DNA from: Defluviicoccus sp.
Lineage (GTDB): Bacteria > Pseudomonadota > Alphaproteobacteria > MPNO01
Length of the DNA stretch: 39,787 bases
NCBI GenBank assembly: GCA_028820505.1
Contig: JAPPIT010000036.1
Coordinates: 1-39,787 of the forward strand
Reading direction: 5' to 3'
The notes beneath the pieces were generated by a model. The model was not told the DNA's origin, searched no databases, and worked only from the letters and a program-made list of their open reading frames with translations. The position numbers and the translations under genes are program-made. Of this stretch, positions 1 to 39,787 are shown in pieces. How positions within the stretch are numbered: the first letter of the stretch is position 1; each line of letters opens with the position of its first letter.

Positions 1-1338
1 CGAGCGCACCGCCGCGTCGGTCACGAAGGCGCGATCCATGCTCCGGCGCTCGACCTCGATCAGCTTGCCGTCGCGGACCAGCTGTGTAACCGCGCGATCG
101 ACGTCGGCAAGCGTGTACCGCCCCGGGGCGTGGCCCAGCGCGACGGCGCGGATCTCGGCCTCCGAAACCGTCGACCGGCGCTCCGAGACATGATCCACCG
201 CCCGCGCCACCGCCTCCAGCACCCCGGTCTCCGGCGCCGCCGACAGCGCCGCGGCGGTGGCCGCCTCCGGGGCGTGCGCCTTGCCCAGTTCCGCGAGGCC
301 GGGATCGCGCGGCAGGGGCGGCAGCTTCGGCGCGCGGCGCAGGCTCCTGAGCTCGTTGGCCGGAAGGTCGGGCGGCGCGACCTCCACCGCCGGAACCTGC
401 TTCCCCGTCGCCGGGTCGAGCGGACGGGCCGGGCGCAGGACCGCCTTGTCGCGCGCCAGCCCGAGCGCCCGCGCCTTCTCCCGCCACCCCGGAACCAGCT
501 CCGCGAGCCCGGTCTCCCGCTTGGGCGGCCGCGTCGCCAGCGCCGCCATCTGCGCGAGTTCCGCCGTGTAGGGCAGGTCGTGCTTCTCGAGATAGGCCAG
601 GATGTCGCGGCGGCGGCCCGAGAACGCATCGAGGAAGGACTTCGCGTAGCCCGCCAGCTCGAACCCCGGCACCCGGCCGATCAGCGTGGGCGTCACCGCC
701 ATCTCCATGGCCTGGAGACGCATCGCCAGCTCGTTGCGGTAATAGGCCCCGATCAGCTTCTCCGAGCGCCGGATCGCGGTGGGCTCGACGCTGCGCCATT
801 CACCCGAGGCGTTGCGCGTCATGTTGGCCAGCACGCAGTGGGTGTGAAGCTGCGGATCGCCGCCCCGGCTCGTCAGGTGCCGGAACCCCGCGACGATCAT
901 GCCGTCCGCCGCCACCCGCGGGCGCTGCCGGGTGATGGGGTCCCAGCTTCTCGTCTGGAGCAGGTCCGTCTCGATCCAGCCGAGCGTCGCCCGCACCGCG
1001 TCGTCATGCGCGCGGATGACCCGCCGGTCGCCCATCACCAGGCCTTCCAGCGACACCGACTTGGGCGCAGACAAGGTGATGTCCCAGCCCGGGCGGTGGT
1101 CGTGCTCGCCCTCGCGCAGCCGGCCGAGCCGGATCTCCGTCCCCGGCACCCAGCCGTCGAGCACGTCCTCGAACTCGTGGGGAAGGACGTGCGCCTTCAG
1201 CCCGGCGTCCGCCGCCGCCTTGCCGTGCCAGAAGCTGGCGTCGCGGTGCTCGGGCGAATCCTTCGCGTAATACCCGTCCTTCTCGAAATACGACACCGCG
1301 TTGGCGGACGAGCGCAGCGCGGTGACCGTCGCGACCAT
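1..1338 (-). CDS. MobF-family conjugative relaxase (TrwC/TraI-type), N-terminal part, cut by window edge
   Basis: The reading frame is open from the ATG at 1338 to the window edge, giving the first 446 residues of a larger protein. This is the relaxase domain that nicks one strand at oriT and stays covalently bound to it during conjugation. Tyrosines Y17, Y23 and Y24 in the segment YFEKDGYYAKD match the catalytic tyrosine region of TrwC. The metal-binding three-histidine motif is H154, H165 and H167 (in GGDPQLHTHCV), with the same 11 and 2 residue spacing as TrwC. The segment WDITLSAPKSVSLEGL is also typical of the family. A helicase domain normally follows in MobF proteins but would lie outside the window. 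The start is one base after the stop of the upstream small gene (TGAGATG), so the genes are probably translationally coupled. Family assignment is secure; whether the element is self-transmissible cannot be judged here. Confidence 0.93.
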   Translation of the reverse strand, partial: MVATVTALRSSANAVSYFEKDGYYAKDSPEHRDASFWHGKAAADAGLKAHVLPHEFEDVLDGWVPGTEIRLGRLREGEHDHRPGWDITLSAPKSVSLEGLVMGDRRVIRAHDDAVRATLGWIETDLLQTRSWDPITRQRPRVAADGMIVAGFRHLTSRGGDPQLHTHCVLANMTRNASGEWRSVEPTAIRRSEKLIGAYYRNELAMRLQAMEMAVTPTLIGRVPGFELAGYAKSFLDAFSGRRRDILAYLEKHDLPYTAELAQMAALATRPPKRETGLAELVPGWREKARALGLARDKAVLRPARPLDPATGKQVPAVEVAPPDLPANELRSLRRAPKLPPLPRDPGLAELGKAHAPEAATAAALSAAPETGVLEAVARAVDHVSERRSTVSEAEIRAVALGHAPGRYTLADVDRAVTQLVRDGKLIEVERRSMDRAFVTDAAVRS

Positions 1339-1339
1339 C

Positions 1340-1657
1340 TCAGAGAAGCCGTCCCTGGCGCGGCGCCGGGCCGGGCGGCGGCGTCTTCCCGGCGACCGGC
1401 GGCACGGGTTCGGCCGCCATCGCGCGCAGCGCGCGCATCGCCTCCAGCAGGTCGCGCTGCTCCTCCGCCGACAGCGCCATGGCGGGGCCGGGCTCCGCTT
1501 CTCCGTCGCGCTCCGCCAGGCCCACCAGGTAGCGCGCCACCGAGAGGCCGCGAGCCTCGGCCCGCGCGCGGACCGCATCCCATTCCGCGTCCGTCGCCGA
1601 CAGCGACAGGTGCATGCTCGAAGGCTTCCCGGCCCGGCGCCGGCGCGACAGCCTCAT
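1340..1657 (-). CDS. Small relaxosome accessory-like protein (third of three paralogues)
   Basis: This predicted protein has 105 residues. Its core, around residues 17-50 (ATDAEWDAVRARAEARGL then SVARYLV), resembles the ribbon-helix-helix or MobC-like accessory proteins encoded beside relaxases, which bind oriT DNA and help the relaxase. The N-terminus is basic (RLSRRRR) and the C-terminus is rich in proline and alanine. The ATG overlaps the stop of the preceding gene as ATGA, and its own stop lies one base before the relaxase start, so the four genes form one tight operon. The core is clearly related to the two genes upstream, which indicates tandem duplication. The DNA-binding role is inferred from the motif and position only; no exact family name can be given. 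Confidence 0.75.
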   Translation of the reverse strand: MRLSRRRRAGKPSSMHLSLSATDAEWDAVRARAEARGLSVARYLVGLAERDGEAEPGPAMALSAEEQRDLLEAMRALRAMAAEPVPPVAGKTPPPGPAPRQGRLL

Positions 1658-1884
1658 GCCGCGCGCCCCCGCGCCAGAGCGAGCAGCTCCCGCACCCCGT
1701 CGCGAAGCTCCGCCTGCTCAGCCGGCGTCAGCACAACCGGGTGGCGGTCCGGATCGTCGGCCAGCGCCAGGTCGAGCAGGTAGCGCGAGACCTTCTTCCC
1801 CGCCGCCTTCGCCCGGCCGCGGATCATCGCCCGCTCGTCCGGCCGGCAATAGAGGCTCCGCTGGCGGCGATGGCCCTCCGTCAC
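1654..1884 (-). CDS. Small relaxosome accessory-like protein (second of three paralogues)
   Basis: This 76-residue protein starts at a GTG that overlaps the previous stop as GTGA. The reading frame is open further upstream, but that stretch lies inside the preceding gene, so the GTG is preferred. The core (RPDERAMIRGRAKAAGKK then VSRYLLDLAL) aligns with its two neighbours: a polar start, an alanine/arginine helix ending in G, then a S-R-Y/F-L helix. This is the pattern expected for a ribbon-helix-helix-like DNA-binding accessory of a relaxase. It is the shortest of the three copies and nearly consists of the core alone. Its stop overlaps the next ATG (ATGA). Function is inferred from the operon. 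Confidence 0.7.
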   Translation of the reverse strand: MTEGHRRQRSLYCRPDERAMIRGRAKAAGKKVSRYLLDLALADDPDRHPVVLTPAEQAELRDGVRELLALARGRAA

Positions 1885-2231
1885 GATCCCGCCTCCGTCC
1901 CCGCCGCCTTCCAGCGGTTCGCCGCCCCGGGATCGGTCAGCCGGTTCACCATCGCCTCCCGGTCGATCCAGCCGTCGACCGTATCGCACGCGTCCTCCCA
2001 GGCGGTCCCCGCGCCCGCCTCGCGCAGCCGGCGCTCCTCCAGAAGCGACAGCACCAGGACCTCCCGCACCGCCCGTCTCAGCACCTCCGCCGGCACCGCC
2101 TCCTCGGCCAGCGCGCGGTGGATCAGGAAGCGCGACCGGTCCATGCCGCGCGCCTCCGCCGCCCGCCCGATGCGCTCCCATTCCGCGTCCGTCGCCATCA
2201 GCGCCCGCTGGCGCCGCCCGTCCCCGCTCAT
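1881..2231 (-). CDS. Small relaxosome accessory-like protein (first of three paralogues)
   Basis: This 116-residue protein is the promoter-proximal gene of the mobilisation operon. Residues about 11-45 (LMATDAEWERIGRAAEARG then MDRSRFLIHRALAEE) share the core of the two downstream genes. A longer C-terminal half contains helical, charged segments (EVLRRAVREVLVLSLLEERR) and a tryptophan-containing tail not present in the others. In R388-type MobF systems a ribbon-helix-helix protein (TrwA) sits between oriT and the relaxase genes and represses the operon. This gene occupies the equivalent position, next to the inverted repeats at 2277-2470. That role is inference from context. The stop overlaps the next GTG start. 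Confidence 0.72.
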   Translation of the reverse strand: MSGDGRRQRALMATDAEWERIGRAAEARGMDRSRFLIHRALAEEAVPAEVLRRAVREVLVLSLLEERRLREAGAGTAWEDACDTVDGWIDREAMVNRLTDPGAANRWKAAGTEAGS

Positions 2232-2276
2232 CGCCCGCGCTCCCGGGAGACCGTCCCGGGCGACGACACAGGTCCT

Positions 2277-2470
2277 CCTATATAGGTGCGAAAGGCATCC
2301 GAATGCCTTATGGTTGCCCGAAACACGGCAACTCCCTTATGTCCATCGTGTATCGCCCTCAATGCCTCCTATTCCCCTACCGACCATCCCGGATCACGCC
2401 TCACGACATACCGCAATCCCTACTTCCTGAAATACAACTTAAAAACGATACTGATCCCAACAATGTATCG
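2277..2470. other. Inverted-repeat cluster in the relaxase leader: candidate oriT and operator
   Basis: The 352-base stretch 2232-2583 has no gene and is much richer in A+T than its flanks. It contains a 10-base palindrome CCTATATAGG (2277-2286), a perfect 7-base inverted repeat AAGGCAT/ATGCCTT with a 4-base loop (2292-2309), a 6-base one GTTGCC/GGCAAC with an 8-base spacer (2313-2332), and a 6-base one CGATAC/GTATCG with a 13-base spacer (2446-2470). Stacked inverted repeats next to accessory and relaxase genes are what an oriT and its autoregulatory operator look like. The nick site cannot be located by eye. The same stretch must also carry the promoters for the mobilisation operon (leftward) and the decarboxylase operon (rightward). 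Confidence 0.45.
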
Positions 2471-2583
2471 CATCCAAGGACACGAAAAAATCCTTCCAAC
2501 GTCCTCCAACCCCAAGTATAATAACGACTATTCGAGGAGAAGCAACGAGCCATTCCCAGATAGTGCGAACGGACAGATCCTGA

Positions 2584-3096
2584 ATGGACGATCACACCCC
2601 GCTCGGCAGCGAGATCATCGACGCGATCAAGGCGGCCGGAGTCCGCCATGTCGCGGCGCTGCCCGACATCGTCACCAGCGCCGGCATCCTGCGGCCCTTG
2701 GCCCAAGACCCCGACATCCGGCTGATCCGCCTCTGCAAGGAGGACGAGGGGGTGTCGATCTGCGCCGCGCTCTCCTATTGCGGGAAGCGCGCGGTTCTGC
2801 TGATGCAGCAGACCGGGCTGATGGACTCGCTCAACGCCATCCGCGCGGTCGGGATGGATTACGGGTTGCCGATCTGCATGGTGGTCGGGCTGCTCGGCAA
2901 GGAGCCGGACCGCCCAGCCGCGGAATCGGAGAATTACGGGGTGCGGATAATCGAGCCGGTGCTGGACGCCATGGGGATCGACCGTTTCGGCATCGAGACC
3001 TCTTCCGATGTCGCCGGGCTCGCCCCCGCGATCGACAGGGCCTACGCGGAATCCCGCCCGGTGGTCGCACTGATCGGCCGGAGGATCGAGCGATGA
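2584..3096 (+). CDS. TPP-dependent decarboxylase, alpha (PYR) subunit, sulfopyruvate/phosphonopyruvate decarboxylase-like
   Basis: This 170-residue protein is the N-terminal (pyrimidine-binding) half of a thiamine-diphosphate enzyme encoded as two genes, as in ComD/ComE sulfopyruvate decarboxylase. The probable catalytic glutamate that activates the cofactor lies in CKEDEGVSICAAL, followed by a glycine/leucine helix (VLLMQQTGLMDSLNAI) typical of this half. It overlaps the beta subunit (ATGATG at 3093-3098), as expected for an obligate heteromer. The true substrate, an alpha-keto acid, cannot be read from the sequence. The ribosome binding site in front of the ATG is weak. A second, diverged copy of the pair lies at 30482-31602. 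Confidence 0.85.
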   Translation: MDDHTPLGSEIIDAIKAAGVRHVAALPDIVTSAGILRPLAQDPDIRLIRLCKEDEGVSICAALSYCGKRAVLLMQQTGLMDSLNAIRAVGMDYGLPICMVVGLLGKEPDRPAAESENYGVRIIEPVLDAMGIDRFGIETSSDVAGLAPAIDRAYAESRPVVALIGRRIER

Positions 3097-3677
3097 TGCG
3101 CCGCGACGAGTGCTTCCGGAGGATCGCCGAGCACCGCAGCGACGCCATCGTCGTCGCGGCCTACACCTCGGCCTTCGAGTGGGTCGCCATCGACCCCAGC
3201 CCGCTCAACTTCGTCAGCGTCGGCGCGATGGGCCAGGCGTCGTCGCACGCGCTCGGTCTCGCCATCGGCCTTCCCGGGCAAAAGATCGTGGTGCTCGATG
3301 GCGACGGCAGCCTGCTGATGAATCTCGGCAGCCTGGTGACGATCGCCGAGGCGGCGCCGGAGAATTTGGTCCATTTCGTGGTCGAGAACGGCACCTACGA
3401 GGCCAATGGCGGCCACCCGATCCCGGGCCGGGGCCGGGTCGATTTCGCCGGCTTCGCGCGCGACGCCGGCTATCGGGAGGTGCACAGCTTCGATGGCCTG
3501 AACCGCTTCGCGGCGATGCTGCCGGAGTTGCTGGCCGCAAGGGGCCCGGTCTTCGGCTGCCTCAAGGTCGAGCCCGGCCCGCCGCCGGAATACGACTACG
3601 AGATGCTCCACAGCCCCCGCATGCGCGAGACCTTCCGCGAGGCGATCCGCCCCTTTCTCCGCGGCGGGGCGGGATGA
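3093..3677 (+). CDS. TPP-dependent decarboxylase, beta (PP) subunit, sulfopyruvate/phosphonopyruvate decarboxylase-like
   Basis: This 194-residue partner of the preceding gene is the pyrophosphate-binding half. It carries the thiamine-diphosphate/Mg motif: GDG in LDGDGSLLMNLGSL, followed about 25 residues later by the asparagine of VVENGTY. The segment SVGAMGQASSHALGLAIGL is also typical of the domain. The start ATG overlaps the upstream stop; ATG 3096 is an equally possible start one codon later. The alpha/beta pair should form a heteromeric decarboxylase of an acidic alpha-keto acid. The ComE-like assignment follows from size and split architecture and does not prove the substrate is sulfopyruvate. 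Confidence 0.85.
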   Translation: MMRRDECFRRIAEHRSDAIVVAAYTSAFEWVAIDPSPLNFVSVGAMGQASSHALGLAIGLPGQKIVVLDGDGSLLMNLGSLVTIAEAAPENLVHFVVENGTYEANGGHPIPGRGRVDFAGFARDAGYREVHSFDGLNRFAAMLPELLAARGPVFGCLKVEPGPPPEYDYEMLHSPRMRETFREAIRPFLRGGAG

Positions 3678-3687
3678 GGCGGGTTAC

Positions 3688-4116
3688 TCAGGCGAGCGGA
3701 TTCGTCCACTTCAGACCGGGAAACCGTGCCATGTCGGCGTCGGTGGAGTGAAGTTCGGCCTGATGCTCGATCGCCAGGGCGGCAAGATGCGCGTCCGTCG
3801 TCAGATTGCCGGCGGAACCCACCGCTTCAAGGAGAGAGAACAGAATGTCCGCGTGACGGTCACCCGGGTGAACGATTGCCGTCTGCGGTCTGCCGAGCCA
3901 GGTTCGAACCTGCCGACACGCGCCAACCGCGTCGAGCGGGTTGTCGAAGACTTTGGGATTCGTGGCGATGCGCACAAAACCCAGGATCGCCACCCAGGGA
4001 AGGCCGACGTTGACGGCCCCGTTCATCAGGGTTTCCCACCATTCCCTTGCGGCCCGGTGCCGAGCGGATTGCGAATCGTGGGCGTGCAGCAGCAGGTTGA
4101 CGTCGGGAACGATCAC
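3688..4116 (-). CDS. vapC: PIN-domain ribonuclease toxin, VapC family
   Basis: This 142-residue PIN-domain protein is expected to be a Mg-dependent RNase toxin. The first acidic metal ligand is in VPDVNLLLHAHD near the N-terminus, and the C-terminal conserved block includes TTDAHLAALAIEH and STDADMARFPGLKW. Length and motifs fit VapC. It starts at GTG overlapping the antitoxin stop (GTGA), so toxin synthesis depends on antitoxin translation. It ends 10 bases from the end of the decarboxylase beta gene, which runs in the opposite direction. The call is firm; the RNA target is unknown. Confidence 0.9.
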   Translation of the reverse strand: MIVPDVNLLLHAHDSQSARHRAAREWWETLMNGAVNVGLPWVAILGFVRIATNPKVFDNPLDAVGACRQVRTWLGRPQTAIVHPGDRHADILFSLLEAVGSAGNLTTDAHLAALAIEHQAELHSTDADMARFPGLKWTNPLA

Positions 4117-4373
4117 CGGCCGTAGCGACCGGCGATTTCTTCGACCTCCGTCTCGTCGAGAAGCTGGTTGAGCCTGTCCCGGTCGAAGCCCGGCTTCAGG
4201 CCGAACGCGTGGGGCTCGACCTTGTAGCGGGGTGACCGGGGCGGCTTGCCCCGCGCGCCGAGCCCGAGTCGCAAGGCGTCGTTGACGACCGCCTTCATAC
4301 TGCTGTCGGTGCGGCGCATTTCCCGCCGGAGAAGTTGCTCGACATCCGGTTCGAGCGTCAATGTGGTTCGCAT
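4113..4373 (-). CDS. vapB: VapB-type ribbon-helix-helix antitoxin
   Basis: This 86-residue antitoxin is paired with the PIN toxin. The N-terminal MRTTLTLEPDVEQLLRREMR is a ribbon-helix-helix DNA-binding segment with the usual beta-strand start (RTTLTLE). The C-terminal part (EPHAFGLKPGFDRDRLNQ) is the toxin-wrapping region, with the GLKPG pattern common to VapB proteins. I chose ATG 4373 because the ribbon-helix-helix starts right there; an in-frame ATG at 4397 would add eight unlike residues. A short inverted repeat GCATC/GATGC at 4378-4389 just upstream could be the autoregulatory operator. It follows the amidohydrolase gene by a short gap on the same strand. Confidence 0.88.
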   Translation of the reverse strand: MRTTLTLEPDVEQLLRREMRRTDSSMKAVVNDALRLGLGARGKPPRSPRYKVEPHAFGLKPGFDRDRLNQLLDETEVEEIAGRYGR

Positions 4374-4428
4374 GAATGCATCGTGATGCGCGTCCATATC
4401 GCTGTCAAGATGCCGGACGATCTGCGCC

Positions 4429-5478
4429 TCACCCCAGCCCGTAAAACGCCCTGGCGTTGTCGTCGAGGATCTTGTCGACCACGCGGGGCTCGACCCGCCC
4501 GTCGGTCTTGAGCAGGCGCAGCGCCTCGATCTCGGTCGCGGTGTCGGCGTGGCCGTAATCGGTGCCGATCACCACATGGTCCTCGCCGGTGTAGCCGAGC
4601 ACATAGGGCAGGTCGTCGGTCACCTGGCAGGCCACCCAGATGTTGTTGCGGCGGAGCACGTCGCCGCCGAGCTCCTTCCCTCTCCTCCGGAACCGGATCG
4701 AGAGGTCGTTGATGACGTAGGGCACCCATTGGCTCGACACCTCGATGAAGCCCCAGCGGACGCCGGGAAAGCGGTCGGGTATCGCGTGATAGACCAGCGT
4801 GTGGAAGGCGCCGATGGTGGCGAGCTTGAACTTCGAGAACCCGGAATCGTCGAGGAAGAAGCGGTGCATGGTCGGGCTGTTGGTCGCCGAGTGGATGCAG
4901 ATCGGCAGATCGCGTGCTTCGGCCGCCTCGTACACCGGGAAGAAACAGGGATCGTTCAGCGTGCGGTCGCATTCGAGCCCGCGCATGAATATCCCGACCG
5001 CTCCGTTCTCCTGCGCGAAGTCGAGCTCCTCGTCGAGCCTGTCCATCGACAAGAGCGGCGGCGACATCACCCAGCGCAGCCTCTCCGGCGCCTGGCGCCA
5101 GATATCGGCAAGCCAGCGGTTGTAGCTCCGGGCGAGCGCCAGCTCGACGCCCGCCTTCATGGTGATCGGGCGGAGGAACAGCGTCGGGTAGAGCACCTGG
5201 ATGTCGACGTCGAGCCGGTCCATGTGGGCGAGCCTGCCCGGGATGTCGCGCATCTCGCGGGTGTCAGCGGTGGTGTCACTGCCGACATTGTCCTCCTTGG
5301 GCAGGATCGAGCCGTCGATCACCCAGTACTCCTCGACCGCCTGGCCCTCGAGCCCGCGATCCTGGGCGCCCGAGGAGCGGGTGACAACCATCGGCGTGTG
5401 GTCCCGCTCGTCGTCGCGGAGATAGCGCCAGGTCTCCGGCGTCTCCAGGACATGGGCATCGGCATCGATCGTCGTCAT
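4429..5478 (-). CDS. Amidohydrolase family 2 metal-dependent hydrolase
   Basis: This 349-residue protein belongs to the Amidohydro_2 (ACMSD-like) TIM-barrel family, which hydrolyses or decarboxylates aromatic-pathway intermediates. The N-terminal metal motif reads DADAHVLE rather than DxHxH, as seen in a large subgroup of the family. Later conserved parts are CIHSATNS (metal histidine), IGAFHTLVYHAIPDRFPGVRWGFIE, and the C-terminal VIGTDYGHAD with the catalytic aspartate, followed by KILDDNARAFYGL, the usual family ending. A GAGG ribosome binding site precedes the ATG. The companion genes (Rieske dioxygenase, decarboxylases) make an aromatic catabolic role plausible, but the substrate is unknown. 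Confidence 0.87.
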   Translation of the reverse strand: MTTIDADAHVLETPETWRYLRDDERDHTPMVVTRSSGAQDRGLEGQAVEEYWVIDGSILPKEDNVGSDTTADTREMRDIPGRLAHMDRLDVDIQVLYPTLFLRPITMKAGVELALARSYNRWLADIWRQAPERLRWVMSPPLLSMDRLDEELDFAQENGAVGIFMRGLECDRTLNDPCFFPVYEAAEARDLPICIHSATNSPTMHRFFLDDSGFSKFKLATIGAFHTLVYHAIPDRFPGVRWGFIEVSSQWVPYVINDLSIRFRRRGKELGGDVLRRNNIWVACQVTDDLPYVLGYTGEDHVVIGTDYGHADTATEIEALRLLKTDGRVEPRVVDKILDDNARAFYGLG

Positions 5479-5681
5479 CGCAATCCTCGCTCGGTTCGGT
5501 CAGCGGCGCGAGCCATCTTGCGGTCCCGGGCGAGCGCTGGCAACGCGCGGCGCTACGGTCCGCCCGCTTCTCGGCGCAGAACCCCCGACGCCTGAACCGG
5601 ACAGCTGTGGACTTGAGAAGGGCTGACAGCGGGGCGCACGGCAGGCCGCGCGCTTCGCCGGAACCGCCGGCGAGCGGACAA

Positions 5682-5700
5682 GGCGGATTCCTTATCCGCC
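5682..5700 (-). terminator. Hairpin overlapping the stop codon of the glutathione S-transferase gene
   Basis: A perfect 7-base inverted repeat GGCGGAT/ATCCGCC with a 5-base loop covers the TAA stop of the gene transcribed leftward. There is no run of T after it, so it may work as a weak terminator or a 3'-end stabilising stem. Confidence 0.4.
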
Positions 5701-6360
5701 CGGAGCCGCCTCGCCACCCGCCGCGTCGTCGAGAGCGGTCGCCCGCAGATACGCTTCGCGCCCCGCGAGGCGGGACCAGTACGCCTCGAACGCGGGCCGC
5801 TTCTCGATCAGGTCGTAGTGCAGCCCCCAGAGGATGTGCGAGCCGACATAGACGTCGGCCGCCGTGAAGCTCTCGCCCGCCACGTAGCCCGCGCCTGCGA
5901 CGGCCTTCTCGAGCGTGTCCATCGTCAGGGCGAAATTGCCGTAACCCACCATCGCCTCCTTGTCGGGGGGCGGGGCGAGACCGAAATTGCGGTTGGTCAC
6001 GGCGGCTTCGAGCGGCCCGGCGGCGAAGAACAGCCAGCGGTAATAGGCGCCCCGCTCTCCCGCCGGCGGCGCGAGCCCGGCCTCGGGGAACGCATCGGCG
6101 AGATAGGCGCAGATCGCCGGCGCCTCGGTGACGACCGTTTCGCCGCGGCGGATCGCCGGCACCTTCCCCATCGGGTTGAGCGCGAGATAGTCCGGCGACT
6201 TCATCGGCGGCCCGTATTCGAGGATCTCGGTGCGGTATGGAACCGCCAGCTCCTCCAGCATCCAGCGCACGATGCGCCCGCGCGACATCGGATTGGTGTA
6301 GAAGACCAGCTCACGATCATGCGGTGAGTCACTGCTCGAAGGGTGCTGTTCTTCTCCCAT
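5692..6360 (-). CDS. Glutathione S-transferase family protein
   Basis: This 222-residue protein has the two-domain layout of cytosolic glutathione S-transferases. The thioredoxin-like N-terminal domain starts at about residue 16 (ELVFYTNPMSRGRIVRWMLE) with the active-site serine region SRGR, and has the glutathione-gamma-glutamyl-binding stretch VTEAPAICAYLAD. The all-helical C-terminal domain contains the folding motif GESFTAADVYVGS. A 15-residue polar extension (MGEEQHPSSSDSPHD) precedes the fold; no better start is seen and there is no strong ribosome binding site. It would conjugate or reduce electrophilic compounds using glutathione; the substrate is unknown. It stands alone between the amidohydrolase and the TPR-SPOR gene. 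Confidence 0.9.
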   Translation of the reverse strand: MGEEQHPSSSDSPHDRELVFYTNPMSRGRIVRWMLEELAVPYRTEILEYGPPMKSPDYLALNPMGKVPAIRRGETVVTEAPAICAYLADAFPEAGLAPPAGERGAYYRWLFFAAGPLEAAVTNRNFGLAPPPDKEAMVGYGNFALTMDTLEKAVAGAGYVAGESFTAADVYVGSHILWGLHYDLIEKRPAFEAYWSRLAGREAYLRATALDDAAGGEAAPGG

Positions 6361-6488
6361 TTTCTGACTTTTTCACAACAAGTTATGGACAGGCATAAGG
6401 GCGAATCGGGTTGTGTCCCACGGCCCGAGGCCGCGGATCCGGATCCTGTCGCAACCGCACGGAGCGTCGGAGCCCTTCCGCTTCCTCT

Positions 6489-7589
6489 CTATAGGCAGTC
6501 GACATAGCGAACGGGATTTCCGGCAAATTTCTCAGTCCAGGCCGCCTCCAGGCCGGAGCCGGTACCGCCGATCCGCGCCCGCACCGCGTATTCGGTGATC
6601 TTGCCCGCATTCGCGGCCGATTTAGCGGGATATCCCAGCTTTCTGAGTTGCGCGACGCGACGTTCCGCGTTCTTTGCGCTCCGGTAAAGCCCCAGGGAGA
6701 TCCTATTGGCGCTCGTGCCGTTGGCGATAATCGCGACGTCCCGGATCCCGCGACCGCGGAGTTCGCGAAGCATCGCCTTGGCCGCCGCGGAATCCGAAGC
6801 GGCTGGCAGGTAGACCCGGTAGTTCCTCACCACCCGGCGTTCCTCGTGGCGGATTTCATGGAGTTCCGCGCCACGGGCCTGCAACCATTCCGCCGCCTCG
6901 CTCGCCGCCGCACGATCCTTGAAACGGCCCGCGTGCAGGCATCTCGGCGGGGAGGACAAAGCAGCGTCGGTCCTGGCCGACGGAATGGGTATTGGAGCCT
7001 TGCCGTCCGGGGCGACGAGCGCCAGCGGTCCCTCATTCGCTATCGCCGCCGCCGGCGGCGGTGCCTGGGCGGCGGGACACGGGGAACCCTCCGGGTCCCC
7101 GCAACCCGCAACGCCGGCCGTCGCGCCGATTCCGCCGCCGAGATCGCGAGCTCGCGCGTAGGCCCGATCCGCGAGCTTCATGTGGAGATCGCCGAGATTG
7201 GCGTATGCCACGGCGTCCGGTCGCCGTTCCAGCGCGGCGGCGAGGGACTCTCGGGCAGCATCGAGTCGGCCTTGCCCGGCGTAGAGCACCGCAAGATTGT
7301 TATGAGGCTCGAACATGTCGGGCCGATCGTGCCGGAGCTTTTCGAAGACGACGATCGCTTCGGCTGTTCTCCCGTCGCGAGCGCGCAGGATACCGTCGAT
7401 CAAGCGCAGGCGAGCCGCTTGCGGGTTGCGCTTCAGCAGCGGCTCCAATTCGCTGCGCGCTTCGGAATAGCGCCGCTCGGAGAGGAGAGACAGAACCCCG
7501 TCGATGGGCTCGTCGGCGGACAGGCCGGTCGCGTGCAAGAGCACGGCCAACGCCGCGAGTGCCAAAAGTTCTCGCCTACCTCGGGTCAT
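6489..7589 (-). CDS. Exported TPR and SPOR-like domain protein
   Basis: This 366-residue protein begins with a signal peptide (RRELLALAALAVLLHATGL, cleavage near residue 25). Tetratricopeptide-like helices follow at residues about 30-145 (PLLKRNPQAARLRLIDGIL, ALERRPDAVAYANLGDLHMK). After a proline/alanine linker, residues about 215-345 contain repeated SPOR-like segments (HAGRFKDRAAASEAAEWLQ and SLGLYRSAKNAERRVAQLRK), which in other proteins bind denuded peptidoglycan. This fits a periplasmic, cell-wall-associated protein. It is the last gene of a leftward run with the binding protein, Cache-HAMP and membrane protein genes. Family roles are known for the domains, but the function of this protein is not. 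Confidence 0.72.
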   Translation of the reverse strand: MTRGRRELLALAALAVLLHATGLSADEPIDGVLSLLSERRYSEARSELEPLLKRNPQAARLRLIDGILRARDGRTAEAIVVFEKLRHDRPDMFEPHNNLAVLYAGQGRLDAARESLAAALERRPDAVAYANLGDLHMKLADRAYARARDLGGGIGATAGVAGCGDPEGSPCPAAQAPPPAAAIANEGPLALVAPDGKAPIPIPSARTDAALSSPPRCLHAGRFKDRAAASEAAEWLQARGAELHEIRHEERRVVRNYRVYLPAASDSAAAKAMLRELRGRGIRDVAIIANGTSANRISLGLYRSAKNAERRVAQLRKLGYPAKSAANAGKITEYAVRARIGGTGSGLEAAWTEKFAGNPVRYVDCL

Positions 7590-7667
7590 TGTCGCCGTCA
7601 GGTTCGAAATTGCCGGAGCGCCTCGCGCATATCGCAGTATTCCGACTGTGCAGCATCGAACGCGTTC

Positions 7668-8807
7668 TCACGCCTTGGCCCCGAACAGATGGTGCCGCAT
7701 CTCGGGATTGTCGCGTCGCCAGATCACGTTGTCGATAAAGTAGTGGTGAATGTTGATGAAAGTCCACGCGATAAAGAGGAAGACGGTCGTCCCGAATACC
7801 GCCCGATCGTAGACGTTCAGACCATTTGCCGCCATCGGCGCCAACCAAAATCCGGCGGCGCCGAGGATACCCCCGACGATAGCGAACCGTACCAGGGCGG
7901 CCCGGGCGCTTCGAAACCACGTCTTCCGGCGCATCCTTTCTCCGGCTTCGCTCCGGTCCGCCTGCTCGTTCATCCGGTAGCGCCATACCACGGCCATGTA
8001 TTGCAGGGAGTGGAAGAAAGGGACCACGAACAGCAGGAGGGGATCGAGACGCCCGGCCAGAAGCCAGACATAGACGGCGGCAACATAGGCAACCAGCCCG
8101 TTCACCGGCAGCGAATCTGCCGTCCTGCACCTTGTGGAGATGCGCCACCCGACGACTCCGGTGGAGACCGCAACCAGCGAAACCATCGGGATCAGCAGGG
8201 TGTCCGGAACGTCCAGCAGGTAATACTCGATGCCCCACAGGTTCTTCGAGCTGAGCGCGTCGTTCGCGACGAGCCACCAGGTGAACCAGGCCAGATGTGT
8301 ATTCCGGAGAAGCCATCGCCGCTCATGGAAATCGAAGCGAACACCGTTCCGGACCGAGTCCAGAATCAGGATTCCGTAGCCCTGCTTGGCATAGTGCCAG
8401 CCGACGGTAAAGAACATCACATTGGCCGCCAGCCCGAGAAGGGGCACGCTGCCCTTGGCGAGGGCGACCGAGAAGAAAACGGCAAGCATTGCCGGGATCA
8501 TGATCCCGGCGAACCGGTAGTGCGGTGCCAAGACCGATTCGCCGAACGCCTTCCGGAGGAAACCCCTGTAAAAGACTTGGTAAGAGTGCGCGAAGTGGGG
8601 GTGGTTCACGAAGTGAGCGAGGAATAACATCGTCCCCGCCAGCGCCGCCCGGGAGGCCGAATCGCGCGGGAAAAAGGCCGCCATTGCAGCCAATATGACG
8701 ACGCTCCCGCCTCCCAGTGTAAGAAAGTCGACCCACGGACCATTGAGGTAGTGCCGAGCGGTGCCGGTCCCGGCCCGCCCGGTGACGCGCGCTATGGCAG
8801 AAACCAT
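7668..8807 (-). CDS. Histidine-rich polytopic membrane protein of unknown function
   Basis: This 379-residue protein has about nine or ten hydrophobic segments, for example ALAGTMLFLAHFV, FAGIMIPAMLAVFFSVALA, LLIPMVSLVAVSTGVV and VFLFIAWTFINIHHYFI. Histidine clusters sit at the membrane ends: HFVNHPHFAHSYQVFY near residue 65, GWHYAKQGYG near 138, FHSLQYMAVVWRYR near 265, and NIHHYFIDNVIWRRDNPE near 355, followed by RHHLF at the C-terminus. Such clusters recall membrane-bound di-metal oxygenases and hydroxylases, but the spacing does not match the classical desaturase boxes, so no enzyme class can be assigned. The neighbours are the Cache-HAMP sensor upstream and the TPR-SPOR protein downstream, all leftward with gaps near 100 bases. 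Confidence 0.65.
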   Translation of the reverse strand: MVSAIARVTGRAGTGTARHYLNGPWVDFLTLGGGSVVILAAMAAFFPRDSASRAALAGTMLFLAHFVNHPHFAHSYQVFYRGFLRKAFGESVLAPHYRFAGIMIPAMLAVFFSVALAKGSVPLLGLAANVMFFTVGWHYAKQGYGILILDSVRNGVRFDFHERRWLLRNTHLAWFTWWLVANDALSSKNLWGIEYYLLDVPDTLLIPMVSLVAVSTGVVGWRISTRCRTADSLPVNGLVAYVAAVYVWLLAGRLDPLLLFVVPFFHSLQYMAVVWRYRMNEQADRSEAGERMRRKTWFRSARAALVRFAIVGGILGAAGFWLAPMAANGLNVYDRAVFGTTVFLFIAWTFINIHHYFIDNVIWRRDNPEMRHHLFGAKA

Positions 8808-8918
8808 AATGTGTTCGTCCCCGATTGCAGCTCAGGTCGATTTTCGCGCCGGACGCTCAGCGGGCGCATTCCTGGTGCGTTTCTGCGGCGGCTCGAGCGC
8901 GCCATCTCGGTCGGAGCG

Positions 8919-10139
8919 CTACCTGCGCTGATTGGCGAGAATTTGCGCCGCTTGCCTGATCGTCCCCCGCAATTTCTCCAGGTTCTGCGCCAGCTGACCG
9001 ATCTCGTCCTTGCCTCGATCGTCGACCTCCCGGGATACCCGTCCCTGATTCCACTCTTCGACGTGCTGGACCAGAAGACGTAGCCTGGAACCCGTCCTCC
9101 GCGTCAGCCACGCGCTGGAAAACAACCAGACCGCGAGCGCCGCGCCGAGGACGACCGCGAGCGCCACCAAGTCCCGGCCTCGGTCGGACATCGCGTCGAT
9201 CGAGCGTTCCACGATGACGATCCAGTCGCGATGGGGACCGCTGGCTTCCGCCAGTCTCACCCAGCCGCGCTCGACCTGGCCTTCGGCTGTGCCGCCGGCA
9301 TTTCCGGGAGAGCCGACGCCTTGCCTCCATCCCTCCGAATTCATGGCGTCCTGGGAGAGCCTCATGATGCGATCGCGTGCATGCCCGCTTGCGGTATCGG
9401 CAATCAGCTGCCCCTTCTCGTCGAGAATTCGCACGCTGCTGCGCTCGGCCGCAAAACCGTTCGCGAGCCGTTGAATGGCGGTCAGGGCGATCGTCCCGTC
9501 GATGACCCCGACGGCTGCCTCGGTGGCGGGGTCGTTCATGCGGAGCGCGATACGGAAAGCGAATCCGTTCGCATTCTCGTCGAAGGAGATGTCGCTCTCA
9601 TGGCGGCCGCGGTTCCAGGCGGCCTGCCACCAGCTCTCGTCGGTCTGCACGAAATCTTCCTCGAGACCCGCGACGCCGACGGTGAAGCCGTACTCGTCGC
9701 TGTAGTGAGCCTGGGCCCATGCCTTCGATTTGCCGACCTGCACGGCGAGGTACTCGTCCGCCTCGGGCGCGAGTCCGAGATGGCGGTTGTGCACCAGCCG
9801 CGCATTCACGTCTTCGGGCGTCCGTTCGGTGTAGCCCCGCTCGTGGTGCTCCACCGCGGCGCGCCTGACACCGTTGATCAGCGCCGGCGCCTCGCCCCAG
9901 GATCGCAGTTCGGACTCGGCCTGGGTCATCCACAGATCGAGGGCACGACCCATCGTCTGGGCCTCGGCCAGGGCGCGGTTATGAAGCGGATCGTCCTTCG
10001 GACCCTCATTGGGCTCGGCGAGAATCGTCCACCACGCCGCCAGCAATCCGACGGGCAATAGCGTCACCAGGAGCGTCGACAGAAAAATCAGACGGTTAAG
10101 AGAACCGGCGATCAATGTTGCGATCATGCTTCCATCCAT
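8919..10139 (-). CDS. Membrane sensor with extracytoplasmic Cache-like domain and HAMP, no output domain
   Basis: This 406-residue protein has one transmembrane segment near the start (LIFLSTLLVTLLPVGLLAAWW), a periplasmic region of about 270 residues with Cache-like features (FRIALRMNDPATEAAVGVID, VRILDEKGQLIADTASG), a second transmembrane segment (LVALAVVLGAALAVWLFSSAW) and a HAMP linker (LRLLVQHVEEWNQGRVSREV to IGQLAQNLEKLRGTIRQA). The chain then stops: there is no kinase, GGDEF or methyl-accepting domain. Such a protein could signal through a separate partner. The ATG at 10139 was taken; an ATG four codons later is possible. The gene upstream encodes a solute-binding protein. A similar two-part design is seen at 17850-19933. 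Confidence 0.75.
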   Translation of the reverse strand: MDGSMIATLIAGSLNRLIFLSTLLVTLLPVGLLAAWWTILAEPNEGPKDDPLHNRALAEAQTMGRALDLWMTQAESELRSWGEAPALINGVRRAAVEHHERGYTERTPEDVNARLVHNRHLGLAPEADEYLAVQVGKSKAWAQAHYSDEYGFTVGVAGLEEDFVQTDESWWQAAWNRGRHESDISFDENANGFAFRIALRMNDPATEAAVGVIDGTIALTAIQRLANGFAAERSSVRILDEKGQLIADTASGHARDRIMRLSQDAMNSEGWRQGVGSPGNAGGTAEGQVERGWVRLAEASGPHRDWIVIVERSIDAMSDRGRDLVALAVVLGAALAVWLFSSAWLTRRTGSRLRLLVQHVEEWNQGRVSREVDDRGKDEIGQLAQNLEKLRGTIRQAAQILANQRR

Positions 10140-10293
10140 CCCGAGTGATTTCGTGCGCGGGGCGCACCTCGCAGAACGAGCGCTGCTGCCGCAGCACCCA
10201 AAGAGCCGATGGCCATCGCTCCACGTACATCGGAAGATTCACGTGCGCGCTTCCGGGCCATGACGGGGTTTCGTCTCTTCGTTACGTCGGCGG

Positions 10294-11316
10294 CTACCGC
10301 CGCTCGCGCCGGAGGCGCCGCAAGGTGCTCAGATCGAGCAATTCGTTGACCTGGAGCGGCGCGCGGATAAATCCGAGGCCGGCACTCCAGTTCATCAGCC
10401 GCTCGATGAAGTATCGATCGTCCTCCGTCAGGTTCCACTCCCAACCGAGACGGGACCGCGCGCGCTTCACGATCTCGACGGGCGAGTACTTCTTGTCATC
10501 CGGCCCGGTCTCTTCCTTCAGTTCGAAGGCCCTCGCAATGACATCGTTGCCGGCATTGGGGCTCGAGCGCAGATATTCGATGGCCCTGCGGTGCGCGCGC
10601 AGGACCTTCGCCACGGTCTCCGGGTGCCGTTGGAGGAAGTCGCGCCGCACGGCGACGACATACCAGGGATAGCGCGGCTCGGCCCGGTTCACGTTCAGCA
10701 CGACATGCGCGGTCCGGCGAACCAGCAATCGCGCGACGAAGGGTTCCCACATGAAAGCGGCGTCGTAGCGCCCGGCCTCCAGCGCCTCGCCCATCTTCGC
10801 GACCGGGAGCGTCTCGATGGCAGCCAGGCTCCCGGGCGCAAGCCCGCCGACCTCGCCGAGGACGTAGCCGCGCAGCAGCACGTCCATTCCCGAACGCTGG
10901 CGCACCCCCGCGAGCCGCTTGCCGGCCAGATCGGAAACCTTCGATATACCGGCACCGCGCCTGGCGACGAGGGAAGCCTGGCCGTAATTGACCTTCGCCA
11001 CGATGGCGAGGGATGCGCCCTTGGCTACCCAGTGGACGATTGGCGGTACGCCGATATACGCCATGTCGAGCGTGCTCTTGGTGAGACCCTTCCTGATCAG
11101 GGGCCCGCTGGTGAATTTCTCAAGCGAGACGGCGAGCCCCTGAGCCTCGAACAGCCCCCGCGTCCGGGCGATCAGCACCGGCGCGTTGGCCATCGCATAC
11201 ACCCAGCCGATGCGCACGGGTTGCGTTTCCTGCGCCGCCGCCGACGCCGCCAGCACCATGGCAATGAACACCGCCACGGCCGCGGTGCCATTCCGCCCGA
11301 ACCACCGCCTCAACAT
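10294..11316 (-). CDS. ABC-type substrate-binding protein, SsuA/NMT1-like, orphan
   Basis: This 340-residue protein starts at ATG 11316 with a signal peptide (GTAAVAVFIAMVLAASAAAQ). The fold is the periplasmic binding protein type of the nitrate/sulfonate/taurine group: RIGWVYAMANAPVLIARTRG at the start, DMAYIGVPPIVHWVAKGASL, ISKVSDLAGKRLAGVR, and YDAAFMWEPFVARLL. The frame is open far upstream, but the signal peptide and an AGGGAG site about 11 bases ahead favour this start. No permease or ATPase gene lies nearby, so it may deliver ligand to a distant transporter or present it to the Cache-HAMP sensor encoded next. The ligand is unknown. Confidence 0.82.
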   Translation of the reverse strand: MLRRWFGRNGTAAVAVFIAMVLAASAAAQETQPVRIGWVYAMANAPVLIARTRGLFEAQGLAVSLEKFTSGPLIRKGLTKSTLDMAYIGVPPIVHWVAKGASLAIVAKVNYGQASLVARRGAGISKVSDLAGKRLAGVRQRSGMDVLLRGYVLGEVGGLAPGSLAAIETLPVAKMGEALEAGRYDAAFMWEPFVARLLVRRTAHVVLNVNRAEPRYPWYVVAVRRDFLQRHPETVAKVLRAHRRAIEYLRSSPNAGNDVIARAFELKEETGPDDKKYSPVEIVKRARSRLGWEWNLTEDDRYFIERLMNWSAGLGFIRAPLQVNELLDLSTLRRLRRERR

Positions 11317-11572
11317 TTCCGATCGTACTCCCTGAGTTTGTGCCGCTTCCCGGCTCCCCTGTGTTCGGCGGCGACACCGCGTTCCGGCGCTCGCCGGCCG
11401 TCGGGACCCTGTCGCGGGAACGCGGTATTCATCGGTAACGCGCGGCATACCCGTTCCCGACCGAACGGCGAATCGGGATTGCCGCTCCGCAGGGCGGCCG
11501 ACAGGTTCCCGCAAGCAAGGAAATCCCCTTCCAGCGTGTGCAGCGGAACGGGGCATGACCGTCGAACATGCT

Positions 11573-14077
11573 CTATCCATTCGACGGCAGGCGATCCGCC
11601 CCACGTCCTTCATTTTCCCGATCCGCCACCTGCTCCAGGATGCCTCCGGTTTCGAGTTCCGCCTCTTCCTCGTTGTCCCTGTTCGCGATCCGCTCAAGAA
11701 CTCCTTCTTGTTCGGCGTCTTCTTCCGCGCCGGCCGCCGAGTTCGCTTCCGCCTCATCGTTCATTTGGGCAATCATCTCGAGCACGCTCCGGTCTTCTTC
11801 GGTCAGCGCCTGATTTGCGTCATCTACAGTCTCGGCACCTTTTTTCGCGACTTCGGATGGAGCGGTCCTGGCGACGCCGTCATCTGCGATGATTTGCTTC
11901 CCGTCGATCTCCGACGGTTCTCTTGCGGCATCTTCGATTCGCTCGGGATGCGCGTCCGCGCACTCGGTCGCAGCGTTCAGAGCCGAGAACAGCGATGCGC
12001 CGGCATCGAGCGCGTGCTCGTTCAGCAAGGCCCCCTGTTCCGCCCGAGTCGACGCGAGGTGCTGCGCAACCGAAATACGCCAGTCGACCGGCAGGCGAAC
12101 GTCGTTGCTCTTCGCCGCGGCTTCGATCCTGTGCGTCAAGCCCGCGACGGTGCCGCCGTCGATTTCCGGGACCTCCAGAGGTTCGTCGAGAACGGTTCCG
12201 AGGCTCCGCAAAACGAGCTCTTTCCCCAGGATGTCCTCGAACCGGACGCCGGACCCGGGACGCCCGACCGCTTGGTCCAGAAAGATGGCATGCCCGCCGT
12301 TGCCGGATCGCAAATTCCGGAGGAGCGCATCCCCCTCGCCCGGCCTGGCCTCGTCGCTGTCCAGCAGCACTACCGGCCCATGACCCCCAGCCGGACGCAG
12401 CAACGAGAGATAACGGATCCCGTCCCGTCCTCCGCAGGGGACGACGCGGATATCTTCGGGAAGTGCCGTGCGGCCCGATGCTGCGCACTCTCTCGACAGC
12501 AGGTGGAGGTAATGGAAATCGCTCCAGCCCTCGACCAGAACGCAGCGCCGATCCCGGAAAAGCTCGTTCATCGAGGCAAACGCGGCAGCCAGCCTTATCG
12601 GAAAGCCGGATTCGGAGTCCCGGAGCGATAGTTCGGTCGCAACCTTCGAATGGCCGGTGTCGTCCTCCACGATCGGCCGCACGCGGGACAGGCGCTCGCC
12701 ATCGATCAGGAATGGCGAATGCGTGGTGTAGACGAGCTGATTCGTCTTCGAAAGCTTCGCGAGGAATGCAACCAGCTCCTGTTGTGCGGTCGGGTGCAGG
12801 TGCAAGCCCGGCTCGTCAAGGAGCAGAATGGCGCTGCTGTGCCCGGCCCCGGATTCGACGAGAAAGACCAGGTAGAACGAAAAGAACCATTGAAAGCCCC
12901 TGCTGCGCTGTTCGAGTTCGATCTCCACGTCGGTCAGCCGGTCGTCGGCCACCCACACCCGAAAATAATCGCCGTCGGCGTGGTAACGAATCCTGTGGCG
13001 GCGCTGCGACCACCAGGCCGAGAAGCCTCTCGAAATGTCGAGCGATGCGGCGCTCAGCTTGATGGCGCGCTCTTCCTTGCGCCGCCATGCACGTTCGCCG
13101 GACGCCCGATCCAACGCGGCGCTGCCTTGCCGGGAAACCGGGGCAGCGCGCTCTTCCCCGAGCTCGGCGATCTCGGCCGGATCGAGAGCGACATGCCTGA
13201 ACATCGCATCGATGGTGCGCACGCGGGGATCGAAGGGGTCGGTTTCCCGGGCCGCGAGGAACTGCGGCAACGATATGGCGCTGTCGAGAACACCGTAATT
13301 CTCAAAATAGATCAGGACGGGAAGGTTGCGTTCGACGAGCCGGTCGATCCGCTCGACGGCCGAGCCCCGCGAAGCCGCCCTCAAGGTCGGCTCGACCGCC
13401 GAAAGAAGCGCGTTCGTCACGCTTTCCGTCCCGGGTCTCCGGCGGTCGATCGCCTCGCCGCAAAGCCTCTGCAGAAGGACGGCTCCGCGTTCGCAACGAA
13501 GGTCGCTCACATCCGCGAGCGCCTCGACCCAGCCCATCGCCCAATCCGCCAGTTTGCCGGCCCGGTCTTCGGGTGCACGCTCCCGATCCGCCGCGTGCTG
13601 CGGCCTTTCGGTCGACACGACCGATAATCTCGCTGACGACGCAAACGTGTTGAGAGCGTCGATAGCCAGATCCGGCGCGAGCGCGCTCACCTCGATATCG
13701 GGTGTGTATGACAGGGTCAGAGTGCCGTCGAAATAGCGTGTCGCGGTCACGCTGGCGGGCGGCTTCTGAGCCGGGTCCAGCAACCGGGCGATCTTGCGCT
13801 GCATCTCCGACGGAATCTCGAATTCCACGGAGCACACCGGCCACTCGCCCCCATTTGCGCCGCCGGCCAGGTAGTCGCGCGTGTAGCGCTCGCGCGGGAA
13901 CTCCCGTTGCGCGTCATAGGGTTCGGGCCTGGCGGGATTGAACTTGTGCAGCGCCTTGAGCAATGAGCTCTTGCCGGACTCGTTGCGCCCCACGAAGGCC
14001 GTCAGGCTTTCCAGGGCGATCCACCCGCTGTCATCGATATTGCGGAAATTCTGAACGCGAAATCTCGTTACCTTCAT
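11573..14077 (-). CDS. OLD-family ATPase with TOPRIM nuclease domain
   Basis: This 834-residue protein combines an SMC-like ABC ATPase with a TOPRIM nuclease, the layout of OLD (overcoming lysogenisation defect) proteins. Walker A is GRNESGKSS at residues 30-38. The second half of the ATPase near residue 420 has AILLLDEPGLHLHP followed by VYTTHSPFLI (switch histidine). The TOPRIM acidic residues lie in CVLVEGWSDF near 514 and VVLLDSDEARPGEGDAL near 573. From about residue 740 the protein ends in a long acidic, glutamate-rich tail. The start is ATG 14077 with GGGGAG eight bases upstream. OLD proteins act in phage defence, alone or with a helicase as in Gabija. No UvrD-like partner is adjacent, so this looks like a stand-alone type. 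The defence role is inferred. Confidence 0.85.
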   Translation of the reverse strand: MKVTRFRVQNFRNIDDSGWIALESLTAFVGRNESGKSSLLKALHKFNPARPEPYDAQREFPRERYTRDYLAGGANGGEWPVCSVEFEIPSEMQRKIARLLDPAQKPPASVTATRYFDGTLTLSYTPDIEVSALAPDLAIDALNTFASSARLSVVSTERPQHAADRERAPEDRAGKLADWAMGWVEALADVSDLRCERGAVLLQRLCGEAIDRRRPGTESVTNALLSAVEPTLRAASRGSAVERIDRLVERNLPVLIYFENYGVLDSAISLPQFLAARETDPFDPRVRTIDAMFRHVALDPAEIAELGEERAAPVSRQGSAALDRASGERAWRRKEERAIKLSAASLDISRGFSAWWSQRRHRIRYHADGDYFRVWVADDRLTDVEIELEQRSRGFQWFFSFYLVFLVESGAGHSSAILLLDEPGLHLHPTAQQELVAFLAKLSKTNQLVYTTHSPFLIDGERLSRVRPIVEDDTGHSKVATELSLRDSESGFPIRLAAAFASMNELFRDRRCVLVEGWSDFHYLHLLSRECAASGRTALPEDIRVVPCGGRDGIRYLSLLRPAGGHGPVVLLDSDEARPGEGDALLRNLRSGNGGHAIFLDQAVGRPGSGVRFEDILGKELVLRSLGTVLDEPLEVPEIDGGTVAGLTHRIEAAAKSNDVRLPVDWRISVAQHLASTRAEQGALLNEHALDAGASLFSALNAATECADAHPERIEDAAREPSEIDGKQIIADDGVARTAPSEVAKKGAETVDDANQALTEEDRSVLEMIAQMNDEAEANSAAGAEEDAEQEGVLERIANRDNEEEAELETGGILEQVADRENEGRGADRLPSNG

Positions 14078-14279
14078 TCCGATGTCTCCCCGGGCTTTCG
14101 GAATTGTGAAATTCCGTAAGCCGCTGCTGGCAGATTGCGGTGACAACAATTTCGGCATGGCTCCGGAAAGCCGGTAGAGCAGCCGTCGTGATGGGGAAGT
14201 CGATGTCGCCAACCCGGACGGCTCGGAGCCCCAGGGGCGACCAAGCAGGTCGGTTGACGGTCCGGCGGTGCGAGCGTCA

Positions 14280-16211
14280 TCAGCTTCCCGCCGCCGACGC
14301 CGTGGTCATTCTTCCGGCGATGGTGCGGTTGGAGATGGACTTGACGGATTCGTGCAGAGCGTCAGCGAAGGCGGCGACCCGGGCGATGTCTCCGGGATTG
14401 CGAGGGTCGGGGGCTTCCGCCGCGCCGGGCCAGCCGGCGGCGGCGCGGACGGTCGGGCCGACCGCTCCGATCGCCTCCGCCGCCATCGCGGCCTGTTCGA
14501 GGGCCGACGGCCGGCGGTTCGATGGGCGGACCGCATGGCGACTACGGCCGAGCGCGCTCTCGATCAGCCGGGCCGCTTCGAGCATCTCGTGTTCGGTCGC
14601 GTCGATGCCGGAGGCTCCGTTGGGAGATTCGCCGAGCGCCCAGCCGGCTTCGACGCCGGCGGTCCGGATCGTCTCGAGGCCGGTCCATGCGTGCTCCGCG
14701 AAGGTCAACGCGAGATGCAGCTGTTCGAGGATGGCGGGGAGCGTCATCTGTCCCTGCAAGCCGGTTTCGGTTTCGGCCGCCAGATACACCCCCGGCCCCT
14801 CGGTGAGATCGAGGCTGAGGCTCCCCGTGCGCGCACCGTCCCGGGTCCGGGCGCCGGCGTCGGCGAGCAGCGATGAGGCGAGCTCCTCCAGCCATGCCGG
14901 CGCGTGCCGCGCTGCGACCGCGCTGTGCAGCTCTCCGAACGCTGCATCGGCCTCTGCGGGGTCCCGGAGGCGGGCGAGGGCCTGGGCCACTCCGATGCCG
15001 TGGGCGTCTCCGAGACGCCGGCGGACCGCCCCGGGAAGCCGGGCGACGGCATGCCGGAGCGCGGCCATATCGTCCTCCACCGCAGTCCCGTCGGAGCCGG
15101 ATCCGAACGCGAGCGAGTCCGTCGCCTCGGCCTGGACGCGCGCTTCGAGCGCGGTCAGTTCGAGCGAGGCCACCTCATCGCCGGATTCCGCTGCCGCGAG
15201 CGTTCGCGGGACGGAGCCGGGCCCGGGCGAAGGCGGCAGCAGGCCCACGGTGCGTTGCAGCTCGGCCAGCTCCCTGCCGAGCGCGAGCTCGTCGGGATCG
15301 GCCTCCCGGTCGTCGATCGAAGCCGCTTCGGCCCCCGGTCCGGCTTCCTCGATCCGGCCATCTTCGGCGTGCGAAGCGGGTTCGCCCGCGCCGGCGGCCG
15401 GCTGCGCCTGCCCGGTGCCGAGGCCGAGTCGCGGCGCTGCCGCCCGCTGGCCCGACCGAGCCTCGTCGAGGGCGCGTTCGCCGAGAGCGCGGAGCCAGCG
15501 GAGTTCGCCCAGGTCGAAGGCGTGCATGCGGTAGCTGTCGGCGGGGGCGTAGTGGCGCCGGCGCGGCGCGCAGGCATCCGGCGTCGCGCCCGGCTGCGCC
15601 GGCGCGCAAATCCCTTCGCGGATTTCGAGGTCGAGCGCGTTCCAGGCGTCTTCGAGGATGGCCGCCAGCTTGCCGGTCGCGCCGCGCCCGGCGTCCGCAT
15701 CGACGATCGGCTTCAGGCGGGCGCCGATCCGGATCGCGCATTGCGTCAGCGGGGCAGAAACGTCATCCGGGTATCCGTCTCCGGCCTCGATCCAGAACTC
15801 GCTCGTCCGCTGCACGAGGAGCGCGAGTTCCAGAGCGAGCTCGGCATATCCCGCAAGCGCCTCGACGCGGACGCCGGTATGGACCTCACCGCTCCGGCGG
15901 TTGCGCAGCCGGTAGCGCTCTCCGTCGGGCTCGACGGCGATATGCCGCAGCCAGGCGTTGGCCGCGCGTTCGCGCTCCAGCCCGGCGGCGAGATCGGCCG
16001 GCACGACGCCGACCTCGCGGATCAGCCTTGCCGCCAGCGTCTCCACCGGCTCCGGCAGGCGGCGGCCGCGACGGATCGCTGCGTCGATCGCCGCGCCGGT
16101 TCCGGGATCGTCGAGGGTCTCCCAGTCGAGGGGGGCATCGCCGTCCATGCGCCGCCTGACGGCCTCCGGAAGCGCGGTCGCGGCGCGGGTAAAGAGTTCG
16201 GCGAGTTCCAC
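14280..16211 (-). CDS. Alanine-rich cytoplasmic protein with internal duplication, in the Tad operon, unknown
   Basis: This protein of about 643 residues has no signal peptide, no membrane segment and no recognisable domain. I chose GTG 16211 because a strong AAGGAGG site lies five bases ahead; a TTG overlapping the cpaB stop at 16226 is the alternative. The protein appears to contain two related halves: LPEAVRRRMDGD near residue 14 resembles LPGAVRRRLGD near residue 395, and the helical segment EALAGYAELALELALLVQRT of the first half resembles LPAILEQLHLALTFAEHAW in the second. A proline/glutamate-rich linker (residues about 235-330) separates them. It is the last gene of the leftward cpaA-cpaB operon, which ties it to pilus biogenesis by position only. 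Confidence 0.7.
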   Translation of the reverse strand: MELAELFTRAATALPEAVRRRMDGDAPLDWETLDDPGTGAAIDAAIRRGRRLPEPVETLAARLIREVGVVPADLAAGLERERAANAWLRHIAVEPDGERYRLRNRRSGEVHTGVRVEALAGYAELALELALLVQRTSEFWIEAGDGYPDDVSAPLTQCAIRIGARLKPIVDADAGRGATGKLAAILEDAWNALDLEIREGICAPAQPGATPDACAPRRRHYAPADSYRMHAFDLGELRWLRALGERALDEARSGQRAAAPRLGLGTGQAQPAAGAGEPASHAEDGRIEEAGPGAEAASIDDREADPDELALGRELAELQRTVGLLPPSPGPGSVPRTLAAAESGDEVASLELTALEARVQAEATDSLAFGSGSDGTAVEDDMAALRHAVARLPGAVRRRLGDAHGIGVAQALARLRDPAEADAAFGELHSAVAARHAPAWLEELASSLLADAGARTRDGARTGSLSLDLTEGPGVYLAAETETGLQGQMTLPAILEQLHLALTFAEHAWTGLETIRTAGVEAGWALGESPNGASGIDATEHEMLEAARLIESALGRSRHAVRPSNRRPSALEQAAMAAEAIGAVGPTVRAAAGWPGAAEAPDPRNPGDIARVAAFADALHESVKSISNRTIAGRMTTASAAGS

Positions 16212-16222
16212 TCGGTCCTCCT

Positions 16223-17233
16223 TCAATTCGGTGCTTTCGCGGGCGATGCGTCGCCCGGCCTCGCGGCGGACGCCCCACCCTCCGGCGGACCCGCGGCTTC
16301 GTCTCCGAACGTCACCTCCGATAACTTGTCGCCGCGGATGATGCGCACGGTCCTGCGGGGCGCCAGCACCGCGTCGCTTGTTTCCGGCGGCGGTGTCGCG
16401 GCCGGCGCGACGGTTTCGGCGGGCTCGTCGATCTCCGGCAGGTCGAGCAGGTCGCGAAGATCGACCGCTGCCGCGGGGCTCGGCCGCGTGGCCGCCGCGG
16501 CGAGCGGCCGCACCACGAGCGACAGCGTGCCCTCATGTTCGCCGAGCGCGAGCAGCCGGGCTTGGGCGGGCGAGACCTCGAGCGTCGCAGTGACGATCTT
16601 GGCGCGCTTCGCCTCCTTGCCGCCCGGCGCCGGCTGGGCGCCGCCATCCACCTGCCGGTCGACCGCGACCACGCGCACGTCCTGAAGGATGGTGCGGGTG
16701 AACACGCTTTCCGCGCGCCCCCCGAGGCGCAACTTGGCGGTCAGGATCACGTCCACCCGGTCGCCTGGATCGACGAGGCCGGCATGGCTGGTCCCGGCGC
16801 TGAGCTGGATCGTCGCGGCGCGGGTCCCGGCCCCGAGCACGGCGGCGAGAAAACCCCTCTGTCCTGGACCGACGACGGCGAACCGGGTGAGAGGCGCATC
16901 GGCGGCGACGGGCTCGCGCACGGCAAAGCCGCGCAGCGCGTCGATCGTCTTGGCGCCCTCCATGACGACGTGAGCGCGCCGAACCCCGCTAGAAGCGATG
17001 TCGAGGGCGGTCAGATCCTCTTCGCGGATCAGCGTGCCGATTTGCAGATACCGGGCGGCGGCGACGACCTTGCGCGTCTGCGCCTTCTTCACGGGTTTGG
17101 GGGCGGGCTGCGACTTTGCCAGGACAGGTTTGGCGGAGGTGCCCGGCAAGAAGTAACGGGCTGCGACGACGGCGCCGCCCGCCGGCACCGCGATCAGCAG
17201 CACCAGTATGATCAGGGTGCGATATCTATACAT
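16223..17233 (-). CDS. cpaB: Flp pilus assembly protein CpaB/RcpC
   Basis: This 336-residue protein has an N-terminal membrane anchor (LIILVLLIAVPAGGAVVAAR) followed by an SAF domain (VVAAARYLQIGTLIREEDLT) and an RcpC/CpaB domain (ATIQLSAGTSHAGLVDPGDRVDVILT), ending in a low-complexity alanine/proline tail. CpaB is a periplasmic part of the Tad pilus apparatus that works with the secretin. The signature RTILQDVRVVAVDRQ is typical of the family. A GGGAG site precedes the ATG. The gene follows cpaA by about 90 bases and its end touches the start region of the unknown 643-residue protein, so the three form an operon. Confidence 0.93.
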   Translation of the reverse strand: MYRYRTLIILVLLIAVPAGGAVVAARYFLPGTSAKPVLAKSQPAPKPVKKAQTRKVVAAARYLQIGTLIREEDLTALDIASSGVRRAHVVMEGAKTIDALRGFAVREPVAADAPLTRFAVVGPGQRGFLAAVLGAGTRAATIQLSAGTSHAGLVDPGDRVDVILTAKLRLGGRAESVFTRTILQDVRVVAVDRQVDGGAQPAPGGKEAKRAKIVTATLEVSPAQARLLALGEHEGTLSLVVRPLAAAATRPSPAAAVDLRDLLDLPEIDEPAETVAPAATPPPETSDAVLAPRRTVRIIRGDKLSEVTFGDEAAGPPEGGASAARPGDASPAKAPN

Positions 17234-17320
17234 CGGTTTCTCCCGGCGGCCCGGCGGCGCGTCGGGCTGGCAAGTGGGCGGCGGGGCGGCGCGACGCCCC
17301 GGAGTCCGGACCGCGGACCG

Positions 17321-17803
17321 TCATGAGACGGGCTGGACCTGAAAGGAGAGAGCGCGCGGGATCATCACGGCCAGCGCGGGTGGCACGATCGCGACGGCGA
17401 AGGGAAGTTCCGGGCGCATGCGCCGGGCGGCCTCGAAGGGCAACAGGGCGACGGCCGAGAGCGCGAACGCGCAGGCGCCGAGGCCGAGCAGGAACACGGC
17501 CAGATCGGAAGGCCCCACCCACAACCCGGCGGCCGCGATCAGCTTGGCATCGCCCGCGCCGAACCTGCCGGTGGAATAGAGCGCGAATCCGGCAGCGAGC
17601 AGCACGGCGCCGATCGCCAGATGGGCCAACGGCGAAGCGGCGCGCTCGCCCGATCCGGCGGCGACATGGACCGCAAAGAGCGCGAGCAGCGCGAGCGGAA
17701 TGGCGTTGGGCACCGTGCGGCTGCGGAGATCGGTCACCGCGCCCGCGGCGAACAGCGCGCAGGCGGCAGAGGCGGCGGCCCAGGCGATCCACGAACTCTC
17801 CAT
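17321..17803 (-). CDS. cpaA: Prepilin peptidase CpaA/TadV
   Basis: This 160-residue integral membrane aspartic protease processes Flp-type pilins and pseudopilins. The two catalytic aspartates are D25 in AVTDLRSRTVPN and D85 in GRFGAGDAKLIAAAGLW. About six hydrophobic segments fit the A24 family, and it lacks the N-methyltransferase domain of long type IV peptidases, as expected for TadV. The start ATG 17803 has a strong GGAGGAAA site; the frame is open further upstream but without a comparable site. It lies between the split sensor pair and cpaB in one leftward operon. Its likely substrates are an unseen Flp pilin and possibly the TadE-like protein at 22012. Confidence 0.92.
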   Translation of the reverse strand: MESSWIAWAAASAACALFAAGAVTDLRSRTVPNAIPLALLALFAVHVAAGSGERAASPLAHLAIGAVLLAAGFALYSTGRFGAGDAKLIAAAGLWVGPSDLAVFLLGLGACAFALSAVALLPFEAARRMRPELPFAVAIVPPALAVMIPRALSFQVQPVS

Positions 17804-17849
17804 CGGTTTCCTCCTCTCGGCCGCTGCCGCGCGGCGTACCGCTTCCCGG

Positions 17850-19082
17850 TTACCGCGCGTGCGCGCTGCCGACCGGGCGGGGATCGCGAATCCGGTTGCA
17901 GAGATGCCCCAGCCGATAAACCGCATCGCCAAGGCGGACGATCTCGCGCGGAGTCTCGACCGGGGCCATGCGCACGGGCTCTCCCCGGGCGGAGCGCTCG
18001 GCCAGCTCCGTCAGCGCATCGAGCGCCGCCGCGTAGCGTCCGGCCACCGCACCGGCGAGGACGGCGGCGAAGGCCGCGCTCAATATCCCTATCGAGAGGA
18101 GTGCCAGTACGAGTCGGACGCGCCAGTCGCCGAGCGCGTCCTCGATGCCGGCAAACACCGCGGCCCGGTCGGGTATCATGGCGGCGAATTCCCGCAGAAC
18201 GGCCTCGGCGGGACCGAGCCGGTCGACCGCGGAGGCGAAGGATTCGCCGAACCCGTCGCCCTGGCCGCCCAGGCCGGCGCGCACGGCGAGGCCGGTCGGA
18301 CCGTTCCCCTCGGCGCTCGCATTCACGATGCGCGCGCCGCCTGAAGGCATATTCTCGATGTGTCCGCCCGGGACGGCCGGCGTCGCGCGAACCGCGAAAG
18401 TCCCGATGGGATCTGTCGCGAGCACGGTCTTCAGCACGCCCAGCGGCGCGCCGCCGTCCGGATCCGCGATGCGCACCGAGAGCGCGAGCGGGCGGAGCCC
18501 CGCCGGGCCGTCGCGTTCGATTGCGGCGACGGAGATCCCGTCCGCCCATGCGCCTTGCCAACCGGCCTCGCCGGACCGGGAGATGCCGCTTGCCGACCCC
18601 GTCGCCGCCACGTCGAAGCCGTTCCGGTCGGTGAAGGAGATTTCCGTGAGCCAGGGCGAGGCCGCCATCTGCCGCCGGAGAAAGGACTCGGCTTCCCGCG
18701 ATGGGTCCGCGGCGCCGGCGATCCGGGGCCAGGCCCGGAGATCGCTCGCCGAAGCCTCGCCGAACCGTTGCGAGGGTGGTGCCATCCTGGCCGCCCTGGC
18801 GGCCTCGACGACGGCGGGAGTCGAGGCCCATGTCCTCGCCTCGGCGATGCGGACGACGAGGACCGCATCGATCCGGCTCGCCGCCACCGTCGCACGCGCG
18901 GCCGCATCCGTGCGGGCCATGTCCTGGCCGAGCATGACGGCCGCGAGCCCGCCGGTGAGCAGGACCGGCAGAGCGACCGCGAGCAGGGCCCTCGTCACGA
19001 GCTGGCGCCGCAGGCCGGTGCCGCGGCGGTGCCGCGAAGGCCGCGGACCGCTCCCGGGACTCCCGAGGGTGCCGGCGTTCAT
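17850..19082 (-). CDS. Membrane sensor (extracytoplasmic sensing region plus HAMP-like end), partner of the adjacent kinase
   Basis: This 410-residue protein has a transmembrane segment near residue 30 (LVTRALLAVALPVLLTGGLA), an extracytoplasmic sensing region with Cache-like features (ASPWLTEISFTDRNGFDVAA, LALSVRIADPDGGAPLG), a second transmembrane segment (VRLVLALLSIGILSAAFAAV) and a short HAMP-like tail (DALTELAERSARGEP). No catalytic output domain is present. Its ATG overlaps the stop of the histidine kinase gene (ATGA at 19082-19079), so the two are made together. This looks like a sensor kinase divided into a soluble kinase and a membrane sensor. The position upstream of cpaA suggests control of pilus formation. 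The assignment of the sensing fold is moderate. Confidence 0.72.
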   Translation of the reverse strand: MNAGTLGSPGSGPRPSRHRRGTGLRRQLVTRALLAVALPVLLTGGLAAVMLGQDMARTDAAARATVAASRIDAVLVVRIAEARTWASTPAVVEAARAARMAPPSQRFGEASASDLRAWPRIAGAADPSREAESFLRRQMAASPWLTEISFTDRNGFDVAATGSASGISRSGEAGWQGAWADGISVAAIERDGPAGLRPLALSVRIADPDGGAPLGVLKTVLATDPIGTFAVRATPAVPGGHIENMPSGGARIVNASAEGNGPTGLAVRAGLGGQGDGFGESFASAVDRLGPAEAVLREFAAMIPDRAAVFAGIEDALGDWRVRLVLALLSIGILSAAFAAVLAGAVAGRYAAALDALTELAERSARGEPVRMAPVETPREIVRLGDAVYRLGHLCNRIRDPRPVGSAHAR

Positions 19083-19933
19083 GGGGCGGAGATCCCGGCG
19101 GGCAGGGTGATGCGCGCCACCGTTCCCTGGCCCGGCAGGGAGTTGATCTTGATGACGCCTTCGTACTTGCGGACCAGGTGGCCCGCGAGCGCGAGACCGA
19201 TGCCCATCGACCCGTTGCGCGAGGTGTAGAACGGCTTGAAGATGTTGGTCCGCTGTTCCGGCGCGATCCCGGCCCCGTTGTCGATCACGGTGATCAGGAT
19301 CTCGTCGTCCTTCCGCGCGGTGTCGATCTTGACCAGGCCCTTCCGGTCTTCGAGGTCGCGCACGGCAACGATCGAGTTCTCGATGAGCTCGCCCAAGAGC
19401 ATCTCGAACTCGGTTCTCGATGCGAATATCTCGGGAACGTCGCCGAAATTCCGCACCACCGGCGTGCCGTCGGCCACGGCCTCGATCGCGTTCTCGATGC
19501 AGGCGTTGAGGTCGATCATGCTGCGATCGACATGGTTGGTGGGCGCGCTCGCGAAGCCCTCGAGACGCCGCGCGAGATCGGCGATGGCGTTCATTCTCTG
19601 GCGCACGTTGAGCGCCAGCGCCGAGATCGATTCGATCTCCTCGTCCAAATCGACCCCGTCGGCGAGTCCGTTGACCCCGTCGGCGTTCTCGAACGCCTCG
19701 CGCAGGCGCTGCTGGGTGCGGCGCAGGAAGTCCATGCGCCCGGAGACCTCCTCCGCGGAGGCGGCGAGGATTCCGGCGAGCGACTTGACCACGAAACCCT
19801 GCAGCAGCGCCGTCCCGGCGCCGGCACGATCCGGCGGGCCGGCCGCCGCGGGAGGGGCGGCGGCCGCGGGCACCGGCGCGCCGGTTTCCGAGGCGCGCTC
19901 GACGGCCGCCATGCCGGTCTCCGCCGCTTCCAT
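19079..19933 (-). CDS. Soluble histidine kinase-like protein, unclear phosphoacceptor
   Basis: This protein of about 284 residues has no membrane segment and ends in a typical HATPase domain: N box ELIENSIVAV near residue 181, G1 box VIDNGAGI near 219, F box FKPFYTS near 233, and G2 box MGIGLALAGHLVRKY near 244. The expected dimerisation and phosphoacceptor helix (SALALNVRQRMNAIADLARR) has asparagine where the H box histidine would be expected; the only nearby histidine is in APTNHVDRS. The kinase may therefore be degenerate or use another site. ATG 19912 has a better ribosome binding site (GGAG) and may be the real start. It is translationally coupled to the sensor gene downstream. No response regulator is in the window. 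Confidence 0.78.
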   Translation of the reverse strand: MEAAETGMAAVERASETGAPVPAAAAPPAAAGPPDRAGAGTALLQGFVVKSLAGILAASAEEVSGRMDFLRRTQQRLREAFENADGVNGLADGVDLDEEIESISALALNVRQRMNAIADLARRLEGFASAPTNHVDRSMIDLNACIENAIEAVADGTPVVRNFGDVPEIFASRTEFEMLLGELIENSIVAVRDLEDRKGLVKIDTARKDDEILITVIDNGAGIAPEQRTNIFKPFYTSRNGSMGIGLALAGHLVRKYEGVIKINSLPGQGTVARITLPAGISAP

Positions 19934-19947
19934 CGCAACGCCGGCCC

Positions 19948-20229
19948 CTGCAGGCAGCCGCGCGCGCCGACGATGCCCCCGCGGCAAGAGCGGAGGCGCT
20001 TCTCGGCGCCGGACGGACAGCGCTCGCCGCGGGCAGGCCGGATGCCGCGCGACCGCATTTCCGCAACGCGTACGAAGCCGGACCGGACCTGCCGTCGGCG
20101 CCGTGGGCGGCGAACGGCCTCGCCGTCGTCGCCACCGTCGACGGCGACTACGAATCCGCCGAGGCGCGCTACCGCGAAGCCCTCCGGCTCTCGTCTGGAC
20201 ATCCCCGCATATCGGCGAATTTTCTGCGC
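19948..20229 (+). other. TadD-like TPR coding stretch in frame with the secretin gene, no ATG/GTG/TTG start
   Basis: Upstream of the secretin's first ATG the same frame continues and reads as a tetratricopeptide protein: AEALLGAGRTALAAGRPDAA, AVVATVDGDYESAEARYREA and LRLSSGHPRISANFLRML. This resembles TadD, the TPR lipoprotein of Tad systems. The frame is open back to about 19789, but the only start-like codon before the TPR is CTG 19948, and no signal peptide is seen. The 5' end abuts or overlaps the start of the divergent kinase gene. Either an unusual start is used, or the 5' end was lost or frameshifted. Confidence 0.6.
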
Positions 20230-21807
20230 ATGCTGATCGCGGCCGGAATGGTCGAGAGCGCCGCCGAAATCCACGCGCAGCACGACCCGTCCTACTGGCT
20301 CGACGGCGACGGCGCCGCGCTGTCCCGCCTGATAGAGGCGGCGCGCAGGGAGGGGCGCGGAGGAGCCGCGGCGCGCGGGCCCGCATCGGACCTTGTCCTG
20401 CGGCTGTCGGCGTCCGGCGCCGATACCGTTCGCGTGCAGAGGTTCGACCCGCCCGTATCCTCCGCCCTGGTTCTCCGAATCGGCGAGGCGTCGTCGGCCG
20501 GAAGCCGACCGTCGGGGGAACCCGGTTCCGTACCGGTCGCGGGACAGCCCCGAACGGACCCCGAACCCGCCGCACCGGCCGCGCCGCCGGGCGAACGGGC
20601 GGCGCCGAAGGCGCTCACCCTGACCCTTGGGCACAGCCGCCGACTCGCCCTTGGCGGCGATGCGTCGTCGGTGCTGGTCGCGGCGCCGGAGATCGCGGAC
20701 GTCCAGCTCCTGTCCCCGACGGTGCTCTACATCGTCGGCAAGGCGGTGGGCCGGACCTCGGTCGCCATTCTCGGCGCGCAGGGAACGGTTCGCGACTGGA
20801 CCGTCTCGGTCGTCCTGGATCTGGAGCCCATCCGCGAAATCCTCGCGAAGGAGCCGGAGTTGAGCGGGGTTCGGGCAAGGCGCGTCGCGCGCGGGATAGC
20901 GCTGACCGGCGAGGTGGCCTCCGCCGCGCTTGCCGAGCGGGCGCTCCGGCTCGCCGCCGGGGCGCTGCCCAAGGACATGCCGGTGGAGAACGAATTGCGG
21001 GTGTCCGGCGCGCAGCAGGTGAACCTGGAAGTGCAGATCGCCGAGGTCCAGCGCTCCGTCACGGAGAATCTCGGGGTGAACTGGGAGGCCTTTCGGATCC
21101 GCGGCAACGACTTGATCGGTTTCCGCATCGGGCGGTTATTGCCACTACCGGTACCGGGCTGGCCCTTCCCGCCGGCGATCGTCGACGGTGAAGTATCGCC
21201 GGGCTTGTCCTTCGACTCGGGGCCGTCGAGGACCCGGGTCGCCGGGATGATCGACGCGCTTTCGAGAGCGGGGCTCGCGAACGTTCTGGCCCGGCCCAAC
21301 GTGACCGCGGTATCGGGGGAGGCGGCGTCCTTCTTCTCCGGCGGCGAATACCCCTTGCCGACGGGGTTCGACGACGGGGTCATCGTGTTCGAGTACAAGA
21401 AGTACGGGATCCTGCTCGACTTCGTCCCGACGGTGATAGACACCGGCCGGATCGTGCTGAAGGTCCGCCCCGAGGTGTCGGAACCTTCCCTGAACCAGGC
21501 CGTCCGGGTGGTCGGCGTCGATATCCCCGTCATCAACGTCCGCCGCGCCGAGACGACGGTCGAGGTCGGAGACGGGGAATCGATCGTGATCGCGGGACTG
21601 TTCCGCAATGCGTCGGACACCCGCGAGGCGGGGGTGCCCGGCCTCAAGGACATTCCCGGGCTGGGGATCTTGTTCGGGAGTCGCTCGGTGCAGTCCGAAG
21701 AACTCGAGCTGATCGTGATCGTCACCGCGCGCCTGGTGACCGCCAATGCGCGAGAGACGGAGGCCGAGGCGCCGCCCCCGCCGAGGCTGGGCGGCTATTA
21801 CTATTGA
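20230..21807 (+). CDS. cpaC: Tad/Flp pilus secretin CpaC/RcpA with TPR-like N-terminal extension
   Basis: This 525-residue frame starts at ATG 20230, though the coding signal extends upstream (see 19948-20229). Residues about 130-205 form the secretin N-terminal domain (SRRLALGGDASSVLVAAPEI, VLYIVGKAVGRTSVAILG), followed by a BON-like part (RVARGIALTGEVASAALAER) and the secretin domain from about 280 (VNLEVQIAEVQRSVTENLGV, VLARPNVTAVSGEAASFFSG, ESIVIAGLFRN, GVPGLKDIPGLGILFGSR). The secretin forms the outer-membrane pore of the Tad pilus. The region before residue 130 is the end of a TPR and a proline-rich linker, unlike ordinary CpaC, which starts with a signal peptide. It runs divergently from the kinase-cpaAB operon. 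Confidence 0.9.
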   Translation: MLIAAGMVESAAEIHAQHDPSYWLDGDGAALSRLIEAARREGRGGAAARGPASDLVLRLSASGADTVRVQRFDPPVSSALVLRIGEASSAGSRPSGEPGSVPVAGQPRTDPEPAAPAAPPGERAAPKALTLTLGHSRRLALGGDASSVLVAAPEIADVQLLSPTVLYIVGKAVGRTSVAILGAQGTVRDWTVSVVLDLEPIREILAKEPELSGVRARRVARGIALTGEVASAALAERALRLAAGALPKDMPVENELRVSGAQQVNLEVQIAEVQRSVTENLGVNWEAFRIRGNDLIGFRIGRLLPLPVPGWPFPPAIVDGEVSPGLSFDSGPSRTRVAGMIDALSRAGLANVLARPNVTAVSGEAASFFSGGEYPLPTGFDDGVIVFEYKKYGILLDFVPTVIDTGRIVLKVRPEVSEPSLNQAVRVVGVDIPVINVRRAETTVEVGDGESIVIAGLFRNASDTREAGVPGLKDIPGLGILFGSRSVQSEELELIVIVTARLVTANARETEAEAPPPPRLGGYYY

Positions 21808-22011
21808 TCGCGCCTTTCGCCGCCACGGGATACCGGGCCGTCGGAACCGCACCGGGGATCGCACGAACGAAATCCGACCGGAGGCTTGCCAATTCCCCGA
21901 TCGCGCATATTGTTCCGGCGCGGCGGTCGGCCCCGGTTCGGCGAGACGGGCGAGACCCGCGGCCCGCGGAGCCCGTTCGGCCGTGACGCGCGGGGAGGGT
22001 AGGAATTTCTC

Positions 22012-22635
22012 ATGATCGGCGCCGTCCTCCGCCGCCCTCGGACCTTCGCCCGCGATACCCGGGGCGGCGCCGCCATCGAGCTGGCGCTCGGCGCGGTGGT
22101 GCTGATATCGATCTGCGCGATTTGCTTCGACCTCTATTCCCGCGTCAGGGCGGATACCGCGAGCGCGCGGCTGGCCAGCACGATGGCGGATTACGTCTCG
22201 CGCGAGACCGAACCGGACGGGGACGACCTCAGGGCGCTGGGCAAATTCCTCTACACCCAGGAGCTGAAGGTTCCGGCGAACCTGGTCTACGCCATCACCG
22301 CGTTCCGTCGGCCGCCCGGCGATCCGCCGGAACCGGTGGAGGTGCTGTGGTCCGATGCCTCGATCCGGTTCGGCGACGAAACGGTCACCGGGACGATCGC
22401 CGGCGGCTGCGCCCGGCACGCGACCGCCGACGGCAAACCGGCGCTGCCCGGCGGGTTCGACATGGCGGCGGGCGAAGTGCTGATCGTGGTGGAAGTGTGC
22501 GCCCGCCTGACCCGCGAGGGCTCGCTGGTGGGCCGGTTCATCGCCGGCGAGATCTACCGCCTGCACGCGGTTCCCGCGCGCGAGCCGGATACGCCTCCGT
22601 CGCCGCCGGCCTATGAACGGACGGAGGGCGCCTGA
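22012..22635 (+). CDS. TadE/TadF-like pseudopilin
   Basis: This 207-residue protein has a basic N-terminus, the segment RDTRGGAAIELALGAVVLIS with the glutamate and hydrophobic stretch typical of TadE-like pseudopilins, and a periplasmic C-terminal domain. CpaA would be the processing enzyme. Two cysteines, one in GGCARHATADG and one in VVEVCARLTRE, may form a disulfide. A GGAGGG site lies ahead of the ATG. It is about 200 bases downstream of the secretin on the same strand and converges with the TadG-like gene; both share the TRGGA N-terminal signature. Whether it is TadE or TadF cannot be decided from sequence alone. Confidence 0.8.
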   Translation: MIGAVLRRPRTFARDTRGGAAIELALGAVVLISICAICFDLYSRVRADTASARLASTMADYVSRETEPDGDDLRALGKFLYTQELKVPANLVYAITAFRRPPGDPPEPVEVLWSDASIRFGDETVTGTIAGGCARHATADGKPALPGGFDMAAGEVLIVVEVCARLTREGSLVGRFIAGEIYRLHAVPAREPDTPPSPPAYERTEGA

Positions 22636-22746
22636 CGGAGGCGACGGCCGCGCCCATTTATTCACTTGGTCTCGAATGCCGGTGGCGCGGACGCGACGAC
22701 CGTCAGCCGGCCCGGGTCGACAGTCCCTTTCCGTCTTTTCGTCGGG

Positions 22747-24375
22747 TCAATAGATCCGGCGGAACGTCCTCAACTGCCGCGCGATAGTGACGAAGGCCGA
22801 CCTGAGGTCGTCCGGATCCTCGTTGTTGAGAAAGACATAGGACCCATCCGGCTTGTCGCGTTGGCTCGAGCACGCGTGCAGCGCCGTGCCCAGGCCGCGG
22901 GAAACCTGGCTGGGGTGCATCGCGGCGACGACGAAGATCTCGGTCCCCGCGGCCTTGGCGGCCGAGCACGCATCGGCGCGTGCGACGCCCGCGCCGTTGA
23001 TCTCGCACTCCGGATCGGACCTCCCGCATTGGACATCCTCGCCGTCGGTGAGCAGCACCATGGCCCGCCGTGCACCCGCGTTGCCGTCGTCGTCCGCGTC
23101 CGCCGGATATGCACTGCCGCCCCACACGGTTTTCCATGAAGGAGAAAGCAGCCGCTGACCCCACAGAATCCCGGTCGCCGAGTAGGTTCCTTGCCCGACC
23201 GGGGCCAAGTCGTCGACAGCCGTGTCGATCGCCGCCCGATTGGGCGTGAGTGGGAGAACCGGCATCATGTTGTTGTCGCACATCCAGTCGGCCGAGCGGA
23301 GAAAGACCCTGCCATTCCGGCCGGCCGCCGACTGCGCCCTGCTGGCGGATGCCCTATCGTTGCATCTCTGCAGGTCGAAGTCGGACGGCAAGGGCGGCGA
23401 CAGGCATTGGTACGCCAAGCCCGCCTCCGACGGGAACACGGATTGGGCGAACGGCGTCTCGGAGGGAAGGACGAACAGGTTCTCCAGTTGGGCGGGGAGC
23501 GATGCGTGCCCTTCGGCGCCAACTCGATGCTCGTCCAGGCATCCCAGCCACTCTTCTTCCGGTGCCGCCGGGAGCGTCTGGTCCACGCCGGTGATTTCGC
23601 AATCGGCGCCCGTCGTGCAAAGATAGGGGGCGGCGTAGTGGCGGCTCTGCGGATATTCGGCCCAGCCGTTGCTTACCCAGGAATTCCGTGCCACCTCCGC
23701 CAGGCGAACGACGCCGTGCCACGGCACGATGCCGAGCGCGACCCGATTGGCTTCGCCCGGCTCCAGAATATCGACCAGCGTGGCCACCGCCGAGCGAATG
23801 ACGGCCATGCGGCTGTCGCGGCTGGGGACGCCCCAGCGGCCGTCCAAGCTCATTCCCATGGAAGTACTGACGTCGATGGCCAGCACCACTTCGAGCGGCG
23901 TTTGGATGGTTTCAACGCCGCTCTCGCGTGCGACCGTGCCCGGACCGGAGTAGCCGAGCAGCCAGTCGGCCATCAGCGTCTTTCCGATGTCCGCCGAGAC
24001 CGTCGCGCTCACTGTCTTGGCGCGGCGGTCGATATCGAGCGCCACCGCGATGTCGTCCGCCGTCAGGTCGGGATCCTTCACGTTCTGGAGCACGTTGAAG
24101 GTGGCGTACTTGCGCGCTACCGGCAGGAGACGCTCCCGGACGTCGGTTTCGGGCATCGAGCTCGGCAACTCGCCGAGTTCGCGCGTCGCGGCCATCGATG
24201 CGGCGTCCGCCGCGCTTTGCAGGAGATCGCGCTGGTCGATCAGATGGACATGGTCGACGATCAGCGCCGCGCCGGCCACCGTCATGACGACGACACCGGC
24301 CGCGGCAAAGGCGGTCGCGCCCCCCCGCGTATCGTGGACGAAACGGCGCATGGCGCCCGCGATTTCCCTGAACAT
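22747..24375 (-). CDS. tadG: TadG-like protein with von Willebrand factor A domain
   Basis: This protein of about 542 residues has an N-terminal TadE/TadG-like membrane segment (DTRGGATAFAAAGVVVMTVA) and a von Willebrand factor A domain with the metal-ion-dependent adhesion motif D168-x-S170-x-S172 (AIDVSTSMGMS), later TDGEDVQCG and IFVVAAMHPSQVSRGLG. The middle carries several cysteine pairs suited to a secreted protein. I preferred ATG 24375, which has AGGAG 12 bases ahead; an in-frame ATG at 24402 has none. TadG proteins are envelope parts of the Tad apparatus needed for pilus-mediated adherence. The gene ends 111 bases from the convergent TadE-like gene. Confidence 0.87.
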   Translation of the reverse strand: MFREIAGAMRRFVHDTRGGATAFAAAGVVVMTVAGAALIVDHVHLIDQRDLLQSAADAASMAATRELGELPSSMPETDVRERLLPVARKYATFNVLQNVKDPDLTADDIAVALDIDRRAKTVSATVSADIGKTLMADWLLGYSGPGTVARESGVETIQTPLEVVLAIDVSTSMGMSLDGRWGVPSRDSRMAVIRSAVATLVDILEPGEANRVALGIVPWHGVVRLAEVARNSWVSNGWAEYPQSRHYAAPYLCTTGADCEITGVDQTLPAAPEEEWLGCLDEHRVGAEGHASLPAQLENLFVLPSETPFAQSVFPSEAGLAYQCLSPPLPSDFDLQRCNDRASASRAQSAAGRNGRVFLRSADWMCDNNMMPVLPLTPNRAAIDTAVDDLAPVGQGTYSATGILWGQRLLSPSWKTVWGGSAYPADADDDGNAGARRAMVLLTDGEDVQCGRSDPECEINGAGVARADACSAAKAAGTEIFVVAAMHPSQVSRGLGTALHACSSQRDKPDGSYVFLNNEDPDDLRSAFVTIARQLRTFRRIY

Positions 24376-24541
24376 TCGCGACCTAGGCTCCTGTCGGGTC
24401 ATGGACCGAACGACCGGCGGGCCGGCGAAGACCGCGGTCCGTGAACGGCGCCATCCAGCGCGCCCTCGACCATCGGCGCGCCGATGTCGCGCGCTTCTTC
24501 CACGACCAAGGACGGCGAAAGCCGGGCGGGATTCGCCCCGA

Positions 24542-24792
24542 CATATCGCCTTCGACGCAATGGAGATAGCGATGCGTGTGGACCATATCGTCCTACTCTC
24601 GGCGCCGGGGGTTTCCGTCGGCTCGTCGAGGCGGTGCAGCGCAAGGCGGTTCGGGTCGGCATGGTCTGGACGCCGTGCTCCTGGCCTCCGATGGTCGCGG
24701 ACGAGTTGCACCGCATCTTCATCGAACTGCTGGAATCCATCGCCCCCGTGAGCGACAATCTCACCGTCAAGCTGCCCGCCGTGGCAGCCTGA
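24542..24792 (+). pseudogene. Frameshifted remnant of a LabA-like NYN-domain protein
   Basis: Two frames together resemble the C-terminal half of a LabA/NYN-domain RNase. The first frame (24542 to about 24606) reads HIAFDAMEIAMRVDHIVLLS. The second, one base out of phase, reads GGFRRLVEAVQRKAVRVGMV and then PPMVADELHRIFIELLES to a stop at 24792. In intact relatives the two halves are joined by a GDGDF segment; here the acidic residues are lost and the frame changes at about 24605. The N-terminal half of the domain is missing or unreadable. The remnant lies in a stretch with no intact gene between tadG and the LysR gene. Family identification is from motif memory, not a search. Confidence 0.6.
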
Positions 24793-24988
24793 GCGTCTCG
24801 GCCCAACCCGCCGGATACCGCGGCGGACGCTAGGCTCTTACGCCAGGCTCTTACACCACCTCCCGGGACACGATCGCCTCGAACGGACGGCAGCCCCGGA
24901 GCGACGGTAAACCGTGGCTGCCGGGTCGCGGGCCCGAGCTCGATGGACGGCCGAGACCCGGCGGCCGGAACCGCATTTGACCGAAATC

Positions 24989-25039
24989 TTGAATTCGCAT
25001 ATTCAATCCTCATGATTAGCTCACTCATTCCTCATGATT
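24989..25039 (+). promoter_or_regulatory. Repeats in the LysR promoter and start region
   Basis: An inverted repeat TTGAAT/ATTCAA with a 6-base spacer (24989-25006) is followed by two direct copies of TCCTCATGATT (25007-25017 and 25029-25039), the second containing the ATG of the LysR gene at 25034. No ribosome binding site is seen, so the transcript may be leaderless. The repeats could be autoregulatory operator sites. Farther upstream, AGGCTCTTAC is repeated at 24832-24841 and 24845-24854; nothing else is seen between 24793 and 24989. Confidence 0.4.
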
Positions 25040-25888
25040 GACGTCGACACCAAGCTGCTGCGCTCCTTCCTCTCGGTCGCCGCCGAAAAGAGCTTTTCCA
25101 CTGCGGCCGAACGCCTGGGATGCTCGCAGGGCACGATGTCGGTCCGCATCCAGACGCTCGAGGAGCAGCTGGGGCAGCGGTTGTTCGACCGCAGCCGGTA
25201 CAACCTGAAGCTCACCTCCGCGGGGCACGACCTGCTCCCGCATGCGCAGACGCTCGTCGACATGCATGACCGCATGATCGACCGTGCCACGGCGAGGCGT
25301 GTCTCCGGGCGCGTGCGGCTCGGCGTATCCGAGAATCAGGGAGTCGAATTCCTTGTCCGGCTTCGCCGGCACATGCAGGAGGGCTACGCATCGATCGAGC
25401 TCCAGATCGTCTGTCAATCCAGCATTGCGATCGCCGAGCAGACGCGGGAGGGCGCGCTGGATCTGGGGATCGTCATCCGGCGCGAGAAGTCCGGACCGGG
25501 GACCGTGCTCTCCCGACCGCGGCTGCACTGGGTGTCCTCGCCCGACTTCGCGCCCGAGGAGACGACTCCCCTGCCGATCGCCTGTTTTCCGGAGGGCTGC
25601 CTGCTGCGCGAGACCGCGTTCGCCGCCCTGGAAGACCGGAACATCGCCTGGCGCGAAGCGCTCTGCAGTGCCAGCGAGCAGGCGATCCTGGACGCGGTGG
25701 GCGCCGGCGCGGCGATCACCGTGATGACGGAGGGAACGGTTCCGGCCGCGCTGAAAGCCCTCGTCCGGCCCTCGCTGCTCCCGCCTCTCGGCAAGGTCTG
25801 TGTCCAGCTGCTGGAGAATCCGGACCGACAATCGGAGGCTGCGCTCGCGGTCAAAAGGGAAGTCGTCAACGCCTATTCGGGCAAGTGA
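25034..25888 (+). CDS. LysR-family transcriptional regulator
   Basis: This 284-residue protein has the N-terminal winged helix-turn-helix of LysR regulators (LLRSFLSVAAEKSFSTAAER then LGCSQGTMSVRIQTLEEQLG) and a C-terminal effector-binding domain (RVRLGVSENQGVEFLVRL, GAGAAITVMTEGT). It is slightly shorter than the usual 295-310 residues. A truncated, clearly related copy follows at 26039, so the gene was duplicated in tandem. No obvious target operon is adjacent: the next intact gene is a small helix-turn-helix protein. Target and effector are unknown. Confidence 0.9.
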   Translation: MIDVDTKLLRSFLSVAAEKSFSTAAERLGCSQGTMSVRIQTLEEQLGQRLFDRSRYNLKLTSAGHDLLPHAQTLVDMHDRMIDRATARRVSGRVRLGVSENQGVEFLVRLRRHMQEGYASIELQIVCQSSIAIAEQTREGALDLGIVIRREKSGPGTVLSRPRLHWVSSPDFAPEETTPLPIACFPEGCLLRETAFAALEDRNIAWREALCSASEQAILDAVGAGAAITVMTEGTVPAALKALVRPSLLPPLGKVCVQLLENPDRQSEAALAVKREVVNAYSGK

Positions 25889-26003
25889 ACGCACGGCAGC
25901 CTCCGCCCGCCCGGCCTGACGCAGGTTGCCGCCGGGGCAGGTGGCGGGTCGGGCATCCGGCGTGCCGTCGGCGGGCATTGCAGCCATACGATCCCGTGAC
26001 AGA

Positions 26004-26030
26004 TTGACTAAACCGATATATACGTATAGT
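26004..26030 (+). promoter_or_regulatory. Possible promoter and palindrome before the truncated LysR copy
   Basis: TTGACT (26004-26009) and TATAGT (26025-26030) are separated by 15 bases, short for a standard promoter. A perfect palindrome TATACGTATA (26019-26028) overlaps the -10 element, and GACTA/TAGTC arms flank it, which is consistent with an autoregulatory LysR site. Confidence 0.35.
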
Positions 26031-26038
26031 CGATATGG

Positions 26039-26392
26039 ATGCGGGATATCGACACGAAGCTCCTGCGGTCTTTCGTCGCGGTTGCCTCGGGACGGAGCTT
26101 TTCGGCCGCGGCGGAAATGCTCGGATGCTCCCGGGGAACGATGTCGCTGCGGATCCGCGCCCTTGAGACCCAACTGGGTGTCCGGCTGCTCGACCTGAGC
26201 GGTCGGGACCTGCGGCTGACTCCCGCGGGCAAGGATTTCTACTCGGATGCCCGCAACATCGTCGAGACGCATGACCGGCTGTTCGACCGCCTATCGCCGA
26301 GCCGGTTCCGACCGCCTGCTGCCCGGAAGGCCGTTTTTTCCGCGAGAGCGCGTTCGACGCGCTTGAAAGCCGCTCGGTCGTTTACCGGGTGA
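26039..26392 (+). pseudogene. Truncated and frameshifted LysR regulator
   Basis: The first 85 or so residues (DIDTKLLRSFVAVASGRSFS then AAAEMLGCSRGTMSLRIRAL) are a close copy of the helix-turn-helix of the LysR gene at 25034. The coding then jumps: in another frame, at about 26318-26388, the DNA reads CPEGRFFRESAFDALESRS, which matches CFPEGCLLRETAFAALEDRN in the middle of the effector domain of the intact copy. Thus an internal segment of roughly 90-100 codons was deleted and the junction is out of frame. The 117-residue product would be a DNA-binding domain with an unrelated tail. It may be an inactive relic or, less likely, a repressor fragment. Confidence 0.82.
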
Positions 26393-26484
26393 GGTTGTTC
26401 CGATGCCCCGGTTTCGGCAGGTCGATCCGGACTTCATTTCTCCTCAGCCTGCCGAAGGCGCCGGGGTCGGTCAGGTGAGACCGG

Positions 26485-26709
26485 ATGAAACACGTCACCC
26501 TGCATGAGGAAATCGCTGTCGTTCTGACCGCGCGCGACAATCGCTGGATGACCGCGGAGGAAATCGCCCATGCCGTCAACGACCGGGGTCGGTTCCGCAC
26601 AATCTACGGCGGCCCGGCCGCGGCCAAGCATGTGCGCGCCCGCGTCGCCGACCGTTTCTATCGGCATCTGTTCGAGCGTGACGGCAACGGGATCCGCCTA
26701 GCCCGCTGA
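26485..26709 (+). CDS. Small winged-helix/HTH protein
   Basis: This 74-residue protein resembles small stand-alone helix-turn-helix proteins found in many alphaproteobacteria: TLHEEIAVVLTARDNRWMTA then EEIAHAVNDRGRF, and a C-terminal FYRHLFERDGNGIRL strand. The pattern of a helix, the 'RWMTxEEIA' recognition segment and a wing is similar to HARE-type domains. It lies in the decayed zone after the LysR relic. A role in DNA binding is likely, but target and function are unknown. Confidence 0.65.
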   Translation: MKHVTLHEEIAVVLTARDNRWMTAEEIAHAVNDRGRFRTIYGGPAAAKHVRARVADRFYRHLFERDGNGIRLAR

Positions 26710-26810
26710 AGCGCACCGTCAACCGCACGCCCGCCGCCGAGGCCTCCTACCGGGCAACGAACGGTCGCGGATCCCCCTTCCCGGTTGCAAAAAGCGGGAG
26801 AAAAACGACG

Positions 26811-26873
26811 CTATTTCGAGAGGTTAGGGCCGCAGGTGCGGGGGTCGGCGCAGAGGACGATTTCATCGCTCAT
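26811..26873 (-). CDS. Possible 20-residue ORF after the VOC gene
   Basis: A short frame with ATG at 26873 and TAG at 26811 is preceded by a strong GGGGGAGG site. Its first residues (MSDEIVL) resemble the usual beginning of glutathione S-transferases, so it may be a leftover start of such a gene rather than a functional peptide. Support is weak. Confidence 0.25.
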   Translation of the reverse strand: MSDEIVLCADPRTCGPNLSK

Positions 26874-26899
26874 GTCGGGCCTCCCCCGCAATCGGCGCG

Positions 26900-27331
26900 C
26901 TATTCCCAAGGATCGTAGCTGCCGAAATTCCAGAGATTGCCCTCCGGATCGCGGCAGGAATAGAGGCGACCCCCGTAGTCCTGGTCCGCCGGCGGCATGA
27001 CCACCCGCGCCCCGGCGGCGGCGGCGCGGGCGTGGTGCGCGTCGACATCCTCGACGATCGCGTAGACGCTCATCGAAACCGGGCCGTCCGGCGTGTCGGG
27101 AGGCCGCTGGAACGCCCCGAATTCGTCGTCGCGGGCGGAGCCCAGCATGATCATCCCGTTGCCGAGGACGAGCTGGGCGTGGGCGATCGTCCCGTCCCCT
27201 CCGGGGACGACGAGACGCTTCTCGAACCCGAACGCCTGGCAGAGCCATTCGATCGCCGCGGGAGCGTCCCGGTAGCGGAGCGCCGGAACGATGGTGGCCC
27301 CGGCGGTCTTCGCGGGCTCGCTCGCGGGCAT
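26900..27331 (-). CDS. VOC-superfamily (glyoxalase/bleomycin resistance-like) protein
   Basis: This 143-residue protein starts at ATG 27331. It has the paired beta-alpha-beta-beta-beta modules of the vicinal oxygen chelate fold: TIVPALRYRDAPAAIEWLCQ then AFGFEKRLVVPGGDGTIAHA in the first module, and VEDVDAHHARAAAAGARVVM with YGGRLYSCRDPEGNLWNFGS in the second. The ending RDPEGNLWNFGSYDPW is characteristic of the PhnB-like/glyoxalase subgroup. Metal ligand candidates are H in TIAHAQL and E in DPEGNLW. The substrate is unknown. It is divergent from the deacetylase-like gene, with a 111-base shared promoter region. Confidence 0.88.
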   Translation of the reverse strand: MPASEPAKTAGATIVPALRYRDAPAAIEWLCQAFGFEKRLVVPGGDGTIAHAQLVLGNGMIMLGSARDDEFGAFQRPPDTPDGPVSMSVYAIVEDVDAHHARAAAAGARVVMPPADQDYGGRLYSCRDPEGNLWNFGSYDPWE

Positions 27332-27442
27332 AGGCTTTCTCCCTTTCGGTGCGCGTGCCGCCATATTGCGGCCCGTCCCGGGGTCTGGCAACGCGCCGGC
27401 GCGGACGCCACAATCGGTCCGCGCACCGGGACGGGAAGGACG

Positions 27443-28324
27443 ATGGAACCCCGCGCCTACGGCCCCTACCCCTACGAGCCGATCGTCGACCGGCCGCCGC
27501 TGGTCTGGCCGGGCGGGGCGCGGATCGCGTTCTGGGCGATTCCCAATATCGAGGTCTTCGCGCTCGACGAGCGGATGCCCGACGGTCCGGGCCTGATCCC
27601 CGACGTGTCCGCCTGGGGCAGGCGGGATTACGGCAACCGGGTCGGCGTGTTCCGCATGATGGAGGTCATGGAGCGCCATGGCGTCAGGGGGACGGTTGCG
27701 CTCAACAGCGAGGTGTGCGACGCGGCCCCGCGCATCGTCGAGGAGTGCCTGCGGCTGGGCTGGGAGCTGATGGGCCATTGCGAGAGCAACACGCGGCGGC
27801 TCAACGAGGCGGGCTCCGAAGCGGCGGCCGGGCGGATCGTTGCGCGCACGCTGGAGCGCATCGAGCGCGCGACCGGCCGCCGGCCGACCGGCTGGCTCGG
27901 CGCCGGACGGCAGGAGACCTGGGGCACGCTGGACCGGCTGGTCGCCGAGGGCTGCCGCTACGTCGTCGACTGGGACAGCGACGACCAGCCCGTTCTCATG
28001 GAGGTGGCGGGCGGGACGATCGTCTCGATGCCCTACGGCGCGGGCGTCTCCGACAAGCAGGCCTTCGAGGGGAGCGGCTTCTCCGCCGACGATTTCGAGC
28101 GCATGATCCGCCGCGCCTTCGACGTGCTCTACGCCGAGAGCGCGGTCTCGGGACGCGTGGCCTCGGTCTCGCTCCACCCCTACATAATCGGCGTCCCGCA
28201 CCGGATCGGCGCGCTCGACCGGGCGCTCGCCCACATCGGGAGCCACGACGGCGTCTGGCTCGCCACCGGCGAGGAGATCGTCGCCCACTTCCTCGAATGG
28301 AAGGCGGGACAGGGGGCGGGATAG
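27443..28324 (+). CDS. Polysaccharide deacetylase-like (NodB/PuuE-type) hydrolase
   Basis: This 293-residue protein starts at ATG 27443 with GGAAGGA just ahead. It has the (beta/alpha) barrel of the carbohydrate esterase 4 superfamily in the subgroup that begins with a WPGGARIAFWAIPNIEVFAL-type segment, includes RRDYGNRVGVFRMMEVMERH then GVRGTVALNS, and has GWELMGHCESNTR in place of the classical H-x-x-x-H metal motif. The variation suggests hydrolysis of small C-N bonds (allantoinase-like) rather than chitin or peptidoglycan. The substrate is not known. Neighbouring genes for a VOC protein and a class II aldolase operon suggest a catabolic setting. Confidence 0.82.
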   Translation: MEPRAYGPYPYEPIVDRPPLVWPGGARIAFWAIPNIEVFALDERMPDGPGLIPDVSAWGRRDYGNRVGVFRMMEVMERHGVRGTVALNSEVCDAAPRIVEECLRLGWELMGHCESNTRRLNEAGSEAAAGRIVARTLERIERATGRRPTGWLGAGRQETWGTLDRLVAEGCRYVVDWDSDDQPVLMEVAGGTIVSMPYGAGVSDKQAFEGSGFSADDFERMIRRAFDVLYAESAVSGRVASVSLHPYIIGVPHRIGALDRALAHIGSHDGVWLATGEEIVAHFLEWKAGQGAG

Positions 28325-28409
28325 CCGGATTTCGTCACGCCTGGATCTCCCCGTCGCCGTCCCCGCTCTCGCCCGCGTCCGGCTCGCACCGCGATGCCGC
28401 AAGACGTGG

Positions 28410-28432
28410 ATGCCCGGAACGAGTCCGGGCAT
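28410..28432. repeat. Palindromic element between convergent genes
   Basis: A perfect 9-base inverted repeat ATGCCCGGA/TCCGGGCAT with the loop ACGAG, flanked by cgtgg and gacg, matches the type of intergenic palindrome repeated many times in alphaproteobacterial genomes. It sits between the ends of the deacetylase-like gene and the LysR gene and could also serve as a bidirectional terminator. Confidence 0.6.
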
Positions 28433-28508
28433 GACGACAAAAGGCGTCGTGGCGGAGGACGGCCGGCATCGGGGCCGGCGCGGATGTCCGACGGTCCCGC
28501 TGCGGCGA

Positions 28509-29465
28509 TCAGCGCTTGCGGGAGCGTTTCCGGATCGATTCGCGCGCTTCCTGCACGAGCGCCTCGCCGGCGTCCGAGGCGGCCTCGACGAGGAGGTCGA
28601 CCCAGCGCTGCCCGTGATAGACCGCGCGGTGCGCGAGGCCGATCTGCCGCGCCGGCTCGGGAGAGCGGAAGCGGAGGAAGCTCAGCTCGGGCGAGGCGGA
28701 CCGCTCGCAGAGCGCGGCGGTCTCCGGCATCAGCGTCAGCCCGGCGCCGCTCGCGACCAGCCTCGACAGGGTGGCGAGCGAGCCGGCGCCGCGCCGGACC
28801 TCCTGGATGCGCCACATCGAGCAGGCTCCGAGGACCTGGTTGGCGAGGCAATGGCCGTCCCCGAGCGTGAGCAGCGGCCCGACATCCGCCTGCGCGAGGT
28901 CGGCCGGCTGCGGCGCTCCGTTGGGCGCGCCGAGCGCTTCGAGCCGCCGGGCGCGGCCGGCGAGCAGGAAACGATCCTCGAAGAGCTCCCTCTCCGGCAG
29001 CTCCAGCAGGCCGAGCGGCAGGGATACGATCGCCGCGTCGAGCCGTCCGGCGAGCAGGTGGGCGACGAGATCCTGGCCCGACGCCTCCATCACGTTGAGC
29101 TCGACGCGGGGCGACGAATCCTCCAGACGGTCCAGGAGACCCGGCAGGAGATAGGGCGCGAGCGTCGACAGGATGCCCACGGCGAAGCGCAGCGGGCCCT
29201 CCTCGAACCGCTTCCCCATGGTCTCCAGCAGAAGCGTCTCGTCGAGGATCCTGAGCGTCTGCTCGTGCGCCTCGCGGCCCAGCCGCGTGAGCTGGATGCC
29301 GCGGCTCTCGCGCTCGACCACGGGCCCGCCCAGAGAGGCTTCGAGCTCGCGGATCTGGAGCGAGAGCGCGGGCTGAGAGACGTGCACGCTCTCGGCCGCC
29401 CGGCTGAACGATCCGTGTTCGACCAGGGCCTGGAAATAGCGTAGCTGACGCAGTGTGACTGGCAT
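28509..29465 (-). CDS. LysR-family regulator, likely controls the divergent aldolase operon
   Basis: This 318-residue protein has a typical LysR winged helix-turn-helix (LRQLRYFQALVEHGSFSRAA then ESVHVSQPALSLQIRELEAS) and an OxyR/CbbR-like effector domain (LRFAVGILSTLAPYLLPGLL, DAAIVSLPLGLLELPERELF, GAGLTLMPETAAL). A basic tail (RESIRKRSRKR) ends the protein. It is transcribed away from the class II aldolase gene at 29756; the 290-base gap has an AT-rich inverted repeat at 29600-29659. This is the classical arrangement of a LysR regulator and its target operon. The inducer is probably a substrate or intermediate of that pathway; this is inference. Confidence 0.92.
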   Translation of the reverse strand: MPVTLRQLRYFQALVEHGSFSRAAESVHVSQPALSLQIRELEASLGGPVVERESRGIQLTRLGREAHEQTLRILDETLLLETMGKRFEEGPLRFAVGILSTLAPYLLPGLLDRLEDSSPRVELNVMEASGQDLVAHLLAGRLDAAIVSLPLGLLELPERELFEDRFLLAGRARRLEALGAPNGAPQPADLAQADVGPLLTLGDGHCLANQVLGACSMWRIQEVRRGAGSLATLSRLVASGAGLTLMPETAALCERSASPELSFLRFRSPEPARQIGLAHRAVYHGQRWVDLLVEAASDAGEALVQEARESIRKRSRKR

Positions 29466-29599
29466 GGCTCCATCCTCCCGCGACGGCGGCTCCTATCCCG
29501 CCGGCGCTCCCTTCGGCCTAGGTTTCCCCGGGCGGTCCCGCGCGAAGCGTTCATGGGCGGGATGCCCCTAGAAGTCCTGTTGTGGTTTTTAGCTCCCGA

Positions 29600-29659
29600 C
29601 GATCATAAAAACTAATACCATTTTCTATGAGAATTCATTAGTTTTACTTATAATGATCG
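29600..29659. promoter_or_regulatory. Nested inverted repeats and promoter between LysR and aldolase genes
   Basis: An outer inverted repeat CGATCAT (29600-29606) / ATGATCG (29653-29659) surrounds an inner one AAAACTAAT (29608-29616) / ATTAGTTTT (29637-29645), with a 20-base centre. A perfect -10 box TATAAT lies at 29649-29654 for rightward transcription, with only a poor -35 box, as expected for an activator-dependent promoter. The rest of 29466-29755 shows no gene. Confidence 0.6.
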
Positions 29660-29755
29660 GACCGGGAGCGGGGCGCGGCGGCTCGCGCGGCGGCGCCCGC
29701 CGTGGTAAGACCGCCGCCGGGTATCGGTTCGAGGCCAGCCAGGAGGGGTGCCGGG

Positions 29756-30472
29756 ATGAGCGATGTTCTGCAGGCGATGCGCGACGTGGTGGTCGCCAAC
29801 CGCATACTGGCGCGCGAAGGGGTGGTCGACGCCTACGGCCACGTCACCGTGCGCCACCCGGACAATCCGGAACGTTACCTGATGTCGTGCTCGCGCGCGC
29901 CGGAGCTGGTCACGCTCGACGACATCATGGAGTTCACCCTCGAAGGCGAGCCGGTGGACGACTCGGGCCGGGTGCCCTACGCCGAGCGCTTCATCCACGG
30001 CGCCATCTACGAGAAGCGGCCCGACGTCAACTCGGTGGTCCACAACCACTCGCACGCGGTCATCCCCTTCGGGGTGACCGGGGTGAAGCTGCGTCCGGTC
30101 ATCCATGTCGGAGCCTCGATCGGCGCGGACATCCCAGTCTGGGACATCCGCGACCGGTTCGGCGACACCAACCTGCTGGTGGTCGACATGGAGCAGGGGC
30201 GCGACCTCGCGGACTGCCTCGGGCCCAACCGGGTGGCGCTGATGCGGGGTCACGGCTGCGCGGTGGCGGGGGTCTCGCACCAGCAGTCGACGATGACCTC
30301 GGTCTATCTCCAGGTCGCCGCCGAGCTGCAGGCCCAGGCCATGCGGATGGGCGAGGTCACCTATCTGTCGGACGCCGAGATCGAGCACTGCTCCGCTACC
30401 TTCACCAGCGAGATATCGGTCAACCGGGCGTGGCAGTATCTCCGCCACCGCGCCGGGGTGAGCGACCTCTAG
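29756..30472 (+). CDS. Class II aldolase/adducin-family protein
   Basis: This 238-residue protein is a zinc-dependent class II aldolase of the fuculose-phosphate aldolase type. The zinc ligands are in VVHNHSHAVIPFG (two histidines) and in MRGHGCAVAG. Earlier signatures are VVDAYGHVTVRHP and a family-type YLMSCSRAPELVTLDDIMEF. The start is ATG 29756 with AGGAGG nine bases ahead. The stop is nine bases before the TPP-enzyme gene, so the three genes are one operon. In such operons the aldolase-like protein may act as a decarboxylase or aldolase on a hydroxy acid. The exact reaction is unknown. Confidence 0.9.
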   Translation: MSDVLQAMRDVVVANRILAREGVVDAYGHVTVRHPDNPERYLMSCSRAPELVTLDDIMEFTLEGEPVDDSGRVPYAERFIHGAIYEKRPDVNSVVHNHSHAVIPFGVTGVKLRPVIHVGASIGADIPVWDIRDRFGDTNLLVVDMEQGRDLADCLGPNRVALMRGHGCAVAGVSHQQSTMTSVYLQVAAELQAQAMRMGEVTYLSDAEIEHCSATFTSEISVNRAWQYLRHRAGVSDL

Positions 30473-30481
30473 GGGGCCGGG

Positions 30482-31000
30482 ATGGCGGGTCCCGACCGCG
30501 AAATCGCCGCCGCCATCGCCGAGCGGGTGGCGGGCGCGGGCATCGAGCTGGTCGCCAGCCTGCCCGACGGCTGGATCGCCGCGCTGATCGAGGAGTTCGA
30601 GGCCGATGCGCGGTTCGACCACATCCCGGTCAACCGCGAGGAGTCGGCGGTCGGGCTGTGCTCGGGCGCCTTCTTCGGCGGCCGGGGCTCGCTCGCCCTG
30701 ATGGGCGCGTCCGGGCTGATGACCTGCATCTACGCGATCACCAAGATCAACTACACCTACATGGTGCCGATGACGATCTTCATCACCATGCGGGGGCGGC
30801 TCGGCGACCGCGCCAAGTTCCACGTCTCGAACGGGCTCTATCTCGAGCCGGTCATGCAATCGATCGACCTCCCCTACACGGTGATCGACCGCCGCGACGG
30901 GCTGGACGAGATCGGCCGCGCGGTGGCCCATTCGCGGACCATCTCGCGCCCCGTCGTGGTCGGCTTCACGCGCGACCTGCTCTACGGGGAGAGCGGCTGA
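30482..31000 (+). CDS. TPP-dependent decarboxylase, alpha (PYR) subunit, second copy
   Basis: This 172-residue protein is the pyrimidine-binding half of a split thiamine-diphosphate enzyme, related to but diverged from the gene at 2584. The likely catalytic glutamate lies in VNREESAVGLCSGAFFGG, followed by LALMGASGLMTCIYAITKIN. It starts nine bases after the aldolase stop and overlaps the next gene by one base (TGATG at 30998-31002). The heteromer would decarboxylate an alpha-keto acid. Compared with the first pair, the active-site neighbourhood differs (MGASGLM against MQQTGLM), so another substrate is likely. Confidence 0.85.
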   Translation: MAGPDREIAAAIAERVAGAGIELVASLPDGWIAALIEEFEADARFDHIPVNREESAVGLCSGAFFGGRGSLALMGASGLMTCIYAITKINYTYMVPMTIFITMRGRLGDRAKFHVSNGLYLEPVMQSIDLPYTVIDRRDGLDEIGRAVAHSRTISRPVVVGFTRDLLYGESG

Positions 31001-31602
31001 TGGCGATGGCGATGGAGGCCTGCTTCGCCCACCTGGTCGAGCGCTGGACCGATCAGGTGGTCGTCACCTCGGCCGGCAACGCGTCCGAGATGTGGTGGAA
31101 GCTCACCGGCGAGACCGAGAGGGTGTTCTACCTCGAAGCCTCGATGAGCCTCGCCTCGCTGTTCGCCGCCGGCATCGCCTACGGCATCCCCAGGGCCAAT
31201 GTCTGGGCGTTCTCGGGCGACGGGGCGTTCCTGATGAACCCCGGCATGCTGACGGTGGAGCGCCGGCTGGGGCTTCCCAACCTGACCCACTTCCTGGTCG
31301 ATAACGGGGTCTACGGCGCCACCTTCGAGGTCGGGATGTCGGACGCGGGCGAGACCGACTACGCCGCGCTGGCGCGGGCCTGCGGGCTCAGGAACGTGTT
31401 CCGGTTCGGCACGCTCGCAGACCTCCGCGACGGCATGGACGAGGTCGAGCGGGTCAACGGCGAGGCGTTCGCGGTGCTCGAGGTCGAGCCGCTCGGCGGC
31501 GCGCTCCCCGACCCGCCGATGGACGGCCCCGAATGCAAGTTCCGCTTCGGCCGCTATCTCGAGCGCACCTACGGCGTGAGGATCTTCGACGCGCGGGTCT
31601 GA
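31000..31602 (+). CDS. TPP-dependent decarboxylase, beta (PP) subunit, second copy
   Basis: This 200-residue protein has the thiamine-diphosphate motif GDG in FSGDGAFLMNPGMLTVE and the matching asparagine in VDNGVYGATF. The N-terminal segment reads MEACFAHLVERWTDQVVVTS. The ATG shares a base with the upstream stop. It is the last gene of the LysR-controlled operon; two hairpins and the parS sites follow. Heteromer partner is the preceding gene. Substrate not known. Confidence 0.85.
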   Translation: MAMAMEACFAHLVERWTDQVVVTSAGNASEMWWKLTGETERVFYLEASMSLASLFAAGIAYGIPRANVWAFSGDGAFLMNPGMLTVERRLGLPNLTHFLVDNGVYGATFEVGMSDAGETDYAALARACGLRNVFRFGTLADLRDGMDEVERVNGEAFAVLEVEPLGGALPDPPMDGPECKFRFGRYLERTYGVRIFDARV

Positions 31603-31613
31603 GGCCGGCCTAA

Positions 31614-31629
31614 TGTTTCACGTGAAACA
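31614..31629. other. parS chromosome/replicon partition site 1
   Basis: TGTTTCACGTGAAACA is a perfect 16-base palindrome identical to the conserved parS sequence bound by ParB. It lies 11 bases after the stop of the TPP beta gene. No parA or parB gene is in the window. Confidence 0.93.
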
Positions 31630-31687
31630 AAGGTCAACCTTGCTGCCTTATCCTTTACATGAAGAAATGGCGCCAAACCGGCAAAAA

Positions 31688-31703
31688 TGTTTCACGTGAA
31701 ATA
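31688..31703. other. parS chromosome/replicon partition site 2
   Basis: TGTTTCACGTGAAATA differs from the consensus at one outer position and keeps the 12-base core palindrome TTTCACGTGAAA. It begins exactly 74 bases after the first site, about seven helical turns, so both sites face the same side of the DNA. Confidence 0.9.
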
Positions 31704-31722
31704 TAGTCCCGAAACGGGACTA
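31704..31722. terminator. Hairpin after the TPP operon
   Basis: TAGTCCCG and CGGGACTA form a perfect 8-base stem with loop AAA. It touches the second parS site. A T-rich stretch follows only partly (AATTT), so termination efficiency is uncertain. Confidence 0.5.
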
Positions 31723-31726
31723 ATTT

Positions 31727-31745
31727 CGCGTCCCCCGGGGACGCG
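31727..31745. terminator. Second GC-rich hairpin before the AAA operon
   Basis: CGCGTCCCC and GGGGACGCG are a perfect inverted repeat around one central base, which would fold into a very stable stem. With the preceding hairpin it probably insulates the TPP operon from the AAA gene. The remaining bases up to 31822 hold the AAA promoter; no clear boxes were seen. Confidence 0.45.
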
Positions 31746-31822
31746 GATGGGCCTCGATACGACCGGATCTGACGCATCGAGAGCGTAGGCTCTCTCCCTC
31801 GACCCGCCGATGGAGAGACCCG

Positions 31823-33895
31823 ATGCTCAACGCGTACCAGCGCCGCCTCCTGTTGTCCTATATCGCCAACGCGGCCGAACGGCTCGTCCGACGCCACCCT
31901 GTGGCCCTGGAACTGGTGATCTGGGTCGTCGAGCACGCCGGCCATCTGGGCATCAAGCCCGACCGCGACGCGCCCCGGCGCCGGCCCCGGCGCCGGTGGG
32001 AGCCACCGGACGACGGACCCGGCCTCACGAAAAAGGTCTGGGCCGGCTTCCGGGAGGCGCTGCGCGACGGGATACGGTCCGCCGGAAACCCGGGTCCCGA
32101 TCTCACCGCGCGAAGGCTCCGCCGCCTCGCCGACATCGCTCCCGTACGCGACACCGATATCCGCATCCTCGAATGCCTGCTCCTCTACGAGACGAGCCGG
32201 CTCGCCGAATCGTTGATCGACGACGTCTTCCGGGGGGTGCAGCGCCGGGGCCAGTTCAATGTCGGCCACTCGCCGCTGCCCTACGTCCTGGACTTGTCTC
32301 CGCAGGCCGCCGTCGCGCGGCTGGGGCCCGACGCGCCGCTCGTGCGTTCGGGCCTCGTCGCGATCGACGAGGACGGGGACCTGTCGGTCGCAAGGCGCCT
32401 GATCCGTCTGGCCTCGGTTCCCGGCAAGAAGCGGGACATCAGGGACCTGCTGCTCGGCAAGCCGGGCAGGGCGGAGTTGGAGTGGTCGGATTTCGACCAC
32501 CTCGCGGCGGACCGCGACCACGCCGTGACCCTGCTCGAGGGGGCGCTGCGGGCGCCGGAAAAGGGGGTCAACATCCTCTTCCACGGACCGCCGGGGACGG
32601 GAAAGACCCAGTTCTGCCGGACGCTGGCCGACAAGCTGGGCGTGCCGCTCTTCGATGTCGGGGAGCGGGACGAGCGCGGCGGCGAGCCCGACCGCGCGCA
32701 ACGGCTCGGCGACCTCACCCTCGCGCACACCCTGCTGGCGGGCGACCGGAACGCGCTGGTTCTCTTCGACGAGACGGTGGACCTGCTCCCCGGCAACGAC
32801 CTGTCGTTCCTGTTCGGCGGGTTCGGGCGAAGAACCGTGTCCGGCGGATCGAAGCTGTTCATGAACCGGCTGCTGGAGAACGCCCCGGTGCCGACGCTCT
32901 GGACCGCCAATACCAGCGACCGCGTCCCCGAGGCGTTCCTGCGCCGCATGAAGTTCGCGCTGGAGCTGCGCCTGCCGCCGCCCCGCATCCGGGCGCGGAT
33001 CTGGTCGCGGCAGCTCGCCCGCAACGGTATCGAGGCGGGGCCCGACGACGCGCTCTCGCTCGCGCGGGACTTCGAGGCGCCGCCGGGCGTGGCGGCGGAG
33101 GTCGCCGCGGCGGCCCGGCTGACCGGCGGCGACATGGTGTCGGTGCGCCGGGGGCTGCGCGGGCTCACCCGCGCGCTCTCCCGCGACCGGCCGGTCCAGC
33201 GCGCGCCGGCCTCGTTCGACCTCTCGCTGATCCGCTCCGACACCGACCCCGCCGGGCTCGCGGAACGGCTGGAGGCGCGCGGCGAACGGGGATTCTCGGT
33301 TTGCCTGCAAGGGCCGCCGGGGACGGGAAAGAGCGCCTGGGTCCGGCATCTGGCCGACCGGCTGGGGCTGGAGGTGATGCAGAAACGGGCCTCCGACCTG
33401 CTCTCGCCCTGGGTGGGAGGGACCGAGGCGAACATCGCCGCCGCCTTCCGCGAGGCGCGCGACAATGAGGCGTTCCTGATCTTCGACGAGGCGGAGTCGC
33501 TGCTCGCCGACCGGCGCCATGCGGAGCGCAACTGGGAGGTCAGCCAGACCAACGAGATGCTGACCTGGATGGAGAGCCACCCGCTTCCCTTCGCCTGCAC
33601 GACGAACTTCGCCGACCGCCTCGATCCCGCGACGCTGCGCCGTTTCGTCTTCAAGATCGCGCTCGGCTACCTCGCGCGCGAACAGGCGGAGGCGGCTTTC
33701 CGGACTTTCTTCGACCTCGAAGCGCCGCCTTCTGTCGCCGACCTCGCGAACCTGACGCCGGGGGATTTCGCGACGGTGCGGCGAAAGGCGGACATCCTCG
33801 GCTGCCTCGCGGAGCCGGAGACGCTCGCCGGCATGCTGAAGGAGGAATGCGAGGCCAAGCCCGGGCACCGGCGCCCGATCGGGTTTCGGGCGTGA
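31823..33895 (+). CDS. Tandem AAA-family ATPase
   Basis: This 690-residue protein has an N-terminal helical region (residues 1-230) of unknown type followed by two AAA modules. The first Walker A is GPPGTGKT at residues 255-262 with Walker B VLFDE (D316, E317). The second is GPPGTGKS at 497-504 with LIFDE (D555, E556), and DPATLRRF near 597 carries candidate arginine fingers. The second module resembles cell-division/protease type AAA domains that remodel proteins. GGAGAG precedes the ATG by five bases. It is the first gene of a rightward cluster with a WYL regulator, a metallo-hydrolase, a nuclease-like protein and a Fic protein. The role is unknown; an ATP-driven remodeller in a defence or stress system is one possibility. 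Confidence 0.85.
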   Translation: MLNAYQRRLLLSYIANAAERLVRRHPVALELVIWVVEHAGHLGIKPDRDAPRRRPRRRWEPPDDGPGLTKKVWAGFREALRDGIRSAGNPGPDLTARRLRRLADIAPVRDTDIRILECLLLYETSRLAESLIDDVFRGVQRRGQFNVGHSPLPYVLDLSPQAAVARLGPDAPLVRSGLVAIDEDGDLSVARRLIRLASVPGKKRDIRDLLLGKPGRAELEWSDFDHLAADRDHAVTLLEGALRAPEKGVNILFHGPPGTGKTQFCRTLADKLGVPLFDVGERDERGGEPDRAQRLGDLTLAHTLLAGDRNALVLFDETVDLLPGNDLSFLFGGFGRRTVSGGSKLFMNRLLENAPVPTLWTANTSDRVPEAFLRRMKFALELRLPPPRIRARIWSRQLARNGIEAGPDDALSLARDFEAPPGVAAEVAAAARLTGGDMVSVRRGLRGLTRALSRDRPVQRAPASFDLSLIRSDTDPAGLAERLEARGERGFSVCLQGPPGTGKSAWVRHLADRLGLEVMQKRASDLLSPWVGGTEANIAAAFREARDNEAFLIFDEAESLLADRRHAERNWEVSQTNEMLTWMESHPLPFACTTNFADRLDPATLRRFVFKIALGYLAREQAEAAFRTFFDLEAPPSVADLANLTPGDFATVRRKADILGCLAEPETLAGMLKEECEAKPGHRRPIGFRA

Positions 33896-33944
33896 CATCG
33901 GTGGCGTCCCCGCCGACCATGACGACGAGAAGCAAGAGGCCGCC

Positions 33945-34946
33945 ATGGGAAGAATCCGCATGCGTTACGAACGCCTCGCCGACATCGTCCGCCTCGCCAC
34001 GCTCATGCAGGGCGCGGACGGGCTGACGCTGGACGACATGGGGGCCGAATTCGGGGTCGGACGGCGGACGGCGGAACGGATGCGGGACGCGGTCGAGCGC
34101 GCCTTCGGGCCGCTGGAACTCGTCGATGCGGGCGACCGCAGGCGGCACTGGCGGCTGCGCTCGAACCGCCTGCGCGACCTGCTTCATCTTTCGGCGGACG
34201 AGCTGGTGGAGCTGGAGACCGCCGCCGCCGATCTCGCGCGGACCGGACAGGACGAACGGGCGGCGCTGCTGAGGGACCTCGCTGTCAAGCTGCGCGCCCT
34301 GCTCTCGCCGGAACGCCGCCGCCGTCTGGAGCCCGACCTCGAAGCGCTCACCGTGGCCGAAGGGCTCGCGATGCGCCCGGGCCCCCGCCCCCTTCTGGAG
34401 CCGGATCTGCTGGCCGCCGTGCGTGAGGCGATCAAAAGCGGCCGCGTGCTGGCGTTCCGCTATCTGAGCCGGATGACGGGGCTGCGAAGCTGGCAGCGCG
34501 TTGCGCCGCACGGCCTGCTCTATGGCGGCCGGGCCTATCTGGTGGGCCGGTCGGGCTGGACCGAGGAGATGCGCTACTGGGCGCTCGCCGGCATGAGCGA
34601 GGTGCGGGTGACGGGCGAGGCGTTCGAATTCGACGAAGGGTTCGACCTCGGCGATTTCGCGCGCCGTTCCTTCGGCGTGTTCCAGGAGGCGCCGGTCGAC
34701 GTCACCCTCCGCTTCGACGCCCGGGCGGCGGAGGACGCGGCCGCCTTCCTGTTCCACCCGGGACAGGAGACGACGCGGAACGACAACGGCACGCTCACCG
34801 TCCGCTTCCGCGCCGGCGGCACCCGCGAGATGTGCTGGCACCTGTTCACGTGGGGCGACGGGGTGACGGTGGAGGCGCCGGAGAGTTTGAGGCGGGAGCT
34901 GGCGGAGATGTGCGCGGCGGCGGCGCGGCATCACCGGATTGTCTGA
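33945..34946 (+). CDS. WYL-domain transcriptional regulator
   Basis: This 333-residue protein has an N-terminal winged helix (YERLADIVRLATLMQGADGL then TLDDMGAEFGVGRRTAERMR), a middle helical part, a WYL domain near residue 165-225 (VLAFRYLSRMTGLRSWQRVA, PHGLLYGGRAYLVGRSGWTE) and a WCX-like C-terminal region (ETTRNDNGTLTVRFRAGGTR). WYL regulators sense nucleic acids or nucleotides and control many phage defence systems (BREX, CBASS). The core tryptophan of the WYL motif is replaced by a leucine in GLLYGGRAYLVG. It follows the AAA gene by 49 bases; a second ATG at 33960 is possible. Confidence 0.88.
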   Translation: MGRIRMRYERLADIVRLATLMQGADGLTLDDMGAEFGVGRRTAERMRDAVERAFGPLELVDAGDRRRHWRLRSNRLRDLLHLSADELVELETAAADLARTGQDERAALLRDLAVKLRALLSPERRRRLEPDLEALTVAEGLAMRPGPRPLLEPDLLAAVREAIKSGRVLAFRYLSRMTGLRSWQRVAPHGLLYGGRAYLVGRSGWTEEMRYWALAGMSEVRVTGEAFEFDEGFDLGDFARRSFGVFQEAPVDVTLRFDARAAEDAAAFLFHPGQETTRNDNGTLTVRFRAGGTREMCWHLFTWGDGVTVEAPESLRRELAEMCAAAARHHRIV

Positions 34947-34969
34947 CCGGAACGGGAGCATTGCGAGCG

Positions 34970-36217
34970 ATGAGGATCTGCATCCACCGGGGCACCAGCG
35001 AGATCGGCGGCACCTGCATCGAGCTGGAGGCGGAGGGAAGGCGCATCGCGCTCGACGTCGGCCTGCCGCTGGACGCCCCGGACGAGGGGCACGAGAGCCT
35101 GCTGCCCGCCGTCGCCGGCTTCCGGGAGCCGGACGACAGCCTTCTCGGCGTGGTGATTTCGCATGCGCACCAGGACCATTACGGTCTGGCGCGGCACATC
35201 CGACCCGGCGTTCCGGTCTATATCGGCGAGGCCGCGCACAACATCATGAAGGCGGCGAGCCCCTACGTCCCCAACGGCATGGCGTTCGACGATCCCCGCT
35301 TTATCGCCCACCGGAAACCGGTCCAGATCGGGCCGTTCCGCATCACGCCCTATCTCGTCGATCACAGCGCATTCGACGCCTACTCGCTTCTGGTCGAAGC
35401 GGACGGAAAACGGGTGTTCTACTCAGGCGATTTCCGGGCGCACGGCCGCAAGGCTAGGCTGTTCGAGGCGACGATAGAACGCCCTCCTCGGGACATCGAC
35501 GTGCTGCTGATGGAAGGAACGACGATCGGCCGGACGGGGACGGACGAGGGATTTTCTACCGAGGCCGATCTCGAAGACGAATTCGTCCGCGCGTTCCGGG
35601 AAACGGAAGGGCTCCACCTGGTCTGGGCGTCGGCGCAGAACATCGACCGCATGGTCACGATCTTCCGCGCGGCCAAGCGGACGGGCCGTTTGCTCCTCAT
35701 CGACCTTTACACCGCCGTCATCCTCGAAGCGACGGGAAGGGACACGATTCCTCAATCGGACTGGCCTGACGTCCGGCTCTACATCCCCCACCCCCAGAGA
35801 GTGGCGATCAAGGAGAAGGGCCTGTTCGCGGACCGCGACAGGCACAACGTAAATCGGATTTATCCGGAGCATCTTCCGGGTCTCAAGGACCGGGCCGTCA
35901 TGATGTTCCGGCCCCTGATGACGAGGGATCACGGCCTGAGGGCGGTCCTCGACGGCGCGCGGCTCAGCTATTCGATGTGGCAGGGTTATCTCAAGGACGA
36001 GTCCACCGCCAGGGTGACGGAATGGCTCGACGAGCAGGGGATACCGCTGGAAGTCATCCACACCTCGGGACATGCGTCGGTAGCGGACCTGAAGCGCTTG
36101 GCGGCCGCGCTGGCGCCTCGTATGCTCGTCCCGATCCACTCCTTCGAGACGGCGCGGTTCGGCGAATTCTTCGACAACGTCGTCCGGCAGGAGGACGGCG
36201 TTTGGTGGGACGTTTGA
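34970..36217 (+). CDS. Metallo-beta-lactamase-fold hydrolase, RNase J/beta-CASP-like
   Basis: This 415-residue protein has the di-zinc site HAHQDH (H65, H67, D69, H70), further ligands in VDHSAF and YSGDFRAHG, and a C-terminal HTSGHASVADLKRL and IPIHSF, which are the extra motifs of RNase J and other beta-CASP nucleases. It is shorter than RNase J (about 550) because the C-terminal domain is missing. It would cleave RNA or DNA phosphodiester bonds. It begins 23 bases after the WYL stop, so it is co-transcribed. In this setting a nuclease effector is plausible; that is inference. The start ATG 34970 has GGGAGC upstream. Confidence 0.85.
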   Translation: MRICIHRGTSEIGGTCIELEAEGRRIALDVGLPLDAPDEGHESLLPAVAGFREPDDSLLGVVISHAHQDHYGLARHIRPGVPVYIGEAAHNIMKAASPYVPNGMAFDDPRFIAHRKPVQIGPFRITPYLVDHSAFDAYSLLVEADGKRVFYSGDFRAHGRKARLFEATIERPPRDIDVLLMEGTTIGRTGTDEGFSTEADLEDEFVRAFRETEGLHLVWASAQNIDRMVTIFRAAKRTGRLLLIDLYTAVILEATGRDTIPQSDWPDVRLYIPHPQRVAIKEKGLFADRDRHNVNRIYPEHLPGLKDRAVMMFRPLMTRDHGLRAVLDGARLSYSMWQGYLKDESTARVTEWLDEQGIPLEVIHTSGHASVADLKRLAAALAPRMLVPIHSFETARFGEFFDNVVRQEDGVWWDV

Positions 36218-36251
36218 ACTAAGTCGGTACGACAAGGAAGGAAATTTCGTT

Positions 36252-37220
36252 ATGACTAAGTCGACTACGCCCAGCTATCGACGCGCTCCCTCGGAAGATT
36301 TTATGTGTCTCTTGAAGCAGGGTCCTCTCTCACCCCTGTTGCATCTTGGAGCACAGAAAATCGCCGACCGCCATCATGATGTTCATTTGCGTACCGGCGA
36401 TGAAGTCCATGTCTATTGTGGCCTTACGAGACTTGTGGCCGCCAAGCGTCGTGGACGCGACGGAAAAATAGAAGTTTCCGCGCACAATACGTACGCTAGC
36501 CAACCCTGCGCGAAGGGCCTGTTTCGAGTCTGGAGCGAAGAAGAAGACGACGGGAGCTTTGCAACTGCTCTAAATCGATATCTGGAAAAAGTGTGCGTGG
36601 CGTCTCGGCATACCGAGAAGGAAGGTGAAGTACAGACGACTTGGTCACGCGTGAGATCGCCCTGGACGGCCCTCGATAGGGAAGCCGTCTTGAGTTACGA
36701 GAACGAACAACAAGCTGAGGAAGGTCGGAAATTTTCGGAAGTCGAGAGAGCTCGTTCCTCATTGAAAACGATTGCTGTAGAGCGTCCGGGGGGGCGTTGG
36801 ATGGAGCCGCCGTTGCCGGGTAAGGAACTCGATCAACTAGCTGTGGACGGCGAAGGAAATCTTGTTCTTATTGAGCTCAAACATGCAGCGCGAGATGGAA
36901 ACTCGGCGGAAATCTATTATTCGCCGCTCCAATTGCTACAATATATACACGAATGGAGGCGTGCCCTGGGATGGTCATCGGTGTGGCAGGACTTACAAAA
37001 ACTGATTGACGCACGAGTCGAACTGAGACTTATGCCCGAGGTGTCTCAACTCACCGGAGGTTTACGGGCCGCTGTTTGTTTTGGTAGCGATGGACGATCC
37101 AAAGAAGTTAAGCGGCGATATTACGAGGTGCTTGGCATCGTCAACGCACACCTTCCGCCAAGCGTGAGACCTATCGAGACCTGGAAATTCGAGGATGGTG
37201 GAGAGCCGAGGGCAATCTAA
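36252..37220 (+). CDS. Unknown protein with PD-(D/E)XK nuclease-like motif, low G+C
   Basis: This 322-residue protein is not recognised as a named family. Residues 190-211 (GKELDQLAVDGEGNLVLIEL then KH) fit the PD-(D/E)XK nuclease pattern: E192 and D194 at the start, then E208-x-K210 on the next strand. Conserved-looking tryptophans and the helical SPLQLLQYIHEWRRALGWSS follow. The DNA is clearly poorer in G+C than its neighbours and uses A/T-ending codons freely, a sign of recent transfer. AAGGAAGG precedes the ATG. It lies 34 bases after the metallo-hydrolase and 17 bases before the Fic gene. A restriction-like or defence nuclease is a hypothesis; the motif needs structural support. Confidence 0.68.
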   Translation: MTKSTTPSYRRAPSEDFMCLLKQGPLSPLLHLGAQKIADRHHDVHLRTGDEVHVYCGLTRLVAAKRRGRDGKIEVSAHNTYASQPCAKGLFRVWSEEEDDGSFATALNRYLEKVCVASRHTEKEGEVQTTWSRVRSPWTALDREAVLSYENEQQAEEGRKFSEVERARSSLKTIAVERPGGRWMEPPLPGKELDQLAVDGEGNLVLIELKHAARDGNSAEIYYSPLQLLQYIHEWRRALGWSSVWQDLQKLIDARVELRLMPEVSQLTGGLRAAVCFGSDGRSKEVKRRYYEVLGIVNAHLPPSVRPIETWKFEDGGEPRAI

Positions 37221-37237
37221 CACTTCGGAGCCGAGCG

Positions 37238-37768
37238 ATGACGGACGATAGCGGACATGCCGCGGTGGAACTGATCGCCGCGTATGCCGACGCTTGGCGA
37301 CTGCTGCTGGAGTACGACGAGGACCGGCTCGAGATGCCGCCCGGCGCGAAGCCCGCCACCGGCGCGCTGGGCCTCGACCACGCGGTGGGCGCCATCGACG
37401 CGTTCAGACGCGAACTTGCCGCGAAGGGCGAGGCCTCGCTGCTCTTCGGCAATCCGCGGGGCGATGCGCTGGAAGCCATTCTCGGCAACGTCGAGCAGAC
37501 GATGTTCGGCGAACCGCTCTACCGCAGCCGGGAAGAGAAGGCCGCCCACCTGCTCTACTTCGTCGTCAAGGACCACCCGTTCACCGACGGCAACAAGCGG
37601 ATCGGCGCGCTCTTGCTCCTGCTCTATTTGGCGCGGGAAGGGGTGGTGCGGCCGCTCGATCCCCGGGCGCTGACCGCGCTCACTCTGCTGATCGCGGAAA
37701 GCGCGCCTTCCCGCAAGGACCTGATGATCCGCCTCGCCGTCAATCTGCTCGCGGAGCCCGGCGAATGA
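37238..37768 (+). CDS. Fic-domain protein, RhuM/Doc-like
   Basis: This 176-residue protein carries the complete Fic active-site motif HPFTDGNKRIG (H113 to R121), so it should transfer AMP or another phosphate-containing group to target proteins. The flanking EEKAAHLLYFVVKDHPF segment resembles the Fic part of RhuM-type virulence proteins. No autoinhibitory (S/T)xxxE(G/N) helix was identified with certainty and no antitoxin gene is adjacent. It starts 17 bases after the low-G+C gene. Its G+C content is back at the local level. It may be the effector of the cluster or an unrelated toxin-like gene. Confidence 0.87.
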   Translation: MTDDSGHAAVELIAAYADAWRLLLEYDEDRLEMPPGAKPATGALGLDHAVGAIDAFRRELAAKGEASLLFGNPRGDALEAILGNVEQTMFGEPLYRSREEKAAHLLYFVVKDHPFTDGNKRIGALLLLLYLAREGVVRPLDPRALTALTLLIAESAPSRKDLMIRLAVNLLAEPGE

Positions 37769-37865
37769 ACGGATTTTCGAAAACGGCCGTCCAACCGGTG
37801 TCTGGATCGGGCGGCGTCCCGGGTTTCCATGACGGAAGGGGAAGATCGGCCGGCAACGCCTCAAA

Positions 37866-38390
37866 TTAAACCGGAAACACCAGACAGTTGTTGATCACCA
37901 CCGAGTCGTACACGCACTTCCGCTCCGCGATCAGCAGCCTGCCCTCCACCCGCTCGAACACGTCGTAATACTTGCCGACCTGCTGGATGCGGCTCGGCTC
38001 CTCGACCAGGGTTTCCAGCAGCAGGTAGTTGGCCTCGGCGCGGATCGTCGTTCCCTCGGCCTCGTGCACCCGGACGTTGTTTATCTGCAAATTGAGGTAG
38101 CGCGGCGCGTACATCTCGGTGTTGCGCAGCGCGAAGGCGCGGTCCTTGAGCATGCCCTTGCCCTCGCAATAGACGAGGCCGAGCGGCAGGCCGGAGTCGT
38201 GATTGTCGCGGGCCACGATGCAGTAGAACGCGTCGTCGGTGAAGAACTCGCACCACTGCTCGACCTCGCCGCGCTCCAGCGCGTCGGCGTAGTCGTAGTG
38301 GAACTCCTCAAGCTCGAGTCTGAGGTCGCGGAACCGGGCGCGGTCGGCGCGGGCCTCGCGGGGCTTGTCGGCGGCCGCCGTCCCGGTCAC
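37866..38390 (-). CDS. Aromatic-ring-hydroxylating dioxygenase, beta subunit
   Basis: This 174-residue protein has the NTF2-like fold of dioxygenase small subunits: RLELEEFHYDYADALERGEV, then EQWCEFFTDDAFYCIVARDN, and the C-terminal VGKYYDVFERVEGRLLIAER with KCVYDSVVINN. It starts at GTG overlapping the alpha stop (GTGA), a standard coupling for the alpha-beta complex. It gives structural support to the alpha subunit hexamer. No ferredoxin or reductase gene is in the window; they may lie beyond 39787. Substrate unknown. Confidence 0.92.
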   Translation of the reverse strand: MTGTAAADKPREARADRARFRDLRLELEEFHYDYADALERGEVEQWCEFFTDDAFYCIVARDNHDSGLPLGLVYCEGKGMLKDRAFALRNTEMYAPRYLNLQINNVRVHEAEGTTIRAEANYLLLETLVEEPSRIQQVGKYYDVFERVEGRLLIAERKCVYDSVVINNCLVFPV

Positions 38391-39658
38391 AGCGCCATCG
38401 TCTCGCGGTAGTACCGGTACATCGCGCGGATCGCGCGCTCGGTGATGATGGTGTCGGTCTCCTCCTCGTCGTCGCCGAGCAGCGCGAGGCCGACCCTTGG
38501 CATCGAGCGCCTGAGCCCGTCCTGGACGAACTTGAGCGCCTCGTTGTCCTCGATGCCGAGGAACCCGCCGGGGCCGAAGATGTTGTTCTGGCGCAGCCGG
38601 TGCCGCGTCATCGCCTCGTCGTCGGAGGCGCGGCCGAACACCGCCCAGATCATCATCAGCTCGTTCGGCCCGCGCGGCACGATCAGCCGGGTGTTGAGGA
38701 TGTTGGTCTGACGCAGCGCCGTCATGTTGGGCCAGATCGTCATCGCCGCGCCGGACCACGAGGAATCGAACTCGCGGACGAAATTCAGCACGCTCTCGTC
38801 GTTGAGCTTGAGCCCCTCGCGATAGGCGGCGATCTGCGCGCTGTCCTCCTCGCTCACGTCGGGGCGGCCCTGCGGGCGGCGCGAGAGGAGCGCGCTGTGG
38901 CGCCCGATCGGATCGACCATGATGTCGGATTCGTTGCTGGTCACGAACAGGCCGAAGGTCGTCAGGTAGGTGTGCAGCAGCGTCGCGTGATAGGGGTCCT
39001 TGAGATTCTCCTGATAGAGCTTCCAGTTGCCCGGCAGGATGTTGCGGTGGAGCCCCAGGAGCACCTGCTCGGTGCCGTCGAAGATGATGTCGAACTGCTC
39101 GCGGATGCCGGGGCCGAGATAGTCCTCGACGGGCTCCATGTCCTCGCACGCGGTGGCGAAGATCACGCCGCGATAGGCGCTCACCCTGAACTTCCGCAAG
39201 CCGTGCTCGGCCATGTCGAAGCCCGCCGGCATGCCGCCCTTGCCCTTCACCCCGCGGCGGAACGGCACCGCCACCAGGTCGCCCGCGAGATCGTAGGTCC
39301 AGTTGTGGTAGGGGCAGACGAAGCGCTCGGTGTTGCCGCGGTACTCGCGGCAGTACTCGGCGCCGCGATGGGCGCAGCGGTTCTCGAAGACGTGGAAGCC
39401 GCCCCCCATGTCGCGGGTGACCACGACCGGCACCTCGCCGACATAGGAGCGGATATAGTCGCCCGGCTTCGGCACCTCGCATTCGAGGCCGACGAAGTTC
39501 CAGTGCCGGCCGAAGAAGATGCGCTCCTGCTCGCGCTCGTAGATCCGCCGGTCGGTATAGACCCAGTCCGGCACCTGCGTTTCGTCGTTCGGCCACACCA
39601 GATCGGCGGGCGCGGCTGCGCCGTTCCCGTTGGCGGGAAAACCGCTCGTTCCGTCCAT
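38387..39658 (-). CDS. Aromatic-ring-hydroxylating dioxygenase, alpha subunit (Rieske)
   Basis: This 423-residue protein has a Rieske [2Fe-2S] domain with C95, H97 (CAHRG) and C115, H118 (CPYHNW), and a catalytic mononuclear iron site in NLKDPYHATLLHTY (D221 bridging, H224 and H229 ligands) with the naphthalene dioxygenase spacing. It would insert both oxygen atoms into an aromatic ring or act as a demethylase-type oxygenase. Length is typical for the alpha subunit. Upstream of the ATG is the end of the window region 39659-39787, with its promoter. It forms an operon with the beta subunit. The substrate cannot be determined; the nearby VOC, amidohydrolase and TPP enzymes support an aromatic catabolic context. 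Confidence 0.94.
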   Translation of the reverse strand: MDGTSGFPANGNGAAAPADLVWPNDETQVPDWVYTDRRIYEREQERIFFGRHWNFVGLECEVPKPGDYIRSYVGEVPVVVTRDMGGGFHVFENRCAHRGAEYCREYRGNTERFVCPYHNWTYDLAGDLVAVPFRRGVKGKGGMPAGFDMAEHGLRKFRVSAYRGVIFATACEDMEPVEDYLGPGIREQFDIIFDGTEQVLLGLHRNILPGNWKLYQENLKDPYHATLLHTYLTTFGLFVTSNESDIMVDPIGRHSALLSRRPQGRPDVSEEDSAQIAAYREGLKLNDESVLNFVREFDSSWSGAAMTIWPNMTALRQTNILNTRLIVPRGPNELMMIWAVFGRASDDEAMTRHRLRQNNIFGPGGFLGIEDNEALKFVQDGLRRSMPRVGLALLGDDEEETDTIITERAIRAMYRYYRETMAL

Positions 39659-39787
39659 TCCGCGTCTCCTCCTCGCGGGTCCGGGTCGAGTATCGGACGG
39701 ATGGGACCGGCCCGCAAGCGCGAGGGAGGGACCCGCCCTTCGATAGGCGCTTACAAAGACTAGTTGACGAGCGGGAGGTCAACGACA

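Follow-up and report, generated by a model that had tools for sequence, protein, structure and literature searches.

Twin parS sites in a Defluviicoccus-labelled genome as a probable copy of a dispersed intergenic repeat carrying ParB-loading sites

What does a closely spaced pair of parS sites signify when it is located between two metabolic or ATPase-type genes on a contig without any match to ParB or RepC? ParB-CTP loads at parS and then slides or spreads from there. As a working rule, parS is found near the replication origin, because ParA and ParB must pull the origins apart first, and misplaced parS sites disturb segregation in experiments with Caulobacter and Pseudomonas. The usual chromosome harbors 1 to about 20 parS sites, the vast majority within the 20% around oriC (PMC7022226; PMC5815017), and parS normally lies within the ori domain (PMC7022226). 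For Caulobacter, fitness drops when an additional parS is placed at a distance from the native cluster, and tolerance is mainly limited to sites within ~500 kb of it (PMC5815017).

The window, i.e. the whole stretch of 39,787 nucleotides (39.8 kb) analysed here, corresponds to contig C45. This contig belongs to a draft genome of 5.49 Mb in 228 contigs, which was examined by stretches and pattern searches. The label Defluviicoccus sp. was taken from the records, not from a phylogeny built here. The locus comprises the following features:

29653 to 31602, plus strand: upstream ORF with a TPP_enzyme_C domain, from its predicted start
31614 to 31629, no strand: parS unit 1, exact TGTTTCACGTGAAACA, 11 bp past the stop codon of the upstream gene
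31630 to 31650, plus strand: 21-bp spacer of the 37-bp unit, window copy AAGGTCAACCTTGCTGCCTTA
31651 to 31666, no strand: decayed parS unit 2, TCCTTTACATGAAGAA, 10/16 matches, in +37 register
31688 to 31703, no strand: parS unit 3, TGTTTCACGTGAAATA, one mismatch, in +74 register
31704 to 31722, plus strand: hairpin TAGTCCCGAAACGGGACTA followed by AATTTC, where the family tail has a terminator-like hairpin
31728 to 31744, no strand: element-tail palindrome GCGTCCCCCGGGGACGC
31823 to 33895, plus strand: downstream AAA ATPase ORF

The twin sites described in the initial annotation are present as stated, with 0 mismatches at 31614-31629 and 1 outer mismatch at 31688-31703, and their start-to-start distance is indeed 74 bp. 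No other position in the window matches parS at up to 3 mismatches. Dinucleotide-shuffled versions of the window contain 0.03 matches on average and never 2, so that a chance pairing, already considered very unlikely, was rejected. The 90 bases taken for the intergenic space are in fact the span of the pair; the gap itself measures 220 bp (31603-31822), between the TPP-enzyme ORF, which stops at 31602, and the AAA ORF, which starts at 31823. The distance of 74 bp corresponds to two 37-bp units, and a decayed third unit is located exactly 37 bp from either site, which makes the window copy a partly decayed three-unit array. Elsewhere in the window, Flp/tad pilus genes occupy 16226-21804, including RcpC/CpaB (16226-17233, minus strand) and a secretin (20230-21804, plus strand).

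In accordance with the observation that ParB is missing from the window, the only strong HTH_ParB match of the genome (108.8 bits) is found on another contig, C112. The gene order there is mnmG (gidA), gidB with an internal parS (reading NVSRET), parA and parB, of which mnmG and parA were assigned by eye on the basis of their sequence and the order of the genes. Three parS sites form an array on this contig, at 6670, 6707 and 6744. This ParB, encoded at L051:10101-10991, is closest to Caulobacter ParB (6T1F/7BM8, E=1e-65), and the alignment places R and G at the equivalents of positions 173 and 201. R173 and G201 contact parS; they are invariant in ParB, and Q and R occupy these positions in Noc (PMC7383237). 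Furthermore, the parS word of the window is identical to the sites beside gidA-gidB-parA-parB, and the native array and the dispersed copies have in common a 37-bp unit with a like spacer type. The window sites are therefore supported as candidate parS of the chromosomal type. The genome also encodes SMC.

The genome-wide parS map proposed in the initial annotation yielded 52 exact sites, or 63 when up to 2 mismatches are allowed, which form 36 clusters spread over 27 contigs; the reversed-sequence control gave 0. Four sampled MAGs of the same genus contain 22, 23, 35 and 35 exact sites, and a genome from another genus of the same family contains 2, one of them inside gidB. Among 289 genomes of the class (>=90% complete), 0-3 exact sites are typical, and the sole count above that of our genome is 78 (G237), followed by 18 and 13. 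The array also occurs in named relatives, MAGs from sponges under the label Defluviicoccus sp.; they include bin129, whose sponge origin is presumed, in part from PMC5649159. In the open-access full-text literature, no report of a dispersed parS repeat family was found.

Two further occurrences were noted in the surveyed genomes. Contigs labelled Vicinamibacteria (JAJEEA), at loci L075 and L090, bear the parS element and are probably misbinned pieces of the Defluviicoccus-labelled genus. G237, a member of the class outside the family, measures 1.8 Mb, and its GC content is about 0.5-0.55 in the stretches that were inspected. Its 78 exact parS form tandem arrays that occupy 11 contigs or more (L199-L203; contigs C1-C12); the spacers are unrelated, and variants in decay occur, for instance TGTTTCTCGTGAAACA. 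It apparently represents an independent expansion.

Most parS sites of the genome belong to a small dispersed element with 1-3 parS at 37-bp spacing and a hairpin-rich tail, and the pair in the window is one of about 36 copies. The element consists of CTAA or CTGA, parS, a 21-bp spacer, a second parS in most copies, a hairpin with an AT-rich run, the palindrome CGTCCCCSGGGGACG, and a tail differing by subtype. The family consensus of the spacer, AAGGTCARNNNNNYTGACCTW, forms an inverted repeat AGGTCA-N7-TGACCT. Copies align rightwards from parS over ~110-290 bp with about 73-91% identity, and the right ends vary by subtype; to the left of parS no consistent similarity exists among copies and the border is sharp. 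Unit 2 of the ‘type B’ copies has decayed, but position +37 is still the best residual parS match, with a mean of 7.6/16 matches versus a background of 3.5 (sd 0.95). The window copy resembles this type but has retained unit 3. Site identity, copy number and the unit in common with the native array are all read from sequence. The twin sites probably belong to a family of dispersed intergenic repeats whose genuine chromosomal parS would function in the loading of ParB. Lone parS sites without the tail were also seen at gene 3′ ends (L058:6468-6483, L049:7907-7922), and the CTAA..TTAG flanks of the palindrome can provide stop codons on both strands.

For an unbiased view on sequence conservation, elements were collected by the tail palindrome CGTCCCCSGGGGACG and not by parS. 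Its 15-bp core has 20 exact copies in the genome, each of them (20/20) with a parS within 160 bp; 18 of these sites are exact and 2 have one mismatch, so that 318 of 320 letters agree with the consensus. This collection is the strongest evidence that the letters of parS themselves are kept. In 11 two-site copies, pairwise identity amounts to 0.99 for the first and 0.96 for the second parS, while the spacer reaches 0.84, the tail 0.65 and the 20 bp outside 0.41. Orthologous copies have identical letters at 565 of 572 parS positions versus 3760 of 4375 positions within 100 bp, a comparison that overstates the constraint because loci were chosen for holding an exact parS. Taken at the sequence level, these patterns point to strong constraint on parS alone. 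A one-mismatch parS within a predicted coding gene was observed at the same place in two species (L046:1472, own genome, TGTTGCACGTGAAACA; L133:8524).

A less probable, though plausible, alternative is that the elements are transcription terminators or REP/BIME-like palindromes in which parS matters as an RNA hairpin and ParB is irrelevant. Read as RNA, a typical two-site copy forms three hairpins, of which the first is long and the second precedes AUUUUU, with a strong fold of -61 kcal/mol (z=-10.7), and the window copy has a z-score of -6.1 and a hairpin followed by AAUUUC. The elements are also located behind genes and oriented with the upstream gene, as expected under this explanation. However, hairpins tolerate compensatory change, yet the letters of parS are near-fixed while the spacer stem and the other hairpins vary, and the invariant word is the exact site used beside parAB. 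A search of 31300-32000 against Rfam gave no match. The two roles are compatible, and an element could plausibly act both as terminator and as parS.

The comparison with related species bears on a second alternative, in which a neutral or selfish MITE-like repeat captured the native parS array and spreads without function. Copies diverge like those of old repeats from a sharp left border at parS, and presence or absence differs by species, both as such a repeat would have it. Many copies are found at orthologous places across species with proteins 82-93% identical, and others come and go; at the sequence level, many copies are inherited vertically and others turn over. In one orthologous pair (L063/L113), the difference looks like exactly one array unit. 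The window copy is among the variable ones and occurs only in this species among those sampled: orthologues of the TPP gene in four same-genus genomes have 92-94% DNA identity, but none of the four (0/4) has parS behind it. Downstream of the TPP gene each of these relatives has a different sequence, and the AAA ORF that adjoins the gene in this species is not at that place in the others. A clean empty site was sought for the window copy and discarded, since only the left flank is common to the relatives; the copy lies at a synteny breakpoint, where insertion and rearrangement look alike. Against a repeat without function stand the near invariance of parS as the remainder decays and the retention of the many orthologous copies, and by eye no target-site duplication was seen at element copies. 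We consider this explanation improbable.

The placement of the elements relative to genes was counted in four genomes with a codon-usage gene caller written for this analysis. Of the 60 oriented copies, 47 have a gene on their parS side that is directed at the element; this gene usually ends 0-50 bp away, its stop codon sometimes lying inside the parS flank. Co-directional settings prevail by 22 to 2 in the four genomes and by 7 to 1 in our genome alone; all these counts are approximate because of the home-made caller and the pooling of orthologous copies. That another DNA-binding regulator uses the palindrome as its operator, with a regulon of about 36 units, is very improbable in the light of these positions at gene 3′ ends and not at promoters. 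The twin palindromes at fixed spacing do look operator-like and several copies precede antitoxin genes; however, the parAB-linked sites have the very same word, and the one strong ParB of the genome belongs to the type that reads parS. An operator of an aromatic-catabolism regulon, first suggested by FAH-like (by eye), TPP and ring-hydroxylase neighbours, was dropped because of the location of parS at gene 3′ ends and the unit in common with the par locus.

Antitoxin-like genes were observed behind element tails at L043:6703-6996, L048:6384-6662, L049:12283-12858, L065:3222-3707 and L113:9410-9631. They represent five families (RHH/DUF6290, HI1420-type, DUF433, HicB and MazE-like), and the tails in front of them end in inverted repeats resembling autoregulatory operators. 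A toxin-antitoxin cassette as the possible vehicle of the element was kept as a lead; the HI1420 family has only two copies in the genome, one of them adjoining an element.

The distribution over the genome was compared with 20,000 dispersal simulations for which lengths were sampled for 40 contigs; every genome used is a draft MAG, and this test may be distorted where assemblies break at repeats. Judged by the number of contigs hit, the placement of the 36 clusters over 27 contigs is near uniform (P=0.07). The summed length of hit contigs is slightly below the uniform prediction, and mild clustering is possible given P=0.04. The nine hit contigs longer than 69 kb carry 11 clusters. Uniform placement predicts 12.0, a restriction to one third of the genome 19.8 (P=0.003) and a restriction to 20% 28.8 (0 of 20,000 simulations). 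Statistically, the clusters fit genome-wide dispersal and confinement to one third is rejected. Three RepC (PF03428) homologues (C135:27988-28425, C135:33212-33724, C212:956-1477) indicate that the assembly contains DNA of a repABC-type replicon, to which nothing links contig C45; C135 additionally carries one of the dispersed parS elements (at 89017), and HTH_ParB matches it weakly at 7669. The least probable reading is that of the initial annotation, i.e. twin sites as a mark of the origin region or of a ParB-segregated plasmid or chromid, which could draw on the usual origin-proximal location of parS (PMC7022226; PMC5815017) and on the repABC replicon but is not supported in view of the near-uniform spread and the rejected confinement to 20% or one third, with the native array on a different contig and flanking genes such as that of the TPP enzyme common to the genus without parS.

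If the twin sites belong to a repeat with functional parS, ParB-CTP would load at the dispersed sites as at the native ones and, as a consequence, ParB and possibly SMC would be loaded at dozens of places rather than at the origin only. The repeat would spread the loading sites between genes, selection on parS would keep them, and siting behind genes in the direction of transcription would limit damage to promoters. Dozens of working sites would need an adapted ParB, ParA and SMC, given the fitness cost of extra parS in Caulobacter.

Several known systems resemble parts of this arrangement. The chromosomal parABS systems of Caulobacter, Bacillus and Pseudomonas have in common with it the site TGTTTCACGTGAAACA, the array by gidB-parA-parB and the parS-type residues of ParB, whereas here 22-52 exact sites per genome are dispersed within a repeat element. 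Many parS per chromosome are also known from Streptomyces coelicolor and Listeria innocua, with 22 sites near the origin (PMC5815017); theirs are clustered at the origin, in contrast to the contig statistics found here. In Pseudomonas aeruginosa, ParB binds half-parS (GTTTCAC/GTTCCAC) genome-wide (PMC7022226, PMC10419367), and by analogy the ParB of our organism could make contacts at many positions beyond the ori domain, although the sites here are complete 16-bp palindromes that form 37-bp arrays and are embedded in a conserved element. Repeats of the REP/BIME, ERIC and MITE type are likewise short, palindrome-rich and dispersed in many copies at gene ends, but the element described here has the host centromere site as its most conserved part.

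Our best reading of the sequences is that twin parS at this locus would signal membership of a dispersed parS repeat family and not proximity to the origin. A further and more tentative possibility is a polycentric ParB landscape, in which repeat-planted working parS load ParB and perhaps SMC chromosome-wide and serve a nucleoid-organising role beyond origin segregation; if it is true, G237, which belongs to a different family, would be an independent case. A genus with dozens of dispersed and constrained parS would either break the origin rule or reveal how the tuning of ParB, ParA and SMC allows many loading sites to be tolerated or used, and the repeat element would offer a concrete route for the multiplication of centromere sites.
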